From the NCBI RefSeq assembly GCF_003594935.2, contig NZ_CP043342.1, positions 3,472,001 through 3,536,000 of the forward strand: a DNA stretch of 64,000 nt, in the 5' to 3' direction. Shown piece after piece: positions 1 to 64,000 of the stretch. Every line of letters begins with the position of its first letter. The stretch's first letter is position 1. The notes beneath the pieces were generated by a model that ran no database searches, was not told the origin of the DNA, and saw only the letters and a program-made list of their open reading frames with translations. The DNA is from Enterobacter huaxiensis (GTDB lineage Bacteria; Pseudomonadota; Gammaproteobacteria; Enterobacterales; Enterobacteriaceae). Position numbers and translations under genes: made by a program.

Positions 1-22
1 CGTGGTAGGTGAGTGCTTTCAT
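1..22 (-). CDS. ybdR: YbdR, zinc-dependent alcohol dehydrogenase family, N-terminal fragment
   Basis: Only the first seven codons (MKALTYH) and one base are in the window; the gene runs off the left edge on the minus strand. The residues match the recalled N-terminus of E. coli YbdR, a predicted zinc-binding medium-chain dehydrogenase of unknown substrate. A strong GGAGG ribosome binding site lies five bases before the ATG. Position supports the call: in E. coli ybdR is divergent from uspG, which is next here. The 180 bases between the two genes must hold both promoters; I see no clear operator there. Confidence 0.65.
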
Positions 23-203
23 GCGACCTCCGAAAGGATGTGGGTAAGCTTATAAAAGGGTAGCGTCCTCTGGCGGTCTGCCCTGGAATCCGGGCGTTTT
101 GAGATTTATCCTGGCGAGATAAAAAAGTGCTGTTGAGATTACAGAAACCAATAATATTTTATGTTTGAATGAATTCAGCGTTTATAAACAAGGAGAAACG
201 GTT

Positions 204-632
204 ATGTATAAGACAATCATTATGCCGGTTGATGTTTTTGAAATGGAACTGAGCGACAAGGCCGTACGTCACGCGGAATTCCTGGCGCAGCAGGACGGCA
301 TTATTCATCTCATGCACGTATTGCCGGGTTCCGCCAGCCTGAGCCTGCACCGCTTTGCCGCCGACGTGCGCCGCTTCGAAGAGCATCTGCAGCACGAAGC
401 CGAAACGCGCCTGCAAACCATGGCCGGGCACTTCACTATCGATCCTTCTCGCATTAAAACCCACGTCCGGTTCGGCAGCGTGCGCGACGCCGTTAACGAG
501 CTTGCGGAGGAGCTAAAGGCTGACGTTGTGGTGATCGGCTCCCGCAATCCGTCGATTACCACCCATCTTCTGGGATCGAACGCGTCGAGCGTCATCCGCC
601 ACACGCACATTCCGGTGATGGTGGTCAGATAA
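204..632 (+). CDS. uspG: Universal stress protein UspG
   Basis: 142-residue cytoplasmic protein of the UspA family. The start [19 protein letters not shown] matches E. coli UspG (YbdQ), and AGGAG lies 8-9 bases upstream, so I prefer this ATG to the in-frame one at 165. The C-terminus carries the ATP-binding signature GSRNPS...GSNASSVI followed by the family ending PVMVVR. In E. coli, UspG is induced by stress, binds nucleotide and can be adenylylated; its exact role is not settled. It converges on ahpF with a shared terminator between them. Confidence 0.95.
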
Positions 633-636
633 AAAA

Positions 637-662
637 AAGAGGCCACCTTTCGGTGGCCTCTT
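637..662. terminator. Bidirectional intrinsic terminator between uspG and ahpF
   Basis: An 11-bp perfect stem (AAGAGGCCACC / GGTGGCCTCTT) with a four-base loop follows the uspG stop codon. A run of A on the left gives a U tract for minus-strand transcripts. It sits between two convergent genes and can serve both; the U tract is much better for ahpF transcripts. Confidence 0.85.
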
Positions 663-693
663 GCTATTGCAGGTGTCGTCTTACTTTCTTTTA

Positions 694-2259
694 TTATGCT
701 GTTTTGGTACGGATCAGGTAGTCAAACGAACTCAGTGACGCCTTCGCACCTTCGCCGGTCGCGATGATGATCTGTTTGTAAGGCACGGTCGTACAGTCAC
801 CCGCCGCAAACACGCCCTTCACGCTGGTTTCGCATTTGGCATCGATGATGATTTCGCCCATGCGGTTGCGCTCAATCGCGCCTTCCAGCCAGGTGGTGTT
901 TGGCAGCAGGCCAATCTGGACGAAGATCCCCGCCAGCGGCACGCTGTGAACATCACCCGTTACGCGGTCGCGGTATTCCAGACCCGTCACTTTGCTGCCG
1001 TCGCCCTTCACTTCCGTGGTCTGCGCGTTCAGCACGATATCGACGTTTTTCAGGCTGCGAACTTTATCCTGCAGCACCTGGTCGGCCTTCATCTCTGGCG
1101 CAAATTCCAGCAGGGTCACGTGTTCAACGATACCCGCCAGGTCGATAGCCGCTTCCACGCCGGAGTTACCGCCGCCGATCACCGCCACGCGCTTGCCTTT
1201 GAACAGCGGGCCGTCGCAGTGCGGGCAGTAGGTTACGCCTTTAGTGCGATACTGATCTTCACCCGGCACGTTCATGTTGCGCCATTTCGCGCCGGTCGCA
1301 ATGATGATGCTGCGCGCTTTCAGCACCGCGCCGGACGCGGTTTCAATCTGGTGCAGACCACCTTCAACCGCCGCAGGAACCAGCCTGCTGGCGCTCTGGC
1401 TGTCGATGACGTCAACCTCGTAATCGCTAACGTGCGCCTTCAGCGCGCCGGCCAGCTTCTGACCTTCGGTTTTCGGCACGGAGATGTAGTTTTCGATGTC
1501 CACGGTATCGAGTACCTGGCCACCAAAACGTTCGCCCATCAGGCCGGTACGAATGCCTTTACGCGCGGAATACACCGCCGCCGCCGCCCCCGCAGGGCCG
1601 GAGCCCACAATCAGCACGTCGTATGCATCACGCTTGTTCAGCGCTTCCGCCGTGCGTTTTTCGGCACCGGTATCCACTTTGGCAACGATTTCGGTCAGCG
1701 TCATGCGGCCCTGGCCGAACTCCTGGCCGTTCAGGTAGACCGCCGGAACGCCCATCACGTTACGATCGGTGATTTCGTTCTGGAACGTACCGCCGTCAAT
1801 CGCCGTGTGCTTGATGCGCGGGTTCAGGACTGACATCAGGTTCAGCGCCTGCACCACGTCCGGGCAGTTGTGACAGGAGAGCGAGTAATAGGTCTCAAAC
1901 TCAAAATCGCCGTCGATATCGCGGATCTGCTCCAGCAGCGCCTGCGCTTCTTTAGACGGATGACCGCCGGTCCACAGCAGCGCCAGCACCAGAGAGGTAA
2001 ATTCGTGCCCCAGCGGCGAACCGGCAAAACGCGGCCCGCGATCGGAACCCGGGTTGGTAATCAGGAAAGAAGGTTTGCGAACGGCCAGCGTGTTGTCTTC
2101 TTTGAACGTCACCTTTGGTGACAGCTCGGCGATCTCTGCCAGCAGCGCTTTGATTTCTGCCGATTTCGCGCTGTCGTCAAGCGTAGCAATCAGCTCCACG
2201 GGTTTGGTCAGTTTCTCAAGGTAGGCCTTGAGCTGGGTTTTCATGTTTGTGTCGAGCAT
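694..2259 (-). CDS. ahpF: Alkyl hydroperoxide reductase subunit F
   Basis: 521-residue NADH-dependent disulfide reductase that regenerates AhpC. It has an N-terminal thioredoxin-like tandem domain with redox centre SCHNCPD (about residues 126-132), a FAD-binding motif [10 protein letters not shown] (about 218), the catalytic CPHCDGP motif (about 343-349), a second dinucleotide motif [10 protein letters not shown], and a C-terminal FAD contact AAGDCTT. The start [13 protein letters not shown] is the E. coli start, with AGGGA upstream; an in-frame ATG 24 codons earlier is less likely. It is the second gene of the ahpCF operon, 187 bases after ahpC, with a REP element between. Confidence 0.98.
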
Positions 2260-2370
2260 TATTCTTCCCTCTCTTAAGACGTCATCATGCAAGCTGCCTT
2301 GCACAGGCGGCCTGAATGCAACTTGCATCATGGTGCTTGGATGAAATGGGCGCGGGTGCGCCCATTGATT

Positions 2371-2437
2371 GCCGGGTGGTACTTCGATTACCCGGCCTAC
2401 GATACTGTAGGCCAGTGCAAGCGCAGCGCCGCCGGGC
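2371..2437. repeat. REP/BIME element between ahpC and ahpF
   Basis: Two REP-type units: a GCCGGGTGG...ACCCGGC palindrome, then TGTAGGCC and a GCAAGCGCAGCGCCGCCGGGC arm, the usual enterobacterial BIME layout. It lies inside the ahpCF operon. Such elements in E. coli often cause partial termination or protect upstream mRNA, which fits a need for more AhpC than AhpF; that role is inferred. Confidence 0.8.
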
Positions 2438-2446
2438 TTTACAGAC

Positions 2447-3010
2447 TTAGATCTTGCCGACCAGGTCTAAAGATGGAGCCAAAGTCGCTTCGCCTTCTTT
2501 CCATTTCGCCGGGCACACTTCGCCTGGGTGAGAAGCAACGTACTGAGCGGCTTTCACTTTACGCAGCAGGTCAGATGCGTCACGGCCGATACCTTCAGCG
2601 GTAACTTCGATAGCCTGGATAATGCCCTGCGGGTCAACAACGAAGGTCGCACGGTCAGCCAGGCCTTCATCTTCACGCATGTTTTCGAAGTTACGGGTCA
2701 GGGCGCCAGTCGGGTCACCGATCATCGCATATTTGATTTTTGCGATGGTTTCAGAGCTACCGTGCCATGCTTTGTGGGTGAAGTGGGTGTCGGTCGAAAC
2801 AGAGTAAACGTCTACGCCCAGCTTCTGCAGTTCGTCGTAATGGTCAGCCACGTCACCCAGTTCGGTCGGGCAAACGAAGGTGAAGTCAGCCGGATAGAAG
2901 AAGAACACGCTCCAGCGGCCTTCGGTATCTTTCTCGGTTACTTCGATGAACTCACCGTTTTTGAACGCCTGGTTTTTGAAAGGTTTAATTTTAGTGTTAA
3001 TCAAGGACAT
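2447..3010 (-). CDS. ahpC: Alkyl hydroperoxide reductase subunit C (2-Cys peroxiredoxin)
   Basis: 187-residue cytoplasmic peroxiredoxin that reduces H2O2, organic peroxides and peroxynitrite. The peroxidatic cysteine is in FTFVCPTE (about residue 47) and the resolving cysteine in GEVCPAKW (about 166). The start [16 protein letters not shown] matches E. coli, with GGAGGAAG well placed. It is recycled by AhpF, encoded downstream. In E. coli the operon is activated by OxyR; an OxyR-like core is seen about 320 bases upstream. Confidence 0.98.
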
Positions 3011-3155
3011 CTGTACTTCCTCCGTGTTTTCGTTGAGAGGTAAGGTAACCAACTTTACTCATCGGGGCTAATGCGTATGCTTTATCAAATCAATCAGCCA
3101 AACCTTACAACCTCAACAAGACAGCAAGGTGAACCTTGAACAGGAAAGCCTGAAA

Positions 3156-3310
3156 GTAAAAAGGCCGCCTCAATGGGCGGCCCTGATACCTGAATTCCCC
3201 GCAGGTTCATTCAGTGCCAGCCGAAGCTGACGTTGCGTTGCGCTCTACAACCCTTAGCTTCAAGGCGGTAACAGCGGTTTGATTACACCATTCGGGCCGG
3301 GATTGAGCAA
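3156..3310 (-). ncRNA. Candidate structured small RNA or long ahpC leader
   Basis: Read on the minus strand, this stretch ends in an intrinsic-terminator shape: stem GGCCGCC / GGCGGCC (3163-3182) followed by TTTTTACTTT. Upstream of it are a hairpin closed by a UUCG tetraloop (GTCAGC-TTCG-GCTGGC, 3216-3231) and an ACCTG...CAGGT hairpin (3189-3207). A TTATGGAT -10-like element lies near 3312-3320, and an OxyR-like core just upstream at 3333-3347. No convincing reading frame is present. It may be an independent RNA of about 150 nt or an attenuated ahpC leader. Ends are estimates. Confidence 0.35.
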
Positions 3311-3332
3311 TCCATAAGAGAGGCATTCCTGC

Positions 3333-3347
3333 CTATGACTGTGATAG
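3333..3347. promoter_or_regulatory. OxyR-like core site
   Basis: CTAT-N7-ATAG is the central palindrome of the OxyR consensus (four ATAG/CTAT elements spaced by seven bases). The outer elements are poor matches, so this is a partial hit. Its place between ahpC and ybdO, where E. coli has the OxyR-regulated dsbG/ahpC promoter region, supports it. Confidence 0.4.
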
Positions 3348-3633
3348 GTAAAATCAAAAATGCTTTCAAAAGGTTATAAATTAAATTTTATTATAAATCA
3401 CTCCCCATATATAAATATCGTTTGTCATTCAAATAATCCACTCACGCTTTAAAGATAAAATTATCTTCATCGCCCGTGAAGTTCTGTTTCATTAATCTAA
3501 CGCCGTGATATATTAAGGCTATGTAAATATAAACTTAAGTAAGTGAACCCCTACGATTGTAAATAGTTCGCTTCATTCTATAGTTATCAATGATGTGATA
3601 ACGACAGCAAACGCGGCACACTCAGGACGAACC

Positions 3634-4554
3634 ATGGCAAATCTCTACGATCTTAAAAAATTCGATCTCAATCTGTTAGTCATATTCGAATGCATATACC
3701 AACATCTCAGTATCAGTAAAGCCGCCGAAACGCTCTATATCACCCCCTCTGCCGTGAGCCAGTCGCTGCAGCGCCTGCGCGGCCAGCTCAATGACCCCCT
3801 CTTCATACGTTCCGGTAAGGGGATTACGCCCACAACGGTCGGCACCAACCTGCACTATCATCTTGAGCAGAACCTCAACCAGATTGAGCAAACTATCAAC
3901 CTGATGCACCACACGGAGATCAAGAAAAATTTCGTCATTTATTGCTCTCAAATGGTGACGCCAGGCTATATGCTTGAACCAATGAAGCTATTAATGGCTG
4001 AAGATAATTATGAAATAGAACAACGCGATATGCTTCTCTCCCCGGAATCCGCAGAAGATCTGCTTGCGTACCGTAAGGCGGACCTGATCTTCACTAATGC
4101 ACCGGTAAATAACCGCTCTGTGGTCTGCACCCACTTTACCACGGTGCCGATAGTGCTAATTTGCAGAGACGGCCATCCGAGGATTGCCGACCCGACCACT
4201 GCCGAAGCGTTATACCGGGAGAAGTTTACCTTTTACCAGAGTAGTCACCCGGGCGTTAAGGAATTCCAGAACCGCGCCAATGACGTCTTCCCGGAGAGAA
4301 ACATCGCGTTTCGTACTGACTCCGTCAGCTCGCTCATCTCTATGGTCAGCTCATCGGATTTATTAGGCTTTATTCCCGTTTCAATCTTTGAGACATATAA
4401 AGACGCGTTAAAATTAAAACTGATTACCCCCCCCTTTGAACTTCCCCAGATGCATGTCTATATGCTCTACAGTCGTTCATCACTGAACAGCAGCGTTTTC
4501 TCAACATTCATTGAGAAAATGCATAAACTCTGTTTTTCCCCTTTAACTGATTAA
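3634..4554 (+). CDS. ybdO: LysR-family transcriptional regulator YbdO
   Basis: 306 residues from the ATG that gives MANLYDLKKFDLNLLVIFE, the recalled YbdO start; AGGACGA precedes it. The N-terminal winged helix has the LysR helix-turn-helix pattern ISKAAETLYITPSAVSQSL, then an effector-binding region with low similarity to well-studied members. YbdO belongs to the same small group as CitR-like and YbeF regulators; its targets are not firmly known. It precedes ybdN and ybdM on the same strand, so it may regulate them; the 126-bp gap holds an inverted repeat. The 279 bases before it are AT-rich. Confidence 0.85.
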   Translation: MANLYDLKKFDLNLLVIFECIYQHLSISKAAETLYITPSAVSQSLQRLRGQLNDPLFIRSGKGITPTTVGTNLHYHLEQNLNQIEQTINLMHHTEIKKNFVIYCSQMVTPGYMLEPMKLLMAEDNYEIEQRDMLLSPESAEDLLAYRKADLIFTNAPVNNRSVVCTHFTTVPIVLICRDGHPRIADPTTAEALYREKFTFYQSSHPGVKEFQNRANDVFPERNIAFRTDSVSSLISMVSSSDLLGFIPVSIFETYKDALKLKLITPPFELPQMHVYMLYSRSSLNSSVFSTFIEKMHKLCFSPLTD

Positions 4555-4605
4555 GAATCATTTGCAAGGTACACGATTAAAAACAGGGGAAAGAAAATGA
4601 TTTCG

Positions 4606-4629
4606 TGAAAGTAAGAATAAATACTTTCA
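4606..4629. repeat. Inverted repeat upstream of ybdN
   Basis: TGAAAGTA and TACTTTCA form a perfect 8-bp inverted repeat with an 8-base spacer, ending 51 bases before the ybdN ATG. The symmetry and position suit a regulator operator or a weak leader hairpin. There is no T tract, so a terminator is unlikely. Confidence 0.45.
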
Positions 4630-4680
4630 TAATAACCGTTAATTTCGGTTAGGCATTTACCACGCAGGATGCGATGAACC

Positions 4681-5904
4681 ATGTCGATCTATAAAATCCC
4701 TTTACGGGAAAATGTTCTTGAGGCCGCTGCTGAACGCATAGGCTGGACGCTTAACAATTTTCAGCGAGTGTGTATTTCCTTTTCTGGCGGAAAAGATTCT
4801 ACCGTGATGCTTCATCTTGTGGCCCTCCAGGCGCGGCAGATGAAACGAAAAATAGATGTGTTCTTTCTGGACTGGGAAGCGCAGTTTTCATTAACCATCA
4901 GGCATATTGAAACACTGCGGGCGCTTTATCAGGATGTTATTCAACAGTTCTGGTGGGTGGCGCTCCCGATTACGACCCAAAACGCCCTCTCTCAGTTTCA
5001 ACCTGAATGGCAATGCTGGGCACCCGAAACGCGCTGGGTTCGCCAGCCGCCGGAAGATGCCATTACCGATGCTCACTATTTCGATTTTTACCAGCACGGC
5101 ATGACGTTTGAGGCCTTCGTCCGCGATTTTGCCGAATGGTACGCGCAAAAACGCCCCGCAGCGGTCATGGTTGGGATCCGCGCTGATGAGTCCTACAACC
5201 GTTTTCTGGCTATCGCCTCTGCACGTAAGCAGCGTTTTTCTGATGATAAACCCTGGACGACCGTCGCACCGGGCGGGCATGCCTGGTATGTCTACCCCCT
5301 CTATGACTGGAAAACAGCCGATATCTGGACCTGGTTTGCAAAAACCGGCTGCTGCTATAACCCGCTATACGACCTGATGTACCAGGCCGGCGTGCCGCCG
5401 CGCTATATGCGTATCTGCGAACCCTTTGGCCCCGAGCAGCGCCAGGGGCTGTGGCTCTACCATGTTGTTGAACCCGAACGCTGGGCCGCCATGTGCGAGC
5501 GCGTCAGCGGCGTGCGCAGCGGGGGAATTTACGCCGGACACGACAATCATTTTTATGGCCATCGCAAAATACTGAAGCCCGAACGCCTTTGCTGGCGTGA
5601 ATACGCCATGCTGCTGCTCGACAGCATGCCGCAAAATACGGCAGAGCATTACCGCAATAAAATCGCGGTGTATCTTCACTGGTATCAAAAGCGCGGCATG
5701 GAGGATATCCCCGACACCCAGGACAGCGATATCGGAACCAAAGATATTCCCTCCTGGCGGCGTATCTGCAAGGTTTTACTCAATAACGATTACTGGTGTC
5801 GGGCACTTTCCTTCAGCCCAAACAAACCCAAACATTATCAGCGCTACAGCGACAGAATGAAGGCCAAACGCAAGGAGTGGGGCATTTTATGCGACAGCGA
5901 ATAA
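4681..5904 (+). CDS. ybdN: YbdN, PAPS-reductase-like PP-loop protein with DUF3440
   Basis: 407 residues. The ATP-pyrophosphatase loop SFSGGKDSTVML (about residues 33-44) is the signature of the PAPS reductase/adenine nucleotide alpha-hydrolase superfamily. The rest matches the YbdN/IbrA group (DUF3440), including GIRADES (about 163), a C/H-rich region TGCCYNPLYDLMYQAGVPPRYMRICEP broken over residues 224-250, and a basic C-terminus. The reaction is not established; the family pairs with a ParB-like protein (YbdM/IbrB), as here. The ybdM ATG lies inside the last codons of this gene, so the two are translationally coupled. Confidence 0.85.
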   Translation: MSIYKIPLRENVLEAAAERIGWTLNNFQRVCISFSGGKDSTVMLHLVALQARQMKRKIDVFFLDWEAQFSLTIRHIETLRALYQDVIQQFWWVALPITTQNALSQFQPEWQCWAPETRWVRQPPEDAITDAHYFDFYQHGMTFEAFVRDFAEWYAQKRPAAVMVGIRADESYNRFLAIASARKQRFSDDKPWTTVAPGGHAWYVYPLYDWKTADIWTWFAKTGCCYNPLYDLMYQAGVPPRYMRICEPFGPEQRQGLWLYHVVEPERWAAMCERVSGVRSGGIYAGHDNHFYGHRKILKPERLCWREYAMLLLDSMPQNTAEHYRNKIAVYLHWYQKRGMEDIPDTQDSDIGTKDIPSWRRICKVLLNNDYWCRALSFSPNKPKHYQRYSDRMKAKRKEWGILCDSE

Positions 5905-6516
5905 TCACCGAAATGGAAACGTACCTTCAGTCACTTCCCGAAGAGGACCGAATAGGCGCCATTAACGCTTTTAGGCTGGCGATACATAAAAACAGCCCTT
6001 TCCGTGAGCAGCCTATAGACTGTGTGCTCTGGGTTAAGCAGGATGATATTACCGCCAACGATTACAACCCCAACAACGTTGCCCCTCCGGAAAAACGCTT
6101 GCTGAGCAAGTCCCTGGAGCTTGATGGATTCACTCAACCTATCGTTGTGACGCAGAATGCGTCTCGGCACTACGAAATTGTCGACGGTTTTCATCGCCAT
6201 GAGATTGGCGCGAACCGGGCGTCGTTAAAGCGCCAGCTCAAAGGCTTCTTGCCCGTCACCTGTCTGCGCCAGGATCGGCAGGACAAACATAACCGCATGG
6301 CGGCCACCATTCGCCACAACCGGGCGCGCGGGCGACATCAAATCAACGCCATGTCAGAGATCGTCCGTGAGCTGGTTCAACTCGGCTGGAACGACGAAAA
6401 AAATAGGCAAGGAGCTGGGGATGGATAGCGACGAAGTGTTACGCCTTAAGCAAATCAACGGCCTGCTTGAGCTGTTTGCAGACCGTCGTTACTCCGAAGC
6501 CTGGACGGTAAAATAA
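5889..6516 (+). pseudogene. ybdM: YbdM, ParB/Srx-like protein, frameshifted
   Basis: The ATG at 5889 follows AAGGAG and overlaps ybdN by 16 bases. Codons 1-171 encode a ParB/sulfiredoxin-type domain: NDYNPNNVAPPE, then VDGFHRHEIG and the ATIRHNRARG box. In frame, translation ends at 6426-6428 (179 residues). A run of seven A at 6397-6403 marks a frameshift: with one A fewer the frame continues as KIGKELGMDSDEVLRLKQ and ends at 6514-6516, giving 208 residues, close to the 209 recalled for E. coli. The lost part is the helix-turn-helix-like C-terminus. It may be a true mutation, slippage-based expression or a sequencing error. Confidence 0.8.
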
Positions 6517-7677
6517 TCAGAGCGTATTCAGACGCTCAGCCGCCGCCAGCAGCGTCGATTCCTGTTTCGCAAAACAGAGGCGAATCAGCCTGTGCGGGAA
6601 GGGATCGGCGCAGAACACCGACAGCGGGATGGCGGCAACGCCCACCTCTTTCGTCAGCCACTGGCAAAAGCTCACGTCGTCCAGGTCGGAAATCGCGCTG
6701 TAGTCGGCCAGCAGGAAGTAGGTCCCTTCGCAGGGTAAAATCTCCAGACGGCTTTTGCTCAGCGCGTTTACAAACAGATCCCGACGTTTTCGATAGAAGT
6801 CCGGCAGATCGCGATAGTGCTCAGGTTCGGCGCGCAGCATATCCGCCAGCGCCAGCTGGGCAGGCGTGTTCACGGCAAACGTCAGGTACTGGTGCACCTT
6901 GCGCAGCTCGGCGCTGATGACTGCCGGTGCCACACAGTAGCCCACCTTCCACCCGGTCATGTGGAAAGTCTTACCGAACGAAGAGACGGCAACAGCGCGC
7001 TCGCGCAGCTGCGGATGCGCCAGCACGCTGGCGTGGCCTTCTTCAGCAAAACAGATGTGCTCATACACTTCATCACTCAGCACGTAAATTTCACGTTCCG
7101 CAATCGCCTGCCACAGCGCGGCGAAGTCGCTTTTCTGCCAGACCGTCGCGGACGGGTTGTGCGGCGTATTCAGGATCACCAGACGGGTTTTATCGCTCAG
7201 CAGCGCAGCAAACGCCTGCCAGTCCGGGCGGAAATGGGGTGGCTGCAGCGCCACGCGTTTCACTACGCCGCCGGAAAGCTCGATGGCAGGCGCGTAGCTA
7301 TCGTAGCTTGGGTCAAAGCAGATGACCTCATCGCCCGTGCGCACCAGCGCGGTAATCGCGGCGTACAGCGCCTCGGTTGCCCCTGCCGTTACCGTGATAT
7401 CGCTGTTCGCATCAGGCCTGTAGCCATACAGCTCGGCCGTTTTATCCGCAATGGCGTCCCGCAGCGCCTGCACGCCGGTCATCGGCGCGTACTGGTTCGC
7501 CCCCTGCGCCACGTGATGGGCCAGACGCGCCTGTAAATAGTTCGGGCCGTCAAAATCCGGGAACCCTTGCGAAAGGTTAATGGCGTTGTACTGCTGCGCC
7601 AGGGCGCTCATCTGCGTAAAGATGGTGGTACCGAGATTGGGGAGTTTACTCTGCGGAATCAATGCGTTATTGCTCAT
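6517..7677 (-). CDS. mtnE: Methionine aminotransferase (PLP enzyme), last step of methionine salvage
   Basis: 386-residue class I/II aminotransferase, the counterpart of E. coli YbdL, which prefers methionine and other aromatic or sulfur amino acids. The PLP lysine is in SSFGKTFHMTGWK (about residue 236); the substrate-binding arginine is near RLIRLCFA at the C-terminus. YbdL is normally an orphan; here it is divergent from mtnBCD and shares their MetJ-box region, which supports amination of 4-methylthio-2-oxobutanoate to methionine. The stop codon abuts the restored end of ybdM. Also known as ybdL. Confidence 0.9.
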   Translation of the reverse strand: MSNNALIPQSKLPNLGTTIFTQMSALAQQYNAINLSQGFPDFDGPNYLQARLAHHVAQGANQYAPMTGVQALRDAIADKTAELYGYRPDANSDITVTAGATEALYAAITALVRTGDEVICFDPSYDSYAPAIELSGGVVKRVALQPPHFRPDWQAFAALLSDKTRLVILNTPHNPSATVWQKSDFAALWQAIAEREIYVLSDEVYEHICFAEEGHASVLAHPQLRERAVAVSSFGKTFHMTGWKVGYCVAPAVISAELRKVHQYLTFAVNTPAQLALADMLRAEPEHYRDLPDFYRKRRDLFVNALSKSRLEILPCEGTYFLLADYSAISDLDDVSFCQWLTKEVGVAAIPLSVFCADPFPHRLIRLCFAKQESTLLAAAERLNTL

Positions 7678-7744
7678 TGTGCGGTGCCTGCTTGTAATAC
7701 TTATGTTGCTGACACTATAACACGATGTTAGTCTTTGGCAATCA

Positions 7745-7768
7745 AGACGCTTAGACGTCTATACCATA
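7745..7768. promoter_or_regulatory. MetJ operator, divergent mtnE / mtnBCD promoter
   Basis: Three adjacent 8-bp met boxes: AGACGCTT (7745), AGACGTCT (7753, a perfect consensus copy) and ATACCATA (7761, weak). Tandem met boxes bind MetJ with S-adenosylmethionine as corepressor. The array lies 32 bases before mtnB and 68 bases before mtnE, so it can repress both directions when methionine is plentiful. Confidence 0.85.
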
Positions 7769-7799
7769 TCAATATTCCTGGCCGCGAGGGTAAAAGGAA

Positions 7800-8414
7800 A
7801 TGACAGACAACCTGCAACTCACACACCTTGTCGACGCCTGCCGCTGGATTGGCGCCAAAGGCTGGGCGCCCGCCACCGGCGGCAACATGTCGGTGCGTCA
7901 GGATGAACGCCTGTGCTGGCTCAGCGAATCCGGTAAAGACAAGGGCAGCCTCACGACGGAGGATTTTCTGCAGGTGGAGATCGCCACCAACCGCGCGCCT
8001 TCTGGCCGCAGGCCGTCGGCGGAGACCGGGTTGCACACCCTTATCTATCGTCTGTTCCCGGAGGCCAACGCCGTCCTGCACGTTCATACCGTCAACGCCA
8101 CGGTGCTGTCGCGTCTGGTGAAAGAAGCCGAACTCAACATCAGCGGCTTTGAAATGCAAAAATCCCTCACCGGACAGACCACGCATCTGGATACGGTAGC
8201 CGTTGCGGTATTTGATAACGACCAGGATATCGACGCCCTCGCCTCGCGAATCGCCCATTACGCGCAGGAACGCCCGCTTAATTATGGTTTTCTTCTGCGC
8301 GGCCATGGCTTAACCTGCTGGGGACGCGACGTGGCCGAAGCCCGCCGTCACCTTGAAGGATTAGAATTCCTGTTCGAATGTGAAATGCGTTTACGACAAC
8401 TGGAGAGAGTATGA
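7800..8414 (+). CDS. mtnB: Methylthioribulose-1-phosphate dehydratase
   Basis: 204-residue class II aldolase-fold enzyme. It dehydrates 5-methylthioribulose-1-phosphate to 2,3-diketo-5-methylthiopentyl-1-phosphate. The metal-binding histidines are in [12 protein letters not shown] (about residues 98-108) and in [10 protein letters not shown] near residue 166; TGGNMSVR near the N-terminus is a class II aldolase hallmark. The start follows AAAGGAA. It is the first gene of a tightly packed mtnBCD operon and overlaps mtnC by four bases (ATGA). Confidence 0.95.
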
Positions 8415-9100
8415 TTCGCGCGATTGTGACGGATATTGAAGGGACCACCAGCGATATCCGTTTTGTCCATGAGGTTTTGTTCCCCTACGCGCGTGAGCGG
8501 CTGGGGGCCTTCGTGACCGCGCAGCAGTACGCCGAGCCGGTGAAATCTATTCTGGACAACCTTCGTGATGAAATTGGCCACCCGCACGCCAGCGTCAGCG
8601 AACTTATCGAGGCGCTGTATGCCTTTATGGATGAAGACCGCAAATCGACGGCGCTGAAAGCCCTGCAGGGGATCGTCTGGCAAGACGGCTACGTGAACGG
8701 CGACTTTACCGGCCACCTCTATCCGGACGTGCTGCCTGCGCTGGAAAAATGGAAGGCACAAGGCATTGATCTCTATGTTTATTCCTCTGGCTCCGTCGCC
8801 GCGCAGAAACTGTTATTTGGCTACAGCGACGAAGGTGATATTACTCATCTGTTCAGCGGCTATTTTGATACTCACATCGGCGCCAAGCGCGAGGTGCAGT
8901 CTTATCAAAACATTGCGGCACAAACGGGCATCGCCCCGTCGCAGATCCTGTTCCTGTCCGATATTCATCAGGAGCTGGACGCGGCTGAACGGGCAGGTTT
9001 TCGCACCCTGCAGCTGATTCGCGGCGATGATGACGGCGCAAGCCATCATCATCAGATCCACCAGTTCGACGAGATTAATCCGGAGCAGATCCCTTCATGA
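8411..9100 (+). CDS. mtnC: Acireductone synthase (enolase-phosphatase E1)
   Basis: 229-residue HAD-superfamily enzyme that enolises and then dephosphorylates the MtnB product to acireductone. The HAD nucleophile motif [10 protein letters not shown] is at residues 6-15, the second motif is [12 protein letters not shown] (about 121), and the metal-binding end is [12 protein letters not shown] (about 181). It overlaps mtnB and mtnD by four bases each, so the three are translated as a unit. Confidence 0.95.
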
Positions 9101-9639
9101 GCGCATTGACCATTTATTCCGATAAAGACGCCAGCCAGCCTCAGTGGCACAGCACCGACGCCGCCGAGATCGCCCAGCAGCTCAACGCTAAAGGGGTGAG
9201 GTTCGAACGTTGGGCGGCGGATCGTGACTTAGGCCAGGATCCCGCGCCCGAAGCCGTGATCGCGGCGTATCAGCACGCGATCGACAAGCTGGTGGCCGAG
9301 AAAGGCTATCAAAGCTGGGACGTGATAAGCCTGCGCGCCGACAACCCACAGAAAGAGGCGCTGCGCGCGAAGTTCCTGAACGAACACACCCACAGCGAAG
9401 ACGAAGTGCGCTTTTTCGTGGAAGGCGCGGGGCTGTTCTGCCTGCACATTGGCGATGAGGTGTATCAGGTGCTGTGCGAGAAAAACGACCTGATTTCCGT
9501 TCCCGCGGGCACGCCGCACTGGTTTGATATGGGCTCAGAGCCGAACTTTACGGCGATTCGAATTTTCGACAATCCGGAGGGCTGGGTGGCCCAGTTTACC
9601 GGTGATGCGATTGCGGAAGCGTATCCTCGCCTGGCATAG
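9097..9639 (+). CDS. mtnD: Acireductone dioxygenase
   Basis: 180-residue cupin enzyme. With Fe it makes 4-methylthio-2-oxobutanoate and formate; with Ni the off-pathway products methylthiopropionate and CO. The metal ligands are visible in [14 protein letters not shown] (two His and one Glu, about residues 97-103) and the fourth in [11 protein letters not shown] (about 141). It is the last gene of mtnBCD, followed at once by a terminator. Confidence 0.96.
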
Positions 9640-9647
9640 GTGAAAGC

Positions 9648-9674
9648 AAAACGGCAGCTATCGCTGCCGTTTTT
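9648..9674 (+). terminator. Intrinsic terminator after mtnD
   Basis: Stem AAAACGGCAGC / GCTGCCGTTTT with loop TATC and a T run, starting eight bases after the stop codon. The flanking sequence GTGAAAGCAAAACGGCA is very like the terminator after fepA. Confidence 0.9.
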
Positions 9675-9682
9675 AGTGTTTG

Positions 9683-9718
9683 CTCCCTCTCCCTGTGGGA
9701 GAGGGCTGGGGTGAGGGC
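9683..9718. repeat. C-rich palindromic repeat, copy 1
   Basis: CTCCCTCTCCC-TGTG-GGAGAGGG followed by CTGGGGTGAGGGC. It is one of at least nine loci in this window with the same core and tail. It lies between convergent mtnD and the SRPBCC gene and could add termination for either strand. Confidence 0.8.
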
Positions 9719-9735
9719 ATCAGGCCGCTCGAGCT

Positions 9736-10206
9736 TCAACGCTCCAGTCCCTTCACATACCCCACCAGCTGATCCAGCACAATCCCCCACCCTTCGTGGA
9801 AGCCCATCTGCTCATGCTGTTCGCGAATTTCCTTCGTCGGATGACGCGCAATCGCCGTATAGCGGGTTTTGCCCTCACCTACGTCTTCCAGCAGCAGGAT
9901 CGCCGTCATAAACGGTTTCTCGGCAGGCTTCCAGCCTTCGGTATAACCGTCGGTAAAGACCAGCTTTTTACCGGGATCGATTTCAAGAAACACGCCCCGG
10001 TTATCCATCCGCTGCCCGTCCACCTCAAACACGGTGTTGAACCGCCCGCCCACGCGCAGGTTGAGATCGCATTCGATCACCCTATGGGGAGCAGGAATGA
10101 AGAAGTTTTTGATATGTTCTGGCGTGGTCCAGCAGAGCCACAGCAGGTCGCGCGGTGCGTCCACCACGCGCTCCAGTTTTAAGTCTGTTTCAGGATCGAG
10201 CGTCAC
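9736..10206 (-). CDS. SRPBCC (AHSA1-type) domain protein
   Basis: 156-residue single-domain protein with the Bet v 1-like/START-related fold expected of the AHSA1/polyketide cyclase group: N-terminal ERVVDAPRDLLWLCWTTPEH, middle LNLRVGGRFNTVF and C-terminal HEGWGIVLDQLVGYVKGL. Family members bind hydrophobic ligands in a cavity; no catalytic site can be assigned. It lies 43 bases downstream of mtnA on the same strand and is probably cotranscribed with it, but a role in methionine salvage is only a guess from position. Confidence 0.8.
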   Translation of the reverse strand: MTLDPETDLKLERVVDAPRDLLWLCWTTPEHIKNFFIPAPHRVIECDLNLRVGGRFNTVFEVDGQRMDNRGVFLEIDPGKKLVFTDGYTEGWKPAEKPFMTAILLLEDVGEGKTRYTAIARHPTKEIREQHEQMGFHEGWGIVLDQLVGYVKGLER

Positions 10207-10249
10207 GATGCTGTCCTCTAAGGGGAGCCCCTTACAAGGATAGCCGGAC

Positions 10250-11266
10250 TCAGGCGAATTTCCCGTTTGCCACCTCTTGCGGCGTGACCACGCCCGTATC
10301 CAGCACCCAGCCGCTAATCAGCGAGGCAGGCGTAACGTCAAACGCCGGGTTGTAGACCTGTGCATCTTCCGGCGCCCACTGCACCGCGCCAAAGCTTCCG
10401 GCCACGCCCGTCACTTCGCTGGCGGCGCGCTGCTCAATCGGGATCGCGTCACCGTTCGGGCAGTCCGGGTCGAGGGTCGTTTGCGGCGCGGCAACGTAGA
10501 ACGGAATGCCGTGGAATTTCGCCAGCACCGCCAGGGAATAGGTGCCAATCTTGTTCGCCACGTCGCCGTTGGCGGCAATACGGTCTGCGCCCACCCACAC
10601 GGCGTCCACCTGCCCTTTCGCCATCAGGCTGGCGGCCATGGAATCGGTGATGAGCCGATACGACACGCCCAGCTCGCCAAGCTCCCACGCGGTCAATCTA
10701 CCGCCCTGCAGCAGCGGACGGGTTTCATCCACCCAGACGCTGCTGACGTTACCGTCCCGATGCGCGCGGGCAATCACCCCCAATGCGGTGCCGACGCCCG
10801 CCGTTGCCAGCCCGCCGGTGTTGCAGTGGGTCAGCAGATGGCTGCCGGGCTTAACCAGCGCGCTTCCCGCTTTCGCAATCGCATCGCAAAGCCGTTTGTC
10901 TTCTTCAATCAGCCGCAGCGCTTCGGCGACCAGCGCCGGAACATAATCTTCCTGCCACAGCGCAATCTTCATGCGGTCAAGGTTGTTCATCAGGTTCACC
11001 GCCGTCGGGCGTGACGCGCGCAGGGTGTCCAGCGCCGCCGCCAGCTCGTCGCGGCTTTTACCGTTTTCCGCCAGCAGCGCCAGCAGCAGGCTTGCAGAGA
11101 GACCAATCAGCGGCGCGCCGCGCACCCGCAGGGCGTGAATGTGCCCAACCAGCGCCTCAACCGTCGAAGCGTCCAGCCAGCGTTTCTCCTGCGGAAGCGC
11201 CTGCTGGTCGAGAATAAAGAGCTGATTATCCGCCACCCGCAGGCTGGTCGTCTGTAATGTCTGCAT
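10250..11266 (-). CDS. mtnA: Methylthioribose-1-phosphate isomerase
   Basis: 338-residue enzyme of the eIF2B-related family that turns 5-methylthioribose-1-phosphate into methylthioribulose-1-phosphate. The catalytic cysteine is in [12 protein letters not shown] (about residue 153) and the catalytic aspartate in [20 protein letters not shown] (about 233). It is divergent from mtnK across a three-box MetJ operator and leads a probable two-gene transcript with the SRPBCC protein. Confidence 0.95.
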
Positions 11267-11318
11267 GTCGTTAATTCCCTGTTGCGTTGTTGTATCACAT
11301 TGTGTCAGGATGAAGTCC

Positions 11319-11342
11319 AGATGTATAGACGTCTACATGTCT
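11319..11342. promoter_or_regulatory. MetJ operator, divergent mtnA / mtnK promoter
   Basis: Three contiguous 8-bp met boxes: AGATGTAT, AGACGTCT (perfect) and ACATGTCT. The outer boxes match the consensus at five and six of eight positions. It is placed 28 bases before mtnK and 52 bases before mtnA, suiting repression of both by MetJ-SAM. Confidence 0.88.
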
Positions 11343-11370
11343 TTATTAGCAAACCCGTGAGGAACAGGCC

Positions 11371-12570
11371 ATGTCGCAATACCGTACCTTTACCGCTCAG
11401 GACGCCGTGGAGTATGCCAGGCAGTTTGGCGGCCTTGATGACCCATCATCGCTGGTGGAGGCGCAGGAGGTAGGCGACGGCAACCTCAATCTGGTATTTA
11501 AAATTTTCGACGGCGCGGGCGTGAGCCGCATCATCGTTAAGCAGGCGCTGCCCTACGTGCGCTGCGTCGGGGAGTCCTGGCCGCTGACGCTGGACCGCGC
11601 CCGTCTTGAGGCGCAAACCCTGGTCGAGCACTACCAGCACAGCCCCCAGCACACCGTGAAAATCCACCACTATGACCCGGAACTGGCGGTAATGGTGATG
11701 GAAGATCTGTCCAGCCACCGCATCTGGCGCGGCGAGCTGATCAACAACATTTACTACCCGCAGGCGGCGCAGCAGCTGGGCGAATACCTCGCGCACGCGC
11801 TGTTCCACACCAGCGATTTCTACCTGCACCCGCACGAGAAAAAAGCGCAGGTGGCGAAATTCATCAACCCGGAGATGTGCGAGATCACCGAAGATCTGTT
11901 CTTCAACGATCCGTACCAGATCCACGAGCGCAACAGCTACCCGGCCGAGCTGGAAAATGACGTAGCGGCCCTGCGCGACGACGCTCAGCTTAAAGTTGCC
12001 GTGGCCTCCCTGAAGCACCGCTTCTTCTCGCAGGCTGAAGCCCTGCTGCACGGCGATATTCACAGCGGGTCGATTTTTGTGGCCGACGGCAGCCTGAAGG
12101 CCATCGACGCCGAGTTCGGCTATTTCGGGCCGATAGGTTTTGATATTGGCACCGCCATTGGCAACCTGCTGCTGAACTTCTGCGGCCTGCCGGGGCATCT
12201 TGGCATTCGCGATGCCGCCGCCGCGCGCGAGCAGCGCCTGACCGATATTCAGGAGCTGTGGAACACCTTCGCGGAACGCTTCCAGGCGCTGGCAAACGAG
12301 AAAGCTCGCGACGCCGCGCTCGGCGCGCCGGGCTATGCCTCCGCGTTCCTGAAAAAGGTCTGGCATGACGCCATCGGCTTCTGCGGCACCGAGCTGATTC
12401 GCCGCAGCGTCGGGCTTTCTCACGTCGCGGATATCGACACCATTCAGGACGAGGCGATGCGCCACGAATGCCTGCGCCACGCCATTACGCTCGGTAAAGC
12501 GCTGATTGTCATTGCCGACCGTATCGACAGCGCGGAAGAGCTGGTGGCACGGGTGCGGCAGTACAGCTGA
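11371..12570 (+). CDS. mtnK: Methylthioribose kinase
   Basis: 399-residue kinase of the aminoglycoside-phosphotransferase/choline kinase fold. It phosphorylates 5-methylthioribose, produced by the Pfs nucleosidase from methylthioadenosine, at C1. The catalytic loop is [12 protein letters not shown] (about residues 231-242) and the metal-binding [13 protein letters not shown] follows at about 253. GAGGAA precedes the start. It is a single-gene transcript with a C-rich repeat after it. Confidence 0.96.
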
Positions 12571-12574
12571 TTTT

Positions 12575-12610
12575 CTCCCTCTCCCCGTGGGAGAGGGCCG
12601 GGGTGAGGGC
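12575..12610. repeat. C-rich palindromic repeat, copy 2
   Basis: CTCCCTCTCCC-CGTG-GGAGAGGG followed by CCGGGGTGAGGGC. It starts four bases after the mtnK stop and ends 12 bases before the convergent LVIVD gene. Confidence 0.8.
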
Positions 12611-12622
12611 ACTAAACCGCAC

Positions 12623-13864
12623 TTACCCCAAATACTCAATCACCGACAGCCCGCCGTTATAGTCCGTGCTGTAAATAATCCCCTGCGCATCCACAAACAC
12701 GTCGCACGACTGGATCACCTGAGGGCGATTCGGCCGCGTGTCCATCATCCGCTCAGGTGCCGCTGGCACCAGCGCGCCGGTTTCAACCGGCCGATACGGA
12801 TTGGAAATGTCATACGCGCGCACGCCCGCGTTCTGGTACGTGGCAAAAATCAGCGTCGAGCTGACGAAGCTTCCCGGCCGGTTCTCGTGCAGGTTGTGCG
12901 GGCCGAAATGCGCCCCTTTCGCCACGTAGTCGGTTTCATCCGGCTGCGGGAAGGTCGAGATGCTCACCGGGTTCGACGGCTCGCGGATATCAAACAGCCA
13001 GATTAGCTTTTCGCCGTCCTGCTGGTTATCCAGCACCGCTTCGTCCAGCACCACCAGCAAATCGCGGTCCGGCAGCGGCAGCGCGGTGTGCGTGCCGCCG
13101 CCAAACGGCGGGCTCCAGCTGCGGTGGCTAATCAGCTTCGGCTGCGCGCGGTCTTTCACGTCCAGCAGCGTCAGGCCGCCGTCGCGCCAGCTGCCGTAGG
13201 CGGTATCACCCGCGATAATCGCGTGGTGCAGCGCGTAGCGTTTTCCTTCCGGCCAGTTCGGCTTCTCCCCTTCTGCCTGGTTCATCCCCGGCAGCCACCA
13301 GCGCCCCGCCACTTCGGGCTTGCGCGGGTCCGCAAGATCGATGGTCAGGAAGATGTAGTCGGTAAAGCCGTCGATCAGCGCTGAAACGTAGGCCCAGCGG
13401 CCGCCGACGTACCAGATGCGGTGAATGCCGATGCCGCTCAGCGACAGAAAGCCGATTTCGCGCGGCCTGTCCGGCGTGGAGATATCAAAGACGCGCAGCC
13501 CGGCGCTCCAGCCTTTGTCCTGCACGTCGCTGACGGTCTCCCCCACCTGGCGGGTGTAGTAGACCTTCTCGTCGGCAAAGCGGGCATCGGCAAACAGATC
13601 CCGGGCGTTAATCACCAGCAGCAGGTCGTCATGCGCCTGCAGGTGCACGTTCCAGGTGCCGGGCGGCGCGGGCACGTAGCCCGCCGCTTTCGGTTTCTGC
13701 GGGTCGCGCACGTCGACAATCGAAAAGCCCTGCGACACCATGTGGCCGATATAGGCGAAACCGCGGTGCACCATCAGCTGCACGCCGTCCGGACGACCGC
13801 CCTGGTCGCTATGGCCAATCAGCCGCATATTGCGGCTGTATTCGGGTTGAGGTAATGCAGACAT
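12623..13864 (-). CDS. LVIVD-repeat beta-propeller protein
   Basis: 413 residues with repeated beta-strand units of the LVIVD kind: GFSIVDVRDPQKPK (about 45), GLRVFDISTPDRPR (about 122), FLTIDLADPRKPEVAG (about 170), GLTLLDVKDRAQPK (about 230), IWLFDIREPSNPVS (about 290) and GVRAYDISNPYRPVE (about 350). The spacing suggests a six- or seven-bladed propeller. No signal peptide is seen, so it appears cytoplasmic. It lies 83 bases downstream of the sugar-binding-protein gene with a REP between and may be the last gene of that operon. Function unknown; propellers of this type may bind sugars, proteins or act as enzymes. Confidence 0.8.
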   Translation of the reverse strand: MSALPQPEYSRNMRLIGHSDQGGRPDGVQLMVHRGFAYIGHMVSQGFSIVDVRDPQKPKAAGYVPAPPGTWNVHLQAHDDLLLVINARDLFADARFADEKVYYTRQVGETVSDVQDKGWSAGLRVFDISTPDRPREIGFLSLSGIGIHRIWYVGGRWAYVSALIDGFTDYIFLTIDLADPRKPEVAGRWWLPGMNQAEGEKPNWPEGKRYALHHAIIAGDTAYGSWRDGGLTLLDVKDRAQPKLISHRSWSPPFGGGTHTALPLPDRDLLVVLDEAVLDNQQDGEKLIWLFDIREPSNPVSISTFPQPDETDYVAKGAHFGPHNLHENRPGSFVSSTLIFATYQNAGVRAYDISNPYRPVETGALVPAAPERMMDTRPNRPQVIQSCDVFVDAQGIIYSTDYNGGLSVIEYLG

Positions 13865-13878
13865 ATTTGAGTCCTTTC

Positions 13879-13946
13879 GCCGGATGGCGGCTGCGCCTTA
13901 TCCGGCCTACAACACCGTAGGCCCCGTAAGCGCAGCGCCACCGGGC
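13879..13946. repeat. REP/BIME element
   Basis: GCCGGATGGCGGC...GCCTTATCCGGC palindrome, then CCTACAACACCGTAGG and GTAAGCGCAGCGCCACCGGGC. It lies between the binding-protein gene and the LVIVD gene, both on the minus strand. Confidence 0.8.
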
Positions 13947-13947
13947 A

Positions 13948-15012
13948 TTATTTTGACCTGGCTTCGAGCGTCGCAAACCACGGCGCGATAAAATCTTCCG
14001 TCTGGCCCCAGCCCGGAATGATTTTACCCAGCGACGCCACGTTCACCGCGCCCGGCTGGGCGGTCAGCAGCGCCTGCGGGATCGCCGCCGCTTTGAAATC
14101 GTAGGTCGCTGGCGTCGCTTCCCCGGCAATCTTGTTCGCGACCAGACGCACGTTGGTCGCGCCAATCAGCTTCGGATCCACCGCCACGCTCACCTTCCAC
14201 GGGCTGCCGGACTCGCGCATCAGCTGCAGATCCTGGTTGGAAATATCGATGCTGTAGAGCTTGATCTCGGTGCGGCCGTTCTCCTTGAGCGCCTTATACG
14301 CGCCCTGGCTGAAGGCGTCCCACGTGCCCCAGATGGCGTCGATTTTGCCTTTCGGGTATTTCGCGAGGATCGCACCCACCTTGTTGGCGGTATCGCCCTG
14401 CACGTCAGAGGAGACGGCGCCGATAGACTCCAGCTCTTTGATGTCCGGATACTGCTTTTGCAGCTCTTTGTACGCCGCCTGACGACGCTCCATCGGCGGG
14501 AAGCCCGCCACCCACAGCTTGACGATATTGGCCTTGCCGTTGAAATCTTTCGCCAGCTGGCCGAAGGAGAGGTTGGTCAGGGAGGCATCGTCCTGCTGGG
14601 TCACGGTCACGCCCGGGATCTCGCCGTTAACGGCGGTATCAAATACCGAGACTTTGATCCCGGCATCCACCGCTTTCTTCACCAGCGCGGTTGCATACGG
14701 GTCGCGGCCCTGAGACAGAATAATCCCGTCGTACTTCTGGCTAATGGCCTGGTTAACGAAGTCCTGGAATTTGGCATCGTCGCCGTTGCTTAAAAAGGTG
14801 CTGACCTTAAAGCCGAGCTTTTTCCCTTCCTGAACTGCGCCGGCGACAAACTGCGTGGTGTTGTCGTCTGAGCCAAGGTTGCGGATCACCGCGATGCGGA
14901 TCGGGCCGTCATGGTTCGCAATGGCCGCCGGAAGCGGCGCGGGCGTAGCCGCGAAGCCTGGCAGAGCCGTGAGCAACCCAAGTGCCACCAAAGAGAGTGC
15001 AATCTTTTTCAT
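13948..15012 (-). CDS. Periplasmic sugar-binding protein of a ribose-type ABC transporter
   Basis: 354 residues with a clear signal peptide (MKKIALSLVALGLLTALPGFA, cleavage after about residue 21). The mature part is a type I periplasmic binding protein: IAVIRNLGSDDNTTQF at the start of lobe one, DGIILSQGRDPYATALV and VSVFDTAVN at the hinge-side pocket. It is closest in kind to RbsB-like proteins but long for RbsB (296). The ligand cannot be read from sequence. It is third in an operon after the ATPase and permease genes. Confidence 0.88.
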   Translation of the reverse strand: MKKIALSLVALGLLTALPGFAATPAPLPAAIANHDGPIRIAVIRNLGSDDNTTQFVAGAVQEGKKLGFKVSTFLSNGDDAKFQDFVNQAISQKYDGIILSQGRDPYATALVKKAVDAGIKVSVFDTAVNGEIPGVTVTQQDDASLTNLSFGQLAKDFNGKANIVKLWVAGFPPMERRQAAYKELQKQYPDIKELESIGAVSSDVQGDTANKVGAILAKYPKGKIDAIWGTWDAFSQGAYKALKENGRTEIKLYSIDISNQDLQLMRESGSPWKVSVAVDPKLIGATNVRLVANKIAGEATPATYDFKAAAIPQALLTAQPGAVNVASLGKIIPGWGQTEDFIAPWFATLEARSK

Positions 15013-15031
15013 TTTTTATCCCGTTGTGTTG

Positions 15032-16027
15032 TCAGCGTTTTTGTATGTAAGTAATCGCCAGTGCCACCGCGAGCACCAGCCCTTTTATAATGTCCATGGC
15101 GTAATACGGCACGGAGAGCATCACCAGCCCGTTCGACAGCACGCCGAGGATCACCGCCCCGACCAGGGTTCCCAGCGCGTTCGGCTTGCCTGAGCCTGCC
15201 AGCGAGAAGCCAATCCACGCCGCCGCCACCGCGTCCATCAGGTATCCGCCGCCCGCATTCACCTGCGAGGAGCCAATGCGCGAGGCCAGCAGGATCCCGC
15301 CCAATCCCGCCAGCAGCGAGGCGATCACGTAGGCCGCCACCTTGTAGCGCGTGGTGCGAATGCCGGAGAGACGCGCCGCTTCCGGGTTGCCGCCGATGGC
15401 GTACATCCGGCGTCCGTGAGTGGTCAACGACAGCCCCAGCTGCGCCAGCACGGTCACCACCAGCATGACGATCACAATCGTCGGCACCTGCCCCAGCAGG
15501 CTGAACGCCGCCGGAATGGTTCCTTCCGCCATGTCGCCGCTCGGCAGCACCATGTTCTCGGTAATCGAGCCGCCGTAGCTGTAGGTCATCGCCACGCCCT
15601 GAATCACAAACAGGCTGGCAAGCGTTGCGAGCATGTCCGGAATGCGCAGAATGACGATCAGGAAGGCGTTAAACAGGCCCACTAGCGTGCAGAGCGCGAG
15701 GGTGATCAGAATCGACTCGGTGGTGCCAAAGCCGTGCCAGACGAAGAGTGAAACCACCAGCGCGTTCGCCAGCGAGGCGGTCGATCCGACCGACAGATCG
15801 AACCCGCCGATGGTCAGGGAGATCGACACGCCGATGGCAATCACCGTCACGATGGCGATCGAGCGCAGAATGTTGATGATGTTGTTCGGATCGAGGAAGT
15901 TGTCCGAGGCCAGGCCAAAGACGGCCACCAGCGCGACGACGGTCAGCAGCATGCCCCACTTATACAGAAAATCGAAAATGTACTGACGGCCAGACGCCGC
16001 CGCGGTCACTGAAAGGGCCTTGCTCAC
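15032..16027 (-). CDS. Sugar ABC transporter permease (RbsC family)
   Basis: 331-residue integral membrane protein with eight to ten hydrophobic segments. Family marks include GGFDLSVGSTASLANALV (about residue 74, cf. the RbsC/AraH GGIDLSVG motif) and SGIRTTRYKVAAYVIASLLAGLGG (split here over about 215-240), the latter covering the cytoplasmic coupling region. Its start overlaps the ATPase stop by four bases, so the two are coupled. Confidence 0.92.
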   Translation of the reverse strand: MSKALSVTAAASGRQYIFDFLYKWGMLLTVVALVAVFGLASDNFLDPNNIINILRSIAIVTVIAIGVSISLTIGGFDLSVGSTASLANALVVSLFVWHGFGTTESILITLALCTLVGLFNAFLIVILRIPDMLATLASLFVIQGVAMTYSYGGSITENMVLPSGDMAEGTIPAAFSLLGQVPTIVIVMLVVTVLAQLGLSLTTHGRRMYAIGGNPEAARLSGIRTTRYKVAAYVIASLLAGLGGILLASRIGSSQVNAGGGYLMDAVAAAWIGFSLAGSGKPNALGTLVGAVILGVLSNGLVMLSVPYYAMDIIKGLVLAVALAITYIQKR

Positions 16028-17526
16028 GACGCCGTTCCTCCGGTTGAATAATAAAGTAGTGTCTCTTCACGGGCTTCTGCCCCGGCGATTTCCGCCACGA
16101 TGCGCCCGTCCCACAGCACGCAGATGCGGTCGCACAATCCCACCAGCTCGGCAAACTCGCCCGAGGCGTAAATCACCCCTTTGCCCTCGCGCGCCAGGCC
16201 GTCAATCAGCTGGAACAGATCGGTTTTGGCCTTCACGTCCACGCCTTTGGTCGGCTCGTCGAATATCAGCACGCTGGCGTCATTGCGCAGCCATTTACCG
16301 ATGGCCACCTTCTGCTGGTTGCCGCCAGATAAGCGGCGCAGCACCTGTCCCGGCCCTCGGGCGCGCACGCCAACGCGTGCAATCACCTCTTCCGCCCAGC
16401 GCCACGCCTGACGATGGCCAAACAGGCTCCAGCGCGAAAAGCTGTTATCGGCGCACACGGCAAGGTTCATGCTCACCGGCTCGTCGATAAAAATACCCTC
16501 TTTGCGCCGCTCCTCCGGGACCAGCGCCAGCCCTCGCAGCACCGAGTCGGCGGGGTCACGCGGTTTCCAGGCCTGATGGTTCAGCTCGCCGCGCGCCACG
16601 CGACTTTTGGTCGCGCCAAAAAGCGCCTTGCAGAGTTCGGTTTTCCCCGCCCCCGCCAGCCCGGCAATCCCGAGGATTTCGCCTTTGCGCAGGTGCAGGG
16701 AGATATCTTTAAGCAGTGCGTCGTCGTGCAGCCCCTCGACGCGCAAAAGCGTCTCTTCGCCGTGCGGCGGGCGCGCGGGCGGGTAGATATCGCTCAGCAC
16801 GTGGCCGAGCATCTTCTCGACGATGGCTTCGCCGCTCAGCTCGGCCATCGGACCGGACTCAATCAGCTTGCCGTCGCGCAGCACCGTCAGGGTGTCGCAG
16901 ATGGCCTTCAGCTCGTGGATGCGGTGTGAAATAAACACCACGCCGATGCCCTGCTCTTTTAAACGTCTCACTACCGCAAACAGACGGTCGCTTTCATGCG
17001 CGTCCAGCGGGGCGGTAGGCTCATCCAGAATTAAAAAGCGGCAGCGATGTGACAAGGCGCGTGCCAGCAAAATCTGCTGCTTTTCGGCCAGCGAACAGCT
17101 GTCGATGGAACGTCGAACGTCTAGCTTAACGTCAAGCTGCGCCAGCGCCTGCCTCGCCTGCTGGCGAACGGTGCGCCAGCTGTAGCGATGGCCCGGCTGC
17201 GCCAGCTGGTCGAGCATGATATTTTCAGCGATGCTCAGACCGGGGATCAGCGCCACGTCCACCTCCTGCTGCACGAGGTGGATGCCCAGCCGTTTGGCGT
17301 CCAGCGGTTCGCGGATCGTCACCGACTGGTTATTAATGCAGATCTCACCCTCGTAGCGATCGTGGGTGCCGCACAGCACCGCCATCAGCGTCGATTTTCC
17401 CGCGCCGTTTGCGCCGGTCAGCGCGTGCACGGTTCCGCCCGTGAGCGTAAAGTCCACGCGCGACAAGGCCTGAAAGCCGGAAAAGGCCAGACTAATACCG
17501 CGCATCTCAAGGCGACTGGAACCCAT
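16024..17526 (-). CDS. Sugar ABC transporter ATP-binding protein (RbsA family, two ATPase domains)
   Basis: 500 residues from the preferred ATG, which has AAGGA nine bases upstream; a GTG 15 codons earlier has a poorly spaced site. There are two ABC domains. The first has Walker A GANGAGKST, signature SLAEKQ and Walker B FLILDEPTAPLD. The second has GLAGAGKTE, signature LSGGNQQK and VLIFDEPTKGVD. This duplicated form is typical of monosaccharide importers (RbsA, MglA, AraG). It is the first gene of the transporter operon and divergent from hcxA. Confidence 0.93.
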   Translation of the reverse strand: MGSSRLEMRGISLAFSGFQALSRVDFTLTGGTVHALTGANGAGKSTLMAVLCGTHDRYEGEICINNQSVTIREPLDAKRLGIHLVQQEVDVALIPGLSIAENIMLDQLAQPGHRYSWRTVRQQARQALAQLDVKLDVRRSIDSCSLAEKQQILLARALSHRCRFLILDEPTAPLDAHESDRLFAVVRRLKEQGIGVVFISHRIHELKAICDTLTVLRDGKLIESGPMAELSGEAIVEKMLGHVLSDIYPPARPPHGEETLLRVEGLHDDALLKDISLHLRKGEILGIAGLAGAGKTELCKALFGATKSRVARGELNHQAWKPRDPADSVLRGLALVPEERRKEGIFIDEPVSMNLAVCADNSFSRWSLFGHRQAWRWAEEVIARVGVRARGPGQVLRRLSGGNQQKVAIGKWLRNDASVLIFDEPTKGVDVKAKTDLFQLIDGLAREGKGVIYASGEFAELVGLCDRICVLWDGRIVAEIAGAEAREETLLYYSTGGTAS

Positions 17527-17626
17527 TCGCGTAAATCCTTCATTACTCTTCTGATTTATCGAATTTTTCACAGCTCCGGTTGACTGACAACGACGGAAAA
17601 GGCATAAGATAAAGCGAAATATTATT

Positions 17627-17650
17627 AGCCATCCGGATGTCCAGACATAA
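17627..17650. promoter_or_regulatory. Weak MetJ-like box array in the transporter / hcxA promoter region
   Basis: Three contiguous octamers, AGCCATCC, GGATGTCC and AGACATAA, each match AGACGTCT at five of eight positions, and ATGTC-CA-GACAT inside them is a perfect inverted repeat. It lies about 100 bases before the ATPase gene and 37 before hcxA. The match is weak, and the inverted repeat could be the operator of another regulator. Confidence 0.3.
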
Positions 17651-17686
17651 CATCGGGTTAGCGCTTGCTAAAAAAAGGACAACATC

Positions 17687-18775
17687 ATGAGCAACACCGA
17701 TATCCGCGTCGTGCCCGGCCCGGCGAACTACTTCTCTCACCCAGGCAGCCTTGCGCAGCTGGATCGTTTCTTTACCCCGGAGCAGCTTTCCCGCGCGGTG
17801 TGGATTTACGGCGAACGCGCCATTGCAGGCGCACGCCCTTTCCTGCCGGAAAGCTTTAACGCCCCGGGGGCAAAACACCTGCTGTTCAAGGGCCACTGCA
17901 GCGAGCGCGACGTCACCCATCTGGTCAATGAATCCGGCAGCGATGCCAGCGTGGTGATTGGCGTCGGCGGCGGCGCGGTGATGGATACCGTCAAGGCCGT
18001 GGCGCGCCGCTTAGGCATTCCATTCGTGGGCATCCCCACTATCGCCGCCACCTGCGCGGCCTGGACGCCGCTCTCCGTCTGGTACAACGATGCCGGTCAG
18101 GCGCTGCAGTTTGAGATTTTCGACGATGCCAACTTCCTGGTGCTGGTAGAGCCGCAGATCGTCCTCAACGCCCCGGCGGAGTACCTGCTGGCGGGCATCG
18201 GCGATACGCTGGCGAAGTGGTATGAAGCCGTTGTGCTGGCACCCGAGCCGGAGAGCCTGCCGCTGACCGTACGTCTTGGTATCAACGGCGCGCTGGCAAT
18301 CCGCGACGTGCTGCTGGAACGCAGCGAAGAGGCGCTGGCCGACCAGCAGCGCGGCAACCAGACGCAGGCGTTTCGGGACGTAGTGGACGCGATTATCGCC
18401 GGTGGCGGCATGGTGGGCGGCCTGGGCGAACGCTACACCCGCGTGGCGGCAGCGCATGCGGTGCACAACGGGTTGACCGTGCTGCCGCAGACGGAAAAAT
18501 TCCTGCACGGCACCAAGGTCGCCTACGGCATTCTGGTGCAAAGCGCGCTGCTCGGCCAGGACGACGTGCTGGCGCAGCTGGTGGCGGCGTACCAGCGCTT
18601 TAACCTGCCGACCACGCTTCGCGAGCTGGACGTGGATATCAATAACCGAGAAGCGCTGGATAAGGTCATTGCCCACACCCTGCGCCCGGTAGAGTCGATT
18701 CACTATCTGCCGGTTGCGTTAACGCCTGAGGTTCTGCGCGCCGCGTTTGAGAAGGTGGAATCCTTCCGCCGTTAA
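17687..18775 (+). CDS. hcxA: Hydroxycarboxylate dehydrogenase HcxA
   Basis: 362-residue iron-containing alcohol dehydrogenase-like enzyme, counterpart of E. coli YbdH. It has the dinucleotide site GVGGGAVMDTVKAVARR (about residues 89-105), PTIAATCAAWTPLSVWY, and a metal-binding AAAHAVHNGLTVLPQ (about 257). E. coli HcxA reduces 2-oxoglutarate and 2-oxobutanoate. AGGA precedes the ATG. In E. coli it sits directly beside ybdL; here about 10 kb of methionine-salvage and sugar-transport genes separate them. Confidence 0.93.
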   Translation: MSNTDIRVVPGPANYFSHPGSLAQLDRFFTPEQLSRAVWIYGERAIAGARPFLPESFNAPGAKHLLFKGHCSERDVTHLVNESGSDASVVIGVGGGAVMDTVKAVARRLGIPFVGIPTIAATCAAWTPLSVWYNDAGQALQFEIFDDANFLVLVEPQIVLNAPAEYLLAGIGDTLAKWYEAVVLAPEPESLPLTVRLGINGALAIRDVLLERSEEALADQQRGNQTQAFRDVVDAIIAGGGMVGGLGERYTRVAAAHAVHNGLTVLPQTEKFLHGTKVAYGILVQSALLGQDDVLAQLVAAYQRFNLPTTLRELDVDINNREALDKVIAHTLRPVESIHYLPVALTPEVLRAAFEKVESFRR

Positions 18776-18832
18776 TCGCGCCGACCGTCTATACCTAATG
18801 ATGATTCTCACCACTCTCGCAACGAGGTCATC

Positions 18833-19576
18833 ATGCAGATCGATTTAACAGGTAAGAAGGCGCTGGTCACCGGCGCCAGCCGTGGGTTGGGTCGTGCAAT
18901 TGCTCTGTCGCTGGCGCGCGCCGGCGCCGATGTGGTTATTACGTATGAAAAATCCGCAGAGAAAGCCCAGGCGGTCGCCGATGAGATCGCGGCGCTTGGG
19001 CGGCACGGCGAGGCCGTTCAGGCCGACAGCGCCAGCGCGCAGGCCATTCAGGATGCCGTGACTCATGCGGCACGTTCCCTTGGCGGGCTGGACATTCTGG
19101 TCAACAACGCCGGGATCGCGCGCGGCGGCCCGCTGGAGTCCATGACGCTGGCGGACATTGACGCCCTTATCAACGTCAACATCCGCGGCGTGGTGATCGC
19201 CATTCAGGAAGCGCTGGTGCATATGTCCGACGGCGGGCGCATCATCAACATCGGCAGCTGTCTGGCGAACCGCGTGGCGCAGCCGGGCATTGCCGTTTAC
19301 TCGATGACCAAATCGGCCCTCAACTCCCTCACCCGCGGACTGGCCCGTGATTTAGGGCCGCGCGGCATTACCGTTAATCTGGTCCACCCCGGCCCCACCA
19401 ACAGCGATATGAACCCGGAAGACGGCGAACAGGCTGACTCTCAGCGTCAGCTTATTGCGTTGGGTCATTACGGCCAGCCGGAAGACGTCGCGGCGGCGGT
19501 CACGTTTCTTGCCAGCCCGGCAGCCGGGCAGATCTCCGGTACCGGTCTGGACGTGGACGGCGGTTTGAACGCCTGA
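18833..19576 (+). CDS. Short-chain dehydrogenase/reductase (BdcA/FabG-like)
   Basis: 247-residue classical SDR: cofactor motif TGASRGLGRA (residues 14-23), NNAG at about 89, catalytic Ser in NIGSCLAN (about 141), catalytic YSMTK (about 155-159) and PGPTNSDMNPEDG after the active site. The PGPxxxDxNP segment and the C-terminal DVDGGLNA recall E. coli BdcA. NADP preference is suggested by the SRGLG arginine. It lies 57 bases after hcxA and may be cotranscribed. Substrate unknown. Confidence 0.85.
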   Translation: MQIDLTGKKALVTGASRGLGRAIALSLARAGADVVITYEKSAEKAQAVADEIAALGRHGEAVQADSASAQAIQDAVTHAARSLGGLDILVNNAGIARGGPLESMTLADIDALINVNIRGVVIAIQEALVHMSDGGRIINIGSCLANRVAQPGIAVYSMTKSALNSLTRGLARDLGPRGITVNLVHPGPTNSDMNPEDGEQADSQRQLIALGHYGQPEDVAAAVTFLASPAAGQISGTGLDVDGGLNA

Positions 19577-19598
19577 TCGCATATTCCCTGCACGCCTC

Positions 19599-19712
19599 TG
19601 TCGCCCGACAGAGGCCATCCCGAGCGCCCTCGACGGTTCGCGTCAGGAGATGGCGGTAATCTACGGCTGCAAGCAGGAGCAAATCAGCCTTTATTTACCG
19701 AAAGATAGTTAA
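19599..19712 (+). pseudogene. Possible gene remnant between SDR and ybdD
   Basis: Reading in one frame up to the TAA at 19710-19712 gives a protein-like C-terminus that includes ALDGSRQEMAVIYGCKQEQ and ends LYLPKDS. It has no usable start or ribosome binding site, so if real it is the 3' scar of a deleted gene. I do not recognise the family. Random coding cannot be excluded at 38 codons. Confidence 0.25.
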
Positions 19713-19906
19713 CAGCACTTCGCCCCGCCCTTGCCGCCGTAGCGGGCGTCCTGGCGGTCGCGGAAAAATTCTTCGTAGGTCATGGGCGTCTGGTCCGGAT
19801 GGTTGACGCGCATATGCTCGACGTAGTTGTCGTAGTCCGGCACGCCAATCATCATTTTGGCGGCCTGGCCAAGGTACTTACCTGCTTTGGAAAGGGTGTC
19901 GAACAT
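19709..19906 (-). CDS. ybdD: YbdD/YjiX family small protein
   Basis: 65 residues, [19 protein letters not shown] to the C-terminal GGKGGAKCC. It matches the YbdD/YjiX family of short cytoplasmic proteins that accompany CstA-type transporters; in E. coli YbdD and YjiX are needed for pyruvate uptake by CstA and BtsT. The terminal Cys-Cys pair is conserved in my recollection and may bind metal or a partner. It is 110 bases downstream of cstA, with a paired C-rich repeat between. Confidence 0.93.
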
Positions 19907-19925
19907 AAGTCATTTCTCGTTTGTT

Positions 19926-20010
19926 TCCCCCTCACCCTGACCCTCTCCCCAAAGGGGAGAGGGAAGTTACAACACCCTCTCCCCTTTGGGGAGAGGGCTG
20001 GGGTGAGGGG
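19926..20010. repeat. C-rich palindromic repeat, inverted pair (copy 3)
   Basis: Two copies in opposite orientation separated by about a dozen bases: CCCTCACCCTGACCCTCTCC on the left and GGGCTGGGGTGAGGGG on the right, each with its own CCCC-AAAGG or CCTTT-GGGG core. The two arms are nearly complementary over about 36 bp. Transcribed from cstA into ybdD, it would form a very strong hairpin, which could lower ybdD expression. Confidence 0.85.
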
Positions 20011-20016
20011 ATTTGG

Positions 20017-22122
20017 TTAATGCGCCCCTTTGGCCTGGGTCACAATCGCATCCAGGTTTTCAGGCATCGGCTCGTACGGCGTCTCTTTCGCCGTTGGCTT
20101 ATCGTTTTTCAACGCCGCCAGCGCGGTCTTGAGAGAATACAACGCCAGCACCACGACCACCACCATAAAGAAGATGGTCAGCCCGGCGTCCAGACGGTTG
20201 TTAAACACCAGCTGCGACAGCTGTGATTCCGTGTACTGCGCCGGGATCTTACCGCTGTCGATCATCGCCTGGAACTTGTTGGCAATCGCCAGGAAGCCGA
20301 CCTTGTTGTCCGGACTAAAGGCTTTCTGCCAGCCCGCCGTCAGGGTACAGATCAGCAGCCATGCGGTTGGCACTAATGCCACCCACGCGTAGCGCTGGCG
20401 CTTCATCTTGAACAGGACGACGGCGCAGAGCATCAGCGCCATGCCTGCCAGCATCTGGTTAGCGATACCGAACAGCGGCCACAGGGTGTTGATCCCGCCC
20501 AGCGGATCGACCACGCCCTGGTGCAGGAAATAGCCCCACGCCAGCACGCACAGCGCGGTTGCCAGCAGGTTGGCCGGGAGCGAATCGGTGCGCTTCAGGT
20601 TCGGGGAGATCACGCCCAGCAGGTCCTGCAGCATAAAGCGCGCCGCACGGGTTCCCGCATCCACCGCCGTCAGGATAAACAGCGCCTCGAACAGGATGGC
20701 AAAGTGATACCAGAACGAGACGTCCATCAGCCCGCCCAGCGCGCCGTGCAGGATGTAGGCCATCCCCACCGCCAGCGTCGGCGCCCCGCCCGCACGGGAG
20801 ATAATCGACTGCTCGCCCACTTCACTGGCGATGTGCGTCAGCGTTTCCGGGGTAATCGCAAAGCCCCAGCCGCTGACAACCTGTGCGGCAGACGCCACCA
20901 CGTCGACGGTTCCGGCAGGCGCCAGCACCGCCATCGGGCTGTTCATCGCGAAGTACACGCCCGGGTCGATAATGCAGGCCGAGACCAGCGCCATGATGGC
21001 GACGAAGGACTCCATCAGCATGCCGCCGTAGCCAATCAGGCAGGCCTGATTTTCATTGGCCAGCATCTTCGGCGTGGTGCCGGAGGCAATCAGCGCGTGG
21101 AAGCCGGACACCGCGCCGCAGGCGATGGTGATAAACAGGAACGGGAACAGGTTACCGGTCCAGACCGGGCCGGTGCCGTCGATGAATTTAGTCAGCGCGG
21201 GCATGGTCAGGGTCGGGCGCATGATCAGAATGCCGATAGCCAGCCCGACGATGGTGCCGATTTTCAGGAACGTAGAGAGGTAGTCACGCGGGGCCAGCAG
21301 CAGCCACACCGGCAGCACCGCCGCCACAAAGCCGTAGCCCACCAGCATCCAGGTCAGCTGCACGCCGGTAAAGTCAAACCACGGTGCCCACGTCGGGCTT
21401 TCCGCCACCCAGCCGCCCGAGATAATGGCGAACACCAGGAATACCAGACCAATCACCGACACTTCACCAATGCGCCCCGGGCGCAGATAGCGAATGTAGA
21501 TCCCCATAAACAGCGCCAGCGGAATGGTGAAGGCAACGGTGTACGTCCCCCACGGGCTGTGGGTCAGCGCTTTCACCACGATCATCGCCAGCACCGCGAG
21601 GATGATCACCATGATCATAAAGGTCGCCACCAGCGCAATCACCCCGGCGGTGGCCCCCATCTCCTCTTTCACCAGCTCGCCCAGCGAACGGCCGTCGCGG
21701 CGTGTAGAGACGAACAGCACCATGAAGTCCTGCACCGCCCCTGCCAGCACCACGCCGGCAAGGATCCAGATCATCCCCGGCAGGTAGCCCATCTGCGCCG
21801 CCAGTACCGGGCCCACCAGCGGCCCTGCCCCGGCAATCGCCGCAAAATGGTGGCCGAACAGCACTTTTTTATCGGTCGGCACGTAGTCCAGCCCGTCGTT
21901 GTGGCGAACGGCGGGCGTCATGCGCGTGCTATCAACCCCCAGGACATTGTTAGCGATGAAGCGACCATAAAAACGGTACGCGATCAGATAAATACAGACG
22001 GAGGCGACGACGATCCACAGCGCGTTGATCTGTTCCCCCCGGTTGAGGGCGATGTAGCCCAGGGCAAAGGCTCCCACAACGGAGAGCCCTGCCCATGTAA
22101 GGTATTTCCCTGAGTTGTTCAT
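20017..22122 (-). CDS. cstA: CstA, pyruvate transporter (carbon starvation protein A)
   Basis: 701-residue inner-membrane protein with about 16-18 hydrophobic segments, the length and sequence of E. coli CstA. CstA imports pyruvate by proton symport and was earlier proposed as a peptide transporter. Family marks include VPTDKKVLFGHHFAAIAGAG (about residues 81-100) and GNLFPFLFITIACGAVSGFH (about 318). It forms an operon with ybdD. A CRP-like site upstream agrees with its known induction by cAMP-CRP in carbon starvation. CsrA also controls it in E. coli; that was not examined here. Confidence 0.97.
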   Translation of the reverse strand: MNNSGKYLTWAGLSVVGAFALGYIALNRGEQINALWIVVASVCIYLIAYRFYGRFIANNVLGVDSTRMTPAVRHNDGLDYVPTDKKVLFGHHFAAIAGAGPLVGPVLAAQMGYLPGMIWILAGVVLAGAVQDFMVLFVSTRRDGRSLGELVKEEMGATAGVIALVATFMIMVIILAVLAMIVVKALTHSPWGTYTVAFTIPLALFMGIYIRYLRPGRIGEVSVIGLVFLVFAIISGGWVAESPTWAPWFDFTGVQLTWMLVGYGFVAAVLPVWLLLAPRDYLSTFLKIGTIVGLAIGILIMRPTLTMPALTKFIDGTGPVWTGNLFPFLFITIACGAVSGFHALIASGTTPKMLANENQACLIGYGGMLMESFVAIMALVSACIIDPGVYFAMNSPMAVLAPAGTVDVVASAAQVVSGWGFAITPETLTHIASEVGEQSIISRAGGAPTLAVGMAYILHGALGGLMDVSFWYHFAILFEALFILTAVDAGTRAARFMLQDLLGVISPNLKRTDSLPANLLATALCVLAWGYFLHQGVVDPLGGINTLWPLFGIANQMLAGMALMLCAVVLFKMKRQRYAWVALVPTAWLLICTLTAGWQKAFSPDNKVGFLAIANKFQAMIDSGKIPAQYTESQLSQLVFNNRLDAGLTIFFMVVVVVLALYSLKTALAALKNDKPTAKETPYEPMPENLDAIVTQAKGAH

Positions 22123-22241
22123 AGTGGTTATCCGTTGTTGTGAAACAGTGAGATGTTACATTTTGTTTCTAGAACAACGACGAAAATTTAACAACTTTGA
22201 AACGCAATAATGCGTGGTCAAACCAGACATTTACACCACAT

Positions 22242-22257
22242 TGTTAAGCCGATCACT
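22242..22257. promoter_or_regulatory. CRP-like site upstream of cstA
   Basis: TGTTA-N6-TCACT matches the CRP consensus TGTGA-N6-TCACA at eight of ten core positions. It lies 120 bases before the cstA start codon. It fits the known cAMP-CRP dependence of cstA but could also act on the divergent membrane gene at 22391. Confidence 0.45.
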
Positions 22258-22312
22258 TTCGCGACGTCCTCGGTCACACTTTTGCCTTTTTCAGCCAGAC
22301 GCGGCCTTACGG

Positions 22313-22334
22313 AATGATTTGTATCATTTTTTTT
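22313..22334 (+). terminator. AT-rich hairpin with T run before yjiH-like gene
   Basis: AATGAT-TTGT-ATCATT followed by seven or eight T, 57 bases before the ATG at 22391. It has terminator form with a weak six-bp stem and faces the downstream operon, so it could be a leader attenuator or just an operator-like palindrome. Confidence 0.35.
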
Positions 22335-22390
22335 GCTCATAACCTCGCCAGAATGATCCTGCGCAATCGCGCGCTTACAAGGAAAAGGAT

Positions 22391-23086
22391 ATGAACAGTT
22401 CTGTACCTCAGGATCATAAGGTCGGGCCGGGCGCGTACTTCGCCCTGGCGTTTGCAGCCGTTTTCTTCTCTGGCCTGTTAGGCGGAAAAGAGTGGTACGG
22501 CGTCTTTGATTTCACCACCCTCAACGGTGCGTTTGGCAAGGTGGTCAGTAAGGCCAGCCTGGACGACGGCACCCTGACGACCGCCACCAGCGCCTTTCGC
22601 GGCACCGGCGGCAGCGGCGCGATGGACGGGTTTCTCTTCGCGCTCGGTTTAATTCCCGCGGTAATGTTCGCGCTGGGGATGATCAACGTGCTGGAGCACT
22701 ACGGCGCCCTGCGTGCCGCCCGCAAGCTCTTAACACCGCTGCTGCGCCCGCTGCTGGGCATTCCCGGCACCACCGGGCTGGCGCTGATCGGAAGCCTGCA
22801 AAGCACCGACGTGGGCGCGTCGCTTACCCGTAACCTGTCTGATGAAGGGCAAATCAGCGAAAAGGAGAAAGACGTTTTCGCCATGTTTCAGTTCTCCGCC
22901 GGGGCGATGATCACCAACTTTTTCTCTTCCGGGGCGATCCTCTTCACGCTGGTCGCCGTTGACGGCACGGCGGCGGTGCCTGCGTCCATCGGAGCCTGTA
23001 TCGCCGTCATGTTCATCATGAAAATCGTGGGCGCAAATCTGCTGCGCTTGATCCTGTCCTTCACCCGTAAAGGAGACGCCGCATGA
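22391..23086 (+). CDS. YjiH-like membrane protein, nucleoside-recognition (Gate) domain
   Basis: 231-residue inner-membrane protein with five or six hydrophobic segments. FALGLIPAVMFALGMINVLEH (split, about residues 78-98), GSLQSTDVGASLTRNLSD (about 137) and FSAGAMITNFFSSGA (about 166) are typical of the nucleoside-recognition/Gate domain family that includes E. coli YjiH. AAGGAAAAGGAT precedes the ATG. Its stop overlaps the next gene by four bases, and a peptidase gene follows. In E. coli the YjiH-YjiG pair precedes iadA, so a transport role for peptide-derived compounds is plausible but unproven. Confidence 0.85.
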   Translation: MNSSVPQDHKVGPGAYFALAFAAVFFSGLLGGKEWYGVFDFTTLNGAFGKVVSKASLDDGTLTTATSAFRGTGGSGAMDGFLFALGLIPAVMFALGMINVLEHYGALRAARKLLTPLLRPLLGIPGTTGLALIGSLQSTDVGASLTRNLSDEGQISEKEKDVFAMFQFSAGAMITNFFSSGAILFTLVAVDGTAAVPASIGACIAVMFIMKIVGANLLRLILSFTRKGDAA

Positions 23087-23547
23087 GTGCCCCACAGTCT
23101 AACCCCGTGATTACCGATGTCTTCGTCGAAGGCGCGCGCAAGGGCTGGAGCATTGCCACCGGCAGCACCCTGCCCAACGTGGTGATGGCGTTTATCATCA
23201 TCAAAGCGCTGGAAATTACCGGTGCCCTGAAAGGGCTGGGCATGATCTTCTCGCCGCTGATGGGCCTGTTCGGCCTGCCGGGTGAGGCCGCCGCCGTGCT
23301 GATTGGCGGCTGGATGTCGATGGGCGGCGGGATCGGCGTCGCCATCGGCCTGTTTGATAAAGGCATTATCACCGGCGAGCACCTGGCGATCCTGGCACCC
23401 GCCATCTACCTGATGGGCTCGCAGGTGCAGTATCTGGGCCGCATTCTGGGCGTGATCGGCACCCGGGCCAAACTTATCCCGCTGATGATCGCCATCTCAG
23501 TAGTCAACGCGTTTTTAGCCATGCTGCTGATGCGCATTATTCTCTGA
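23083..23547 (+). CDS. YjiG-like membrane protein, nucleoside-recognition (Gate) domain
   Basis: 154-residue inner-membrane protein, the usual size of E. coli YjiG (153). The conserved stretch ATGSTLPNVVMAFIIIKALE (about residues 21-40) and GGWMSMGGGIGVAIGLFDKG (about 73) are visible. It starts inside the stop of the YjiH-like gene (ATGA), so the two probably form one complex. The M20 peptidase starts 13 bases after its stop. Confidence 0.85.
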   Translation: MSAPQSNPVITDVFVEGARKGWSIATGSTLPNVVMAFIIIKALEITGALKGLGMIFSPLMGLFGLPGEAAAVLIGGWMSMGGGIGVAIGLFDKGIITGEHLAILAPAIYLMGSQVQYLGRILGVIGTRAKLIPLMIAISVVNAFLAMLLMRIIL

Positions 23548-23560
23548 ACAGGACGTGAAC

Positions 23561-24673
23561 ATGAATCTTGACCACTATATTGAAGAGCTGAAAACCCTGG
23601 TGAACGTGGACTGCGGCACCCAGACCGTTGCGGGCGTTGCCGCCGTGGCAGGCATTATGCAGCAGCTCTGGCAGCGTGAGGGCTGGCACACCGAGCAGGT
23701 GAATCTGGGCGATAAGGTGGGCCCGGGGGTGTTCGTCAGCAACAAACCGCAGGCGGAGCGCTTTAACGTGCTGCTGGTCGGGCACCTGGATACCGTGTTT
23801 GCCCCCGGCACCGTCGCCGAGCGCCCGATGAGCGAGGACAATACCCGCCTGTACGGCCCCGGCGTCTCGGATATGAAGAGCGGACTTCTGAATATTTTGT
23901 GGGCGATGCGCGGGCTCGACGCTGCGGACAAAGATCGTCTCGCGATTGCCGTGGCGATGAACCCGGACGAAGAGACCGGCTCGGTGCATTCCCACGAATG
24001 GATTGGCGAGCTGGCTACGCGTTCCCGCTGCGTGCTGGTCTGCGAAGCCGCCCGCGCCGACGGTTCGCTGGTGAAAGCGCGTAAAGGAATGGCGGGCTAT
24101 CACCTCACCTTTAGCGGCGTTGCGGCACACGCGGGTAACGACCCGGAGAAAGGCCGCTCGGCAATTACCGCCCTGGCAAACAGCGTCATCGCGATTAATG
24201 CGCTAACCGACTGGGATCGCGGCACCACGCTCAACGTCGGGGTGATTCACGGCGGCAGCGCGGCCAACGTGGTGGCGGATAACGCCGTAGCCGAACTCGA
24301 CGTGCGCTTCTGGGAAAACGACGAGTACGACCGGGTGAATCAGGCGCTGGAGGCGTTATGTGAAAGAGGCTTTTTAGAGGGCGTGACCACTACGCTTGCG
24401 CGGGTGAATCACAAACCGGCGATGGCAGCCAGCGTTGCGACGCAGGCCCTGATGCAGCAGGTTGAAGCCGCAGGAAAAGCGGAGGGTATCGCCATTACCT
24501 GGCAGGCGGTCGGCGGCGGCAGCGACGCCAACCACACCGCCGCGCTGGGCATCCCGACGCTCGACGGCCTGGGGCCGATAGGTGCCGGGTTCCACAGCCC
24601 CGCGGAATGGCTGGATAAAGCGTCCATTGAACCGAGAATTCGGCTGTTGAAGCGGGTCGTCTCGATGTTGTAA
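23561..24673 (+). CDS. M20-family metallopeptidase (carboxypeptidase G2-like)
   Basis: 370 residues from the ATG at 23561; AGGA lies 8-9 bases upstream. Zinc ligands and catalytic residues are in LLVGHLDTVFAPG (about residue 71), GPGVSDMKSGLL (about 103), NPDEETGS (about 134) and CEAARADG (about 161); the final His is in GAGFHSPAEW (about 341). The middle AGYHLTFSGVAAHAGNDPEKG opens the dimerisation domain. Likely substrates are C-terminal glutamate conjugates, dipeptides or N-acyl amino acids. No signal peptide, so it acts in the cytoplasm after uptake by the membrane pair. Confidence 0.9.
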   Translation: MNLDHYIEELKTLVNVDCGTQTVAGVAAVAGIMQQLWQREGWHTEQVNLGDKVGPGVFVSNKPQAERFNVLLVGHLDTVFAPGTVAERPMSEDNTRLYGPGVSDMKSGLLNILWAMRGLDAADKDRLAIAVAMNPDEETGSVHSHEWIGELATRSRCVLVCEAARADGSLVKARKGMAGYHLTFSGVAAHAGNDPEKGRSAITALANSVIAINALTDWDRGTTLNVGVIHGGSAANVVADNAVAELDVRFWENDEYDRVNQALEALCERGFLEGVTTTLARVNHKPAMAASVATQALMQQVEAAGKAEGIAITWQAVGGGSDANHTAALGIPTLDGLGPIGAGFHSPAEWLDKASIEPRIRLLKRVVSML

Positions 24674-24675
24674 AC

Positions 24676-24710
24676 GCCGGGTGGCGGCTTCGCCTTACCC
24701 GGCCTACACC
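24676..24710. repeat. REP element after the M20 gene
   Basis: GCCGGGTGGCGGCTTCGCC followed by TTACCCGGCCTACA, a single REP palindrome just after the stop codon. Confidence 0.8.
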
Positions 24711-24729
24711 TAATTTTGCACTAAACCGT

Positions 24730-24752
24730 CCCCTCTCCCTGTGGGAGAGGGC
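24730..24752. repeat. C-rich palindromic repeat, copy 4 (short)
   Basis: CCCCTCTCCC-TGTG-GGAGAGGGC without the GGGGTGAGGG tail seen in other copies. It lies between the convergent M20 and entH genes. Confidence 0.75.
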
Positions 24753-24768
24753 AACAGACCGCATAAAA

Positions 24769-25935
<1,167 letters not shown>

Positions 25936-25936
<1 letters not shown>

Positions 25937-26790
25937 CACTTCACCTCGCGGGAGAGCAGCGCCCACCAGGCGTCGATTGTTGGATTTTTGGCCAGCATCA
26001 CGAAATCAATGTCGCCGTGCACTTTGCGCCAGCGGGCGGCCAGCGCCATCATGCGCACCGAATCCAGACCGTAGTCGATCAGGTTTTCGTCATCCATCGG
26101 CTCGTCGGACTCGTCCAGCAGCGGCAGGATCAGCTCGCGCAGCGCGGCTTTAGTCGCCGGAACGGACGGCAGCAGCTCGTCGGTCATCACCACGCGGCCC
26201 GAGCGTCCCGCTACGTAGTTGAGCGACATCAGGTGCTCGTCGCGGGTGAAATCCGCCAGCGCGTCGGCGATAAAGAACGGCTTGATGTCGCGCATAAAGG
26301 CATCGGTGGCGGTGGTCATGCAGCCGATATGGGCATACACGCCGGTAATCAGCAGCTGGTTGCGGCCCGTCTCCTTCAGCATCTGCTCCAGCGGCGAGCG
26401 GTGGAACGCGCTGTAGCGCCACTTCACCAGCACCGTGTCGGCTTCGTCCGGCGTCAGTTCAGCGACGATACGCTGCTGCTCGGGCGAGCGGGTCAGTCCC
26501 GGCCCCCACATGTCGTTCAGCAGGGCGCGGTCTTCATCGCTCTGCTCTTTAGGCTGGGCGGTGTAGTACACCGGAATATTGTGCTCTTTGCAGTAGGCGC
26601 GCAGCCTGGCGATGTTCGCCACCACCTGCTGCATCATCGCGCTGTTTTCGCCCCAGAAGTTCAGGAAATACTCCTGCATATCGTGGATCAGCAGCGCGGC
26701 GCGCTCCGGCTCAAACGCCCAGTTTACTTTATTCGTCGGCAGCTCTGCGGCGGTCGGCAGCGCGTAAGCGGTTAATTTTGGAATGGCCAT
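25936..26790 (-). CDS. entB: EntB, isochorismatase and aryl carrier protein
   Basis: 284-residue two-domain protein. Residues 1-205 are the isochorismatase domain (LLIHDMQEYFLNFW at about 33, ITGVYAHIGCMTTATDAF at about 147), making 2,3-dihydro-2,3-dihydroxybenzoate. The C-terminal carrier domain has the phosphopantetheine serine in DYGLDSVRMM (about 245), loaded by EntD and charged with 2,3-DHB by EntE. Confidence 0.98.
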
Positions 26791-26800
26791 GTTCTGTTCC

Positions 26801-28411
26801 TCAGCCCCGGGCGCGTTCAGCGAGCCACAGGCGCAACTGTTTCTTATCGACTTTGCCGACCGGCGTCAGCGGCAGCGCATCCACGCTCTCCACGCGGTCC
26901 GGCAGCTTGAATTCGGCAACGCCCTGCTCGCGCAGGAAGCGACGCACCTCGACCGCGCGCAGCGGCTGTTTCACCACCAGATACGCGCAGCTTTTTTCGC
27001 CCAGCAGGCTGTCCTCCATGCTCACCAGCGCGGCGTGGATCACCGACTCGTGGCGCAGCAGCAGGTTTTCAATCTCTTCGGCGGCGATCTTCTCCCCGCC
27101 GCGGTTGATCTGATCCTTCTCGCGCCCCTGCACGGTGATGTAGCCCTGCTCGTCGATGGCGATCAGATCCCCAGAGCAGTAAAAGCCGTCGGCGTCAAAG
27201 GCGCTGGCGTTGTGTTCCGGGCTGTTGAAATAGCCGCGGAAGGTGTACGGACCGCGCGTCATCAGACGCCCGACTTCGCCGCGCGGCAGCGGGTTACCGT
27301 GCTCGTCCGCTACCCACACTTCATCGTCCGGGCACATCGGGCGGCCCTGGGTGTTGATGATGCGTTCCGGCGCGTCGTCGAGCGCGGTGTAGTTCACCAG
27401 CCCTTCCGCCATGCCGAACACCTGCTGAAGCTGACAGCCGATTTCCGTCGGAATGCGCGCCGCGAGCGTAGCGGACAGGCGTGCGCCGCCCACCTGCAGC
27501 AGCTTGAGGGATCTGAGCTGGGCGTTCCCCGCCCCTTCGGCAATCGCCTGCAGCCACAGGCTGACCGCAGGCGGTACCAGCGAGGTGACGTTAACCTGAT
27601 GCTGTTCAATCAGCGGGAAGCAGAGCGTGGCGCTCGGGTCGTTCGCCAGCACCACGCAGCCCCCGGCGGTGAAGATGCCGAGCGATCCCGGCGAGCTCAT
27701 GGCGTAGTTATGCGCCGCAGGCAGGGCGTTGAGGTAACGTGTTTCGGCAGTGATACCGCAAATCTCGTTGCTGCGGCGGATGCTGTAGTCGTAATCGTTA
27801 TGCGTGCGCGGGATCAGCTTCGGCGTGCCGGTGCTGCCGCCGGAAAGCTGGAAGAACGCCACCTCGTCGGCGGGGGTCGGGTTCGGGATAAAGTTGTCGG
27901 CCGGACGCGCAATCGCCGCTTCCAGGGCGTGTTCGCCCTTATCGCCGCGCAGCAATACCACGCGAACCGAGCGGTGGTCATCCACAAAGGCGTTGAGGAA
28001 CTCATCGCCCGCGAACAGCGCGTGGTCGCGATCGGCAATCAGCACGGCGGGTTTGATCTGCGCGGCGTAGGCGTTCAGCTCGCTGCGCTGATGGCTAAAG
28101 AGCGCGTTGACCGGCGCCACGCCGATTTGCAGCAGCGCGAAGAAGGTGATGTAGAACTCGGCCACGTTGCCGAGCTGCACCAGCGCCGTCTCGCCGCGGT
28201 GCAGCCCCTGCGCCTGGAGAGCTGAGGCCAGATTGTTCACCGCCTGATTAAACGCGCGGTAGGTAATGCGCCGCTCGCCGTCGATAATCGCCACGGCATC
28301 GCTGTCCGCGCGGTCCGTGAGGATGTGGGTCAGCGGCAGATCCTGCCAGTAGCCTTTCTCACGGTAGCGGCGGGCAAATTCCTCTGGCCAGCGGGTAAAG
28401 GGGATGGTCAT
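26801..28411 (-). CDS. entE: EntE, 2,3-dihydroxybenzoate-AMP ligase
   Basis: 536-residue adenylating enzyme, same length as E. coli EntE. The core motif is [20 protein letters not shown] (about residues 188-207); later motifs are [10 protein letters not shown] and the hinge [17 protein letters not shown] (about 432), and the C-terminal catalytic lysine is in [11 protein letters not shown]. It activates 2,3-DHB with ATP and transfers it to EntB. Ten bases separate it from entC and from entB. Confidence 0.98.
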
Positions 28412-28420
28412 GAGTATTCC

Positions 28421-29596
28421 TTAGTGCAAACCAAAAACGTTGAGCATGGTGGAGAGCTTCACGCCGGTTTCGCGCCACTCGCCCACGGGCGAGGAGGCGG
28501 GCACAATGCCCGCGCCGGCAAACAGGCGCACGGTATTTTCGCGTAGACGCGCGCAGCGGATAGTCACCACCCACTCGCCGTTACCTTCGCTGTCGCACCA
28601 GCCGACAATGCCGCCAAACAGCTCGCGGTCAAACGGCTCCAGCTCGGCAATCAGCTGTTTTGCCGCCTGATGTGGGAAACCGCTCAGGGCAGGCGTCGGG
28701 TGCAGCAGGCAGGCCAGGGTCAGGGCGTTTTCGTTCTCGCGCGCGTCACCTTCTACCGGCGTCGCCAGGTGCCACAGGGTCGGCGTGGTGATCAGCTGCG
28801 GAGAAGACGGCATGCTCAGGCGGTGGCTGCGCGGCGCCAGAATGGCCTTCATCGCCTGGGTCACCAGGTCGTGCTCGTGACGGTCTTTTTCGGAGGCCAG
28901 CAGCTTGTTGCCCGCTTCACGATCCAGCACGTCGTCCGGCTGACGGCGGGCAGAGCCTGCCAGCGGCAGCGAGCTAAAGTGCGCGCCTTCTTTGCGCAGC
29001 AGCAGCTCCGGGCTTGCGCCCAGCAGCACGCCGCCGTCCTCCAGCGGCACGTGGAAGTTAAAGCTCGCCGGGTTCTGGGCGATCAGGCGCTCCATCAGCG
29101 CACCGCTGTCGAGGGTTTTGTCGGTCGCAATATCGATCAGGCGCGAGAGCACCACCTTGTTCACCTGCGGCGTGGCGGTCAGCGCTGCCGCACGGGCAAC
29201 CATCTCTTCGAACACCGGCTGCGGCGGGATCTCGGTACGTTTTTCCACGTTCAGCGTCTGCGCACCGGTGAAATAGCGCGAAGACTGCTGGCGCGCCGAG
29301 CGAGAGAAGGTCTGCCAGCGTTGCGGAATAAACAGGGACGACGGTTTGCGGGTATCGAACGGGATAGCCCCCACCATTACCGGGTGGGCAATGCCGCTGG
29401 CCTTCGCGTTCTGGAAAGCCTCGGCTAATTTTTGCTGGAAGTGACCGGCCGGATCGTCGCCGCCGACGGCGGACTCAGAGAAGCGGGCAAAACAGCCTGA
29501 CGTGGTAAAACTGCGATAGGGCGACATAAAGAAAAAGCTGTCTGATTGCAGCGTGGTCGCGGTGTGCTGGGTATCCTCAGCCAATGACGTATCCAT
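28421..29596 (-). CDS. entC: EntC, isochorismate synthase
   Basis: 391-residue chorismate-using enzyme, the length of E. coli EntC, that draws chorismate into siderophore synthesis. Key regions are NKVVLSRLIDIATD (catalytic lysine, about residue 147), ASPELLLRKEG (about 210), LPLAGSARR (about 225), KDRHEHDLV (about 250), HPTPALSGFP (about 310) and the magnesium-binding end RLFAGAGIVPASSP (about 360). First gene of entCEBAH, divergent from fepB, with a Fur box 28 bases before the ATG. Confidence 0.98.
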   Translation of the reverse strand: MDTSLAEDTQHTATTLQSDSFFFMSPYRSFTTSGCFARFSESAVGGDDPAGHFQQKLAEAFQNAKASGIAHPVMVGAIPFDTRKPSSLFIPQRWQTFSRSARQQSSRYFTGAQTLNVEKRTEIPPQPVFEEMVARAAALTATPQVNKVVLSRLIDIATDKTLDSGALMERLIAQNPASFNFHVPLEDGGVLLGASPELLLRKEGAHFSSLPLAGSARRQPDDVLDREAGNKLLASEKDRHEHDLVTQAMKAILAPRSHRLSMPSSPQLITTPTLWHLATPVEGDARENENALTLACLLHPTPALSGFPHQAAKQLIAELEPFDRELFGGIVGWCDSEGNGEWVVTIRCARLRENTVRLFAGAGIVPASSPVGEWRETGVKLSTMLNVFGLH

Positions 29597-29623
29597 ATCA
29601 TCCTCCTAAAATGATAAAGGCAG

Positions 29624-29643
29624 TAATAATGATTATCATTTAT
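29624..29643. promoter_or_regulatory. Fur box, divergent entC / fepB promoters
   Basis: TAATAATGATTATCATTTA matches the 19-bp Fur consensus GATAATGATAATCATTATC in most positions and is a good palindrome around ATGATTATCAT. It lies close to entC; fepB starts 141 bases away. Iron-loaded Fur is known to repress both genes in E. coli from this interval. Confidence 0.88.
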
Positions 29644-29783
29644 ATTTTCGACGGCTAACCTAATCTCACAGCGCCCCGGTGTCAACCGCGGAGCAAACAA
29701 CTTGTGCGACTAACGCTTGCATCCCGTCTCCGCAATCATGAAAATGAGAAGCATTAACTTCAACAAAAACAGGATGCCGCTCT

Positions 29784-30743
29784 GTGAAATTCCCTGCCGT
29801 TTGCCGTAATGCCCTTCTTTTAACAGGACTTTTTGTTTTAGGACTAACCTCAGCGACCGCCGCCGGCTGGCCGCGTCAGGTGACCGACAGCCGCGGCGTT
29901 CACGCGCTTGAGAGCAAGCCAACGCGCATTGTCTCCACCAGCGTGACCTTAACCGGCTCCCTGCTGGCGATTGACGCCCCCGTCATTGCCAGCGGTGCCA
30001 CCACGCCGAACAACCGCGTAGCGGATGCGCAGGGCTTTTTACGCCAGTGGGGAGATATCGCAAAACAGCGCAAGCTGGCCCGGCTGTACATCGGTGAGCC
30101 GAGCGCCGAAGCGGTCGCGGCCCAGATGCCGGACCTGATTTTGATAAGCGCCACCGGCGGGGATTCCGCGCTGGCGCTGTACGACCAGCTTTCCGCTATT
30201 GCGCCCACGCTAATCATTAACTACGACGATAAAAGCTGGCAGGAACTGCTGACGCAGCTGGGCACAATTACCGGACAGGAAAAACAGGCCGCAGAGCGCA
30301 TCGCCGCGTTTGATAAACAGCTCGCGCAGGTGAAACAGCAGATGAAGCTGCCGCCGCAGCCGGTGAACGCCATCGTCTACACCGCCGCCGCGCACAGCGC
30401 CAACCTGTGGACCGCTGAATCCGCACAGGGCAAGCTGCTGCACCAGCTGGGCTTTACGCTGGCGGAGCTGCCCGCCGGGCTGCAGACGTCCAAAAGCCAG
30501 GGCAAGCGCCACGACATTATCCAGTTAGGTGGTGAAAACCTGGCGACGGGGCTGAACGGGGAAGGATTGTTCGTTTTTGCGGGTGACCAGAAAGACGTGG
30601 ATGCGATTTACGCTAACCCGCTGCTGGCGCATCTGCCGTCGGTGAAAAACAAGCGCGTCTGGGCATTGGGAACCGAGACGTTCCGCCTGGATTATTACAG
30701 CGCGATGCTGGTGTTAGACAGATTGAGTGCGTTGTTTAAGTAG
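29784..30743 (+). CDS. fepB: FepB, periplasmic ferric-enterobactin-binding protein
   Basis: 319 residues with an N-terminal signal peptide (hydrophobic [17 protein letters not shown], cleavage near residue 27). The mature protein has the type III binding-protein fold with [20 protein letters not shown] near the start and the long rigid helix of the family. It carries ferric enterobactin from FepA to FepDGC. Length is as in E. coli (318). It converges on entS with a C-rich repeat between. Confidence 0.96.
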
Positions 30744-30752
30744 GCATTTCCC

Positions 30753-30788
30753 CTCCCTCTCCCTGTGGGAGAGGGCCGGGGTGAGGGC
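30753..30788. repeat. C-rich palindromic repeat, copy 5
   Basis: CTCCCTCTCCC-TGTG-GGAGAGGG then CCGGGGTGAGGGC, nearly base-for-base the same as copy 1. It lies between convergent fepB and entS and ends one base before the entS stop. Confidence 0.8.
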
Positions 30789-30789
30789 A

Positions 30790-32037
30790 TCAGGCCGCAC
30801 CGTCGGTCAACACACTCTCCTGCCTGAAACGCCGCAATTCCACCAACGCCACTAACAAAATCACACCAACCATCGCTAACGCAAACCCGCTGCTGCTCGC
30901 CGACGCCACCGGGGTCATCATCGCCCCCAGCCCGCCGAGGATCGCCGCGCCAATCGCATCGCCCGTCACGTTCTGCGCCGTCCACAGGCCGTTAATTCGC
31001 CCGAGCATGCCTTCCGGCGTCTGGGTCTGAATCAGGGTGTACTGCAAAAGCGAGCTGATGGCGCTCAGCCAGCCGAAGATGACCAGGCACAACACGCCCA
31101 GCGCCCACACCGGCATCAGGCTGAAGAAGCCAATGGCGATAAACGACGCCAGCGTGGCAAGCAGCATAATCAGCCCCGGACGCGCGCTCTGCGCCAGGTT
31201 GCCGCTGGTCAGCGCCCCGCACGCCGCGCCGAGCGGAATGGCGGCATACAGCACGCCAATCTCCGAGGCGCTCATCTGCCACTCTCCCGCTAATGCCGGG
31301 TAGAGCACGCGCACCGCGCTCGCCATGGTCAGCAGGCCGCCGAGCAGCGCAATGCCGCCTATCAGCGGGTTGCTGAACAGAAAACGAATGGCCGCCATCA
31401 GCGATTTCAGCGGATGCTCGCGCGGCTGCGGCGGAGGCGGCAGATGCGGCAGGCGCAGCAGCGTCAGGGTGGTGATAAAGGTCCCCGCCGCCGCCAGGCC
31501 GTAGTTCCACGCCACGTTGCCTGTCGCCAGCAATAATCCGCCCACCATCGGTGAAATCACCGAGCCGAGGCGTACGGTGAGCATGGTGATCGCCCCCGCC
31601 TGCATCAGGTTCTCGCGCCCGACCAGCGCGGGCGTCGCCGCCAGCAGCGCCGTCACGCCTAATGAGGCAAAGAAGCCATCCCACAGCCCGAGGGCATAAA
31701 TCGCAATCAACGACGGCTCCGGCAGCATGGCGTTCAGACACAGCCCGATAAAGCCCACCCCGCAGGTGCCGCGCGCCAGCAGGATCAGCTTTTTACGCTC
31801 GTAGCGGTCCGCCAGCACGCCGCCCACCATCAGGCCGATAAACATCGCCCCGCCGGTTAAGGTGACGGATAACCCCACCAGCCAGCTGGAGTGGGTCATG
31901 GTCTGGATCTGCACCGGCACGGCAACGCCGAGCAGGCCGAGGGACAAAATGGAGATAAAACGGGCGATAAAGACGGCGCGAAACGCCGGATGGGTTTTGA
32001 GCAGGCTGAGGTTGAGCAGCCAGGATTTTTGATTCAT
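30790..32037 (-). CDS. entS: EntS, enterobactin exporter (MFS)
   Basis: 415-residue major facilitator with 12 hydrophobic segments; E. coli EntS has 416. The start [20 protein letters not shown] is the E. coli-like one; an in-frame ATG 15 codons upstream would lie close to the Fur region and is less likely. The MFS loop [12 protein letters not shown] (about residues 70-81) is present. It moves enterobactin from cytoplasm to periplasm. It is divergent from fepD with shared Fur control. Confidence 0.96.
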
Positions 32038-32105
32038 GACAAGGCCTTGAGGTATCGGTCTACCATTTCCATGGGCGCACATGCTAACATAGCCAAATAA
32101 GATAG

Positions 32106-32130
32106 ATAACGATAATTACTATCATTATCA
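32106..32130. promoter_or_regulatory. Fur box, divergent entS / fepD promoters
   Basis: Overlapping GATAAT-type hexamers run through this stretch: GATAAC, GATAAT, ACTATC, ATTATC. The arrangement AACGATAATTACTATCATTA fits the Fur site known for entS-fepD in E. coli. It lies 68 bases before entS and 16 before fepD. Confidence 0.85.
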
Positions 32131-32146
32131 CATCATGGACGTTGCT

Positions 32147-33151
32147 ATGTCGTTTTCCTCTTCCGCGGTGCGCGCCGTAGCCGTGCCCGTTTTATTGCTG
32201 CTGTTGATCCTTGCGATTGCACTCAGTTTGCTGGTTGGCGCGAAGCCGCTGCCCGCGTCCGTTATTGTCGATGCGCTCTCCGGTACCTGCCAGAGCGCCG
32301 ACTGCATTATCGTGCTCGACGCCCGCCTGCCCCGCACCCTTGCCGGACTGCTGGCCGGCGGCGCGCTCGGCCTTGCCGGTGCCCTGATGCAAACCCTCAC
32401 CCGCAACCCGCTGGCGGACCCCGGCATCCTCGGCGTTAACTCCGGCGCCAGCTTTGCCATCGTGCTCGGCGCGGCGCTGTTCGGGTTGACCTCTCCGTCC
32501 GAGCAGCTGGTCATGGCCTTCTGCGGCGCGCTGGCCGCCTCGCTGGTAGTGGCCTTTACCGGCAGCCAGGGCGGCGGGCAGCTGAGTCCGGTACGTTTAA
32601 CGCTGGCGGGCGTGGCGCTCGCGGCGGTGCTGGAGGGCTTGTCCAACGGCATCGCCCTGCTCAACCCCGACGTCTACGACCAGCTTCGCTTCTGGCAGGC
32701 CGGCTCGCTGGATATCCGCACCCTTGAAACCCTAAAAGTGGTGGCGTTCCCGGTCATCCTCGCCGCCGCCGTGGCGCTGTTCTTAAGCCGAGCGCTCAAC
32801 AGCCTGAGCCTCGGCAGCGACACCGCGACCGCCCTCGGCAACCGCGTGGCGCGCACGCAGCTGATAGGTCTTTTGGCCATCACGGTTCTGTGCGGCAGCG
32901 CGACCGCCGTGGTCGGCCCCATTGCCTTTATCGGCCTGATGATGCCGCACATGGCCCGCTGGCTGGTGGGGGCGGATCACCGCTGGTCGCTGCCGGTGAC
33001 GCTGCTGGCAACCCCGGCCCTGCTGCTGTTTGCGGACGTGCTGGGCCGCCTGCTGGTGCCCGGCGAGCTGCGCGTCTCGGTGGTCAGCGCCTTTATCGGC
33101 GCGCCGGTGCTGATCTTCCTGGTACGCCGCAGGCGCGGAGGTGGCGCATGA
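32147..33151 (+). CDS. fepD: FepD, ferric-enterobactin permease
   Basis: 334-residue inner-membrane permease of the FecCD/BtuC family, about ten membrane segments. RLPRTLAGLLAGGALGLAGA (about residues 61-80), TRNPLADPGILGVNSGA and GPIAFIGLMMPHMAR (about 258) are the conserved marks, the last two contacting the ATPase. I chose MSFSSSAVRAVAVP as the start because E. coli FepD begins there; an ATG four codons upstream is possible. It overlaps fepG by four bases. Confidence 0.95.
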   Translation: MSFSSSAVRAVAVPVLLLLLILAIALSLLVGAKPLPASVIVDALSGTCQSADCIIVLDARLPRTLAGLLAGGALGLAGALMQTLTRNPLADPGILGVNSGASFAIVLGAALFGLTSPSEQLVMAFCGALAASLVVAFTGSQGGGQLSPVRLTLAGVALAAVLEGLSNGIALLNPDVYDQLRFWQAGSLDIRTLETLKVVAFPVILAAAVALFLSRALNSLSLGSDTATALGNRVARTQLIGLLAITVLCGSATAVVGPIAFIGLMMPHMARWLVGADHRWSLPVTLLATPALLLFADVLGRLLVPGELRVSVVSAFIGAPVLIFLVRRRRGGGA

Positions 33152-34140
33152 TGGCCCCGTCCCGTCGTTTAGTCACCAGTGTCTCCCTGCTGGCTATTGT
33201 CATTCTGCTGCTGGCGGTCTGGAGCCTGCGCAGCGGCGCGGTGACGCTCGATTTTGCTCAGGTGTTTGACGCCCTTCTCGGCAGCGCGCCGCGCAACATC
33301 ACCATGGTGGTGACGGAGTGGCGTCTGCCGCGCGTGGCGATGGCCATACTGGTCGGCGCGGCGCTCGGCGTGAGCGGTGCGATATTCCAGTCGCTGTTGC
33401 GCAACCCGCTCGGCAGCCCGGACGTGATGGGCCTCAACACCGGGGCCTGGAGCGGCGTGCTGGTGGCGATGGTGCTGTTCGGCCAGCACCTGACGGCGAT
33501 TACCTTTACGGCGATGGCGGGCGGCATTCTCACCTCCCTGCTTATCTGGGCGCTGGCCTGGCGCAACGGCATCGACACCTTCCGCCTGATCATCATCGGG
33601 ATCGGCATCCGCGCCATGCTGATGGCCTTTAACACCTGGCTGCTGCTGCAGGCCTCGCTGGAAACCGCGCTCTCCGCCGGGCTGTGGTACGCCGGCTCCC
33701 TCAACGGCCTGACGTGGGGCAAAACCTGGCCCGCCGCGCCGCTAATTATCCTGATGTTTATCGGCGCGCTGCTGCTGGTGCGGCGCATGCGGCTGCTGGA
33801 GATGGGCGACGACAGCGCCTGCGCGCTGGGCGTAAGCGTCGAACGCTCGCGCCTGATGCTGATGCTGGTCGCGGTACTGCTGACCGCAGCGTCTACGGCC
33901 ATCGCCGGGCCGATCTCGTTTATCGCTCTGGTCGCCCCGCATATTGCCCGGCGCCTCAGCGGCACGGCGCGCTGGGGGTTAACTCAGGCGGCGCTGTGCG
34001 GCGCGCTGCTGCTGCTGGCCGCCGATCTCTGCGCCCAGCAGCTGTTTATGCCTTATCAACTTCCGGTGGGCGTGGTGACCGTCAGCCTCGGCGGGATTTA
34101 CCTCATCGTCTTGCTCGTTCAGGAGTCACGCAAGAAATGA
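33148..34140 (+). CDS. fepG: FepG, ferric-enterobactin permease
   Basis: 330 residues, equal to E. coli FepG; partner of FepD in the heterodimeric membrane channel. RLPRVAMAILVGAALGVSGA (about residues 59-78), RNPLGSPDVMGLNTGAW and AGPISFIALVAPHIARRLS (about 246) are the conserved marks. The ATG at 33148 overlaps the fepD stop; a second ATG at 33151 is also usable. The stop overlaps fepC, so the three are coupled. Confidence 0.96.
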   Translation: MMAPSRRLVTSVSLLAIVILLLAVWSLRSGAVTLDFAQVFDALLGSAPRNITMVVTEWRLPRVAMAILVGAALGVSGAIFQSLLRNPLGSPDVMGLNTGAWSGVLVAMVLFGQHLTAITFTAMAGGILTSLLIWALAWRNGIDTFRLIIIGIGIRAMLMAFNTWLLLQASLETALSAGLWYAGSLNGLTWGKTWPAAPLIILMFIGALLLVRRMRLLEMGDDSACALGVSVERSRLMLMLVAVLLTAASTAIAGPISFIALVAPHIARRLSGTARWGLTQAALCGALLLLAADLCAQQLFMPYQLPVGVVTVSLGGIYLIVLLVQESRKK

Positions 34141-34937
34141 CAGATTCTACAACCCGCTTGCGCGGCGAAAACCTCACCCTCGGCTACGGCAAAAAAATCA
34201 TTGCTCGCGACCTGAGCGTTGCCATTCCGGACGGCCATTTTACGGCAATCATCGGGCCGAACGGCTGCGGCAAATCGACCCTGCTGCGCACCCTGAGCCG
34301 CCTGATGACGCCGTCTGAAGGCAGCGTGTTCCTCGACGGGGAGCAGATCCAGCGCTTTGCCAGCAAGGAGGTGGCGCGGCGCATTGGGCTGCTGGCGCAA
34401 AACGCCACCACGCCGGGGGATATTACCGTGCAGGAGCTGGTCTCGCGCGGGCGCTATCCGCACCAGCCGCTGTTTACCCGCTGGCGTAAAGAGGATGACG
34501 AGGCGGTCAGCCGCGCGATGCAGGCGACGGGGATTACCGATCTGGCCCAGCAGAGCGTGGACACCCTTTCCGGCGGACAGCGCCAGCGCGCGTGGATTGC
34601 GATGGTGCTGGCGCAGGAGACCTCCATCATGCTGCTGGACGAGCCGACGACCTGGCTCGACATCAGCCATCAGATTGACCTGCTGGAGCTGCTGAGCGAG
34701 CTCAACCGCACGCAGGGGTATACCCTGGCGGCGGTGCTGCACGATTTAAACCAGGCGTGCCGCTACGCCACGCACCTGATTGCCTTGCGAGACGGTGAGA
34801 TCGTGGCGCAGGGCGCGCCGAAAGAGATTGTGACGCCGGAGCTGATCGAACGGATCTACGGCATGCGCTGCATGATTATTGACGATCCGGTGGCGGGTAC
34901 GCCGCTGGTGGTGCCGCTTGGAAAACGTGCGGTCTGA
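34137..34937 (+). CDS. fepC: FepC, ferric-enterobactin transport ATPase
   Basis: 266-residue ABC ATPase. Walker A is IIGPNGCGKSTLLR (about residues 38-51), signature LSGGQRQRAWIAMVL (about 142), Walker B IMLLDEPTTWLD (about 163) and the switch His in VLHDLNQA (about 199). It powers FepD-FepG. Compared with recalled E. coli FepC (271) the C-terminus is slightly shorter. fepE, which follows in E. coli, is absent; a paired C-rich repeat and entF come next. Confidence 0.96.
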   Translation: MTDSTTRLRGENLTLGYGKKIIARDLSVAIPDGHFTAIIGPNGCGKSTLLRTLSRLMTPSEGSVFLDGEQIQRFASKEVARRIGLLAQNATTPGDITVQELVSRGRYPHQPLFTRWRKEDDEAVSRAMQATGITDLAQQSVDTLSGGQRQRAWIAMVLAQETSIMLLDEPTTWLDISHQIDLLELLSELNRTQGYTLAAVLHDLNQACRYATHLIALRDGEIVAQGAPKEIVTPELIERIYGMRCMIIDDPVAGTPLVVPLGKRAV

Positions 34938-34940
34938 TGT

Positions 34941-35023
34941 CCCCTCACCCTGACCCTCTCCCCAAAGGGGAGAGGGGGACGATTACACCCTCTCCCCTTT
35001 GGGGAGAGGGCTGGGGTGAGGGG
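34941..35023. repeat. C-rich palindromic repeat, inverted pair (copy 6)
   Basis: Same design as the pair at 19926-20010: CCCCTCACCCTGACCCTCTC on the left, GGGCTGGGGTGAGGGG on the right, AAAG and CTTT cores, a short differing spacer. It starts three bases after the fepC stop and ends nine bases before the convergent entF end, so it can terminate both. Confidence 0.85.
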
Positions 35024-35032
35024 CTTTTGACG

Positions 35033-38000
35033 TTACCCCAATATCTCCTTTAACACCGGCCCAATCTTCTCAAACGCCTGCGGTGAAATGATATCCACGT
35101 GGGCGCAGTCCTGGCTGTACACCTCCAGTTCCCCAACCCACGGTGCCCACGCGACCTGCGGATCCATCGTTCGCGTGCGCTCGGCGACAAACAGCGTCGC
35201 TTTGCCGTCAAACCGCGCGCTGTGCGCCGTGGTTAACAACCGCACCGCGTCGGCGTAGTTGCCTTCAATAGCGTTAAACAGCTCGCTGGAGCCCTGCCCC
35301 TGCTGAGCGGCGATAAAGGCCTGACGCTCGCGCTCGATTTCCGCCAGCACCTCCGGGTCGAGGCCGTTGGCCTCTTTCTCCGCCCAGTTTTGCGTTTCCG
35401 GCGGCCAGGTATCCAGCAGGCCGAGGAAGGCCACCTCTTCACCCTGCTCGCGCAGACGGGCGGCAATGCCCTGCGCCAGCGTGCCGCCGAGGGAATAGCC
35501 GAACAGGTAATACGGCCCCTGCGGCTGCTGCTTACGCAACGTGTTCAGATGGTGCTCAATGACTCCATCCAGATCCGCGCGCTGCTGCATCGGGCCGTCC
35601 GGGCGCGGCGACTGAATCCCGACGATAGACCAGCGCGGGCTGAGGTAGCGCACCAGGACGCTAAACTGCCAGGCAAAGCCGGACGCCGGATGGAAGCAGA
35701 ACAGCGTCGGGCCGCTGCTTTCACGCAGCGGGAGAAGGGTTTCATACCCCAGACGCTGAGCCTGCTCGTCGCTCATCTGCGAGTCCAGCAGCGCGCTGAG
35801 CTTGCTCACCGTCGAGGCGACCATAATCTGCCCCGGCGTAACCTTGCGCGAGAATGTGCGGCTTAGCTGCGCGGCCAGGCGCATCGCCAGCAGCGAGTGG
35901 CCGCCGAGGGCAAAGAAGTCGGCCTCAATATCGTTCACCTCGCAGCCCAGCAGGTCGGAAAACGCCTGCGCGACGGCGGCTTCGGTTTCCGTCTCCGGCG
36001 CGCGGCCGGAGGCTTTACTCGTCAGCTCCGGCAGCGGCAGCGCCTTGCGGTCAAGCTTGCCGTTCGCGCTGAGCGGCAGCGCGCTGATTTGCAGCAGCAC
36101 CACCGGCACCATGTGCGGCGGCAGCTGCGCTTTGAGCGATTCCAGCAGCGCGTCGCGATCCAGCGGTAAGCCGGATTCGGAAACCACGTAGCCCACCAGC
36201 TGGCGGGCATCGCCGCCGGTGGCCGCCGCCTGGTTGAACACGCAGGCGTGGGCCACGGCCTGAGCCACGTCCGGCAGCGACAGCATCGCCCGGTCGATCT
36301 CGCCCAGCTCGATGCGCTGGCCGCGAATTTTCAGCTGATCGTCGCTGCGGCCCAGGTATTCCACCGCCCCGTTGTCCAGCCAGCGGGCAACGTCGCCGGT
36401 GCGGTACATCCGCTCGCCGGGGGCAAACGGGTCGGCAATAAAGCGGCTGGCGGTGAGGTCCGGACGGCCCAGATACCCCTGCGCCAGCTGAATGCCGGTG
36501 AGATAAAGGTCGCCCGCCACGCCAAACGGCACCGGGCGCATCATGGCGTCCAGAATGCGCAGCCCCGTGTTCCACACCGGGAAGCCGATCGGCACGCTGC
36601 TGCCCTCCACCGCCGCCAGCTCGGGGCCAAACGCCGGATACCAGCTTACGTCCACCGCCGCTTCCGTTGGGCCATAAAGGTTGTGCAGCGGCGCATGGGT
36701 GAGCTGCTCCCACTCGCGGCACAGCTCGGTCGGCAGCGCTTCGCCGCTGCAGAACACCTGCTTAAGGGTTTTGCAGCAGGCCACGTTTTCCGGCGTCAGC
36801 GAGGCGACAAACGCCGCCAGCATCGAGGGTACGAAGTGGGTAGTGGTCACGCCGTACTGGGCGAAGAAGCTCTGCATCGCCTGCGGATCGCGGTGCGCGT
36901 CCGGCTCGGCCATCACCAGCTTCGCCCCGGCGATAAACGGCCACCAGAACTCCCACACCGACACGTCAAAGCTGCACGGCGTTTTCTGCGCTACCACGTC
37001 AGTTGCGTTCAGCGGGTAGCGATCCTGCATCCACTTCAGGCGGTTAACGATGGCGGTATGGCCGACCATGACGCCCTTCGGGCGGCCCGTCGAACCGGAG
37101 GTAAAGATGATGTACGCGGTCTGCTCCGGCGTCGCCAGCCGCAGCGGTTCAGCCCCCGCAGCCGGTAACAGAGTGTTGTAACTAAACGAACTCATCGGCA
37201 GATCGCTAAAGCGCGGGAGCTGCTCGTCGGTAGTGATGAGCAGGGACGGCTTCGCGTCCTCCAGCATCATCCGCAGACGGTCGTCCGGGTAGCCGGTATC
37301 GAGCGGCAGCCATGCGGCGCCGGCCTCGACGATGCCGTGCAGCGCCAGGGTCAGGAACACCGAGCGCGGGAGCGCCACCGCCACGCTGTCGCCCGGCTTG
37401 ACGCCGCGATCGCGCAGCAGGTTAGCCAGCGCGACGACCTGCTCGCGCATCTGGCGATAGCTGAGCTCAACGTGCGCATCCGCCAGCGCGGGGGCGTCCG
37501 GCGTTTTGCTCGCCTGCTCCGCCACCAGATCCGCGAGCGTAGTGGACGGCAGCGCCAGCCCGGTGTCGTTGATGCGCGACAGCTGCGCGTACTCCTGCTC
37601 AGAAACGGTTTCCACTTCGCCGCAGCGCAGGTCCGGATTAGCCGCAAACTGCTGCAGCATCGCGTTCAGGCGCGCCGCGTGGCGCTTCAGCTCCACCTCA
37701 TCGTAACGCTGTTTATTGGCGAGGATCTCAATGCTCAGCCCGCCCTGCTCGTCCGGGAACAGCGCCAGCTCCAGATCGTTTACCGGGCCGGTGGCCAGCG
37801 TGTGGGTGATGGCCTCCACGCCGTCGATATCCAGCTGATAATCGAAGACCTTAACGTTCAGCACCGGGCCAAACAGCGCTTCGTCGCCCGCGGCACGCCC
37901 GCTGTCGCGCACGATCTGCTCGGCGTCGTAGCGCTGGTGGCGGCGCATTTTTTTCAGCTGGTTCGCCAGACGCAGCGCCAGCTCCGGCAGGCTCTCCTGG

Positions 38001-38890
38001 GCGTTGATGTTCACCGCCAGCGGCAGGACGTTGAGCACCGGCCCGGTCGCGGTCAGCGCGGCGGAGCCCATGCGGCGCATGAAGATAAACCCGGCGGCGT
38101 AGTCCAGCCGTCCGGTCAGGCGGCCCAGCCACAGCGCCACCAGCGCAAGCGCCAGATCGGTGCGCTGCACCTGCCCTGCCGCCTGTGCAAGCTGGCTAAA
38201 GGCGCGGCCGTCGGTAGCAATTTTCAGGCGCAGGATATCGGTTGTCGCCGCGCGGCCCGGTAAAGGAGCAGCAGAAAGCGACACCGGAGAAGGAAGCTGC
38301 CTGCGCTGCTCTGCCCAGAAGGCACCGTCGCGCGCGTATGCCTCGCTGTCGCGATAGCGCTGATACTCGTCCACCACCTCGGCAAACGGCGTAAACGGGG
38401 ATGCGGGCGTCGGGTCACCCTTTTTCCAGGCGGCATAAATCGCGGCGATCTGGCGGGTAATGGCCGGGAAGCTAAAGCCATCCACCACCAGATGGTGATA
38501 GCGCTGATACCAGTACCAGTGGCTTTCGCCCACCCGAATCAGCTGGTGAAACGCCAGCGGCTGCCCGCTCTCGACGCGCAGGTTTTGATTGAGATCGGCC
38601 TCCATCAGCGCCACGGCGTCGTCGTGAGAGGTAACGCGAACGATGGATGGCTCCGGCAGAATGACGGTGTCATCCACCCACTGCCACACCTCGCCGTTAT
38701 CCTCGGCAAAACGCGTGCGCAGGGTATCGGCCTGCATCATGCCAGCGGCAATCGCCTTTGCCAGCAGCGGCGCATCGATGTCGCCTTTCAGTTCGGTGTA
38801 GTGCGCCACGCTCCAGGCGTTTGGCAGCGTGGAAAGCTGCTCCGCCATCCAGATACCCGGCTGGGCGGCGACAAGCGGAAGACGGTTCAT
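35033..38890 (-). CDS. entF: EntF, enterobactin synthase nonribosomal peptide synthetase
   Basis: 1285 residues (E. coli 1293) in four domains. Condensation: YHHLVVDGFSF (about 130). Adenylation for L-serine: IIFTSGSTGRPKGVMVGH (about 600), YRTGDVARW and the lysine in LPLSANGKLDRKAL (about 955). Carrier: DFFALGGHSLLAMRLA (phosphopantetheine Ser about 1000). Thioesterase: FGYSLGGTLAQG (catalytic Ser about 1130) and a final His in DCAHVDII. It joins 2,3-DHB to serine and cyclises three units into enterobactin. Its start overlaps the MbtH-like gene by four bases. Confidence 0.98.
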   Translation of the reverse strand: MNRLPLVAAQPGIWMAEQLSTLPNAWSVAHYTELKGDIDAPLLAKAIAAGMMQADTLRTRFAEDNGEVWQWVDDTVILPEPSIVRVTSHDDAVALMEADLNQNLRVESGQPLAFHQLIRVGESHWYWYQRYHHLVVDGFSFPAITRQIAAIYAAWKKGDPTPASPFTPFAEVVDEYQRYRDSEAYARDGAFWAEQRRQLPSPVSLSAAPLPGRAATTDILRLKIATDGRAFSQLAQAAGQVQRTDLALALVALWLGRLTGRLDYAAGFIFMRRMGSAALTATGPVLNVLPLAVNINAQESLPELALRLANQLKKMRRHQRYDAEQIVRDSGRAAGDEALFGPVLNVKVFDYQLDIDGVEAITHTLATGPVNDLELALFPDEQGGLSIEILANKQRYDEVELKRHAARLNAMLQQFAANPDLRCGEVETVSEQEYAQLSRINDTGLALPSTTLADLVAEQASKTPDAPALADAHVELSYRQMREQVVALANLLRDRGVKPGDSVAVALPRSVFLTLALHGIVEAGAAWLPLDTGYPDDRLRMMLEDAKPSLLITTDEQLPRFSDLPMSSFSYNTLLPAAGAEPLRLATPEQTAYIIFTSGSTGRPKGVMVGHTAIVNRLKWMQDRYPLNATDVVAQKTPCSFDVSVWEFWWPFIAGAKLVMAEPDAHRDPQAMQSFFAQYGVTTTHFVPSMLAAFVASLTPENVACCKTLKQVFCSGEALPTELCREWEQLTHAPLHNLYGPTEAAVDVSWYPAFGPELAAVEGSSVPIGFPVWNTGLRILDAMMRPVPFGVAGDLYLTGIQLAQGYLGRPDLTASRFIADPFAPGERMYRTGDVARWLDNGAVEYLGRSDDQLKIRGQRIELGEIDRAMLSLPDVAQAVAHACVFNQAAATGGDARQLVGYVVSESGLPLDRDALLESLKAQLPPHMVPVVLLQISALPLSANGKLDRKALPLPELTSKASGRAPETETEAAVAQAFSDLLGCEVNDIEADFFALGGHSLLAMRLAAQLSRTFSRKVTPGQIMVASTVSKLSALLDSQMSDEQAQRLGYETLLPLRESSGPTLFCFHPASGFAWQFSVLVRYLSPRWSIVGIQSPRPDGPMQQRADLDGVIEHHLNTLRKQQPQGPYYLFGYSLGGTLAQGIAARLREQGEEVAFLGLLDTWPPETQNWAEKEANGLDPEVLAEIERERQAFIAAQQGQGSSELFNAIEGNYADAVRLLTTAHSARFDGKATLFVAERTRTMDPQVAWAPWVGELEVYSQDCAHVDIISPQAFEKIGPVLKEILG

Positions 38891-39099
38891 GCGTGCTCCT
38901 CCGCAAAATGAGAAGGTTCAAGCGTTTTCCAGCGTTCGGCCAGCCACTGCTGGCACGCCTCCTGGGACTGCGGCTCGCAGACAACGCGCCAGCCTGCGGG
39001 CAGCTCGCACTGCTGCGGCCACAGGCTGTACTGCCCCTGGTCGTTTTGCAAAATGGCGAACTGTCCCTGCGGATTATCGAAAGGATTGCTGAATTCCAT
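38887..39099 (-). CDS. ybdZ: YbdZ, MbtH-like chaperone of EntF
   Basis: 70 residues with the MbtH signature: NPFDNPQGQFAILQNDQGQY, then SLWPQ and PAGWRVV with three conserved tryptophans in the family order. MbtH proteins bind NRPS adenylation domains and raise their solubility and activity. It sits between fes and entF with a four-base overlap to entF, as in E. coli. Confidence 0.95.
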   Translation of the reverse strand: MEFSNPFDNPQGQFAILQNDQGQYSLWPQQCELPAGWRVVCEPQSQEACQQWLAERWKTLEPSHFAEEHA

Positions 39100-39112
39100 A
39101 CAAACTCCGTTA

Positions 39113-40312
39113 TTAAATAAGCGGCTGCCAGAGGGTCATTAGCCCCTGCGTCAGCCCACCGCGCCAGCAAAGCGCATCGTGCCCGCCGTCAACCTGACGC
39201 CAGATAACCGGTTGCTGTGTGTGTTGTAGTTCGGCGTAAAGCGCCTGATTTGCGCGGAAAATGAGCGGCTCGTTGCGCCCGGCCTCAAGGACGATGCGCA
39301 GCCCGCGTGCGGTTTTTTCACCCGCTTTAAGTTGTTCGATAAGCAGCCCGTCCCGCTGCGCGCCGCGGTGCGGCCACCAGTAGGAACCGGACTGGCTGAG
39401 CACGCAGCCAAAACGCTGCGGCCAGTTGAGCCCTGCGTAAAGAGAGGAAAGCCCGCCGAAGCTCTGCCCCGCCACAACGGTACGCTCGGCGCGGTCGCTG
39501 AACGGTGCGAGGGTTTTCACCCGCGGGAGAAGTTCTTCCTGCACCGCCAGCCAGAACTCGGGGTTGCAGGGCAGCTCGCGGCTGCGGTGCTCGGTATCGA
39601 TCGCGTCGATTAACACGTAGACCGCAGGCGGCAGCTTGCCTTCATCCGTGAGCGACGTCAGCGCAGGCCAGACGGGCATGCTTTCGGCCCAGAACTGCCC
39701 GTCGAGCAGGACCGCCAGCGGGCGCTCGGGGTTCTCGTCACCGGTGGTAAAAATCCAGACGCGGCGGCGGTTGCCCAGCCGCGCGCTGTTCCACTCAATG
39801 CTGACGGGCTTTTTGTAGGGCGCATCGGGATGGTTCCAGCCCGGCTGCACCGGGGCCTCAGGCATTTCCAGCGCCGAGACGGCGTGGCCGCGCCCGCCGC
39901 GCCAGCTTTGCGGGTTCAGCGGGTCGGACACCGCGTGCGGCAGCAGCTTGCGCCAGCCTTCGCGCAGCGCCATGCGGTCCGGCAGCTCGCCTTCAAACAC
40001 CGCGCTGGAAAAGTCGTCTTCATGACTGGAGGGAATAAAGCAGTAGCTGCCGCGCCATTCCGGGCTGAAATCGCCCTGCCACTGCCAGACGTCGGTATCC
40101 GGGATGCGTTCGAGAGACTGCGGGCGGGCATTCTGATGGTGATCGGTCACGCCGGTGATATAGAGCCAGACGCGCTTCACCGCGGACGTTTTCTGGGTTC
40201 CTGCCGGGTCACGCCACCAGAAGGTGACGCGATAGCTCTCCTTCTGACGTTCCCATTCCGGCCCGTTTTTCGATTGCCACCACCCTTCACTTCCGGTTGT
40301 TAACGCCGTCAC
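39113..40312 (-). CDS. fes: Fes, enterobactin esterase
   Basis: 399 residues from a GTG start giving VTALTTGSEGWWQSKNGPEW, which matches E. coli Fes (400). An ATG further upstream in frame would lie across the Fur site, so GTG is preferred. The alpha/beta hydrolase nucleophile is in VVAGQSFGGLSSLYAGL (about 280) and the catalytic His in VDGGHDALCWRGG (about 375). It hydrolyses ferric enterobactin in the cytoplasm to free iron. It is first in fes-ybdZ-entF, divergent from fepA. Confidence 0.96.
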   Translation of the reverse strand: MTALTTGSEGWWQSKNGPEWERQKESYRVTFWWRDPAGTQKTSAVKRVWLYITGVTDHHQNARPQSLERIPDTDVWQWQGDFSPEWRGSYCFIPSSHEDDFSSAVFEGELPDRMALREGWRKLLPHAVSDPLNPQSWRGGRGHAVSALEMPEAPVQPGWNHPDAPYKKPVSIEWNSARLGNRRRVWIFTTGDENPERPLAVLLDGQFWAESMPVWPALTSLTDEGKLPPAVYVLIDAIDTEHRSRELPCNPEFWLAVQEELLPRVKTLAPFSDRAERTVVAGQSFGGLSSLYAGLNWPQRFGCVLSQSGSYWWPHRGAQRDGLLIEQLKAGEKTARGLRIVLEAGRNEPLIFRANQALYAELQHTQQPVIWRQVDGGHDALCWRGGLTQGLMTLWQPLI

Positions 40313-40360
40313 CCTTATAACCCCATGTTTAGCTGACTTTTTTGCTTCAGAGCAAATTTT

Positions 40361-40398
40361 ATTGATAATATTATTGATAACTATTTGCATTTGCAATA
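40361..40398. promoter_or_regulatory. Fur region, divergent fes / fepA promoters
   Basis: ATTGATAATATTATTGATAA followed by CTATTTGCATTTGC contains overlapping GATAAT-like hexamers as in the E. coli fepA-fes operator. It lies 49 bases before fes and 60 before fepA. Confidence 0.82.
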
Positions 40399-40457
40399 GC
40401 GTAATGCCCGCGCTGTGGGAAGCGCGTTCATAAATAATCATAAAAGCGGGACGTACA

Positions 40458-42707
40458 ATGAATAAGAAGATTCACTCTCTGGCATTGCTGGTCAATTTAG
40501 GGATTTATGGGGTCGCGCTGCCCGCTATGGCAGACGACAGCACCGCCACCGCGCAGCACGAAGACACGATGGTGATCACCGCCGCAGAGCAAAACCTGCA
40601 GGCGCCAGGCGTATCGACCATCACGGCCGATGAAATCCGTAAAAACCCTCCCGCGCGGGATGTGGCGGAAATCATCCGCACCATGCCGGGCGTTAACCTG
40701 ACCGGTAACTCCACCAGCGGCCAGCGCGGCAACAACCGCCAGATCGACATTCGCGGCATGGGCCCGGAGAATACCCTGATCCTGATCGACGGCAAGCCGG
40801 TCACCAGCCGCAACTCCATCCGCCTGGGCTGGCGCGGCGAGCGTGATACCCGCGGCGATACCGGCTGGGTACCGCCAGAGATGATCGAACGCATCGAAGT
40901 GATCCGCGGCCCGGCTGCGGCTCGCTACGGCAACGGCGCGGCAGGCGGCGTGGTCAATATCATCACTAAAAAATTCGACAACCAGTGGCACGGTTCCTGG
41001 AACACCTATCTGAACGCGCCGGAACATAAGGATGAAGGTTCCACCAAGCGAACCAACTTCAGCCTGAGCGGCCCGCTGGGCGGCGACTTCAGCTTCCGCA
41101 TGTTCGGCAACCTGGATAAAACTCAGGCCGACGCGTGGGACATTAACCAGGGCCATCAGTCCGATCGCACCGGCGCGTATGCCGACACGCTGCCGGCGGG
41201 CCGTGAAGGCGTAGAGAACAAAGACATCAACGGCGTGGTGCGCTGGGACTTCGCGCCTATGCAGTCCCTCGAATTTGAAGCGGGCTACAGCCGCCAGAAC
41301 AACCTCTACGCGGGCGATACCCAGAACACCAACAACGACAACAGCTCCAACGGCCTGGTGAAGAAAAACTACGGTAAAGAGACAAACCGTATCTATCGTC
41401 AGAACTTCGCGGTGACCTGGAACGGCGGCTGGGATAACGGCATCACCACCAGCAACTGGGCGCAGTACGAACATACCCGCAACTCGCGTCTGGGCGAAGG
41501 GCTGGCGGGCGGTCTGGAAGGGTTATTCAACAGCAATAAATTCACCGACACCGATCTTGCTGACGTGATGCTGCACAGTGAAATCAACCTGCCGATCGAT
41601 TTCCTCGTCAACCAGAACCTGACCCTGGGCACCGAGTGGAACCAGCAGCGCATGAAGGATTCCACCTCCAACACCCAGGCCCAGCAGGGCGGCACCATCC
41701 CGGGCATGAGCGACGACCGTAGCCCGTACTCCTCGGCGGAGATTTTCTCCCTCTTCGCCGAGAACAACATGGAGCTGACCGACAGCACCATGCTGACCCC
41801 GGCGCTGCGCTTCGACTACCACACCATTGTGGGCAACAACTGGAGCCCGTCCCTGAACCTGTCGCAGGGCCTGGGGGATGACTTCACGCTGAAAATGGGT
41901 ATCGCGCGCGCTTACAAAGCCCCGAGCCTGTACCAGACCAACCCGAACTACCTGCTGTACAGCAAAGGCCAGGGCTGCTACGCCAGCTCTGACGGCGTGG
42001 GCTGCTACATGATGGGTAACGACGACCTGAAGGCCGAAACCAGCATCAACAAAGAGATTGGCCTTGAGTGGAAGCACGACGGCTGGCTGGCGGGCGTGAC
42101 CTGGTTCCGTAACGACTATCGCGACAAGATTGAAGCGGGCTACGCGCCGATTGGCCAGACGTCCACCAGTAAAGTCACCACCGACATTTACCAGTGGGAA
42201 AACGTGCCTAAGGCCGTAGTTGAAGGTCTGGAAGGCTCCCTGAACGTGCCGGTAAGCGACACGATCAACTGGACCAACAACATCACCTACATGCTGCAGA
42301 GCAAGAACAAAGAGACCGGCGACCGTCTGTCGATCATTCCTGAGTACACGCTGAACTCAACCCTGAGCTGGCAGGTCCATCAGGACGTATCGCTTCAGTC
42401 GACCTTCACCTGGTACGGCAAGCAGCAGCCGAAGAAATACAACTACAAAGGTCAGCCTGTTACCGGGTCTGAGAAAGACGAAGTTAGCCCGTACAGCATC
42501 GTTGGCCTGAGCGCGACCTGGGACGTGACCAAAAACGTCAGCCTGACCGGCGGGATTGATAACGTCTTCGATAAACGTCAGTGGCGCGCGGGTAATGCCC
42601 AGACCACGGGTAATACCACGACGGGGGCGTATATGTACGGCGCAGGTGCCTATACGTATAACGAGCCGGGCCGTACCTGGTATATGAGCGTGAATACGCA
42701 TTTCTAG
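40458..42707 (+). CDS. fepA: FepA, TonB-dependent ferric-enterobactin receptor
   Basis: 749-residue outer-membrane receptor (E. coli 746). Signal peptide ends at PAMA (residue 25); the TonB box DTMVITA is at about 36-42. The plug domain runs to about residue 175 (MERIEVIRGPAAARYGNGA style segment at about 140) and the 22-strand barrel ends in W-Y-M-S-V-N-T-H-F with the terminal Phe needed for assembly. The pair of cysteines QGCYASSDGVGCYM matches the loop 7 disulfide. It imports ferric enterobactin. Confidence 0.98.
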   Translation: MNKKIHSLALLVNLGIYGVALPAMADDSTATAQHEDTMVITAAEQNLQAPGVSTITADEIRKNPPARDVAEIIRTMPGVNLTGNSTSGQRGNNRQIDIRGMGPENTLILIDGKPVTSRNSIRLGWRGERDTRGDTGWVPPEMIERIEVIRGPAAARYGNGAAGGVVNIITKKFDNQWHGSWNTYLNAPEHKDEGSTKRTNFSLSGPLGGDFSFRMFGNLDKTQADAWDINQGHQSDRTGAYADTLPAGREGVENKDINGVVRWDFAPMQSLEFEAGYSRQNNLYAGDTQNTNNDNSSNGLVKKNYGKETNRIYRQNFAVTWNGGWDNGITTSNWAQYEHTRNSRLGEGLAGGLEGLFNSNKFTDTDLADVMLHSEINLPIDFLVNQNLTLGTEWNQQRMKDSTSNTQAQQGGTIPGMSDDRSPYSSAEIFSLFAENNMELTDSTMLTPALRFDYHTIVGNNWSPSLNLSQGLGDDFTLKMGIARAYKAPSLYQTNPNYLLYSKGQGCYASSDGVGCYMMGNDDLKAETSINKEIGLEWKHDGWLAGVTWFRNDYRDKIEAGYAPIGQTSTSKVTTDIYQWENVPKAVVEGLEGSLNVPVSDTINWTNNITYMLQSKNKETGDRLSIIPEYTLNSTLSWQVHQDVSLQSTFTWYGKQQPKKYNYKGQPVTGSEKDEVSPYSIVGLSATWDVTKNVSLTGGIDNVFDKRQWRAGNAQTTGNTTTGAYMYGAGAYTYNEPGRTWYMSVNTHF

Positions 42708-42715
42708 GTAAAAGC

Positions 42716-42741
42716 AAAACGGCAACCCTGTTGCCGTTTTT
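42716..42741 (+). terminator. Intrinsic terminator after fepA
   Basis: Stem AAAACGGCAAC / GTTGCCGTTTT, loop CCT, T run. It starts nine bases after the fepA stop, so transcription from the fepA promoter should not reach entD. Confidence 0.9.
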
Positions 42742-42750
42742 AATTTCTCC

Positions 42751-42785
42751 ACCCTCTCCCCGCGGGAGAGGGCCGGGGTGAGAGC
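42751..42785. repeat. C-rich palindromic repeat, copy 7
   Basis: CCCTCTCCC-CGC-GGGAGAGGG then CCGGGGTGAGAGCC, with one change in the tail. It follows the fepA terminator. Confidence 0.75.
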
Positions 42786-42823
42786 CTCAGACCGCATATT
42801 CCCCCTTCATCTGAAAGTTTACA

Positions 42824-42885
42824 TTCGCCCCTTTCAAATAAAAGTCTACATTTATAAATCTGGCATAATTCGTTGTGTTTACATT
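42824..42885. repeat. Three TTTACATT-type direct repeats in an AT-rich gap
   Basis: AAAGTTTACATT (42824), AAAGTCTACATT (42841) and GTGTTTACATT (42875) recur with start distances of 17 and 34 bases. They lie in the 506-base AT-rich stretch 42786-43291 between the repeat after fepA and the YadA-like gene. The rest of that stretch has no convincing gene; a minus-strand open frame at 42951-43214 lacks coding character. The repeats could bind a regulator of the adhesin gene or be a trace of insertion. Confidence 0.35.
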
Positions 42886-43291
42886 GCCACTAACGGTTAT
42901 TTCCCACAAGCACTTAACAAACACCCAATTTATTTCTCCTGATATTCAATTTAATTATTTAAAACAGAAAAACATAAATTAATACAATAAAAAACCTGTT
43001 GTCTCGCCATAAGAAACGCCTGTAATCTCTGCCACGCCCGCCCGTCCTGGCGGTAAGCACCTATAAACACTGCATTCAGGAAAGAGCCACGGCATAAAAG
43101 CCGAGGCGCACGTACGCACGCTGTAAAAGCATCCGCACGTTTATACGAATAGTTTTTAATTACAAGCATCAGAATTGTAACGCTGGGCAGTAATGAAAAC
43201 CCTGGGCAGTTCATAAATCAAAGGGAATAAACTAAGGATTTCCATTGTGAATTCCTGGTCCGCTCTATATTTAATTTAATGCGAGTTTACA

Positions 43292-44773
43292 ATGAAAAAA
43301 TCTATTATTGCTGTTCTGCTTTCTGCTGTTATTACGCCTGCGGCTTTTGCTGATTCATTTTCACTGACATTAGACCAAAACGGTAACGTCGCCCAGGGTG
43401 TGCAAAATCCTGCTCAGGGAATATTTGACGTCAACCCAACCGCTGGCAAAGTTACCTTGTTCGGTACAGAAAATACGGTGGCTAACCTTGATCAGATTCA
43501 GAACAACCTTAGTCTCATTCAAGACCATCAGAGCCAAATTACAGCGAACAACATTGCAATAGGCAATGAAACTACCCGCGCAGAAGTGGCAGAGCAGGGA
43601 TTAGCGCGCAGTAAAGTCGATATCACCGACTACAACATCGACCAGCAGCAGCAAGCCGACCTCAATACTAAGACCGATAAAGAGCTGGATGACCATGCCT
43701 ACCAGCTGAGACTGCTGGATAGCCGCTCTCAGGGCCTGCAGGCTGCCATCGTTTCACACGGCGACCGCATGAACGCGATTCAGTCTGACGTTGACAGCAA
43801 CGCCGCAAATATTACCGTGAACACCAACGCAATCAACAATGAGTCCGATCGTGCCAAAGCTGCGGAAACCGATCTCGACCGCAATAAAGTGAACATTGCT
43901 GATTACAATATCGACCAGTCGAAACAGGATACGGTGAACAAGGCTGCCACTAAAGAACTGGCCGAACATGATGACAACCTGCGCCTACTGAACAGTAAAG
44001 CTACCGGTCTGCAGGATTCCATCGTTTCACACGGCGACCGCATGAACGCGATTCAGTCTGACGTTGACAACGATACTGCGAAGATTAACAAAGAAACCAC
44101 TGACCGCAGCGCGGCTGACCAGCGTCAGCAACAGCAAATCACCAACAATACTAATGCAACACGTACCAACGCTGGCGCCATTACCGCGAATCAAAAAACT
44201 ATCGCCAACAACAAAACCTCCATCGATCGCCTTTCAGGGCAAAACGGCACAACCTATAAACTGGCTGCGGCGACTGCCCGCCTGAGCATTCATGAAGAGC
44301 AACAAATCGTCACCCTGGCTCAGGATACGAAGGTCGCCCAGGCCACAGGTGAATACGCTCAGTCTCGCGCTCAAATCGCCATGCAAAACGCCGAGAAAAA
44401 CCGTGCCGCTCTGGTCGCCTCCAACAAGAAGATCGCCGCGAACAGCGTCGCACTTGCCGATCATGAACAGCGCATTGAGACGCTTGAGCAGAGCAACAGC
44501 AGTAATTTTGGCAAACTGAAAAGTGAGGTGGACGAGAACCGCAAACGCGCTTCCGCAGGCATCGCGGGCGTTGCGGCGATGGCGAACATCCCGCAGGTGA
44601 CCAACACGCAGAACTTCTCCGTGGGCGCCGGTGTGGGCAATACCGATGGTGAAAACGCGCTGGCGGTGGGCTTCTCTGCACGCGCAACGGAAAACGTGGT
44701 GGTGAAAGCCTCCGTGTCTGACGATTCTCAGCATAACTTTGTTGTCGGCGGCGGCATCGCATACGGCTGGTAA
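43292..44773 (+). CDS. YadA-like trimeric autotransporter (surface protein)
   Basis: 493 residues. Signal peptide MKKSIIAVLLSAVITPAAFA (cleavage after Ala 20). Residues 65-400 are Asn/Asp/Gln-rich heptad-like sequence, a predicted trimeric coiled-coil stalk with a 91-residue repeat (IVSHGDRMNAIQSDVD at about 153 and 244). The C-terminal 70 residues (AGVAAMANIPQV to IAYGW) form the four-strand YadA anchor with a terminal aromatic residue. A classical YadA head of short repeats is not evident. Such proteins bind host or cell surfaces as trimers. It is inserted between fepA and entD; I know no such gene there in E. coli. Confidence 0.88.
   Translation: MKKSIIAVLLSAVITPAAFADSFSLTLDQNGNVAQGVQNPAQGIFDVNPTAGKVTLFGTENTVANLDQIQNNLSLIQDHQSQITANNIAIGNETTRAEVAEQGLARSKVDITDYNIDQQQQADLNTKTDKELDDHAYQLRLLDSRSQGLQAAIVSHGDRMNAIQSDVDSNAANITVNTNAINNESDRAKAAETDLDRNKVNIADYNIDQSKQDTVNKAATKELAEHDDNLRLLNSKATGLQDSIVSHGDRMNAIQSDVDNDTAKINKETTDRSAADQRQQQQITNNTNATRTNAGAITANQKTIANNKTSIDRLSGQNGTTYKLAAATARLSIHEEQQIVTLAQDTKVAQATGEYAQSRAQIAMQNAEKNRAALVASNKKIAANSVALADHEQRIETLEQSNSSNFGKLKSEVDENRKRASAGIAGVAAMANIPQVTNTQNFSVGAGVGNTDGENALAVGFSARATENVVVKASVSDDSQHNFVVGGGIAYGW
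43746..44069 (+). repeat. Intragenic direct repeat, 273-bp period
   Basis: A 51-base stretch is identical at 43746-43796 and 44019-44069, exactly 273 bases (91 codons) apart. Sequence around both copies is similar but diverged (DYNIDQ...AIVSHGDRMNAIQSDVD). Recent duplication or gene conversion inside the stalk would explain it and gives a route for length variation. Confidence 0.85.
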
Positions 44774-44781
44774 CGCAACTC

Positions 44782-44811
44782 GCCGGGTAGCATTTGCTTA
44801 CCCGGCACTTT
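44782..44811 (+). terminator. Intrinsic terminator after the YadA-like gene (REP-like stem)
   Basis: GCCGGGTA / TACCCGGC stem around GCATTTGCT, then ACTTTTATC. The stem resembles a REP unit and is followed by a short T run. Confidence 0.7.
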
Positions 44812-44856
44812 TATCTGCGGTAAAGTAAGCGTTTTAGCGAGCAAGCGAGAACAATA

Positions 44857-45504
44857 ATGCAGGTGACACATTCCACGTTTTTTCTTGCAGGGCTTACCGT
44901 CCATCATGTCACCTTCGATCCCTCAACCTTCACCGATGCCGATCTTCTCTGGCTCCCCCACCACGCTGAGCTTTCAAACGCCGGGCGTAAACGCAAAGCG
45001 GAGCATCTTGCCGGACGCATCGCCGCCGCGCATGCCTTACCTGACCACGCCGTTCCTGGCATCGGCCCCAGCGGCGAACCGCTCTGGCCGGAAGGTATTT
45101 CAGGCAGCATCACCCACTGCGGCACGCAGGCCATGGCGGTTGTCGTCCGTCATCCAGATGCGCTGGTGGGTATTGATTGCGAAGCCATTCTTCCAGATCC
45201 TGAAGCCCGCGACATCAAGGACGGTATCGTTGATGCGCAGGAAGCGATATGCCTGACGCGCTCGGGCTACTCTTTTGCGCTGGCATTGACGCTCGCTTTT
45301 AGCGCCAAAGAGAGTTTGTTTAAAGCCCTCTTCCCGCAGGTGAAGATTTTTATGGGCTTTGAGTGTGCGAGAGTCACAGAGGTAACGGAAAAAACCATCA
45401 CACTGGCGCTTTCGCGCCCGGCTGGAGAATATCCTGAGGGTAAACGCTTCACCCTCGTCTGGCAGAATAATGATGGGAACGTGTGGACGCTGCTAAAAGC
45501 CTGA
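44857..45504 (+). CDS. entD: EntD, phosphopantetheinyl transferase
   Basis: 215-residue Sfp-type enzyme that attaches the phosphopantetheine arm to EntB and EntF. The family motifs are PSGEPLWPEGISGSITHC (about residues 69-86), VGIDCEAIL (about 105) and FSAKESLFKAL (about 146-156) with the metal-binding Asp and Glu. In E. coli it follows fepA; here a terminator and the YadA-like gene lie between. The 83 bases upstream show no Fur box. Confidence 0.95.
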   Translation: MQVTHSTFFLAGLTVHHVTFDPSTFTDADLLWLPHHAELSNAGRKRKAEHLAGRIAAAHALPDHAVPGIGPSGEPLWPEGISGSITHCGTQAMAVVVRHPDALVGIDCEAILPDPEARDIKDGIVDAQEAICLTRSGYSFALALTLAFSAKESLFKALFPQVKIFMGFECARVTEVTEKTITLALSRPAGEYPEGKRFTLVWQNNDGNVWTLLKA

Positions 45505-45576
45505 TGGCGCTGCGCTTATCAGGCCTACGGTAAAGCGGTTTTGTAGGCCGGGTAAGCGCAGCGCCACCCGGCAAGA
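45502..45576. repeat. REP pair (BIME) between entD and betT
   Basis: GCCTGATGGCGCTGCGCTTATCAGGC-type unit, then TTTTGTAGGCC and GGTAAGCGCAGCGCCACCCGGC in the opposite orientation. It occupies the convergent junction and may terminate both genes. Confidence 0.8.
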
Positions 45577-45615
45577 AAGACAGCTGAACTGTTAATAACC
45601 GACGTTTGTCATCAA

Positions 45616-47649
45616 TCAAACATCCGGGAACATCACGCTGTTCCCCGGCGCTTCCCTGTGCAGATGGATGAAGTTCAGGTGCCGCTCATACTGGTCCAGA
45701 ATGTCCGTAATCACCTGCTCTTTACTGTAATCCATCAAATCATTCCCCTGGCTGCCTTCCAGCAGGAAGGTTTCCAGCCGGTAGTAGGTTGATTTCCCGC
45801 TGCGCGCTCGGTAGGTAAACCCGGGAATTGAATACTGCTGCGGCCAGATCTGATAGACAAAGTTCTGCTCATCGCCCATGTGCACCAGCAGATCCAGGTG
45901 CCCCAGGTTATCGCCGTCTTCCGGCGGCAGGCTTTTCAGCTCCACGTACGCACCGCGCAGCTTCAGCTCCTGCGCCACCTCTTCCATTGCCGGGAAGCAT
46001 ACCGTCTCCATCATCTGTTTGGTGTAGCGCGTGCCCGGGTAGTTCATCAGGCGCGAAAGACGTTTCTTCCAGCTCAGGCGATCCTGCACGCCTAGCGGTC
46101 GCGGCGCGGTGTCGCGGTTGGCGCTTTCGCGGCGGTAGTCTTCCACCTTGAGGGATTTATACAGCCCGGCCATCACGAAGAAGATCACGAAGCTGAACGG
46201 CAGTCCCATGATCACCGTGGTGTTCTGCAGCGCAGAGATACCGTTGGTCATCAGCATGCCGAGCGTCAGCAGGCCGATGGCGACGGACCAGAAGATGCGC
46301 AGCCAGTTTGGCGCATCGCTGTTGATGTCCTTCAGCTTCGAGGTGAAGTTGCCCAGCACCAGCGCGCCGGAGTCCGCCGAGGTGACGTAAAACAGCAGGC
46401 CGGTGATGGTCGCCACGGAGGCGCTAAAGGTAAACGCCGGATACTGCGCCAGCAGGCTGTAGAAGCCGCGCTCCGGGTGCGCCATCGCTTCCTGCGCGAA
46501 GGTTGCGTTGCCGTGAATGATCTCGTGCAGCGCGCTGTTGCCGAAAATCGACAGCCACAGCAGCGTAAAGGTGAACGGGATAATCAGCGTGCCCATCACA
46601 AACTGGCGAATGGTGCGTCCACGCGAAATGCGCGCGAGGAACAGGCCGACAAACGGCGACCACGCCACCCACCACGCCCAGAAGAACAGCGTCCAGTTGT
46701 TCATCCACTCGACCGGGCGGTCAAAGGCAAAGCTGTTCAGCGTCATGCCCATAAAGCGGTTCACGTAGTCGCCCACGTTGAGCACTAAGGCATTGAGCAG
46801 GAAAGAGGTGTCGCCCATAAACAGCACGAACAGGATCAGGCCCAGCGCCAGCGCCACGTTCAGCTCGGAAAGCACGCGGATGCCTTTATCAACGCCCGAC
46901 GTCACCGAGATGGTGGCGATAATGACGGAGAGCGCAATCAGCGCCGCCTTGGCCGCCATCGAATCCGGGATATCAAACAGCACGCTCAGGCCGTAGTTGA
47001 GCTGCACCACGCCGATGCCGAGCGTTGTCGCGATACCAAAGATGGTGCCGATCACCGCCGCAATGTCGACGCTGTGGCCTATCGGGCCGTTAATCTTTTT
47101 ACCGAAGATCGGGTAGAGCGCGGAGCGGATGGTGAGGGGCAAATTATAACGATAGCTAAAGTATCCGAGCGCCATGCCCATCAGGGCGTACATCGACCAG
47201 CCGGTCAGGCCGTAGTGGAACAGCGTCCAGACCATCGCCTGGCGCGCGGCCTCCATCGTCTGCCCTGCCCCCTCCGGCGGCTGCATATACTGCGTGACCG
47301 GTTCCGCCACCGAGAAGAACATCAGGTCGATGCCGATGCCCGCGGCAAACAGCATCGCGGCCCAGCTCAGCAGGCTGAACTCGGGCTTTGACTGCTCTGG
47401 CCCGAGCTTCACCGAACCGAAGCGCGAGCAGGCAATGCAGACCACGAAGACGATATAGAGCGTCGCGGCCAGCAGATAGTACCAGCCGAAGGTCTTCGAC
47501 ACCCAGTTCAGGGTGCGCCCAATCCACTCGGCAGAAAAATCACGAAAGAAGATCGTCGTCAGGGAAAACAACAAAATCAGCCCGGCGGAAGTAAAAAAAA
47601 CGACCGGGTTGATTTTGTCTTTTTCTCTGTCCTGTGAAAGGTCTGTCAT
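45616..47649 (-). CDS. betT: BetT, high-affinity choline transporter (BCCT)
   Basis: 677 residues, the length of E. coli BetT. Twelve membrane segments with the BCCT signature region (WTLFFWAWWVAWSPFVGLFLARISRG, here split: WTLFFWAWWV at about 318, SPFVGLFLARISRGRT at about 332) are followed by a long cytoplasmic C-terminal domain of about 170 residues that senses osmotic stress in this family. Proton-driven choline uptake feeds BetA and BetB. It is divergent from betIBA. Confidence 0.97.
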   Translation of the reverse strand: MTDLSQDREKDKINPVVFFTSAGLILLFSLTTIFFRDFSAEWIGRTLNWVSKTFGWYYLLAATLYIVFVVCIACSRFGSVKLGPEQSKPEFSLLSWAAMLFAAGIGIDLMFFSVAEPVTQYMQPPEGAGQTMEAARQAMVWTLFHYGLTGWSMYALMGMALGYFSYRYNLPLTIRSALYPIFGKKINGPIGHSVDIAAVIGTIFGIATTLGIGVVQLNYGLSVLFDIPDSMAAKAALIALSVIIATISVTSGVDKGIRVLSELNVALALGLILFVLFMGDTSFLLNALVLNVGDYVNRFMGMTLNSFAFDRPVEWMNNWTLFFWAWWVAWSPFVGLFLARISRGRTIRQFVMGTLIIPFTFTLLWLSIFGNSALHEIIHGNATFAQEAMAHPERGFYSLLAQYPAFTFSASVATITGLLFYVTSADSGALVLGNFTSKLKDINSDAPNWLRIFWSVAIGLLTLGMLMTNGISALQNTTVIMGLPFSFVIFFVMAGLYKSLKVEDYRRESANRDTAPRPLGVQDRLSWKKRLSRLMNYPGTRYTKQMMETVCFPAMEEVAQELKLRGAYVELKSLPPEDGDNLGHLDLLVHMGDEQNFVYQIWPQQYSIPGFTYRARSGKSTYYRLETFLLEGSQGNDLMDYSKEQVITDILDQYERHLNFIHLHREAPGNSVMFPDV

Positions 47650-47714
47650 CCAGTATCCCCACTGTTTTTGTAACTATTAAAATCCAAAACCGCAACAATT
47701 AAGACACATTTTAT

Positions 47715-47728
47715 ATTGAACGTCCAAT
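47715..47728. promoter_or_regulatory. Probable BetI operator
   Basis: ATTGAACGTCCAAT is a palindrome with one mismatch, in the 128 bases between betT and betI. BetI, a TetR-family repressor, is known to bind this divergent region in E. coli and to release on choline. The exact operator match is inferred from symmetry and position. Confidence 0.6.
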
Positions 47729-47777
47729 CAAAAACCGCTTTAATGGTTAACCAACGCTGATGAATGGAGTGGCAAAA

Positions 47778-48365
47778 ATGCCCAAAGTGGGGATGCAGCC
47801 GATCCGGCGCAGGCAGCTAATCGATGCCACGCTGGAAGCAATAAATGAGGTGGGTATGCATGATGCGACCATCGCGCAGATCGCCCGTCGGGCCGGCGTT
47901 TCCACCGGGATCATAAGCCACTACTTCAAAGACAAAAATGGCCTGCTGGAAGCGACCATGCGCGACATCACCGGCCAGCTGCGCGACGCGGTGTTAAGCC
48001 GCTTACGCGCCCTTCCGCACGGCAGCGCGGAGCAGCGACTGCAGGCGATTGTCGGCGGCAACTTTGATGAAACCCAGACCAGCGGCGCAGCGATGAAAGC
48101 CTGGCTGGCCTTCTGGGCGAGCAGCATGCACCAGCCGATGCTCTACCGCCTTCAGCAGGTGAGCAGCCGCCGCCTGCTGTCGAACCTGGTGTACGAGTTC
48201 CGCCGCGAGCTGCCGCGCCAGCAGGCCGAAGAGGCGGGCTACGGGCTGGCGGCGCTGATTGACGGGCTGTGGCTGCGCGCCGCGCTGAGCGGCAAGCCGC
48301 TGGATAAAACCCTGGCCCAGTCGCTTACCAGCCACTTTATCAGCCAGCATTTACCGACCGATTAA
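47778..48365 (+). CDS. betI: BetI, choline-responsive TetR repressor
   Basis: 195 residues from [20 protein letters not shown], the E. coli start, with GGAG upstream. The N-terminal TetR helix-turn-helix is [20 protein letters not shown] (about residues 31-50); the C-terminal part binds choline. It represses betT and betIBA. First gene of the betIBA operon, 13 bases before betB. Confidence 0.97.
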
Positions 48366-48378
48366 CCGAGGAGAAATT

Positions 48379-49851
48379 ATGTCCCGAATGGCAGAACAGC
48401 AGCTTTATATCAATGGTGGTTATACATCGGCCACCAGCGGTCGCACCTTCGAGACCATCAACCCGGCCAACGGTGAAGTCCTGGCGAGCGTACAGGCCGC
48501 CGGGCGCGAAGACGTGGACCGCGCCGTCGAAAGCGCAAAACGCGGGCAAAAAATCTGGGCGGCGATGACCGCCATGGAGCGCTCGCGCATCCTGCGTCGC
48601 GCCGTCGATATCCTGCGCGAGCGCAACGACGAGCTCGCAAAGCTGGAAACCCTCGACACCGGTAAAGCATTTTCTGAAACCTCAACCGTCGACATCGTCA
48701 CCGGCGCGGACGTGCTGGAGTACTATGCGGGGCTGATCCCGGCGCTGGAAGGCAGCCAGATCCCGCTGCGCGACACCTCGTTCGTCTACACCCGCCGCGA
48801 GCCGCTGGGCGTGGTGGCGGGTATCGGCGCGTGGAACTACCCGATCCAGATTGCCCTGTGGAAATCGGCCCCGGCGCTGGCGGCGGGCAACGCGATGATC
48901 TTCAAGCCGAGCGAAGTGACCCCGCTTACCGCCCTGAAGCTCGCCGAGATCTACACCGAAGCGGGCGTGCCGGACGGCGTGTTTAACGTCCTGCCGGGCG
49001 TGGGCGCGGAGACCGGCCAGTTCCTGACCGAACATCCGGGCATTGCCAAAGTCTCCTTTACCGGCGGCGTCGCCAGCGGCAAAAAGGTGATGGCTAACTC
49101 GGCGGCCTCGTCCCTGAAAGAGGTGACGATGGAGCTGGGCGGCAAATCCCCGCTGATTATTTTCGACGACGCGGATCTGGATCTCGCAGCGGACATCGCG
49201 ATGATGGCGAACTTCTTCAGCTCTGGCCAGGTGTGCACCAACGGCACACGCGTGTTCGTGCCTGCGACGTTCAAGGCCGCGTTTGAGCAGAAGATCGTCG
49301 AGCGCGTGGGCCGCATCCGCGCGGGCGATCTGTTCGATGAAAACACCAACTTTGGCCCAATGGTCAGCTTCCCGCACCGCGACAGCGTGCTGCGCTACAT
49401 CGCCAAAGGCAAAGAGGAAGGCGCGCGCGTGCTGTGCGGCGGCGATGCGCTGAAGGGTGACGGCTTTGACAACGGCGCGTGGGTCGCCCCGACCGTGTTC
49501 ACCGACTGCACCGACGAAATGACCATCGTGCGCGAAGAGATCTTCGGCCCGGTGATGTCCATCCTCACTTATGAAGGTGAAGAAGAAGCCATTCGCCGCG
49601 CCAACGACACCGACTACGGCCTGGCGGCGGGCATCGTCACTGCCGACCTGAACCGCGCGCACGGCGCTATTCATCAGCTCGAAGCGGGCATCTGCTGGAT
49701 CAACACCTGGGGTGAATCCGCCGCAGAGATGCCGGTTGGCGGCTACAAACACTCCGGCATTGGCCGCGAGAACGGCGTGATGACGCTGCAGAGCTACACC
49801 CAGGTGAAGTCCATCCAGGTTGAGATGGGTAAATTCCAGTCCATATTTTAA
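48379..49851 (+). CDS. betB: BetB, betaine aldehyde dehydrogenase
   Basis: 490-residue NAD(P)-dependent aldehyde dehydrogenase, same length as E. coli. Catalytic Glu is in [10 protein letters not shown] (about 252), catalytic Cys in [14 protein letters not shown] (about 286), and the Asn in [15 protein letters not shown] (about 153). It oxidises betaine aldehyde to the osmoprotectant glycine betaine. Confidence 0.98.
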
Positions 49852-49864
49852 CCGGGAGGTTTAT

Positions 49865-51529
49865 TTGCAATTTGACTACATCATTATCGGGGCCGGCTCT
49901 GCCGGCAACGTACTGGCAACGCGACTGACTGAAGATCCGAACACCACCGTCCTGCTGCTTGAGGCGGGCGGCCCGGATTACCGTATGGATTTCCGCACCC
50001 AGATGCCCGCCGCGCTGGCGTTTCCGCTGCAGGGCAAGCGCTACAACTGGGCGTACGAAACCGAGCCGGAGCCGTACATGAACAACCGCCGCATGGAGTG
50101 CGGACGCGGCAAAGGGCTGGGCGGCTCGTCGCTGATCAACGGCATGTGCTACGTGCGCGGCAACGCCATGGATCTGGACAACTGGGCGAAAGAATCTGGC
50201 CTTGAGCACTGGAGCTACCTCAACTGCCTGCCCTACTACCGCAAGGCGGAGACCCGCGACGTGGGGCCGAACGACTACCACGGCGGCGACGGTCCGGTGA
50301 GCGTCACCACCTCGAAACCGGGCGTGAACCCGCTGTTTGAAGCGATGGTCGAAGCGGGCGTGCAGGCGGGCTATCCGCGCACCGAGGATCTCAACGGCTA
50401 CCAGCAGGAAGGCTTCGGCCCGATGGACCGCACGGTCACGCCGCAGGGCCGACGCGCCAGCACCGCGCGCGGCTATCTGGACCAGGCGAAGCCGCGTCCG
50501 AACCTGACCATTCGCACCCACGCCATGACCGATCATATTATCTTTGACGGCAAGCGCGCGGCGGGCGTCGAGTGGCTCGAGGGCGAAAGCACCATTCCGT
50601 CCAAAGCGACGGCAAATAAAGAAGTCCTGCTGTGCGCAGGGGCGATTGCCTCGCCGCAGATCCTGCAACGCTCCGGCGTGGGTAGCGCAGAGCTGCTGAA
50701 GCAGTTTGATATTCCGCTGGTGCACGACCTGCCCGGCGTGGGCGAAAACCTGCAGGATCACCTGGAGATGTACCTCCAGTACGAGTGCAAAGAGCCGGTC
50801 TCCCTCTACCCTGCCCTGCAGTGGTGGAACCAGCCGAAGATTGGCGCCGAGTGGCTGTTTGGCGGCACAGGCGTGGGCGCGAGCAACCACTTCGAAGCGG
50901 GCGGGTTTATCCGCAGCCGCGAGGAGTTTGAATGGCCGAACATTCAATACCACTTCCTGCCGGTGGCGATTAACTACAACGGCTCGAACGCGGTAAAAGA
51001 GCACGGCTTCCAGTGCCACGTCGGCTCCATGCGCTCCCCGAGCCGCGGCCACGTGCGCATCAAGTCGCGCGATCCGCACCAGTATCCGGCGATCCTGTTC
51101 AACTACATGTCCCACGAGCAGGACTGGCAGGAGTTCCGCGACGCGATTCGCATCACCCGCGAGATCATGCACCAGCCCGCGCTGGACAAGTACCGCGGTC
51201 GTGAAATTAGCCCGGGCGTCGAGTGCCAGACCGACGAACAGCTGGACGAGTTCGTGCGTAACCACGCCGAAACCGCGTTCCACCCGTGCGGTACCTGCAA
51301 GATGGGCTATGACGAGATGGCGGTGGTCGACGGCGAAGGCCGCGTTCACGGGCTGGAAGGGCTGCGCGTCGTGGATGCGTCGATCATGCCGCAGATCATC
51401 ACCGGCAACCTGAACGCCACCACCATCATGATTGGCGAGAAGATTGCCGACGCCATCCGCGGGCGCGGGCCGCTGGCGAAGAGCACGGCGGCGTATTACG
51501 TGGCGAACGGGGCGCCGGTAAGACGCTAA
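49865..51529 (+). CDS. betA: BetA, choline dehydrogenase
   Basis: 554-residue GMC flavoenzyme, membrane-associated, oxidising choline to betaine aldehyde. FAD-binding motif [19 protein letters not shown] is at residues 3-21, GMC signature [20 protein letters not shown] at about 79-98, catalytic His in [14 protein letters not shown] (about 466). I place the start at a TTG codon: GGGAGG lies five bases upstream and the next residues QFDYIII equal the E. coli N-terminus. The frame extends 15 codons further upstream into betB, but that start has no support. Confidence 0.95.
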
Positions 51530-51535
51530 GTCATT

Positions 51536-51572
51536 CCCCTCACCCTGGCCCTCTCCCCACAGGGGAGAGGGG
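51536..51572. repeat. C-rich palindromic repeat, copy 8
   Basis: CCCCTCACCCTGGCCCTCTC then CCC-ACAG-GGGAGAGGGG, in reverse orientation to copies 1, 2, 5 and 7. It lies just after betA and could end the betIBA transcript. Confidence 0.8.
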
Positions 51573-51675
51573 ATTAACCTTGCCAAAATTATTTTCATTT
51601 CCCTGCATCCAGTTTCCCCCCTGCCCTCGTATGTGAGTATGTGAGCAACGCCTTTGCTCCCTAATCCGAGGATAA

Positions 51676-52242
51676 ATGATGAAAAAGCTACTCAGTGTTG
51701 CATTGGTATCCAGCGCTTTGCTCTTCTGTGCAGGCGCATCAGCGGCCATGACGTCTGGCTCCGTGATGGTGGGCGGAGCGGAAATGTTCCCGAGCAAAAA
51801 TATTGTTGAGAACGCCGTGAACTCGAAAGATCACACCACGCTGGTGGCGGCGGTCAAAGCGGCCGGGCTGGTGGATACGCTTCAGAGCAAAGGGCCCTTC
51901 ACCGTTTTTGCGCCAACCGATGCGGCGTTTGCAAAATTGCCTGCGGGTACGGTCGACAATCTGGTGAAGCCGGAAAATAAAGCCCTGCTCACCAGCATCC
52001 TGACCTATCACGTGGTCGCCGGTAATTACGATATGAAAGCGCTGGAGCAGAAAATTAAACAGGGCGGCGGCCACGCGGAGCTGAAAACCGTTAACGGTCA
52101 GCCTCTGTGGATCATGAGCAACGGCCCGCACAATATTCAGCTCAAAGATGGTAAAGGCAACGTGGCGAACATCAGCACCTATGACGTTCATCAAAAAAAT
52201 GGCGTGATCGACGTCATTGATACCGTCCTGATGCCTAAGTAG
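51676..52242 (+). CDS. Secreted fasciclin (FAS1) domain protein
   Basis: 188 residues with a signal peptide (MMKKLLSVALVSSALLFCAG, cleavage near ASA at residue 24; the Cys at 18 does not sit in a clear lipobox). One FAS1 domain follows: TTLVAAVKAAGLVDTLQSKG, then PFTVFAPTDAAFAKLP (H1 box, about 75-90), LLTSILTYHVVAG (about 107) and C-terminal GVIDVIDTVLMP (H2-like). FAS1 proteins mediate adhesion or matrix binding. GAGGATAA precedes the tandem ATGs. The ECF sigma gene follows by 43 bases. Confidence 0.9.
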   Translation: MMKKLLSVALVSSALLFCAGASAAMTSGSVMVGGAEMFPSKNIVENAVNSKDHTTLVAAVKAAGLVDTLQSKGPFTVFAPTDAAFAKLPAGTVDNLVKPENKALLTSILTYHVVAGNYDMKALEQKIKQGGGHAELKTVNGQPLWIMSNGPHNIQLKDGKGNVANISTYDVHQKNGVIDVIDTVLMPK

Positions 52243-52285
52243 TTGTCTATACTTCGGAAGTGTGAGGTTGCCTTCCGGGAAAAAC

Positions 52286-52840
52286 ATGGATAACGCGCTG
52301 GCTGAACAGCAGTTGAAATTAATGCAGGCGGTCGCAAACGGCGATCGCCGCGCATTTGAACAACTTTACCGACTCACTTCGCCTCACCTGTTTGCCGTCG
52401 CGCTGCGCATGCTGCGCCATCGCGCCTGGGCAGAAGAGATCCTTCACGACTGTTTTGTCACCGTCTGGAGTAAAGCCGAAACCTATAACGCCGCCCTGAG
52501 CTCCCCGATGACCTGGCTCACGCATATTGTTCGCAACCGCTGTATTGACTGGCTGCGCAGCGGGCAAACCCGGGCTGCCGCCCGTGAAGAGTCGTATTCC
52601 GAAGATATTCTGCTGAGCGAAAGCGATGAGCAGAATAACTGGCACGACGACGCTCAGGCAGCACGGCTCAGACATTGTCTGGAACATCTAAGTAACGAGC
52701 AGCGCCAGAGTATTACGCTCGCCTACTATCAGGGCATGTCCCACAGCGACATTGCCGACTGGCTCCAGCAGCCCGTGGGCTCGGTAAAAAGCTGGATCCG
52801 CCGGGCGATGGATCATCTTCGGGAGTGTGTGGGCCTATGA
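52286..52840 (+). CDS. ECF-type RNA polymerase sigma factor (SigK-like)
   Basis: 184 residues from the ATG at 52286 (CGGGA upstream; a GTG eight codons earlier is a weaker choice). Region 2 covers FEQLYRLTSPHLFAVALRML and WAEEILHDCFVTVWSKA with the core-binding acidic patch, and MTWLTHIVRNRCIDWLRSG for -10 recognition. Region 4 is LEHLSNEQRQSITLAYYQ and HSDIADWLQQPVGSVKSWIR, a helix-turn-helix for the -35. The stop overlaps the anti-sigma start (ATGA). Confidence 0.93.
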   Translation: MDNALAEQQLKLMQAVANGDRRAFEQLYRLTSPHLFAVALRMLRHRAWAEEILHDCFVTVWSKAETYNAALSSPMTWLTHIVRNRCIDWLRSGQTRAAAREESYSEDILLSESDEQNNWHDDAQAARLRHCLEHLSNEQRQSITLAYYQGMSHSDIADWLQQPVGSVKSWIRRAMDHLRECVGL

Positions 52841-53484
52841 ACGACGGCGATAAACGTGATGACATGCTGGCAGCAGAATATGCGCTCGGCACCCTGCGCG
52901 GCGGGGCGCGGCTTCAGTTCCAGAAAAGGCTTGCCGCTGAGCCCGGTCTGGCCGCCCGCGTGGCGTACTGGCAGGAAACGTTCAGCACGCTCGACAGCCA
53001 TCTCGCGCCCGTTACCCCACCCGAGACGGTGTGGAAGAGGATCGCCCTCGATCTGCCGGCGAAAAAGCCTTTGCGCCAAAACCGGCCTTATCTCGGCTGG
53101 ATGATTGCGGCCGGCATCGCCGCCGTTAGTGCGATAGCCTGGTATTCCACCCGCGTGCCGGAACTCGCACCGATGCTGGTGCTCAACGATGCCCAACAGC
53201 ACGGGCAGTGGATCGTCAGTGCGGACGCCCGCCGCCAGTATCTGAGCATAACCCCTCTCAGACCGAACGCTGTCGCGGCGCAAAATAGCCTGCAGCTTTG
53301 GCTGATGCCTGCCGGTGAGGCCCCGATATCCCTGGGCCTGCTGCATAACGCTGTACCGACGAGCGTTGTCCTGAAGCACGAAACCCTTACTCCTGACGCC
53401 ATAATAGCCATAAGCCTCGAGCCTGAGGGGGGATCGCCCACCGGCCAACCCACCGGCCCCGTGCTCTACAGTGGAAAAATTTAA
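52837..53484 (+). CDS. Anti-sigma factor, RskA/anti-sigma-K type
   Basis: 215 residues. The N-terminal cytoplasmic part (about 1-90) has the zinc-less anti-sigma pattern LAAEYALGTLRGGARLQFQKR; one membrane segment, YLGWMIAAGIAAVSAIAWYS, is at about 88-107; the rest is a periplasmic anti-sigma-K domain with SLQLWLMPAGEAPISLGLL (about 153) and a Gly/Pro-rich C-terminus. It probably holds the ECF factor at the membrane until cleaved on an envelope signal. Coupled by a four-base overlap to the sigma gene. Confidence 0.9.
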   Translation: MNDGDKRDDMLAAEYALGTLRGGARLQFQKRLAAEPGLAARVAYWQETFSTLDSHLAPVTPPETVWKRIALDLPAKKPLRQNRPYLGWMIAAGIAAVSAIAWYSTRVPELAPMLVLNDAQQHGQWIVSADARRQYLSITPLRPNAVAAQNSLQLWLMPAGEAPISLGLLHNAVPTSVVLKHETLTPDAIIAISLEPEGGSPTGQPTGPVLYSGKI

Positions 53485-53490
53485 TTCTCA

Positions 53491-53508
53491 GGCCCTGCTG
53501 GCAGGGCC
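53491..53508 (+). terminator. GC-rich hairpin after the anti-sigma gene
   Basis: GGCCCTGC-TG-GCAGGGCC, a perfect inverted repeat seven bases after the stop codon. There is no clean T run after it, so termination efficiency is uncertain. Confidence 0.5.
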
Positions 53509-53646
53509 GCGAGCGTCTTAATAAACCTTTCGCCACGATACGAAAAGAGAGCGTTTTCAAAGCTAAACCTTATTTCTATAATATTCACTTTTACATATAA
53601 GAATTAAATATTAGCACGCCAATGAATTTAATTATTTAAAACGTTA

Positions 53647-53676
53647 TTGACACTCTCTCCTGAACTCTATTAAGTT
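53647..53676 (+). promoter_or_regulatory. Candidate sigma-70 promoter of the SDR-ThDP operon
   Basis: A perfect -35 TTGACA at 53647, with TATTAA (15-bp spacing) or TAAGTT (18-bp spacing) as -10. It lies in the AT-rich 315-base gap 53485-53799, which otherwise holds the anti-sigma hairpin and a leader inverted repeat. The predicted leader is about 115 nt long. Confidence 0.45.
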
Positions 53677-53719
53677 TAATCGAATGCCATCCCATTCAAT
53701 ATATACAATATATCGTTCT

Positions 53720-53755
53720 AAGGATTAAAGAATTTGTCATTATTCTTTAATCCTT
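53720..53755 (+). promoter_or_regulatory. 14-bp perfect inverted repeat in the leader of the SDR-ThDP operon
   Basis: AAGGATTAAAGAAT and ATTCTTTAATCCTT with an 8-base loop, ending 44 bases before the SDR ATG. The following TCCTGCCTTTTATTTTTTG is T-rich but has a six-base gap first. It may be a transcription attenuator, a regulator operator or an RNA stabiliser. Such a long exact match is unlikely by chance even in AT-rich DNA. Confidence 0.6.
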
Positions 53756-53799
53756 TCCTGCCTTTTATTTTTTGAATCACGCAACAGTGAGATAAGATC

Positions 53800-54540
53800 A
53801 TGAATAATAGTGCAAACAAGATTATCGTTATCACCGGCGCCAGCAGCGGCATCGGCGAGGCTATTGCTCTTTATTTAGCGGATAAGGCGTTTTCGCTGGT
53901 CCTGGTAGCGCGCCGCCTCGAGAGGATTAACGCCCTGGTGGATCGGATCATTCAGCAGGGAGGACAGGCGATTGCCGTTAAGGCCGACGTCACGCGGCAG
54001 GAGGAGGTGCAAAAGGCCATCGATGCTGCCGTCGCGGCATACCAGCGCGTCGACGTGCTGATAAATAACGCCGGTTTTATGGCTATCGCCCCCCTCAGCG
54101 AGCTAAAAACCGACGAGTGGGACCGGATGATTGATACCAACCTGAAGGGCGTACTGTACGGTATCGCCGCGGCATTCCCGGTATTCCAGCGCCAGGGAAG
54201 CGGCCACATTATCAACGTGGCATCTGTGGCGGGTATCAAAGTGCTTGCCCCCGGCGGCGTGGTGTATAGCGCCACGAAATTCGCGGTTCGCGCCCTGAGC
54301 GAAGGCCTTCGCCAGGAGGCAGGCAGGACCATCCGAACCACCCTTATTTCTCCGGGCGCGGTCGAAAGCGAGCTGCAGTTCGGCAGCTCTGATGCCCCGA
54401 GCAAACAGTTCCTGCATGAATTTTATAAGCAGGCCATACCGGCAGACGCGATTGCCCGCGCCGTTTTATTTGCTATTGAACAACCCAACGACGTTGATGT
54501 GAATGAAATTATTGTCCGACCGACGCAGGAAGAATTTTAG
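53800..54540 (+). CDS. Short-chain dehydrogenase/reductase, first gene of SDR-ThDP operon
   Basis: 246-residue classical SDR. Cofactor motif [13 protein letters not shown] (residues 13-25), an RR pair at about 40 that favours [15 protein letters not shown] (about 92), Ser in NVASVAG (about 143), catalytic [18 protein letters not shown] (about 156) and a C-terminal [14 protein letters not shown]. It resembles the YdfG/clavaldehyde-type group that acts on small hydroxy acids and aldehydes. The ThDP enzyme gene starts 33 bases after its stop, so it may reduce that enzyme's aldehyde or acyloin product. Substrate unknown. Confidence 0.88.
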
Positions 54541-54573
54541 CATGACTTAATTAATACTGAATGAGGTGTCATT

Positions 54574-56268
54574 ATGATTAAATCATTAACGTCCTTATCA
54601 GATTTAAATATGCGCTCAGGTGCCGATATTCTCCTCAACGTGCTGGAGAGTGAAGGCGTGGAATATATATTTGGCAACCCCGGCACGACGGAACTCCCGC
54701 TGATTGACGCCCTGCTCCGGCATGAAAACATTCACTATATTCTGGCACTCCAGGAGAGCAGCGTGGTTGCCATTGCCGACGGCTATGCGAAAGCCTCCGG
54801 TAAGACCGGTTTTATCAATTTACATACCGCCAGCGGCCTCGGTCACGGCATGGGGAATTTAATCAACTCGCGGATCATGAAAACGCCGCTGGTTGTGACC
54901 GTCGGGCAGCAGGACACCCGGCACTACGTGCGCGATCCGCTTCTGTATGACGACATTGTTTCCATTGGCTCGCCGGTGGTGAAGTGGGCGCAGGAGGTCA
55001 CCAGCGCCGATCAGCTCCCGGTTCTGGTGCGCCGCGCCTTTCATGCTGCCAGCTACCCTCCCGCGGGCCCGGTGCTGCTCTCTCTGCCGATGAACGTGAT
55101 GGAGGAGCTCAGCGACGCCGGGATACAAACGGCCTCTAAGGTGAACTACCACACCGTGGCGGGCTCGCTGGACGAACTGGCGGAGGAGCTGAGCCAGGTT
55201 ACGCCCGGCAGGATCATGATCGTGGCGGGGGATGAAGTACACTCCAGCGGCTCAACGCAGGAGATAGTCCAGCTTGCGGAAGCGCTCGGCGCCCACGTCT
55301 ACGGCTCCTCCTGGCCGTTAAATCTGCCCTTTCCCACACAGCACGCGCTCTGGCGCGGCAATATGCCCACCACCGCCTGCGAAATCGCCGGCATCGTCAA
55401 TGGCTACGACGCGGTGTTTATCATCGGCGGCAGAAGCCTGATCACCATTCTTTACAGCGAAGGGGACGCAATCCCGGGTTCTTGCGCGGTATACCAGCTC
55501 TCCGCCGACATGAACGAGCTGGGCCGCACCTACGCGACGCGCCTCTCGGTAATGGGGGATATCAAACTCTCCCTGAAAGAACTGTTACCGAAGCTTGAGC
55601 AGCGCCGGGTGGCAAGCAAATTAACGCATCAGCGGCTGCTCAAAGCGGCGCGCGCCGAACGGGAAAAAGAGTGGCAGGAGCAGGAAAAGCGGCTGGCTGC
55701 CGAGCGGCTGCGCCCGGCGATTTCGCCGATGGTCGCGGCATACGAGGTGATTAAATCCGTTCCGCCGGGCACCACGATTGTTGACGAGGCGATTGCAACG
55801 GCAAGGCACGTTCGCCGGGTGATCTCGGACCAGCAGCACCTGCGCTACTACTTTATGCGCGGCGGCGGGCTGGGCTGGGGTATGCCTGCGGCAGTCGGCC
55901 ACTCGCTGGGGCTGGGCCGCGAGCCGGTAGTGTGCCTGATGGGCGACGGCGCGTCCCTTTACTCACCGCAGGCGCTCTGGACGGCGGCACACGAAGAGCT
56001 GCCCGTGACCTTTATCGTCATGAATAACCTGGAGTACAACGTTCTCAAAAACTTTATGAAGAGCCAGCCCGCCTACAGTTCGACGAAGCTGGGGCGCTTT
56101 ATCGGAATGGATTTGGTTGACCCGCACATCGATTTTCAGTCGCTCGCCACCGCCATGGGCATTCGCTGCTGTCGGGTCACCCAGGCGGCGGACATCGCCG
56201 CCGCGGTAACTCAGGGGCTGCAGTCCGGCAAAACCAACTTAATTGAAATCGTGATTTCGGCAGATTAA
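54574..56268 (+). CDS. ThDP-dependent enzyme, benzoylformate-decarboxylase-like
   Basis: 564 residues. N-terminal Pyr domain: VEYIFGNPGTTELPLIDALL (about 28-47), activating Glu in LALQESSVVAIADGYAKAS (about 68) and FINLHTASGLGHGMGNL (about 92). The C-terminal PP domain has the ThDP motif MGDGASLYS...FIVMNN (about 457-485). Overall layout follows P. putida benzoylformate decarboxylase. Of its catalytic residues, His70 appears kept (NLH), but Ser26 is Thr (NPGTT) and His281 falls on a hydrophobic residue (GGRSLITILYS). A Glu/Arg-rich insert lies near 355-380. Likely a 2-oxoacid decarboxylase or carboligase of altered specificity. Confidence 0.85.
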   Translation: MIKSLTSLSDLNMRSGADILLNVLESEGVEYIFGNPGTTELPLIDALLRHENIHYILALQESSVVAIADGYAKASGKTGFINLHTASGLGHGMGNLINSRIMKTPLVVTVGQQDTRHYVRDPLLYDDIVSIGSPVVKWAQEVTSADQLPVLVRRAFHAASYPPAGPVLLSLPMNVMEELSDAGIQTASKVNYHTVAGSLDELAEELSQVTPGRIMIVAGDEVHSSGSTQEIVQLAEALGAHVYGSSWPLNLPFPTQHALWRGNMPTTACEIAGIVNGYDAVFIIGGRSLITILYSEGDAIPGSCAVYQLSADMNELGRTYATRLSVMGDIKLSLKELLPKLEQRRVASKLTHQRLLKAARAEREKEWQEQEKRLAAERLRPAISPMVAAYEVIKSVPPGTTIVDEAIATARHVRRVISDQQHLRYYFMRGGGLGWGMPAAVGHSLGLGREPVVCLMGDGASLYSPQALWTAAHEELPVTFIVMNNLEYNVLKNFMKSQPAYSSTKLGRFIGMDLVDPHIDFQSLATAMGIRCCRVTQAADIAAAVTQGLQSGKTNLIEIVISAD

Positions 56269-56302
56269 TCACCGGATTTCGCTGTACCCTACATACACGT
56301 TC

Positions 56303-57001
56303 TTATAACCGAAAATCCTCCAGCCGCTTAACCTGCCGCCCTTCCCCGTCAAAATTATCTGCCGACAGCCAGGCGCGCAGCTCTGCATCGCGCTGCGGCC
56401 ATTCGCTATCAATAATAGAGAGCATATCGCTGTCGCGGTTGCGCCCTTTGCGCACCAGCTTCTGGCGAAGCCGCCCTTCCCAGACGAATCCCAGCCGCTC
56501 CGCCGCGCGGCGAGAGGCGGTGTTCATCGAATCGCATTTCCACTCCAGCCGACGATACTTATGCTCAAACGCATTTTTCAGCAGCAGCCACACCGCTTCG
56601 GTGCCGATGCGGGTGCCTTTCATCCTGCGCGACCAGGTGACGTGGCCGATTTCCACCGAGCCGAGAAACCGCTCGATCGCCATATAGCTCACCAGCCCTA
56701 CGGCCTTTTCGGTCTGTACATCAATAACGGCGAAGGGCACCAGGTCATCATCCAGCACCTTTCCCAGCACCCAGTGCGCGGTGGCCTCAAGGCTTTCCGG
56801 CTGGGTGCTGGCAAGCCACGTCCAGTCGCTGTCGTCCCCCAGCGCGTAGGCGTCAAACAGGTCTGGAGAGTGGCGGTCCGCATCCAGCGGCTCCAGACGA
56901 CAATACTGGCCGGTCAGCGCCGTGCGGGTTAATACCTGCGCGCATTTCCAGTCGGGAACAATATCGTTAACGGTTTGACCATGATGATTGATTTCGGGCA
57001 C
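56303..57001 (-). CDS. GNAT-family N-acetyltransferase (RimJ/RimL-like)
   Basis: 232 residues from a GTG start with GGGAG upstream; the frame extends 55 codons further but without coding character. It has YCRLEPLDADRHSPDLFDAY near the start, VGLVSYMAIERFLGSVEIGH (about 128) and the acetyl-CoA loop RRMKGTRIGTEAVWLLLKNA (about 152), then MNTASRRAAERLGFVWEG (about 184), typical of the RimJ/YjcK-like acetyltransferase_3 group. The substrate may be a protein N-terminus or a small amine. It is divergent from the ABC importer; the 200 bases between (57002-57201) show nothing distinct. Confidence 0.85.
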   Translation of the reverse strand: MPEINHHGQTVNDIVPDWKCAQVLTRTALTGQYCRLEPLDADRHSPDLFDAYALGDDSDWTWLASTQPESLEATAHWVLGKVLDDDLVPFAVIDVQTEKAVGLVSYMAIERFLGSVEIGHVTWSRRMKGTRIGTEAVWLLLKNAFEHKYRRLEWKCDSMNTASRRAAERLGFVWEGRLRQKLVRKGRNRDSDMLSIIDSEWPQRDAELRAWLSADNFDGEGRQVKRLEDFRL

Positions 57002-57201
57002 GGCGGTGACTCCCTGAAAGGTAAGGGATTTGTTATAGCAGGTTAAAAAGCGGACGAAAAGAGAGGTGACTAATAACCAGGCCGAATGCGTTATACCCGG
57101 ATGGCATAAGCAAAGCAGAATTTCGACTTTGAGGAAATCCTTAGTCAGCCTACCGTAGCGGAGCATAAAACAATCACAATATATTTTCTTCAGGGATCGC
57201 T

Positions 57202-58770
57202 ATGACTAAAAAACTGCTGCCGTTACTGGTGCTGGCTGCGCTCTCAAGCGCTGCCCACGCCGCTACTCCGCCCAACACGCTGGTTGTCGCCCAGGGCCTT
57301 GATGATATCGTGAGCCTCGACCCGGCCGAAGCCAACGAGCTTTCCAGCATCCAGACCGTGCCGAGCCTGTATCAGCGCCTGGTTCAGCCGGACCGCGATA
57401 ATCCGGAAAAAATCACCCCGATTCTGGCGGAAAGCTGGGACGCGGACGCGGCAGCAAAAACCCTGACCATCAAACTTAAGCCCGATGCGAAATTTGCCTC
57501 CGGCAATCCGCTGCGCCCGGAAGACGTGATTTTCTCATACACCCGCGCCGTGACGCTGAACAAATCTCCGGCGTTTATTCTCAACGTGCTGGGCTGGGAC
57601 GCGAGCAACATCGCCAGCCAGCTTAAAAAAGTGGACGACCATACCCTCCAGCTTCACTGGACGGCGGACGTCAGCCCGTCGGTGGCGCTGAATATTCTCT
57701 CCACGCCGATTGCCTCCATCGTCGATGAGAAGCAGGTTGCGGCGAATGTTAAGGATAACGACTTCGGTAACGCCTGGCTGAAAATGCACTCGGCGGGCAG
57801 CGGCGCGTTCAAAATGCGCGTCTATCAGCCACATCAGGCCATCGTGCTGGAAGCCAACGAATCCGCCCCCGGCGGCGCGCCGAAGCTGAAGAGCATCATC
57901 ATCAAAAACGTTCCCGACCCGGCCTCTCGCCGCCTGCTGATCCAGCAGGGTGACGCGGACGTGGCGCGCGACCTGGGTGCAGACCAGATTAGCGCCCTGG
58001 ACGGCAAGCCGGGCGTGAAGGTGCTGAGCATTCCGTCCGCCGAGCAAAATTACCTGGTGTTTAACACCGGCAACAGCGCCAACCCGCTGCTGAACAACCC
58101 GGCGTTCTGGGAAGCCTCGCGCTGGCTGGTGGACTATGAAGGCATCACCAAAGACCTGCTGAAAGGCCAGTACTTTGTACACCAGAGCTTCCTGCCGGTC
58201 GGGCTGCCGGGCGCGCTGGAAGATAATCCGTTTAAGTTTGACCCGGCAAAAGCGAAAGAGATCCTCGCCAAAGCGGGCATTAAGGACGCGCATTTCACGC
58301 TGGACGTGGAGAACAAGCCGCCGTTTATCACTATCGCGCAATCCATGCAGGCGAGCTTTGCCCAGGGCGGCGTGAAGGTCGATCTGCTGCCCGCAGCCGG
58401 AAGCCAGGTTTATGCCCGCGTGCGCGCTAAGCAGCATCAGGCGGCGATCCGTCTGTGGATCCCGGACTACTTCGACGCCCACTCTAACGCCAGCGCCTTC
58501 GCGTGGAACGACGGCAAATCCAGCACCGTGGCCGGCCTGAACGGCTGGAAAATTCCCGAGCTGAACAAGGCGACGCTGGCGGCGGTGGCCGAGCCGGACC
58601 CGGCGAAGCGTCTGGATCTGTACAAGAAGATGCAGGAACAGCTGCAGCATAGCTCGCCGTACGTGTTCGTCGATCAGGGCAAAACCCAGATCGTGGTGCG
58701 CGATAACGTGAAGGGGTATCAGCAGGGGCTGAACGCGGATATGGTCTGGTACGACCGCGTCACGAAGTAG
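57202..58770 (+). CDS. Periplasmic substrate-binding protein of a peptide/nickel-type ABC importer
   Basis: 522 residues. Signal peptide MTKKLLPLLVLAALSSAAHA (cleavage after residue 20). The mature part belongs to solute-binding family 5 (DppA/OppA/NikA): DDIVSLDPAEANELSS (about 36), WDADAAAKTLTIKLKPDAKF (about 82), GSGAFKMRVYQPHQAIVLEA (about 199) and the C-terminal NVKGYQQGLNADMVWYDRV. The ligand is not readable; it lacks obvious nickel ligands. It heads a five-gene cassette, with a double C-rich repeat before the permease. Confidence 0.88.
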   Translation: MTKKLLPLLVLAALSSAAHAATPPNTLVVAQGLDDIVSLDPAEANELSSIQTVPSLYQRLVQPDRDNPEKITPILAESWDADAAAKTLTIKLKPDAKFASGNPLRPEDVIFSYTRAVTLNKSPAFILNVLGWDASNIASQLKKVDDHTLQLHWTADVSPSVALNILSTPIASIVDEKQVAANVKDNDFGNAWLKMHSAGSGAFKMRVYQPHQAIVLEANESAPGGAPKLKSIIIKNVPDPASRRLLIQQGDADVARDLGADQISALDGKPGVKVLSIPSAEQNYLVFNTGNSANPLLNNPAFWEASRWLVDYEGITKDLLKGQYFVHQSFLPVGLPGALEDNPFKFDPAKAKEILAKAGIKDAHFTLDVENKPPFITIAQSMQASFAQGGVKVDLLPAAGSQVYARVRAKQHQAAIRLWIPDYFDAHSNASAFAWNDGKSSTVAGLNGWKIPELNKATLAAVAEPDPAKRLDLYKKMQEQLQHSSPYVFVDQGKTQIVVRDNVKGYQQGLNADMVWYDRVTK

Positions 58771-58775
58771 CCTTT

Positions 58776-58874
58776 CTCCCTCTCCCCGTGGGAGAGGGTT
58801 GGGGTGAGGGCAACATCGCGCAACAGAGTCGCCTGTTCCCCCTCACCCCCGCCCTCTCCCAAAGGGAGAGGGGG
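58776..58874. repeat. C-rich palindromic repeat, inverted pair (copy 9) inside an ABC operon
   Basis: A forward copy (CTCCCTCTCCC-CGTG-GGAGAGGG with GGGGTGAGGGC tail) and a reverse copy (CCCCTCACCCCCGCCCTCTC-CC-AAAGGGAGAGGGGG) about 35 bases apart. It lies between the binding-protein and permease genes, where a hairpin would favour the binding protein over the rest. Confidence 0.85.
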
Positions 58875-58909
58875 TCGTCCGTGCATATTTTCAGGATAAT
58901 GATTTTCCC

Positions 58910-59923
58910 ATGCCACATCTTTCCACCCGCGTGCTTCAGGGTCTGCTGACCCTGCTGCTCACGCTCTTCGGGCTGCTGCTCGTCACGTTTGCGCTCTCGG
59001 CGTTTTCACCTGTCGATCGCGTGCTGCAGATCGTGGGCGATCACGCCAGCCAGTCAACCTACGATCAGGTACGCCACCAGCTCGGGCTGGACAGGCCCCT
59101 GCCCGTGCAGTTCTGGCACTACCTGCAAAACCTGGCCCACGGTGATTTAGGCACGGCCAGCGCCACCGGGCAGCCGGTGCTGCAGGACTTACTCCACGCG
59201 TTCCCCGCTACGCTGGAGCTGGCCACGCTGGCGTTAATCATCGGGTCCGTCCTCGGCGTAACTGCCGGTGTGCTTTGCGCCCGCTACGCCGGCTCGCCGC
59301 TCGATTTAGCCATTAGAACGCTCACCCTACTCGGCAACTCGGTGCCGATTTTCTGGCTCGGCCTGCTGATGCTGGCCCTGTTCTACGCGAAGCTGCAGTG
59401 GAGCGCGGGCCCCGGCAGGCTGGACGATATCTGGCAGTTTACCGTGGAACCGCGCACCGGCTTTGCGCTGATTGATACCTGGCTTTCCGGCGACCGAGAG
59501 GCGTTCCGCAACGCCATCAGCCACCTGGTGCTGCCGGTACTGCTGCTGGCCTATTACTCGCTGGCGAGCATCACGCGCCTGACGCGCTCCGCCTGCCTGA
59601 GCGAGATGAACAAAGAGTACATTCTGCTCGCCCGCGCCAAGGGTGCCGGGGAGATGACCATCCTGCTGCGCCACGTGCTGCCGAACATTCGCAGCACCCT
59701 ATTGACGGTGATTGCCCTGGCCTACACCAGCATGCTGGAGGGCGCGGTGCTGACAGAAACCGTCTTCTCGTGGCCGGGCATCGGGCGCTATCTCACCACG
59801 GCCCTGTTCGCCGGAGACACCACCGCCATTATGGGCGGCACGCTGCTGATTGGCGTGAGCTTTGTGCTGATCAACAACCTTACCGACCTGCTCGTGCGGG
59901 CAACCGATCCCAGGGTGCGCTAA
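58910..59923 (+). CDS. ABC importer permease 1 (DppB family)
   Basis: 337-residue permease with six membrane segments. DppB-type marks: SPVDRVLQIVGDHAS near the N-terminus, QLGLDRPLPVQFWHYLQNL (about 57), and the ATPase-contact EAA loop KEYILLARAKGAGEMTILLR (about 234-253) followed by LEGAVLTETVFSWPGIGRYL (about 280). The stop overlaps the next start as TAATG. Confidence 0.92.
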   Translation: MPHLSTRVLQGLLTLLLTLFGLLLVTFALSAFSPVDRVLQIVGDHASQSTYDQVRHQLGLDRPLPVQFWHYLQNLAHGDLGTASATGQPVLQDLLHAFPATLELATLALIIGSVLGVTAGVLCARYAGSPLDLAIRTLTLLGNSVPIFWLGLLMLALFYAKLQWSAGPGRLDDIWQFTVEPRTGFALIDTWLSGDREAFRNAISHLVLPVLLLAYYSLASITRLTRSACLSEMNKEYILLARAKGAGEMTILLRHVLPNIRSTLLTVIALAYTSMLEGAVLTETVFSWPGIGRYLTTALFAGDTTAIMGGTLLIGVSFVLINNLTDLLVRATDPRVR

Positions 59924-60756
59924 TGCCGTTTTATCTTTTCTTACGCCGCCTGCGCCGTTCCCCTGCCGCATTTTGCGGGCTGACTGCCATCGCGCTGCTG
60001 GTGCTTATCGCCCTGCTCGCGCCGTGGCTCGCGCCGCTTGATCCGAACTGGCAGGACGCCGCAGCGCGCCTGCAGGCACCGAATACTCAGCACTGGCTGG
60101 GCACCGACAGCTACGGGCGCGACCTGCTTTCACGCCTGATTTACGGCACCCGTCCGGCGCTCGGGCTGGTGGCGCTAGTCACCGTTATCACCCTGCCCGC
60201 CGGGCTGCTGGTGGGAATTTTGTCCGGCTACTACGGCGGCTGGCTGGAGCGCATCCTGATGCGCTTTACCGACGTGGTAATGTCGATGCCGCGCCTGATC
60301 CTTGCCTTCGCGTTTGTGGCGATGCTTGGCCCGGGGCTCGTCAACGGCGCGCTGGCGCTGGCCTTAACCACCTGGCCCGCCTACGCGCGTCAGGCGCGGA
60401 GCGAGATCCAGCGCCTGCGCCACAGCGACTACCTCGCCGCCGCCGAGATGATGGGCATTCGCGGCCCGCGCCTGCTGGTTGGCCATATTCTGCCCCTGTG
60501 CCTGCCGTCCGCGATTGTGCGGCTGGCGCTGGATCTGGCGGGGATTATTCTGGCAGCCGCCGGGCTGGGCTTCCTCGGCCTTGGCGCGCGTCCGCCGATG
60601 GCCGAATGGGGCGCGATGATCGCCGACGGCATGCAGGTCATTTTCGACCAGTGGTGGATCGCCGCCATTCCGGGCGGGGCGATTCTGTTTGCCAGCCTGG
60701 CCTTTAACCTTCTGGGCGACGGCCTGCGCGACGTACTGGAGCCACAGCATGACTGA
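59923..60756 (+). CDS. ABC importer permease 2 (DppC family)
   Basis: 277-residue permease, matching NikC/DppC size. HWLGTDSYGRDLLSRLIYG (about residues 63-81) is the DppC hallmark; the EAA loop is SDYLAAAEMMGIRGPRLLVG (about 168). ATG at 59923 overlaps the permease 1 stop; its own stop overlaps the ATPase 1 gene by eight bases. Confidence 0.93.
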   Translation: MPFYLFLRRLRRSPAAFCGLTAIALLVLIALLAPWLAPLDPNWQDAAARLQAPNTQHWLGTDSYGRDLLSRLIYGTRPALGLVALVTVITLPAGLLVGILSGYYGGWLERILMRFTDVVMSMPRLILAFAFVAMLGPGLVNGALALALTTWPAYARQARSEIQRLRHSDYLAAAEMMGIRGPRLLVGHILPLCLPSAIVRLALDLAGIILAAAGLGFLGLGARPPMAEWGAMIADGMQVIFDQWWIAAIPGGAILFASLAFNLLGDGLRDVLEPQHD

Positions 60757-61585
60757 ACAACGCGTCATCGTCGATGCGCTGAATATCGACTACCCCGCCG
60801 CGCGCGTGGTGAATAACCTGAGCTTCACGCTTGGCAACGAGCGGCTGGCGCTGGTGGGGGAATCCGGCTCGGGCAAATCAATGTCCGCCCGCGCCCTGAT
60901 GGGGCTGGTGCGTAGGCCCGGCATCGTGAGCGCGAAACGCCTTAACGTGCTCGGCAACGACCTGCTGACCCTGAACAGCCGACGCTGGCAGGCGCTGCGC
61001 GGCAACGGCATTGCGATGGTCCTGCAGGACCCGCGCTACGCCCTGAACCCGGTGAAAAACGTCGCCGCCCAGCTTGATGAGGCGCTAACGCTTCATCAGC
61101 GCCTGCCCCGCGCCGAGCGCCTGGCGCGCATTCACGACGTCATCCGCGCCGTCGGACTCAACGAACATGTCCTCCAGCGCTACCCCGGCGAACTCTCCGG
61201 GGGCATGGGCCAGCGGGTGATGATTGCGATTGCGCTCATCAACAACCCGCAGGTGCTGATCGCCGACGAACCCACCTCCGCGCTGGACGCCCGCCTTCGC
61301 AACCAGATCCTTGAGCTGCTGGTGGAGCAGTGCGAGGCGCGGCAGATGGCGATGCTGTTAATCAGCCACGACCTGCCGCTGGTGGCGGAACACTGCGACC
61401 GCGTGCTGGTAATGTATCAGGGTGAGAAAGTTGACGAGATGGCGGCGAACCGGCTGTCGCAGGCGACGCACCCGTATACGCGCACCCTGTGGACCTGCCG
61501 GCCCAATGCGGAAACCTTTGGCCAGGTGCTGCCGACGCTGGACCGCTCGCAGCCGTGGAAGGAGGCGAACAATGGCCCTCGTTGA
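60749..61585 (+). CDS. ABC importer ATPase 1 (DppD/NikD family)
   Basis: 278 residues. Walker A GESGSGKSMSARALMGL (about 37), Q-loop VLQDPRYALNPVKN, signature LSGGMGQRVMIAIAL (about 150), Walker B VLIADEPTSALDARL (about 171) and switch His in ISHDLPLV (about 206). The C-terminus keeps only HPYTRTLW of the oligopeptide-transporter extension. It overlaps the next ATPase by 14 bases. Confidence 0.93.
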   Translation: MTEQRVIVDALNIDYPAARVVNNLSFTLGNERLALVGESGSGKSMSARALMGLVRRPGIVSAKRLNVLGNDLLTLNSRRWQALRGNGIAMVLQDPRYALNPVKNVAAQLDEALTLHQRLPRAERLARIHDVIRAVGLNEHVLQRYPGELSGGMGQRVMIAIALINNPQVLIADEPTSALDARLRNQILELLVEQCEARQMAMLLISHDLPLVAEHCDRVLVMYQGEKVDEMAANRLSQATHPYTRTLWTCRPNAETFGQVLPTLDRSQPWKEANNGPR

Positions 61586-62276
61586 GGTAAACCAGCTCCA
61601 GGTGAGCTTCGGTGAAAAAACGGCGGTGTCCGCCGCCAGCTTTGCCATTGGGCAAGGCGAAACTTTCAGCCTGATCGGCGAATCCGGCTGCGGTAAATCG
61701 ACTATTCTGCGCGTGCTGGCGGGATTGCAGCGCGAGTGGAACGGCCGCATTTCGATCCTGGGAGACGCGCTACGGCCAGGACGGCGTTTTGAAGGCGAGC
61801 TTCGTCGCAACGTGCAGATGGTGTTTCAGGATCCGTGGGCCTCTTTGCACCCGAACCACACCGTTGAGCGCACCCTGTCGGAGCCGTTACACATCCACGG
61901 CGAAAAGCAGGTTGCTGAAAAGGTGGCGGATGCGCTGCGGCAGGTTGGCTTGTCAGCCGACGCGGGCAGGCGTTATCCACACCAGCTTTCCGGCGGACAG
62001 CGCCAGCGCGTGGCGATTGCCCGGGCGCTGCTGCTGCGGCCTCAGCTTCTGCTGCTGGACGAGCCGACCTCGGCGCTGGATATGTCGGTGCAGGCGGAAA
62101 TTCTCAATCTTTTGAACCGCCTGAAAGCCGAGCACGGCATGACCTATCTGCTGGTGAGCCACGACGCGGACGTGATTGCGCATATGTCCGACCGGGCGGC
62201 GTTTATGGCGCACGGGGAGATCCAGAAGGTGTTTGACCGTGAGGCAATGTTAAGGGGTGAGCACAGGATGGGGTAA
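61572..62276 (+). CDS. ABC importer ATPase 2 (DppF/NikE family, short)
   Basis: 234 residues. Walker A GESGCGKSTILRVLAGL (about 36), Q-loop VFQDPWASLHPNHTV, signature LSGGQRQRVAIARAL (about 138), Walker B LLLLDEPTSALDMSV (about 160). It lacks the C-terminal oligopeptide domain and the cysteine cluster found in DppF (about 330 residues), so it resembles the compact NikE type (268) and is shorter still. Last gene of the cassette. Confidence 0.92.
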   Translation: MALVEVNQLQVSFGEKTAVSAASFAIGQGETFSLIGESGCGKSTILRVLAGLQREWNGRISILGDALRPGRRFEGELRRNVQMVFQDPWASLHPNHTVERTLSEPLHIHGEKQVAEKVADALRQVGLSADAGRRYPHQLSGGQRQRVAIARALLLRPQLLLLDEPTSALDMSVQAEILNLLNRLKAEHGMTYLLVSHDADVIAHMSDRAAFMAHGEIQKVFDREAMLRGEHRMG

Positions 62277-62286
62277 GTGCGCGCGG

Positions 62287-62381
62287 CGGTGCCCGGTGGC
62301 GCTGCGCTTACCGGGCCTACGTTTCGTGCCGCGTTGAGGTTTTTTTGTAGGCCGGGTAAGGCGTAGCCGCCACCCGGCAAC
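62287..62381. repeat. REP pair (BIME) between the ABC operon and the cold-shock gene
   Basis: GCCCGGTGGCGCTGCGCTTA-CCGGGCCTAC unit, then TTTTTTTGTAGGCCGGGTAAG with a GCCGCCACCCGGC arm in the opposite sense. It fills the convergent junction. Confidence 0.85.
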
Positions 62382-62384
62382 AAA

Positions 62385-62858
62385 TCACTTCAGCAGCTTC
62401 ACCGTGGCGTCGATGTCGATCTCGTCTTCGGTAAAGATCATCGTCGTGTTCTGGAAGGTGGTGATCGCCAGCTTCTTCACCGAACGCGTTTCGCCCGGCT
62501 TTTTATCGGACTTCGGCTTGATGCTGTTCATCAGCAGCCCTACCGACAGCACCGCGTTCTCTTTGTCGATTTTGGCATCAACCGGCTCTTCTTCGCTGAA
62601 CACCACGAAGGATTTGATCGAGGTGAGCTTTACGCGCTCGCCCGCGATAAAGAGGTGCTTGCTTTCAGGGATCACCTTCACCGCATACGCGGAAAGGCCT
62701 TTGTTGTTGGTGGTTGGCTCGAAGGTCACCGCCGCATCTTTCTTAATCAGATCAGGGTTGGCGACCTTAATCACATGAAAATAGCGGTTGTCGCCGTTTT
62801 CATCTTTGATAAATCCGAAGCCTTTATCTTTAAACCACGTTGTGATTGTACCGTTCAT
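62385..62858 (-). CDS. Cold-shock-domain protein with C-terminal extension
   Basis: 157 residues. The N-terminal 65 form a cold-shock domain: MNGTITTWFKDKGFGFIKDE with RNP1-like GFGFI and RNP2-like RYFHVIKV. The remaining 90 residues (KHLFIAGERVKLTSIKSF onward) are not a known fold to me; similar cold-shock proteins of this length occur in Enterobacteriaceae. Nucleic-acid binding is likely; its target is unknown. The start is followed by a clean CSD and preceded by GGTAACAG, a weak site. Confidence 0.85.
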   Translation of the reverse strand: MNGTITTWFKDKGFGFIKDENGDNRYFHVIKVANPDLIKKDAAVTFEPTTNNKGLSAYAVKVIPESKHLFIAGERVKLTSIKSFVVFSEEEPVDAKIDKENAVLSVGLLMNSIKPKSDKKPGETRSVKKLAITTFQNTTMIFTEDEIDIDATVKLLK

Positions 62859-62942
62859 CGCTGTTACCGCCTGTCAGATCTCTGAGACTAAAGTTTTGCA
62901 GCGCGCAGTGTAATGCACAATGGCTGAGGAGACAAAAAAAAG

Positions 62943-62962
62943 CCCCTGCAATCGTGCAGGGG
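62943..62962 (-). terminator. Intrinsic terminator after budC
   Basis: On the minus strand, CCCCTGCA-CGAT-TGCAGGGG is followed by CTTTTTTTT. It ends the bud transcript 31 bases past the budC stop. Confidence 0.92.
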
Positions 62963-62992
62963 AAAGTTCATGTCAGAGCTTATCGTTATTTT

Positions 62993-64000
<1,008 letters not shown>

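Follow-up and report, generated by a model that had tools for sequence, protein, structure and literature searches.

Pairing a ThDP-dependent enzyme with a reductase is a common metabolic logic, seen in the Ehrlich pathway, where a decarboxylase works with an alcohol dehydrogenase, in BudB with BudC, and in glyoxylate carboligase with tartronate semialdehyde reductase. Among ThDP enzymes of the benzoylformate decarboxylase (BFD) type, engineered variants changed at positions Thr377, Ala460 and His281 gain activity on small 2-oxo acids or favour them. The locus described here encodes such an enzyme next to a reductase, and the sequence-only reading of it held that no named pathway contains this pair. 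This was wrong, given the Ehrlich combination of a 2-ketoacid decarboxylase with an alcohol dehydrogenase and the BudB–BudC pair, which is encoded about 7 kb away. In the light of these precedents, the pair is a real, conserved and uncharacterised operon of a familiar pathway type, and its most interesting part is the ThDP subfamily, the type of chemistry itself being well known.

The gene pair and its distribution

In the 64,000-nucleotide stretch of Enterobacter huaxiensis DNA that was analysed (the window), an SDR oxidoreductase gene (53800–54540, + strand, 246 aa; Pfam adh_short, 5e-54) is followed by a gene for a ThDP-dependent enzyme with the BFD fold, belonging to an uncharacterised subfamily (54574–56268, + strand, 564 aa; Pfam TPP_enzyme N, M and C). 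The SDR stop codon and the ThDP ATG are 33 nt apart, and a GAGG at 54563–54566 (+) within this spacer is the likely ribosome-binding site of the second gene. Purifying selection acts on the SDR and the ThDP gene alike (dN/dS 0.03–0.085 among the Enterobacter orthologues), which marks the two frames as genes rather than chance ORFs.

Among 61 Enterobacter genomes, the SDR was found in 14 and the ThDP gene in the same 14, neither being present in the other 47 (Fisher p 4e-14, uncorrected for phylogeny). Counted with the stop codon, the spacer between them is 36 nt in 13 of the 14 genomes and 39 nt in the divergent RIT714. The early description of a linked operon of adjacent BFD-like and SDR genes thus held, down to the exact frames. 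The pair is an insert that is either present or absent, flanked by betA/anti-sigma and a GNAT gene, and several genomes show an empty site with betA directly beside the GNAT gene; gain and loss therefore affect both genes at once. Together, these observations make a strong case for a functional linkage that goes beyond mere adjacency, and the genes probably form a two-enzyme module on one transcript. A pair 74–76% identical to it occurs at other locations, namely in the RIT714 genome and on Drgb3, a conjugative Pectobacterium plasmid from cabbage-root-fly larvae. The SDR partner is confined to the Enterobacterales members, and no match to the locus was found in the E. coli genomes searched.

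Upstream of the pair, the window carries a module of a fasciclin-domain protein, an ECF sigma factor and an RskA-type anti-sigma factor (51676–53484). Its presence varies, and in several species the SDR directly adjoins betA. A genomic island defined by GC content was also considered and dropped, as the composition of the genes, mostly near 0.6, is not clearly foreign.

The leader region

The pair had been credited with a promoter region of its own, and the comparison of orthologues bears this out. The 315-nt intergenic region 5′ of the SDR is clearly AT-rich (GC 0.42 versus about 0.6) and contains a candidate promoter, TTGACA-17-TTAAGT (53647–53675, +), proposed on consensus and conservation; its TTGACA −35 hexamer is kept across the aligned Enterobacter orthologues, along with several leader blocks. 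The block TATATACAATATA (53700–53712, +), conserved across species, includes a possible second −10 element (TACAAT). A scanning tool suggested another promoter at 53554–53582, which was discarded for want of conservation between species.

Further downstream lies an inverted repeat, GGATTAAAGAAT-(8)-ATTCTTTAATCC (53722–53753, +), whose arms covary. Counted over 10 distinct genomes with duplicates left out, 5 of its 12 pairs have changed on both sides with pairing retained. None of 500 shuffles reached this covariation score, and the signal was lost when the partner arm was slid by 1–3 columns. The window repeat folds at −15.7 kcal/mol (z −5.8); an Rfam search of the leader and repeat gave no match. 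Either a leader RNA hairpin or an operator bound by a dimer would fit the element, and the G-U pairs seen in one genome (G020) favour the hairpin, if only slightly. Allowing up to 3 mismatches, the repeat is single-copy in the genome, so that no regulon can be read from it.

The ThDP-dependent enzyme

The ThDP enzyme carries the GDG...NN signature, and its AlphaFold model (pLDDT 91.4) has as its best Foldseek/PDB matches exclusively BFD-type decarboxylases or engineered BFD, among them BFD itself and the 4-hydroxybenzoylformate decarboxylases 7orx and 6qsi. Its identity to BFD-type structures is about 28%, and its score against the BFD equivalog model NF005485 is 391 bits, where the curated threshold is 493. 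A tree of 48 sequences places it beside a Pantoea dispersa protein (99/94) inside a 23-member clade drawn from Acetobacteraceae, Methylobacteriaceae, Rhizobiales, Burkholderiales, Thermodesulfobacteriota and others, apart from mdlC; it likewise belongs to a separate 32-row clade (100/99) that does not include the mdlC sequences, and the placements of IPDC, BudB and one further sequence (L022) in this tree are unreliable because of long branches. The supported assignment, made on sequence comparison, is of a BFD-like enzyme that would not be BFD and that belongs to a separate clade. No characterised member of this clade was found in open-licence PMC text, and nothing on the SDR–ThDP pair was found there either. 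One ThDP gene grouping with Bradyrhizobium-type sequences comes from a MAG contig labelled Klebsiella pneumoniae, a label that is probably wrong.

On alignment with BFD, Ser26 corresponds to Thr38, Glu47 to Glu61, His70 to His84 and His281 to Ile292. The activating glutamate and the His70-type residue are thus kept, and Ser26 and His281 are replaced by threonine and a hydrophobic residue, all as first noticed. The conclusion that had been drawn from these two replacements, i.e., a chemistry other than that of BFD, is unsound. The kcat of P. putida BFD drops by a factor of about 2.5 with Ser26→Leu and of about 5 with His281→Phe (PMC6028569), and variants with His281→Tyr/Thr/Ala or Ser26→Thr have been crystallised (PDB titles); as BFD tolerates replacement at both positions, Thr38 and Ile292 alone do not predict new chemistry. 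Two other differences more plausibly alter the size of the substrate accepted: Thr377 and Ala460 of BFD are aligned with the bulkier Ile407 and Val490, and engineered forms of BFD such as 4mzx and 4mpp carry mutations at these two positions; His281 is a further site changed in engineered BFD (PDB titles).

The residues noted in the window enzyme also include Glu40, Arg429, Glu487 and Asn489, and those common to the clade are Thr38, Glu40, Glu61, His84, His117, Ile/Val292, Arg429, Glu487, Asn489 and Phe494. The clade-conserved Arg429, His117 and Glu487 could point to a polar or second-acid substrate, or to an acceptor for carboligation. The mined 2-ketoacid decarboxylase GEO 175 was considered as a relative and set aside; at about 50% identity to P. 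putida BFD (PMC4673503) it belongs to a different clade.

The SDR

The partner is a classical SDR, with the catalytic tetrad Asn114-Ser142-Tyr156-Lys160 intact and the TGxxxGxG, NNAG and Asn-Ser-Tyr-Lys motifs invariant in 14 homologues. Arg38-Arg39, following the second strand (β2), is likewise invariant in the 14, and this motif predicts the use of NADP(H). Among its relatives with known structures are two enzymes that act on aldehydes, clavaldehyde dehydrogenase and sulfoacetaldehyde reductase. Against the models for the acetoin reductase BudC it remains below both cut-offs (TIGR02415, 139 bits versus 304; NF052558, 134 versus 270), and BudC is distant in the SDR tree, on a very long branch.

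Gene neighbourhoods of relatives

In RIT714, the pair has just upstream of it an acyltransferase with the condensation/PapA/AATase fold, whose HHSIADG motif is intact, and on Drgb3 a truncated copy of this acyltransferase precedes it, which suggests ester formation there. Drgb3 carries two SDR–ThDP units in all (L024, 8542–12202 and 14666–17900). The unit homologous to that of the window has, besides the truncated acyltransferase, a frameshifted ThDP gene. In the other, an SDR 61% identical to the window SDR adjoins an indolepyruvate decarboxylase (IPDC)-type ThDP enzyme and an O-methyltransferase; in the SDR tree this IPDC partner is not clearly nearer than the orphan plasmid SDRs, and the clue from its context is accordingly weak. 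An IPDC relative on a Serratia plasmid was examined as a parallel pair and rejected, its neighbours being an aldo-keto reductase (mgrA) and a LysR gene rather than this SDR.

Beside relatives of the ThDP enzyme, Lrp/AsnC regulators were found in three lineages (Rhizobium, Herbaspirillum and Sodalis), and the Rhizobium gene is followed by one for a Glu/Leu/Phe/Val dehydrogenase. These neighbours point to 2-oxo acids derived from amino acids. In Acetobacter (L048, 5856–13451), alsD and alsS are followed by the BFD-type relative and then by lutABC-like lactate oxidation genes, a setting that acetoin chemistry would fit as well. On plasmids of Klebsiella, Pantoea, Enterobacter and Acinetobacter (L161–L164), an SDR 65–67% identical to that of the window forms a LysR–SDR unit beside two Zn-dependent alcohol dehydrogenases.

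Proposed function

The reading favoured here, with about even confidence, is that the pair is an Ehrlich-type module consisting of a 2-oxo-acid decarboxylase and an NADPH-dependent aldehyde reductase. Linked genes of the decarboxylase and reductase types are present, and in the roles proposed for them the ThDP enzyme would form an aldehyde by decarboxylating a 2-oxo acid (probably an aliphatic one rather than benzoylformate), and the SDR would then reduce this aldehyde with NADPH to an alcohol. In RIT714 and Drgb3, esterification of the alcohol may follow, or may have done so in the past. Decarboxylation is suggested by the aldehyde-acting SDR relatives, the Lrp and dehydrogenase neighbours and the IPDC unit of Drgb3, none of which fixes the substrate. 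Points that weigh against this reading are the restriction of the SDR partner to Enterobacterales members, its absence beside the 55–60% identical ThDP relatives, the clade-conserved Arg429, His117 and Glu487, and the Acetobacter cluster.

The main rival, possible yet doubtful, is an acyloin-forming carboligase with a ketone reductase: an activated aldehyde derived from a 2-oxo acid would be joined to a second carbonyl compound, and reduction of the resulting 2-hydroxy ketone would yield a vicinal diol, much as BudB–BudA–BudC produce 2,3-butanediol. BFD-type enzymes are natural carboligases, acetoin-reductase-type SDRs are moderate relatives of the window SDR (TIGR02415, as above), and budC (62993–63787, − strand) lies 6.7 kb beyond the pair, with budB next to it and running past the window end (64000); the chief support, however, comes from the Acetobacter relatives beside alsD and alsS. 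The same nearby budB and budC also count against this rival, as Enterobacter already has these genes, while the SDR is far from BudC and the Lrp and amino-acid dehydrogenase neighbours suit decarboxylation better. A more elaborate and rather unlikely reading joins the acyltransferase to the two enzymes in a cluster for a dedicated ester or hydroxy-ketone metabolite (a volatile or signal) under control of the leader hairpin, with Thr38, Ile292, Arg429 and Glu487 marking a new specificity in the BFD branch; such a cluster would be whole in RIT714, decayed on Drgb3 and reduced to the SDR and ThDP genes in Enterobacter.

A conventional role as benzoylformate or 4-hydroxybenzoylformate decarboxylase for aryl-C2 acids from plants or lignin, with the SDR detoxifying the aromatic aldehyde, would agree with the best PDB matches and with the tolerance of BFD for Ser26 and His281 substitutions. 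It is judged improbable in view of the low identity and sub-threshold NCBIfam score, the clade apart from mdlC and the larger side chains in place of Thr377 and Ala460; moreover, on a Variovorax plasmid the gene that comes after the annotated mdlC encodes an aldehyde dehydrogenase instead of a reductase. Very unlikely is the absence of any common pathway, i.e., a chance association of the two genes on a single insert, the SDR being a general scavenger of aldehydes and ketones. Plasmids of Acinetobacter, Klebsiella and Enterobacter do carry close SDR relatives that lack a ThDP enzyme and have LysR and Zn-ADH genes as neighbours, and no ThDP gene was found close to the SDR in ten further genomes of the order. 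Against this stand the perfect co-occurrence and constant spacing in 14 genomes and the retention of the same pair at a second locus and on a plasmid.

If, as favoured here, the module releases an alcohol, or if it releases an ester or hydroxy ketone, it would account for a volatile or secondary-metabolite trait that varies within Enterobacter and provide a new biocatalyst. The ThDP subfamily reaches from Alpha-, Beta- and Gammaproteobacteria to Thermodesulfobacteriota, and Enterobacter offers a natural reductase partner with which its reaction can be tested in one pot.

Comparison with known systems

The closest relatives of the ThDP enzyme in other bacteria, the BFD-type proteins of Acetobacter, Komagataeibacter, Methylobacterium, Rhizobium and Pantoea dispersa (55–60% identity), share its active-site signature, but have no adjoining SDR of this clade and are annotated, where at all, as “thiamine pyrophosphate-binding protein”. 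With MdlC/BFD of P. putida (1bfd), 7orx and 6qsi, it shares the fold, the three-domain ThDP architecture and the equivalents of Glu47, His70 and Glu28. It differs from BFD in being only 28–29% identical, in the four replacements (Ser26→Thr, His281→Ile, Thr377→Ile and Ala460→Val), in falling below the equivalog cut-off and in being paired with a reductase. The bud operon likewise combines a ThDP enzyme, the acetolactate synthase BudB, with an SDR, the acetoin reductase BudC, but both window proteins are only distantly related to these and the pair lacks an acetolactate decarboxylase partner. The Ehrlich combination of IPDC or another 2-ketoacid decarboxylase with an alcohol dehydrogenase follows the logic proposed here, decarboxylation and then reduction with NAD(P)H, whereas the window ThDP enzyme is of the BFD type and not of the PDC/IPDC type.
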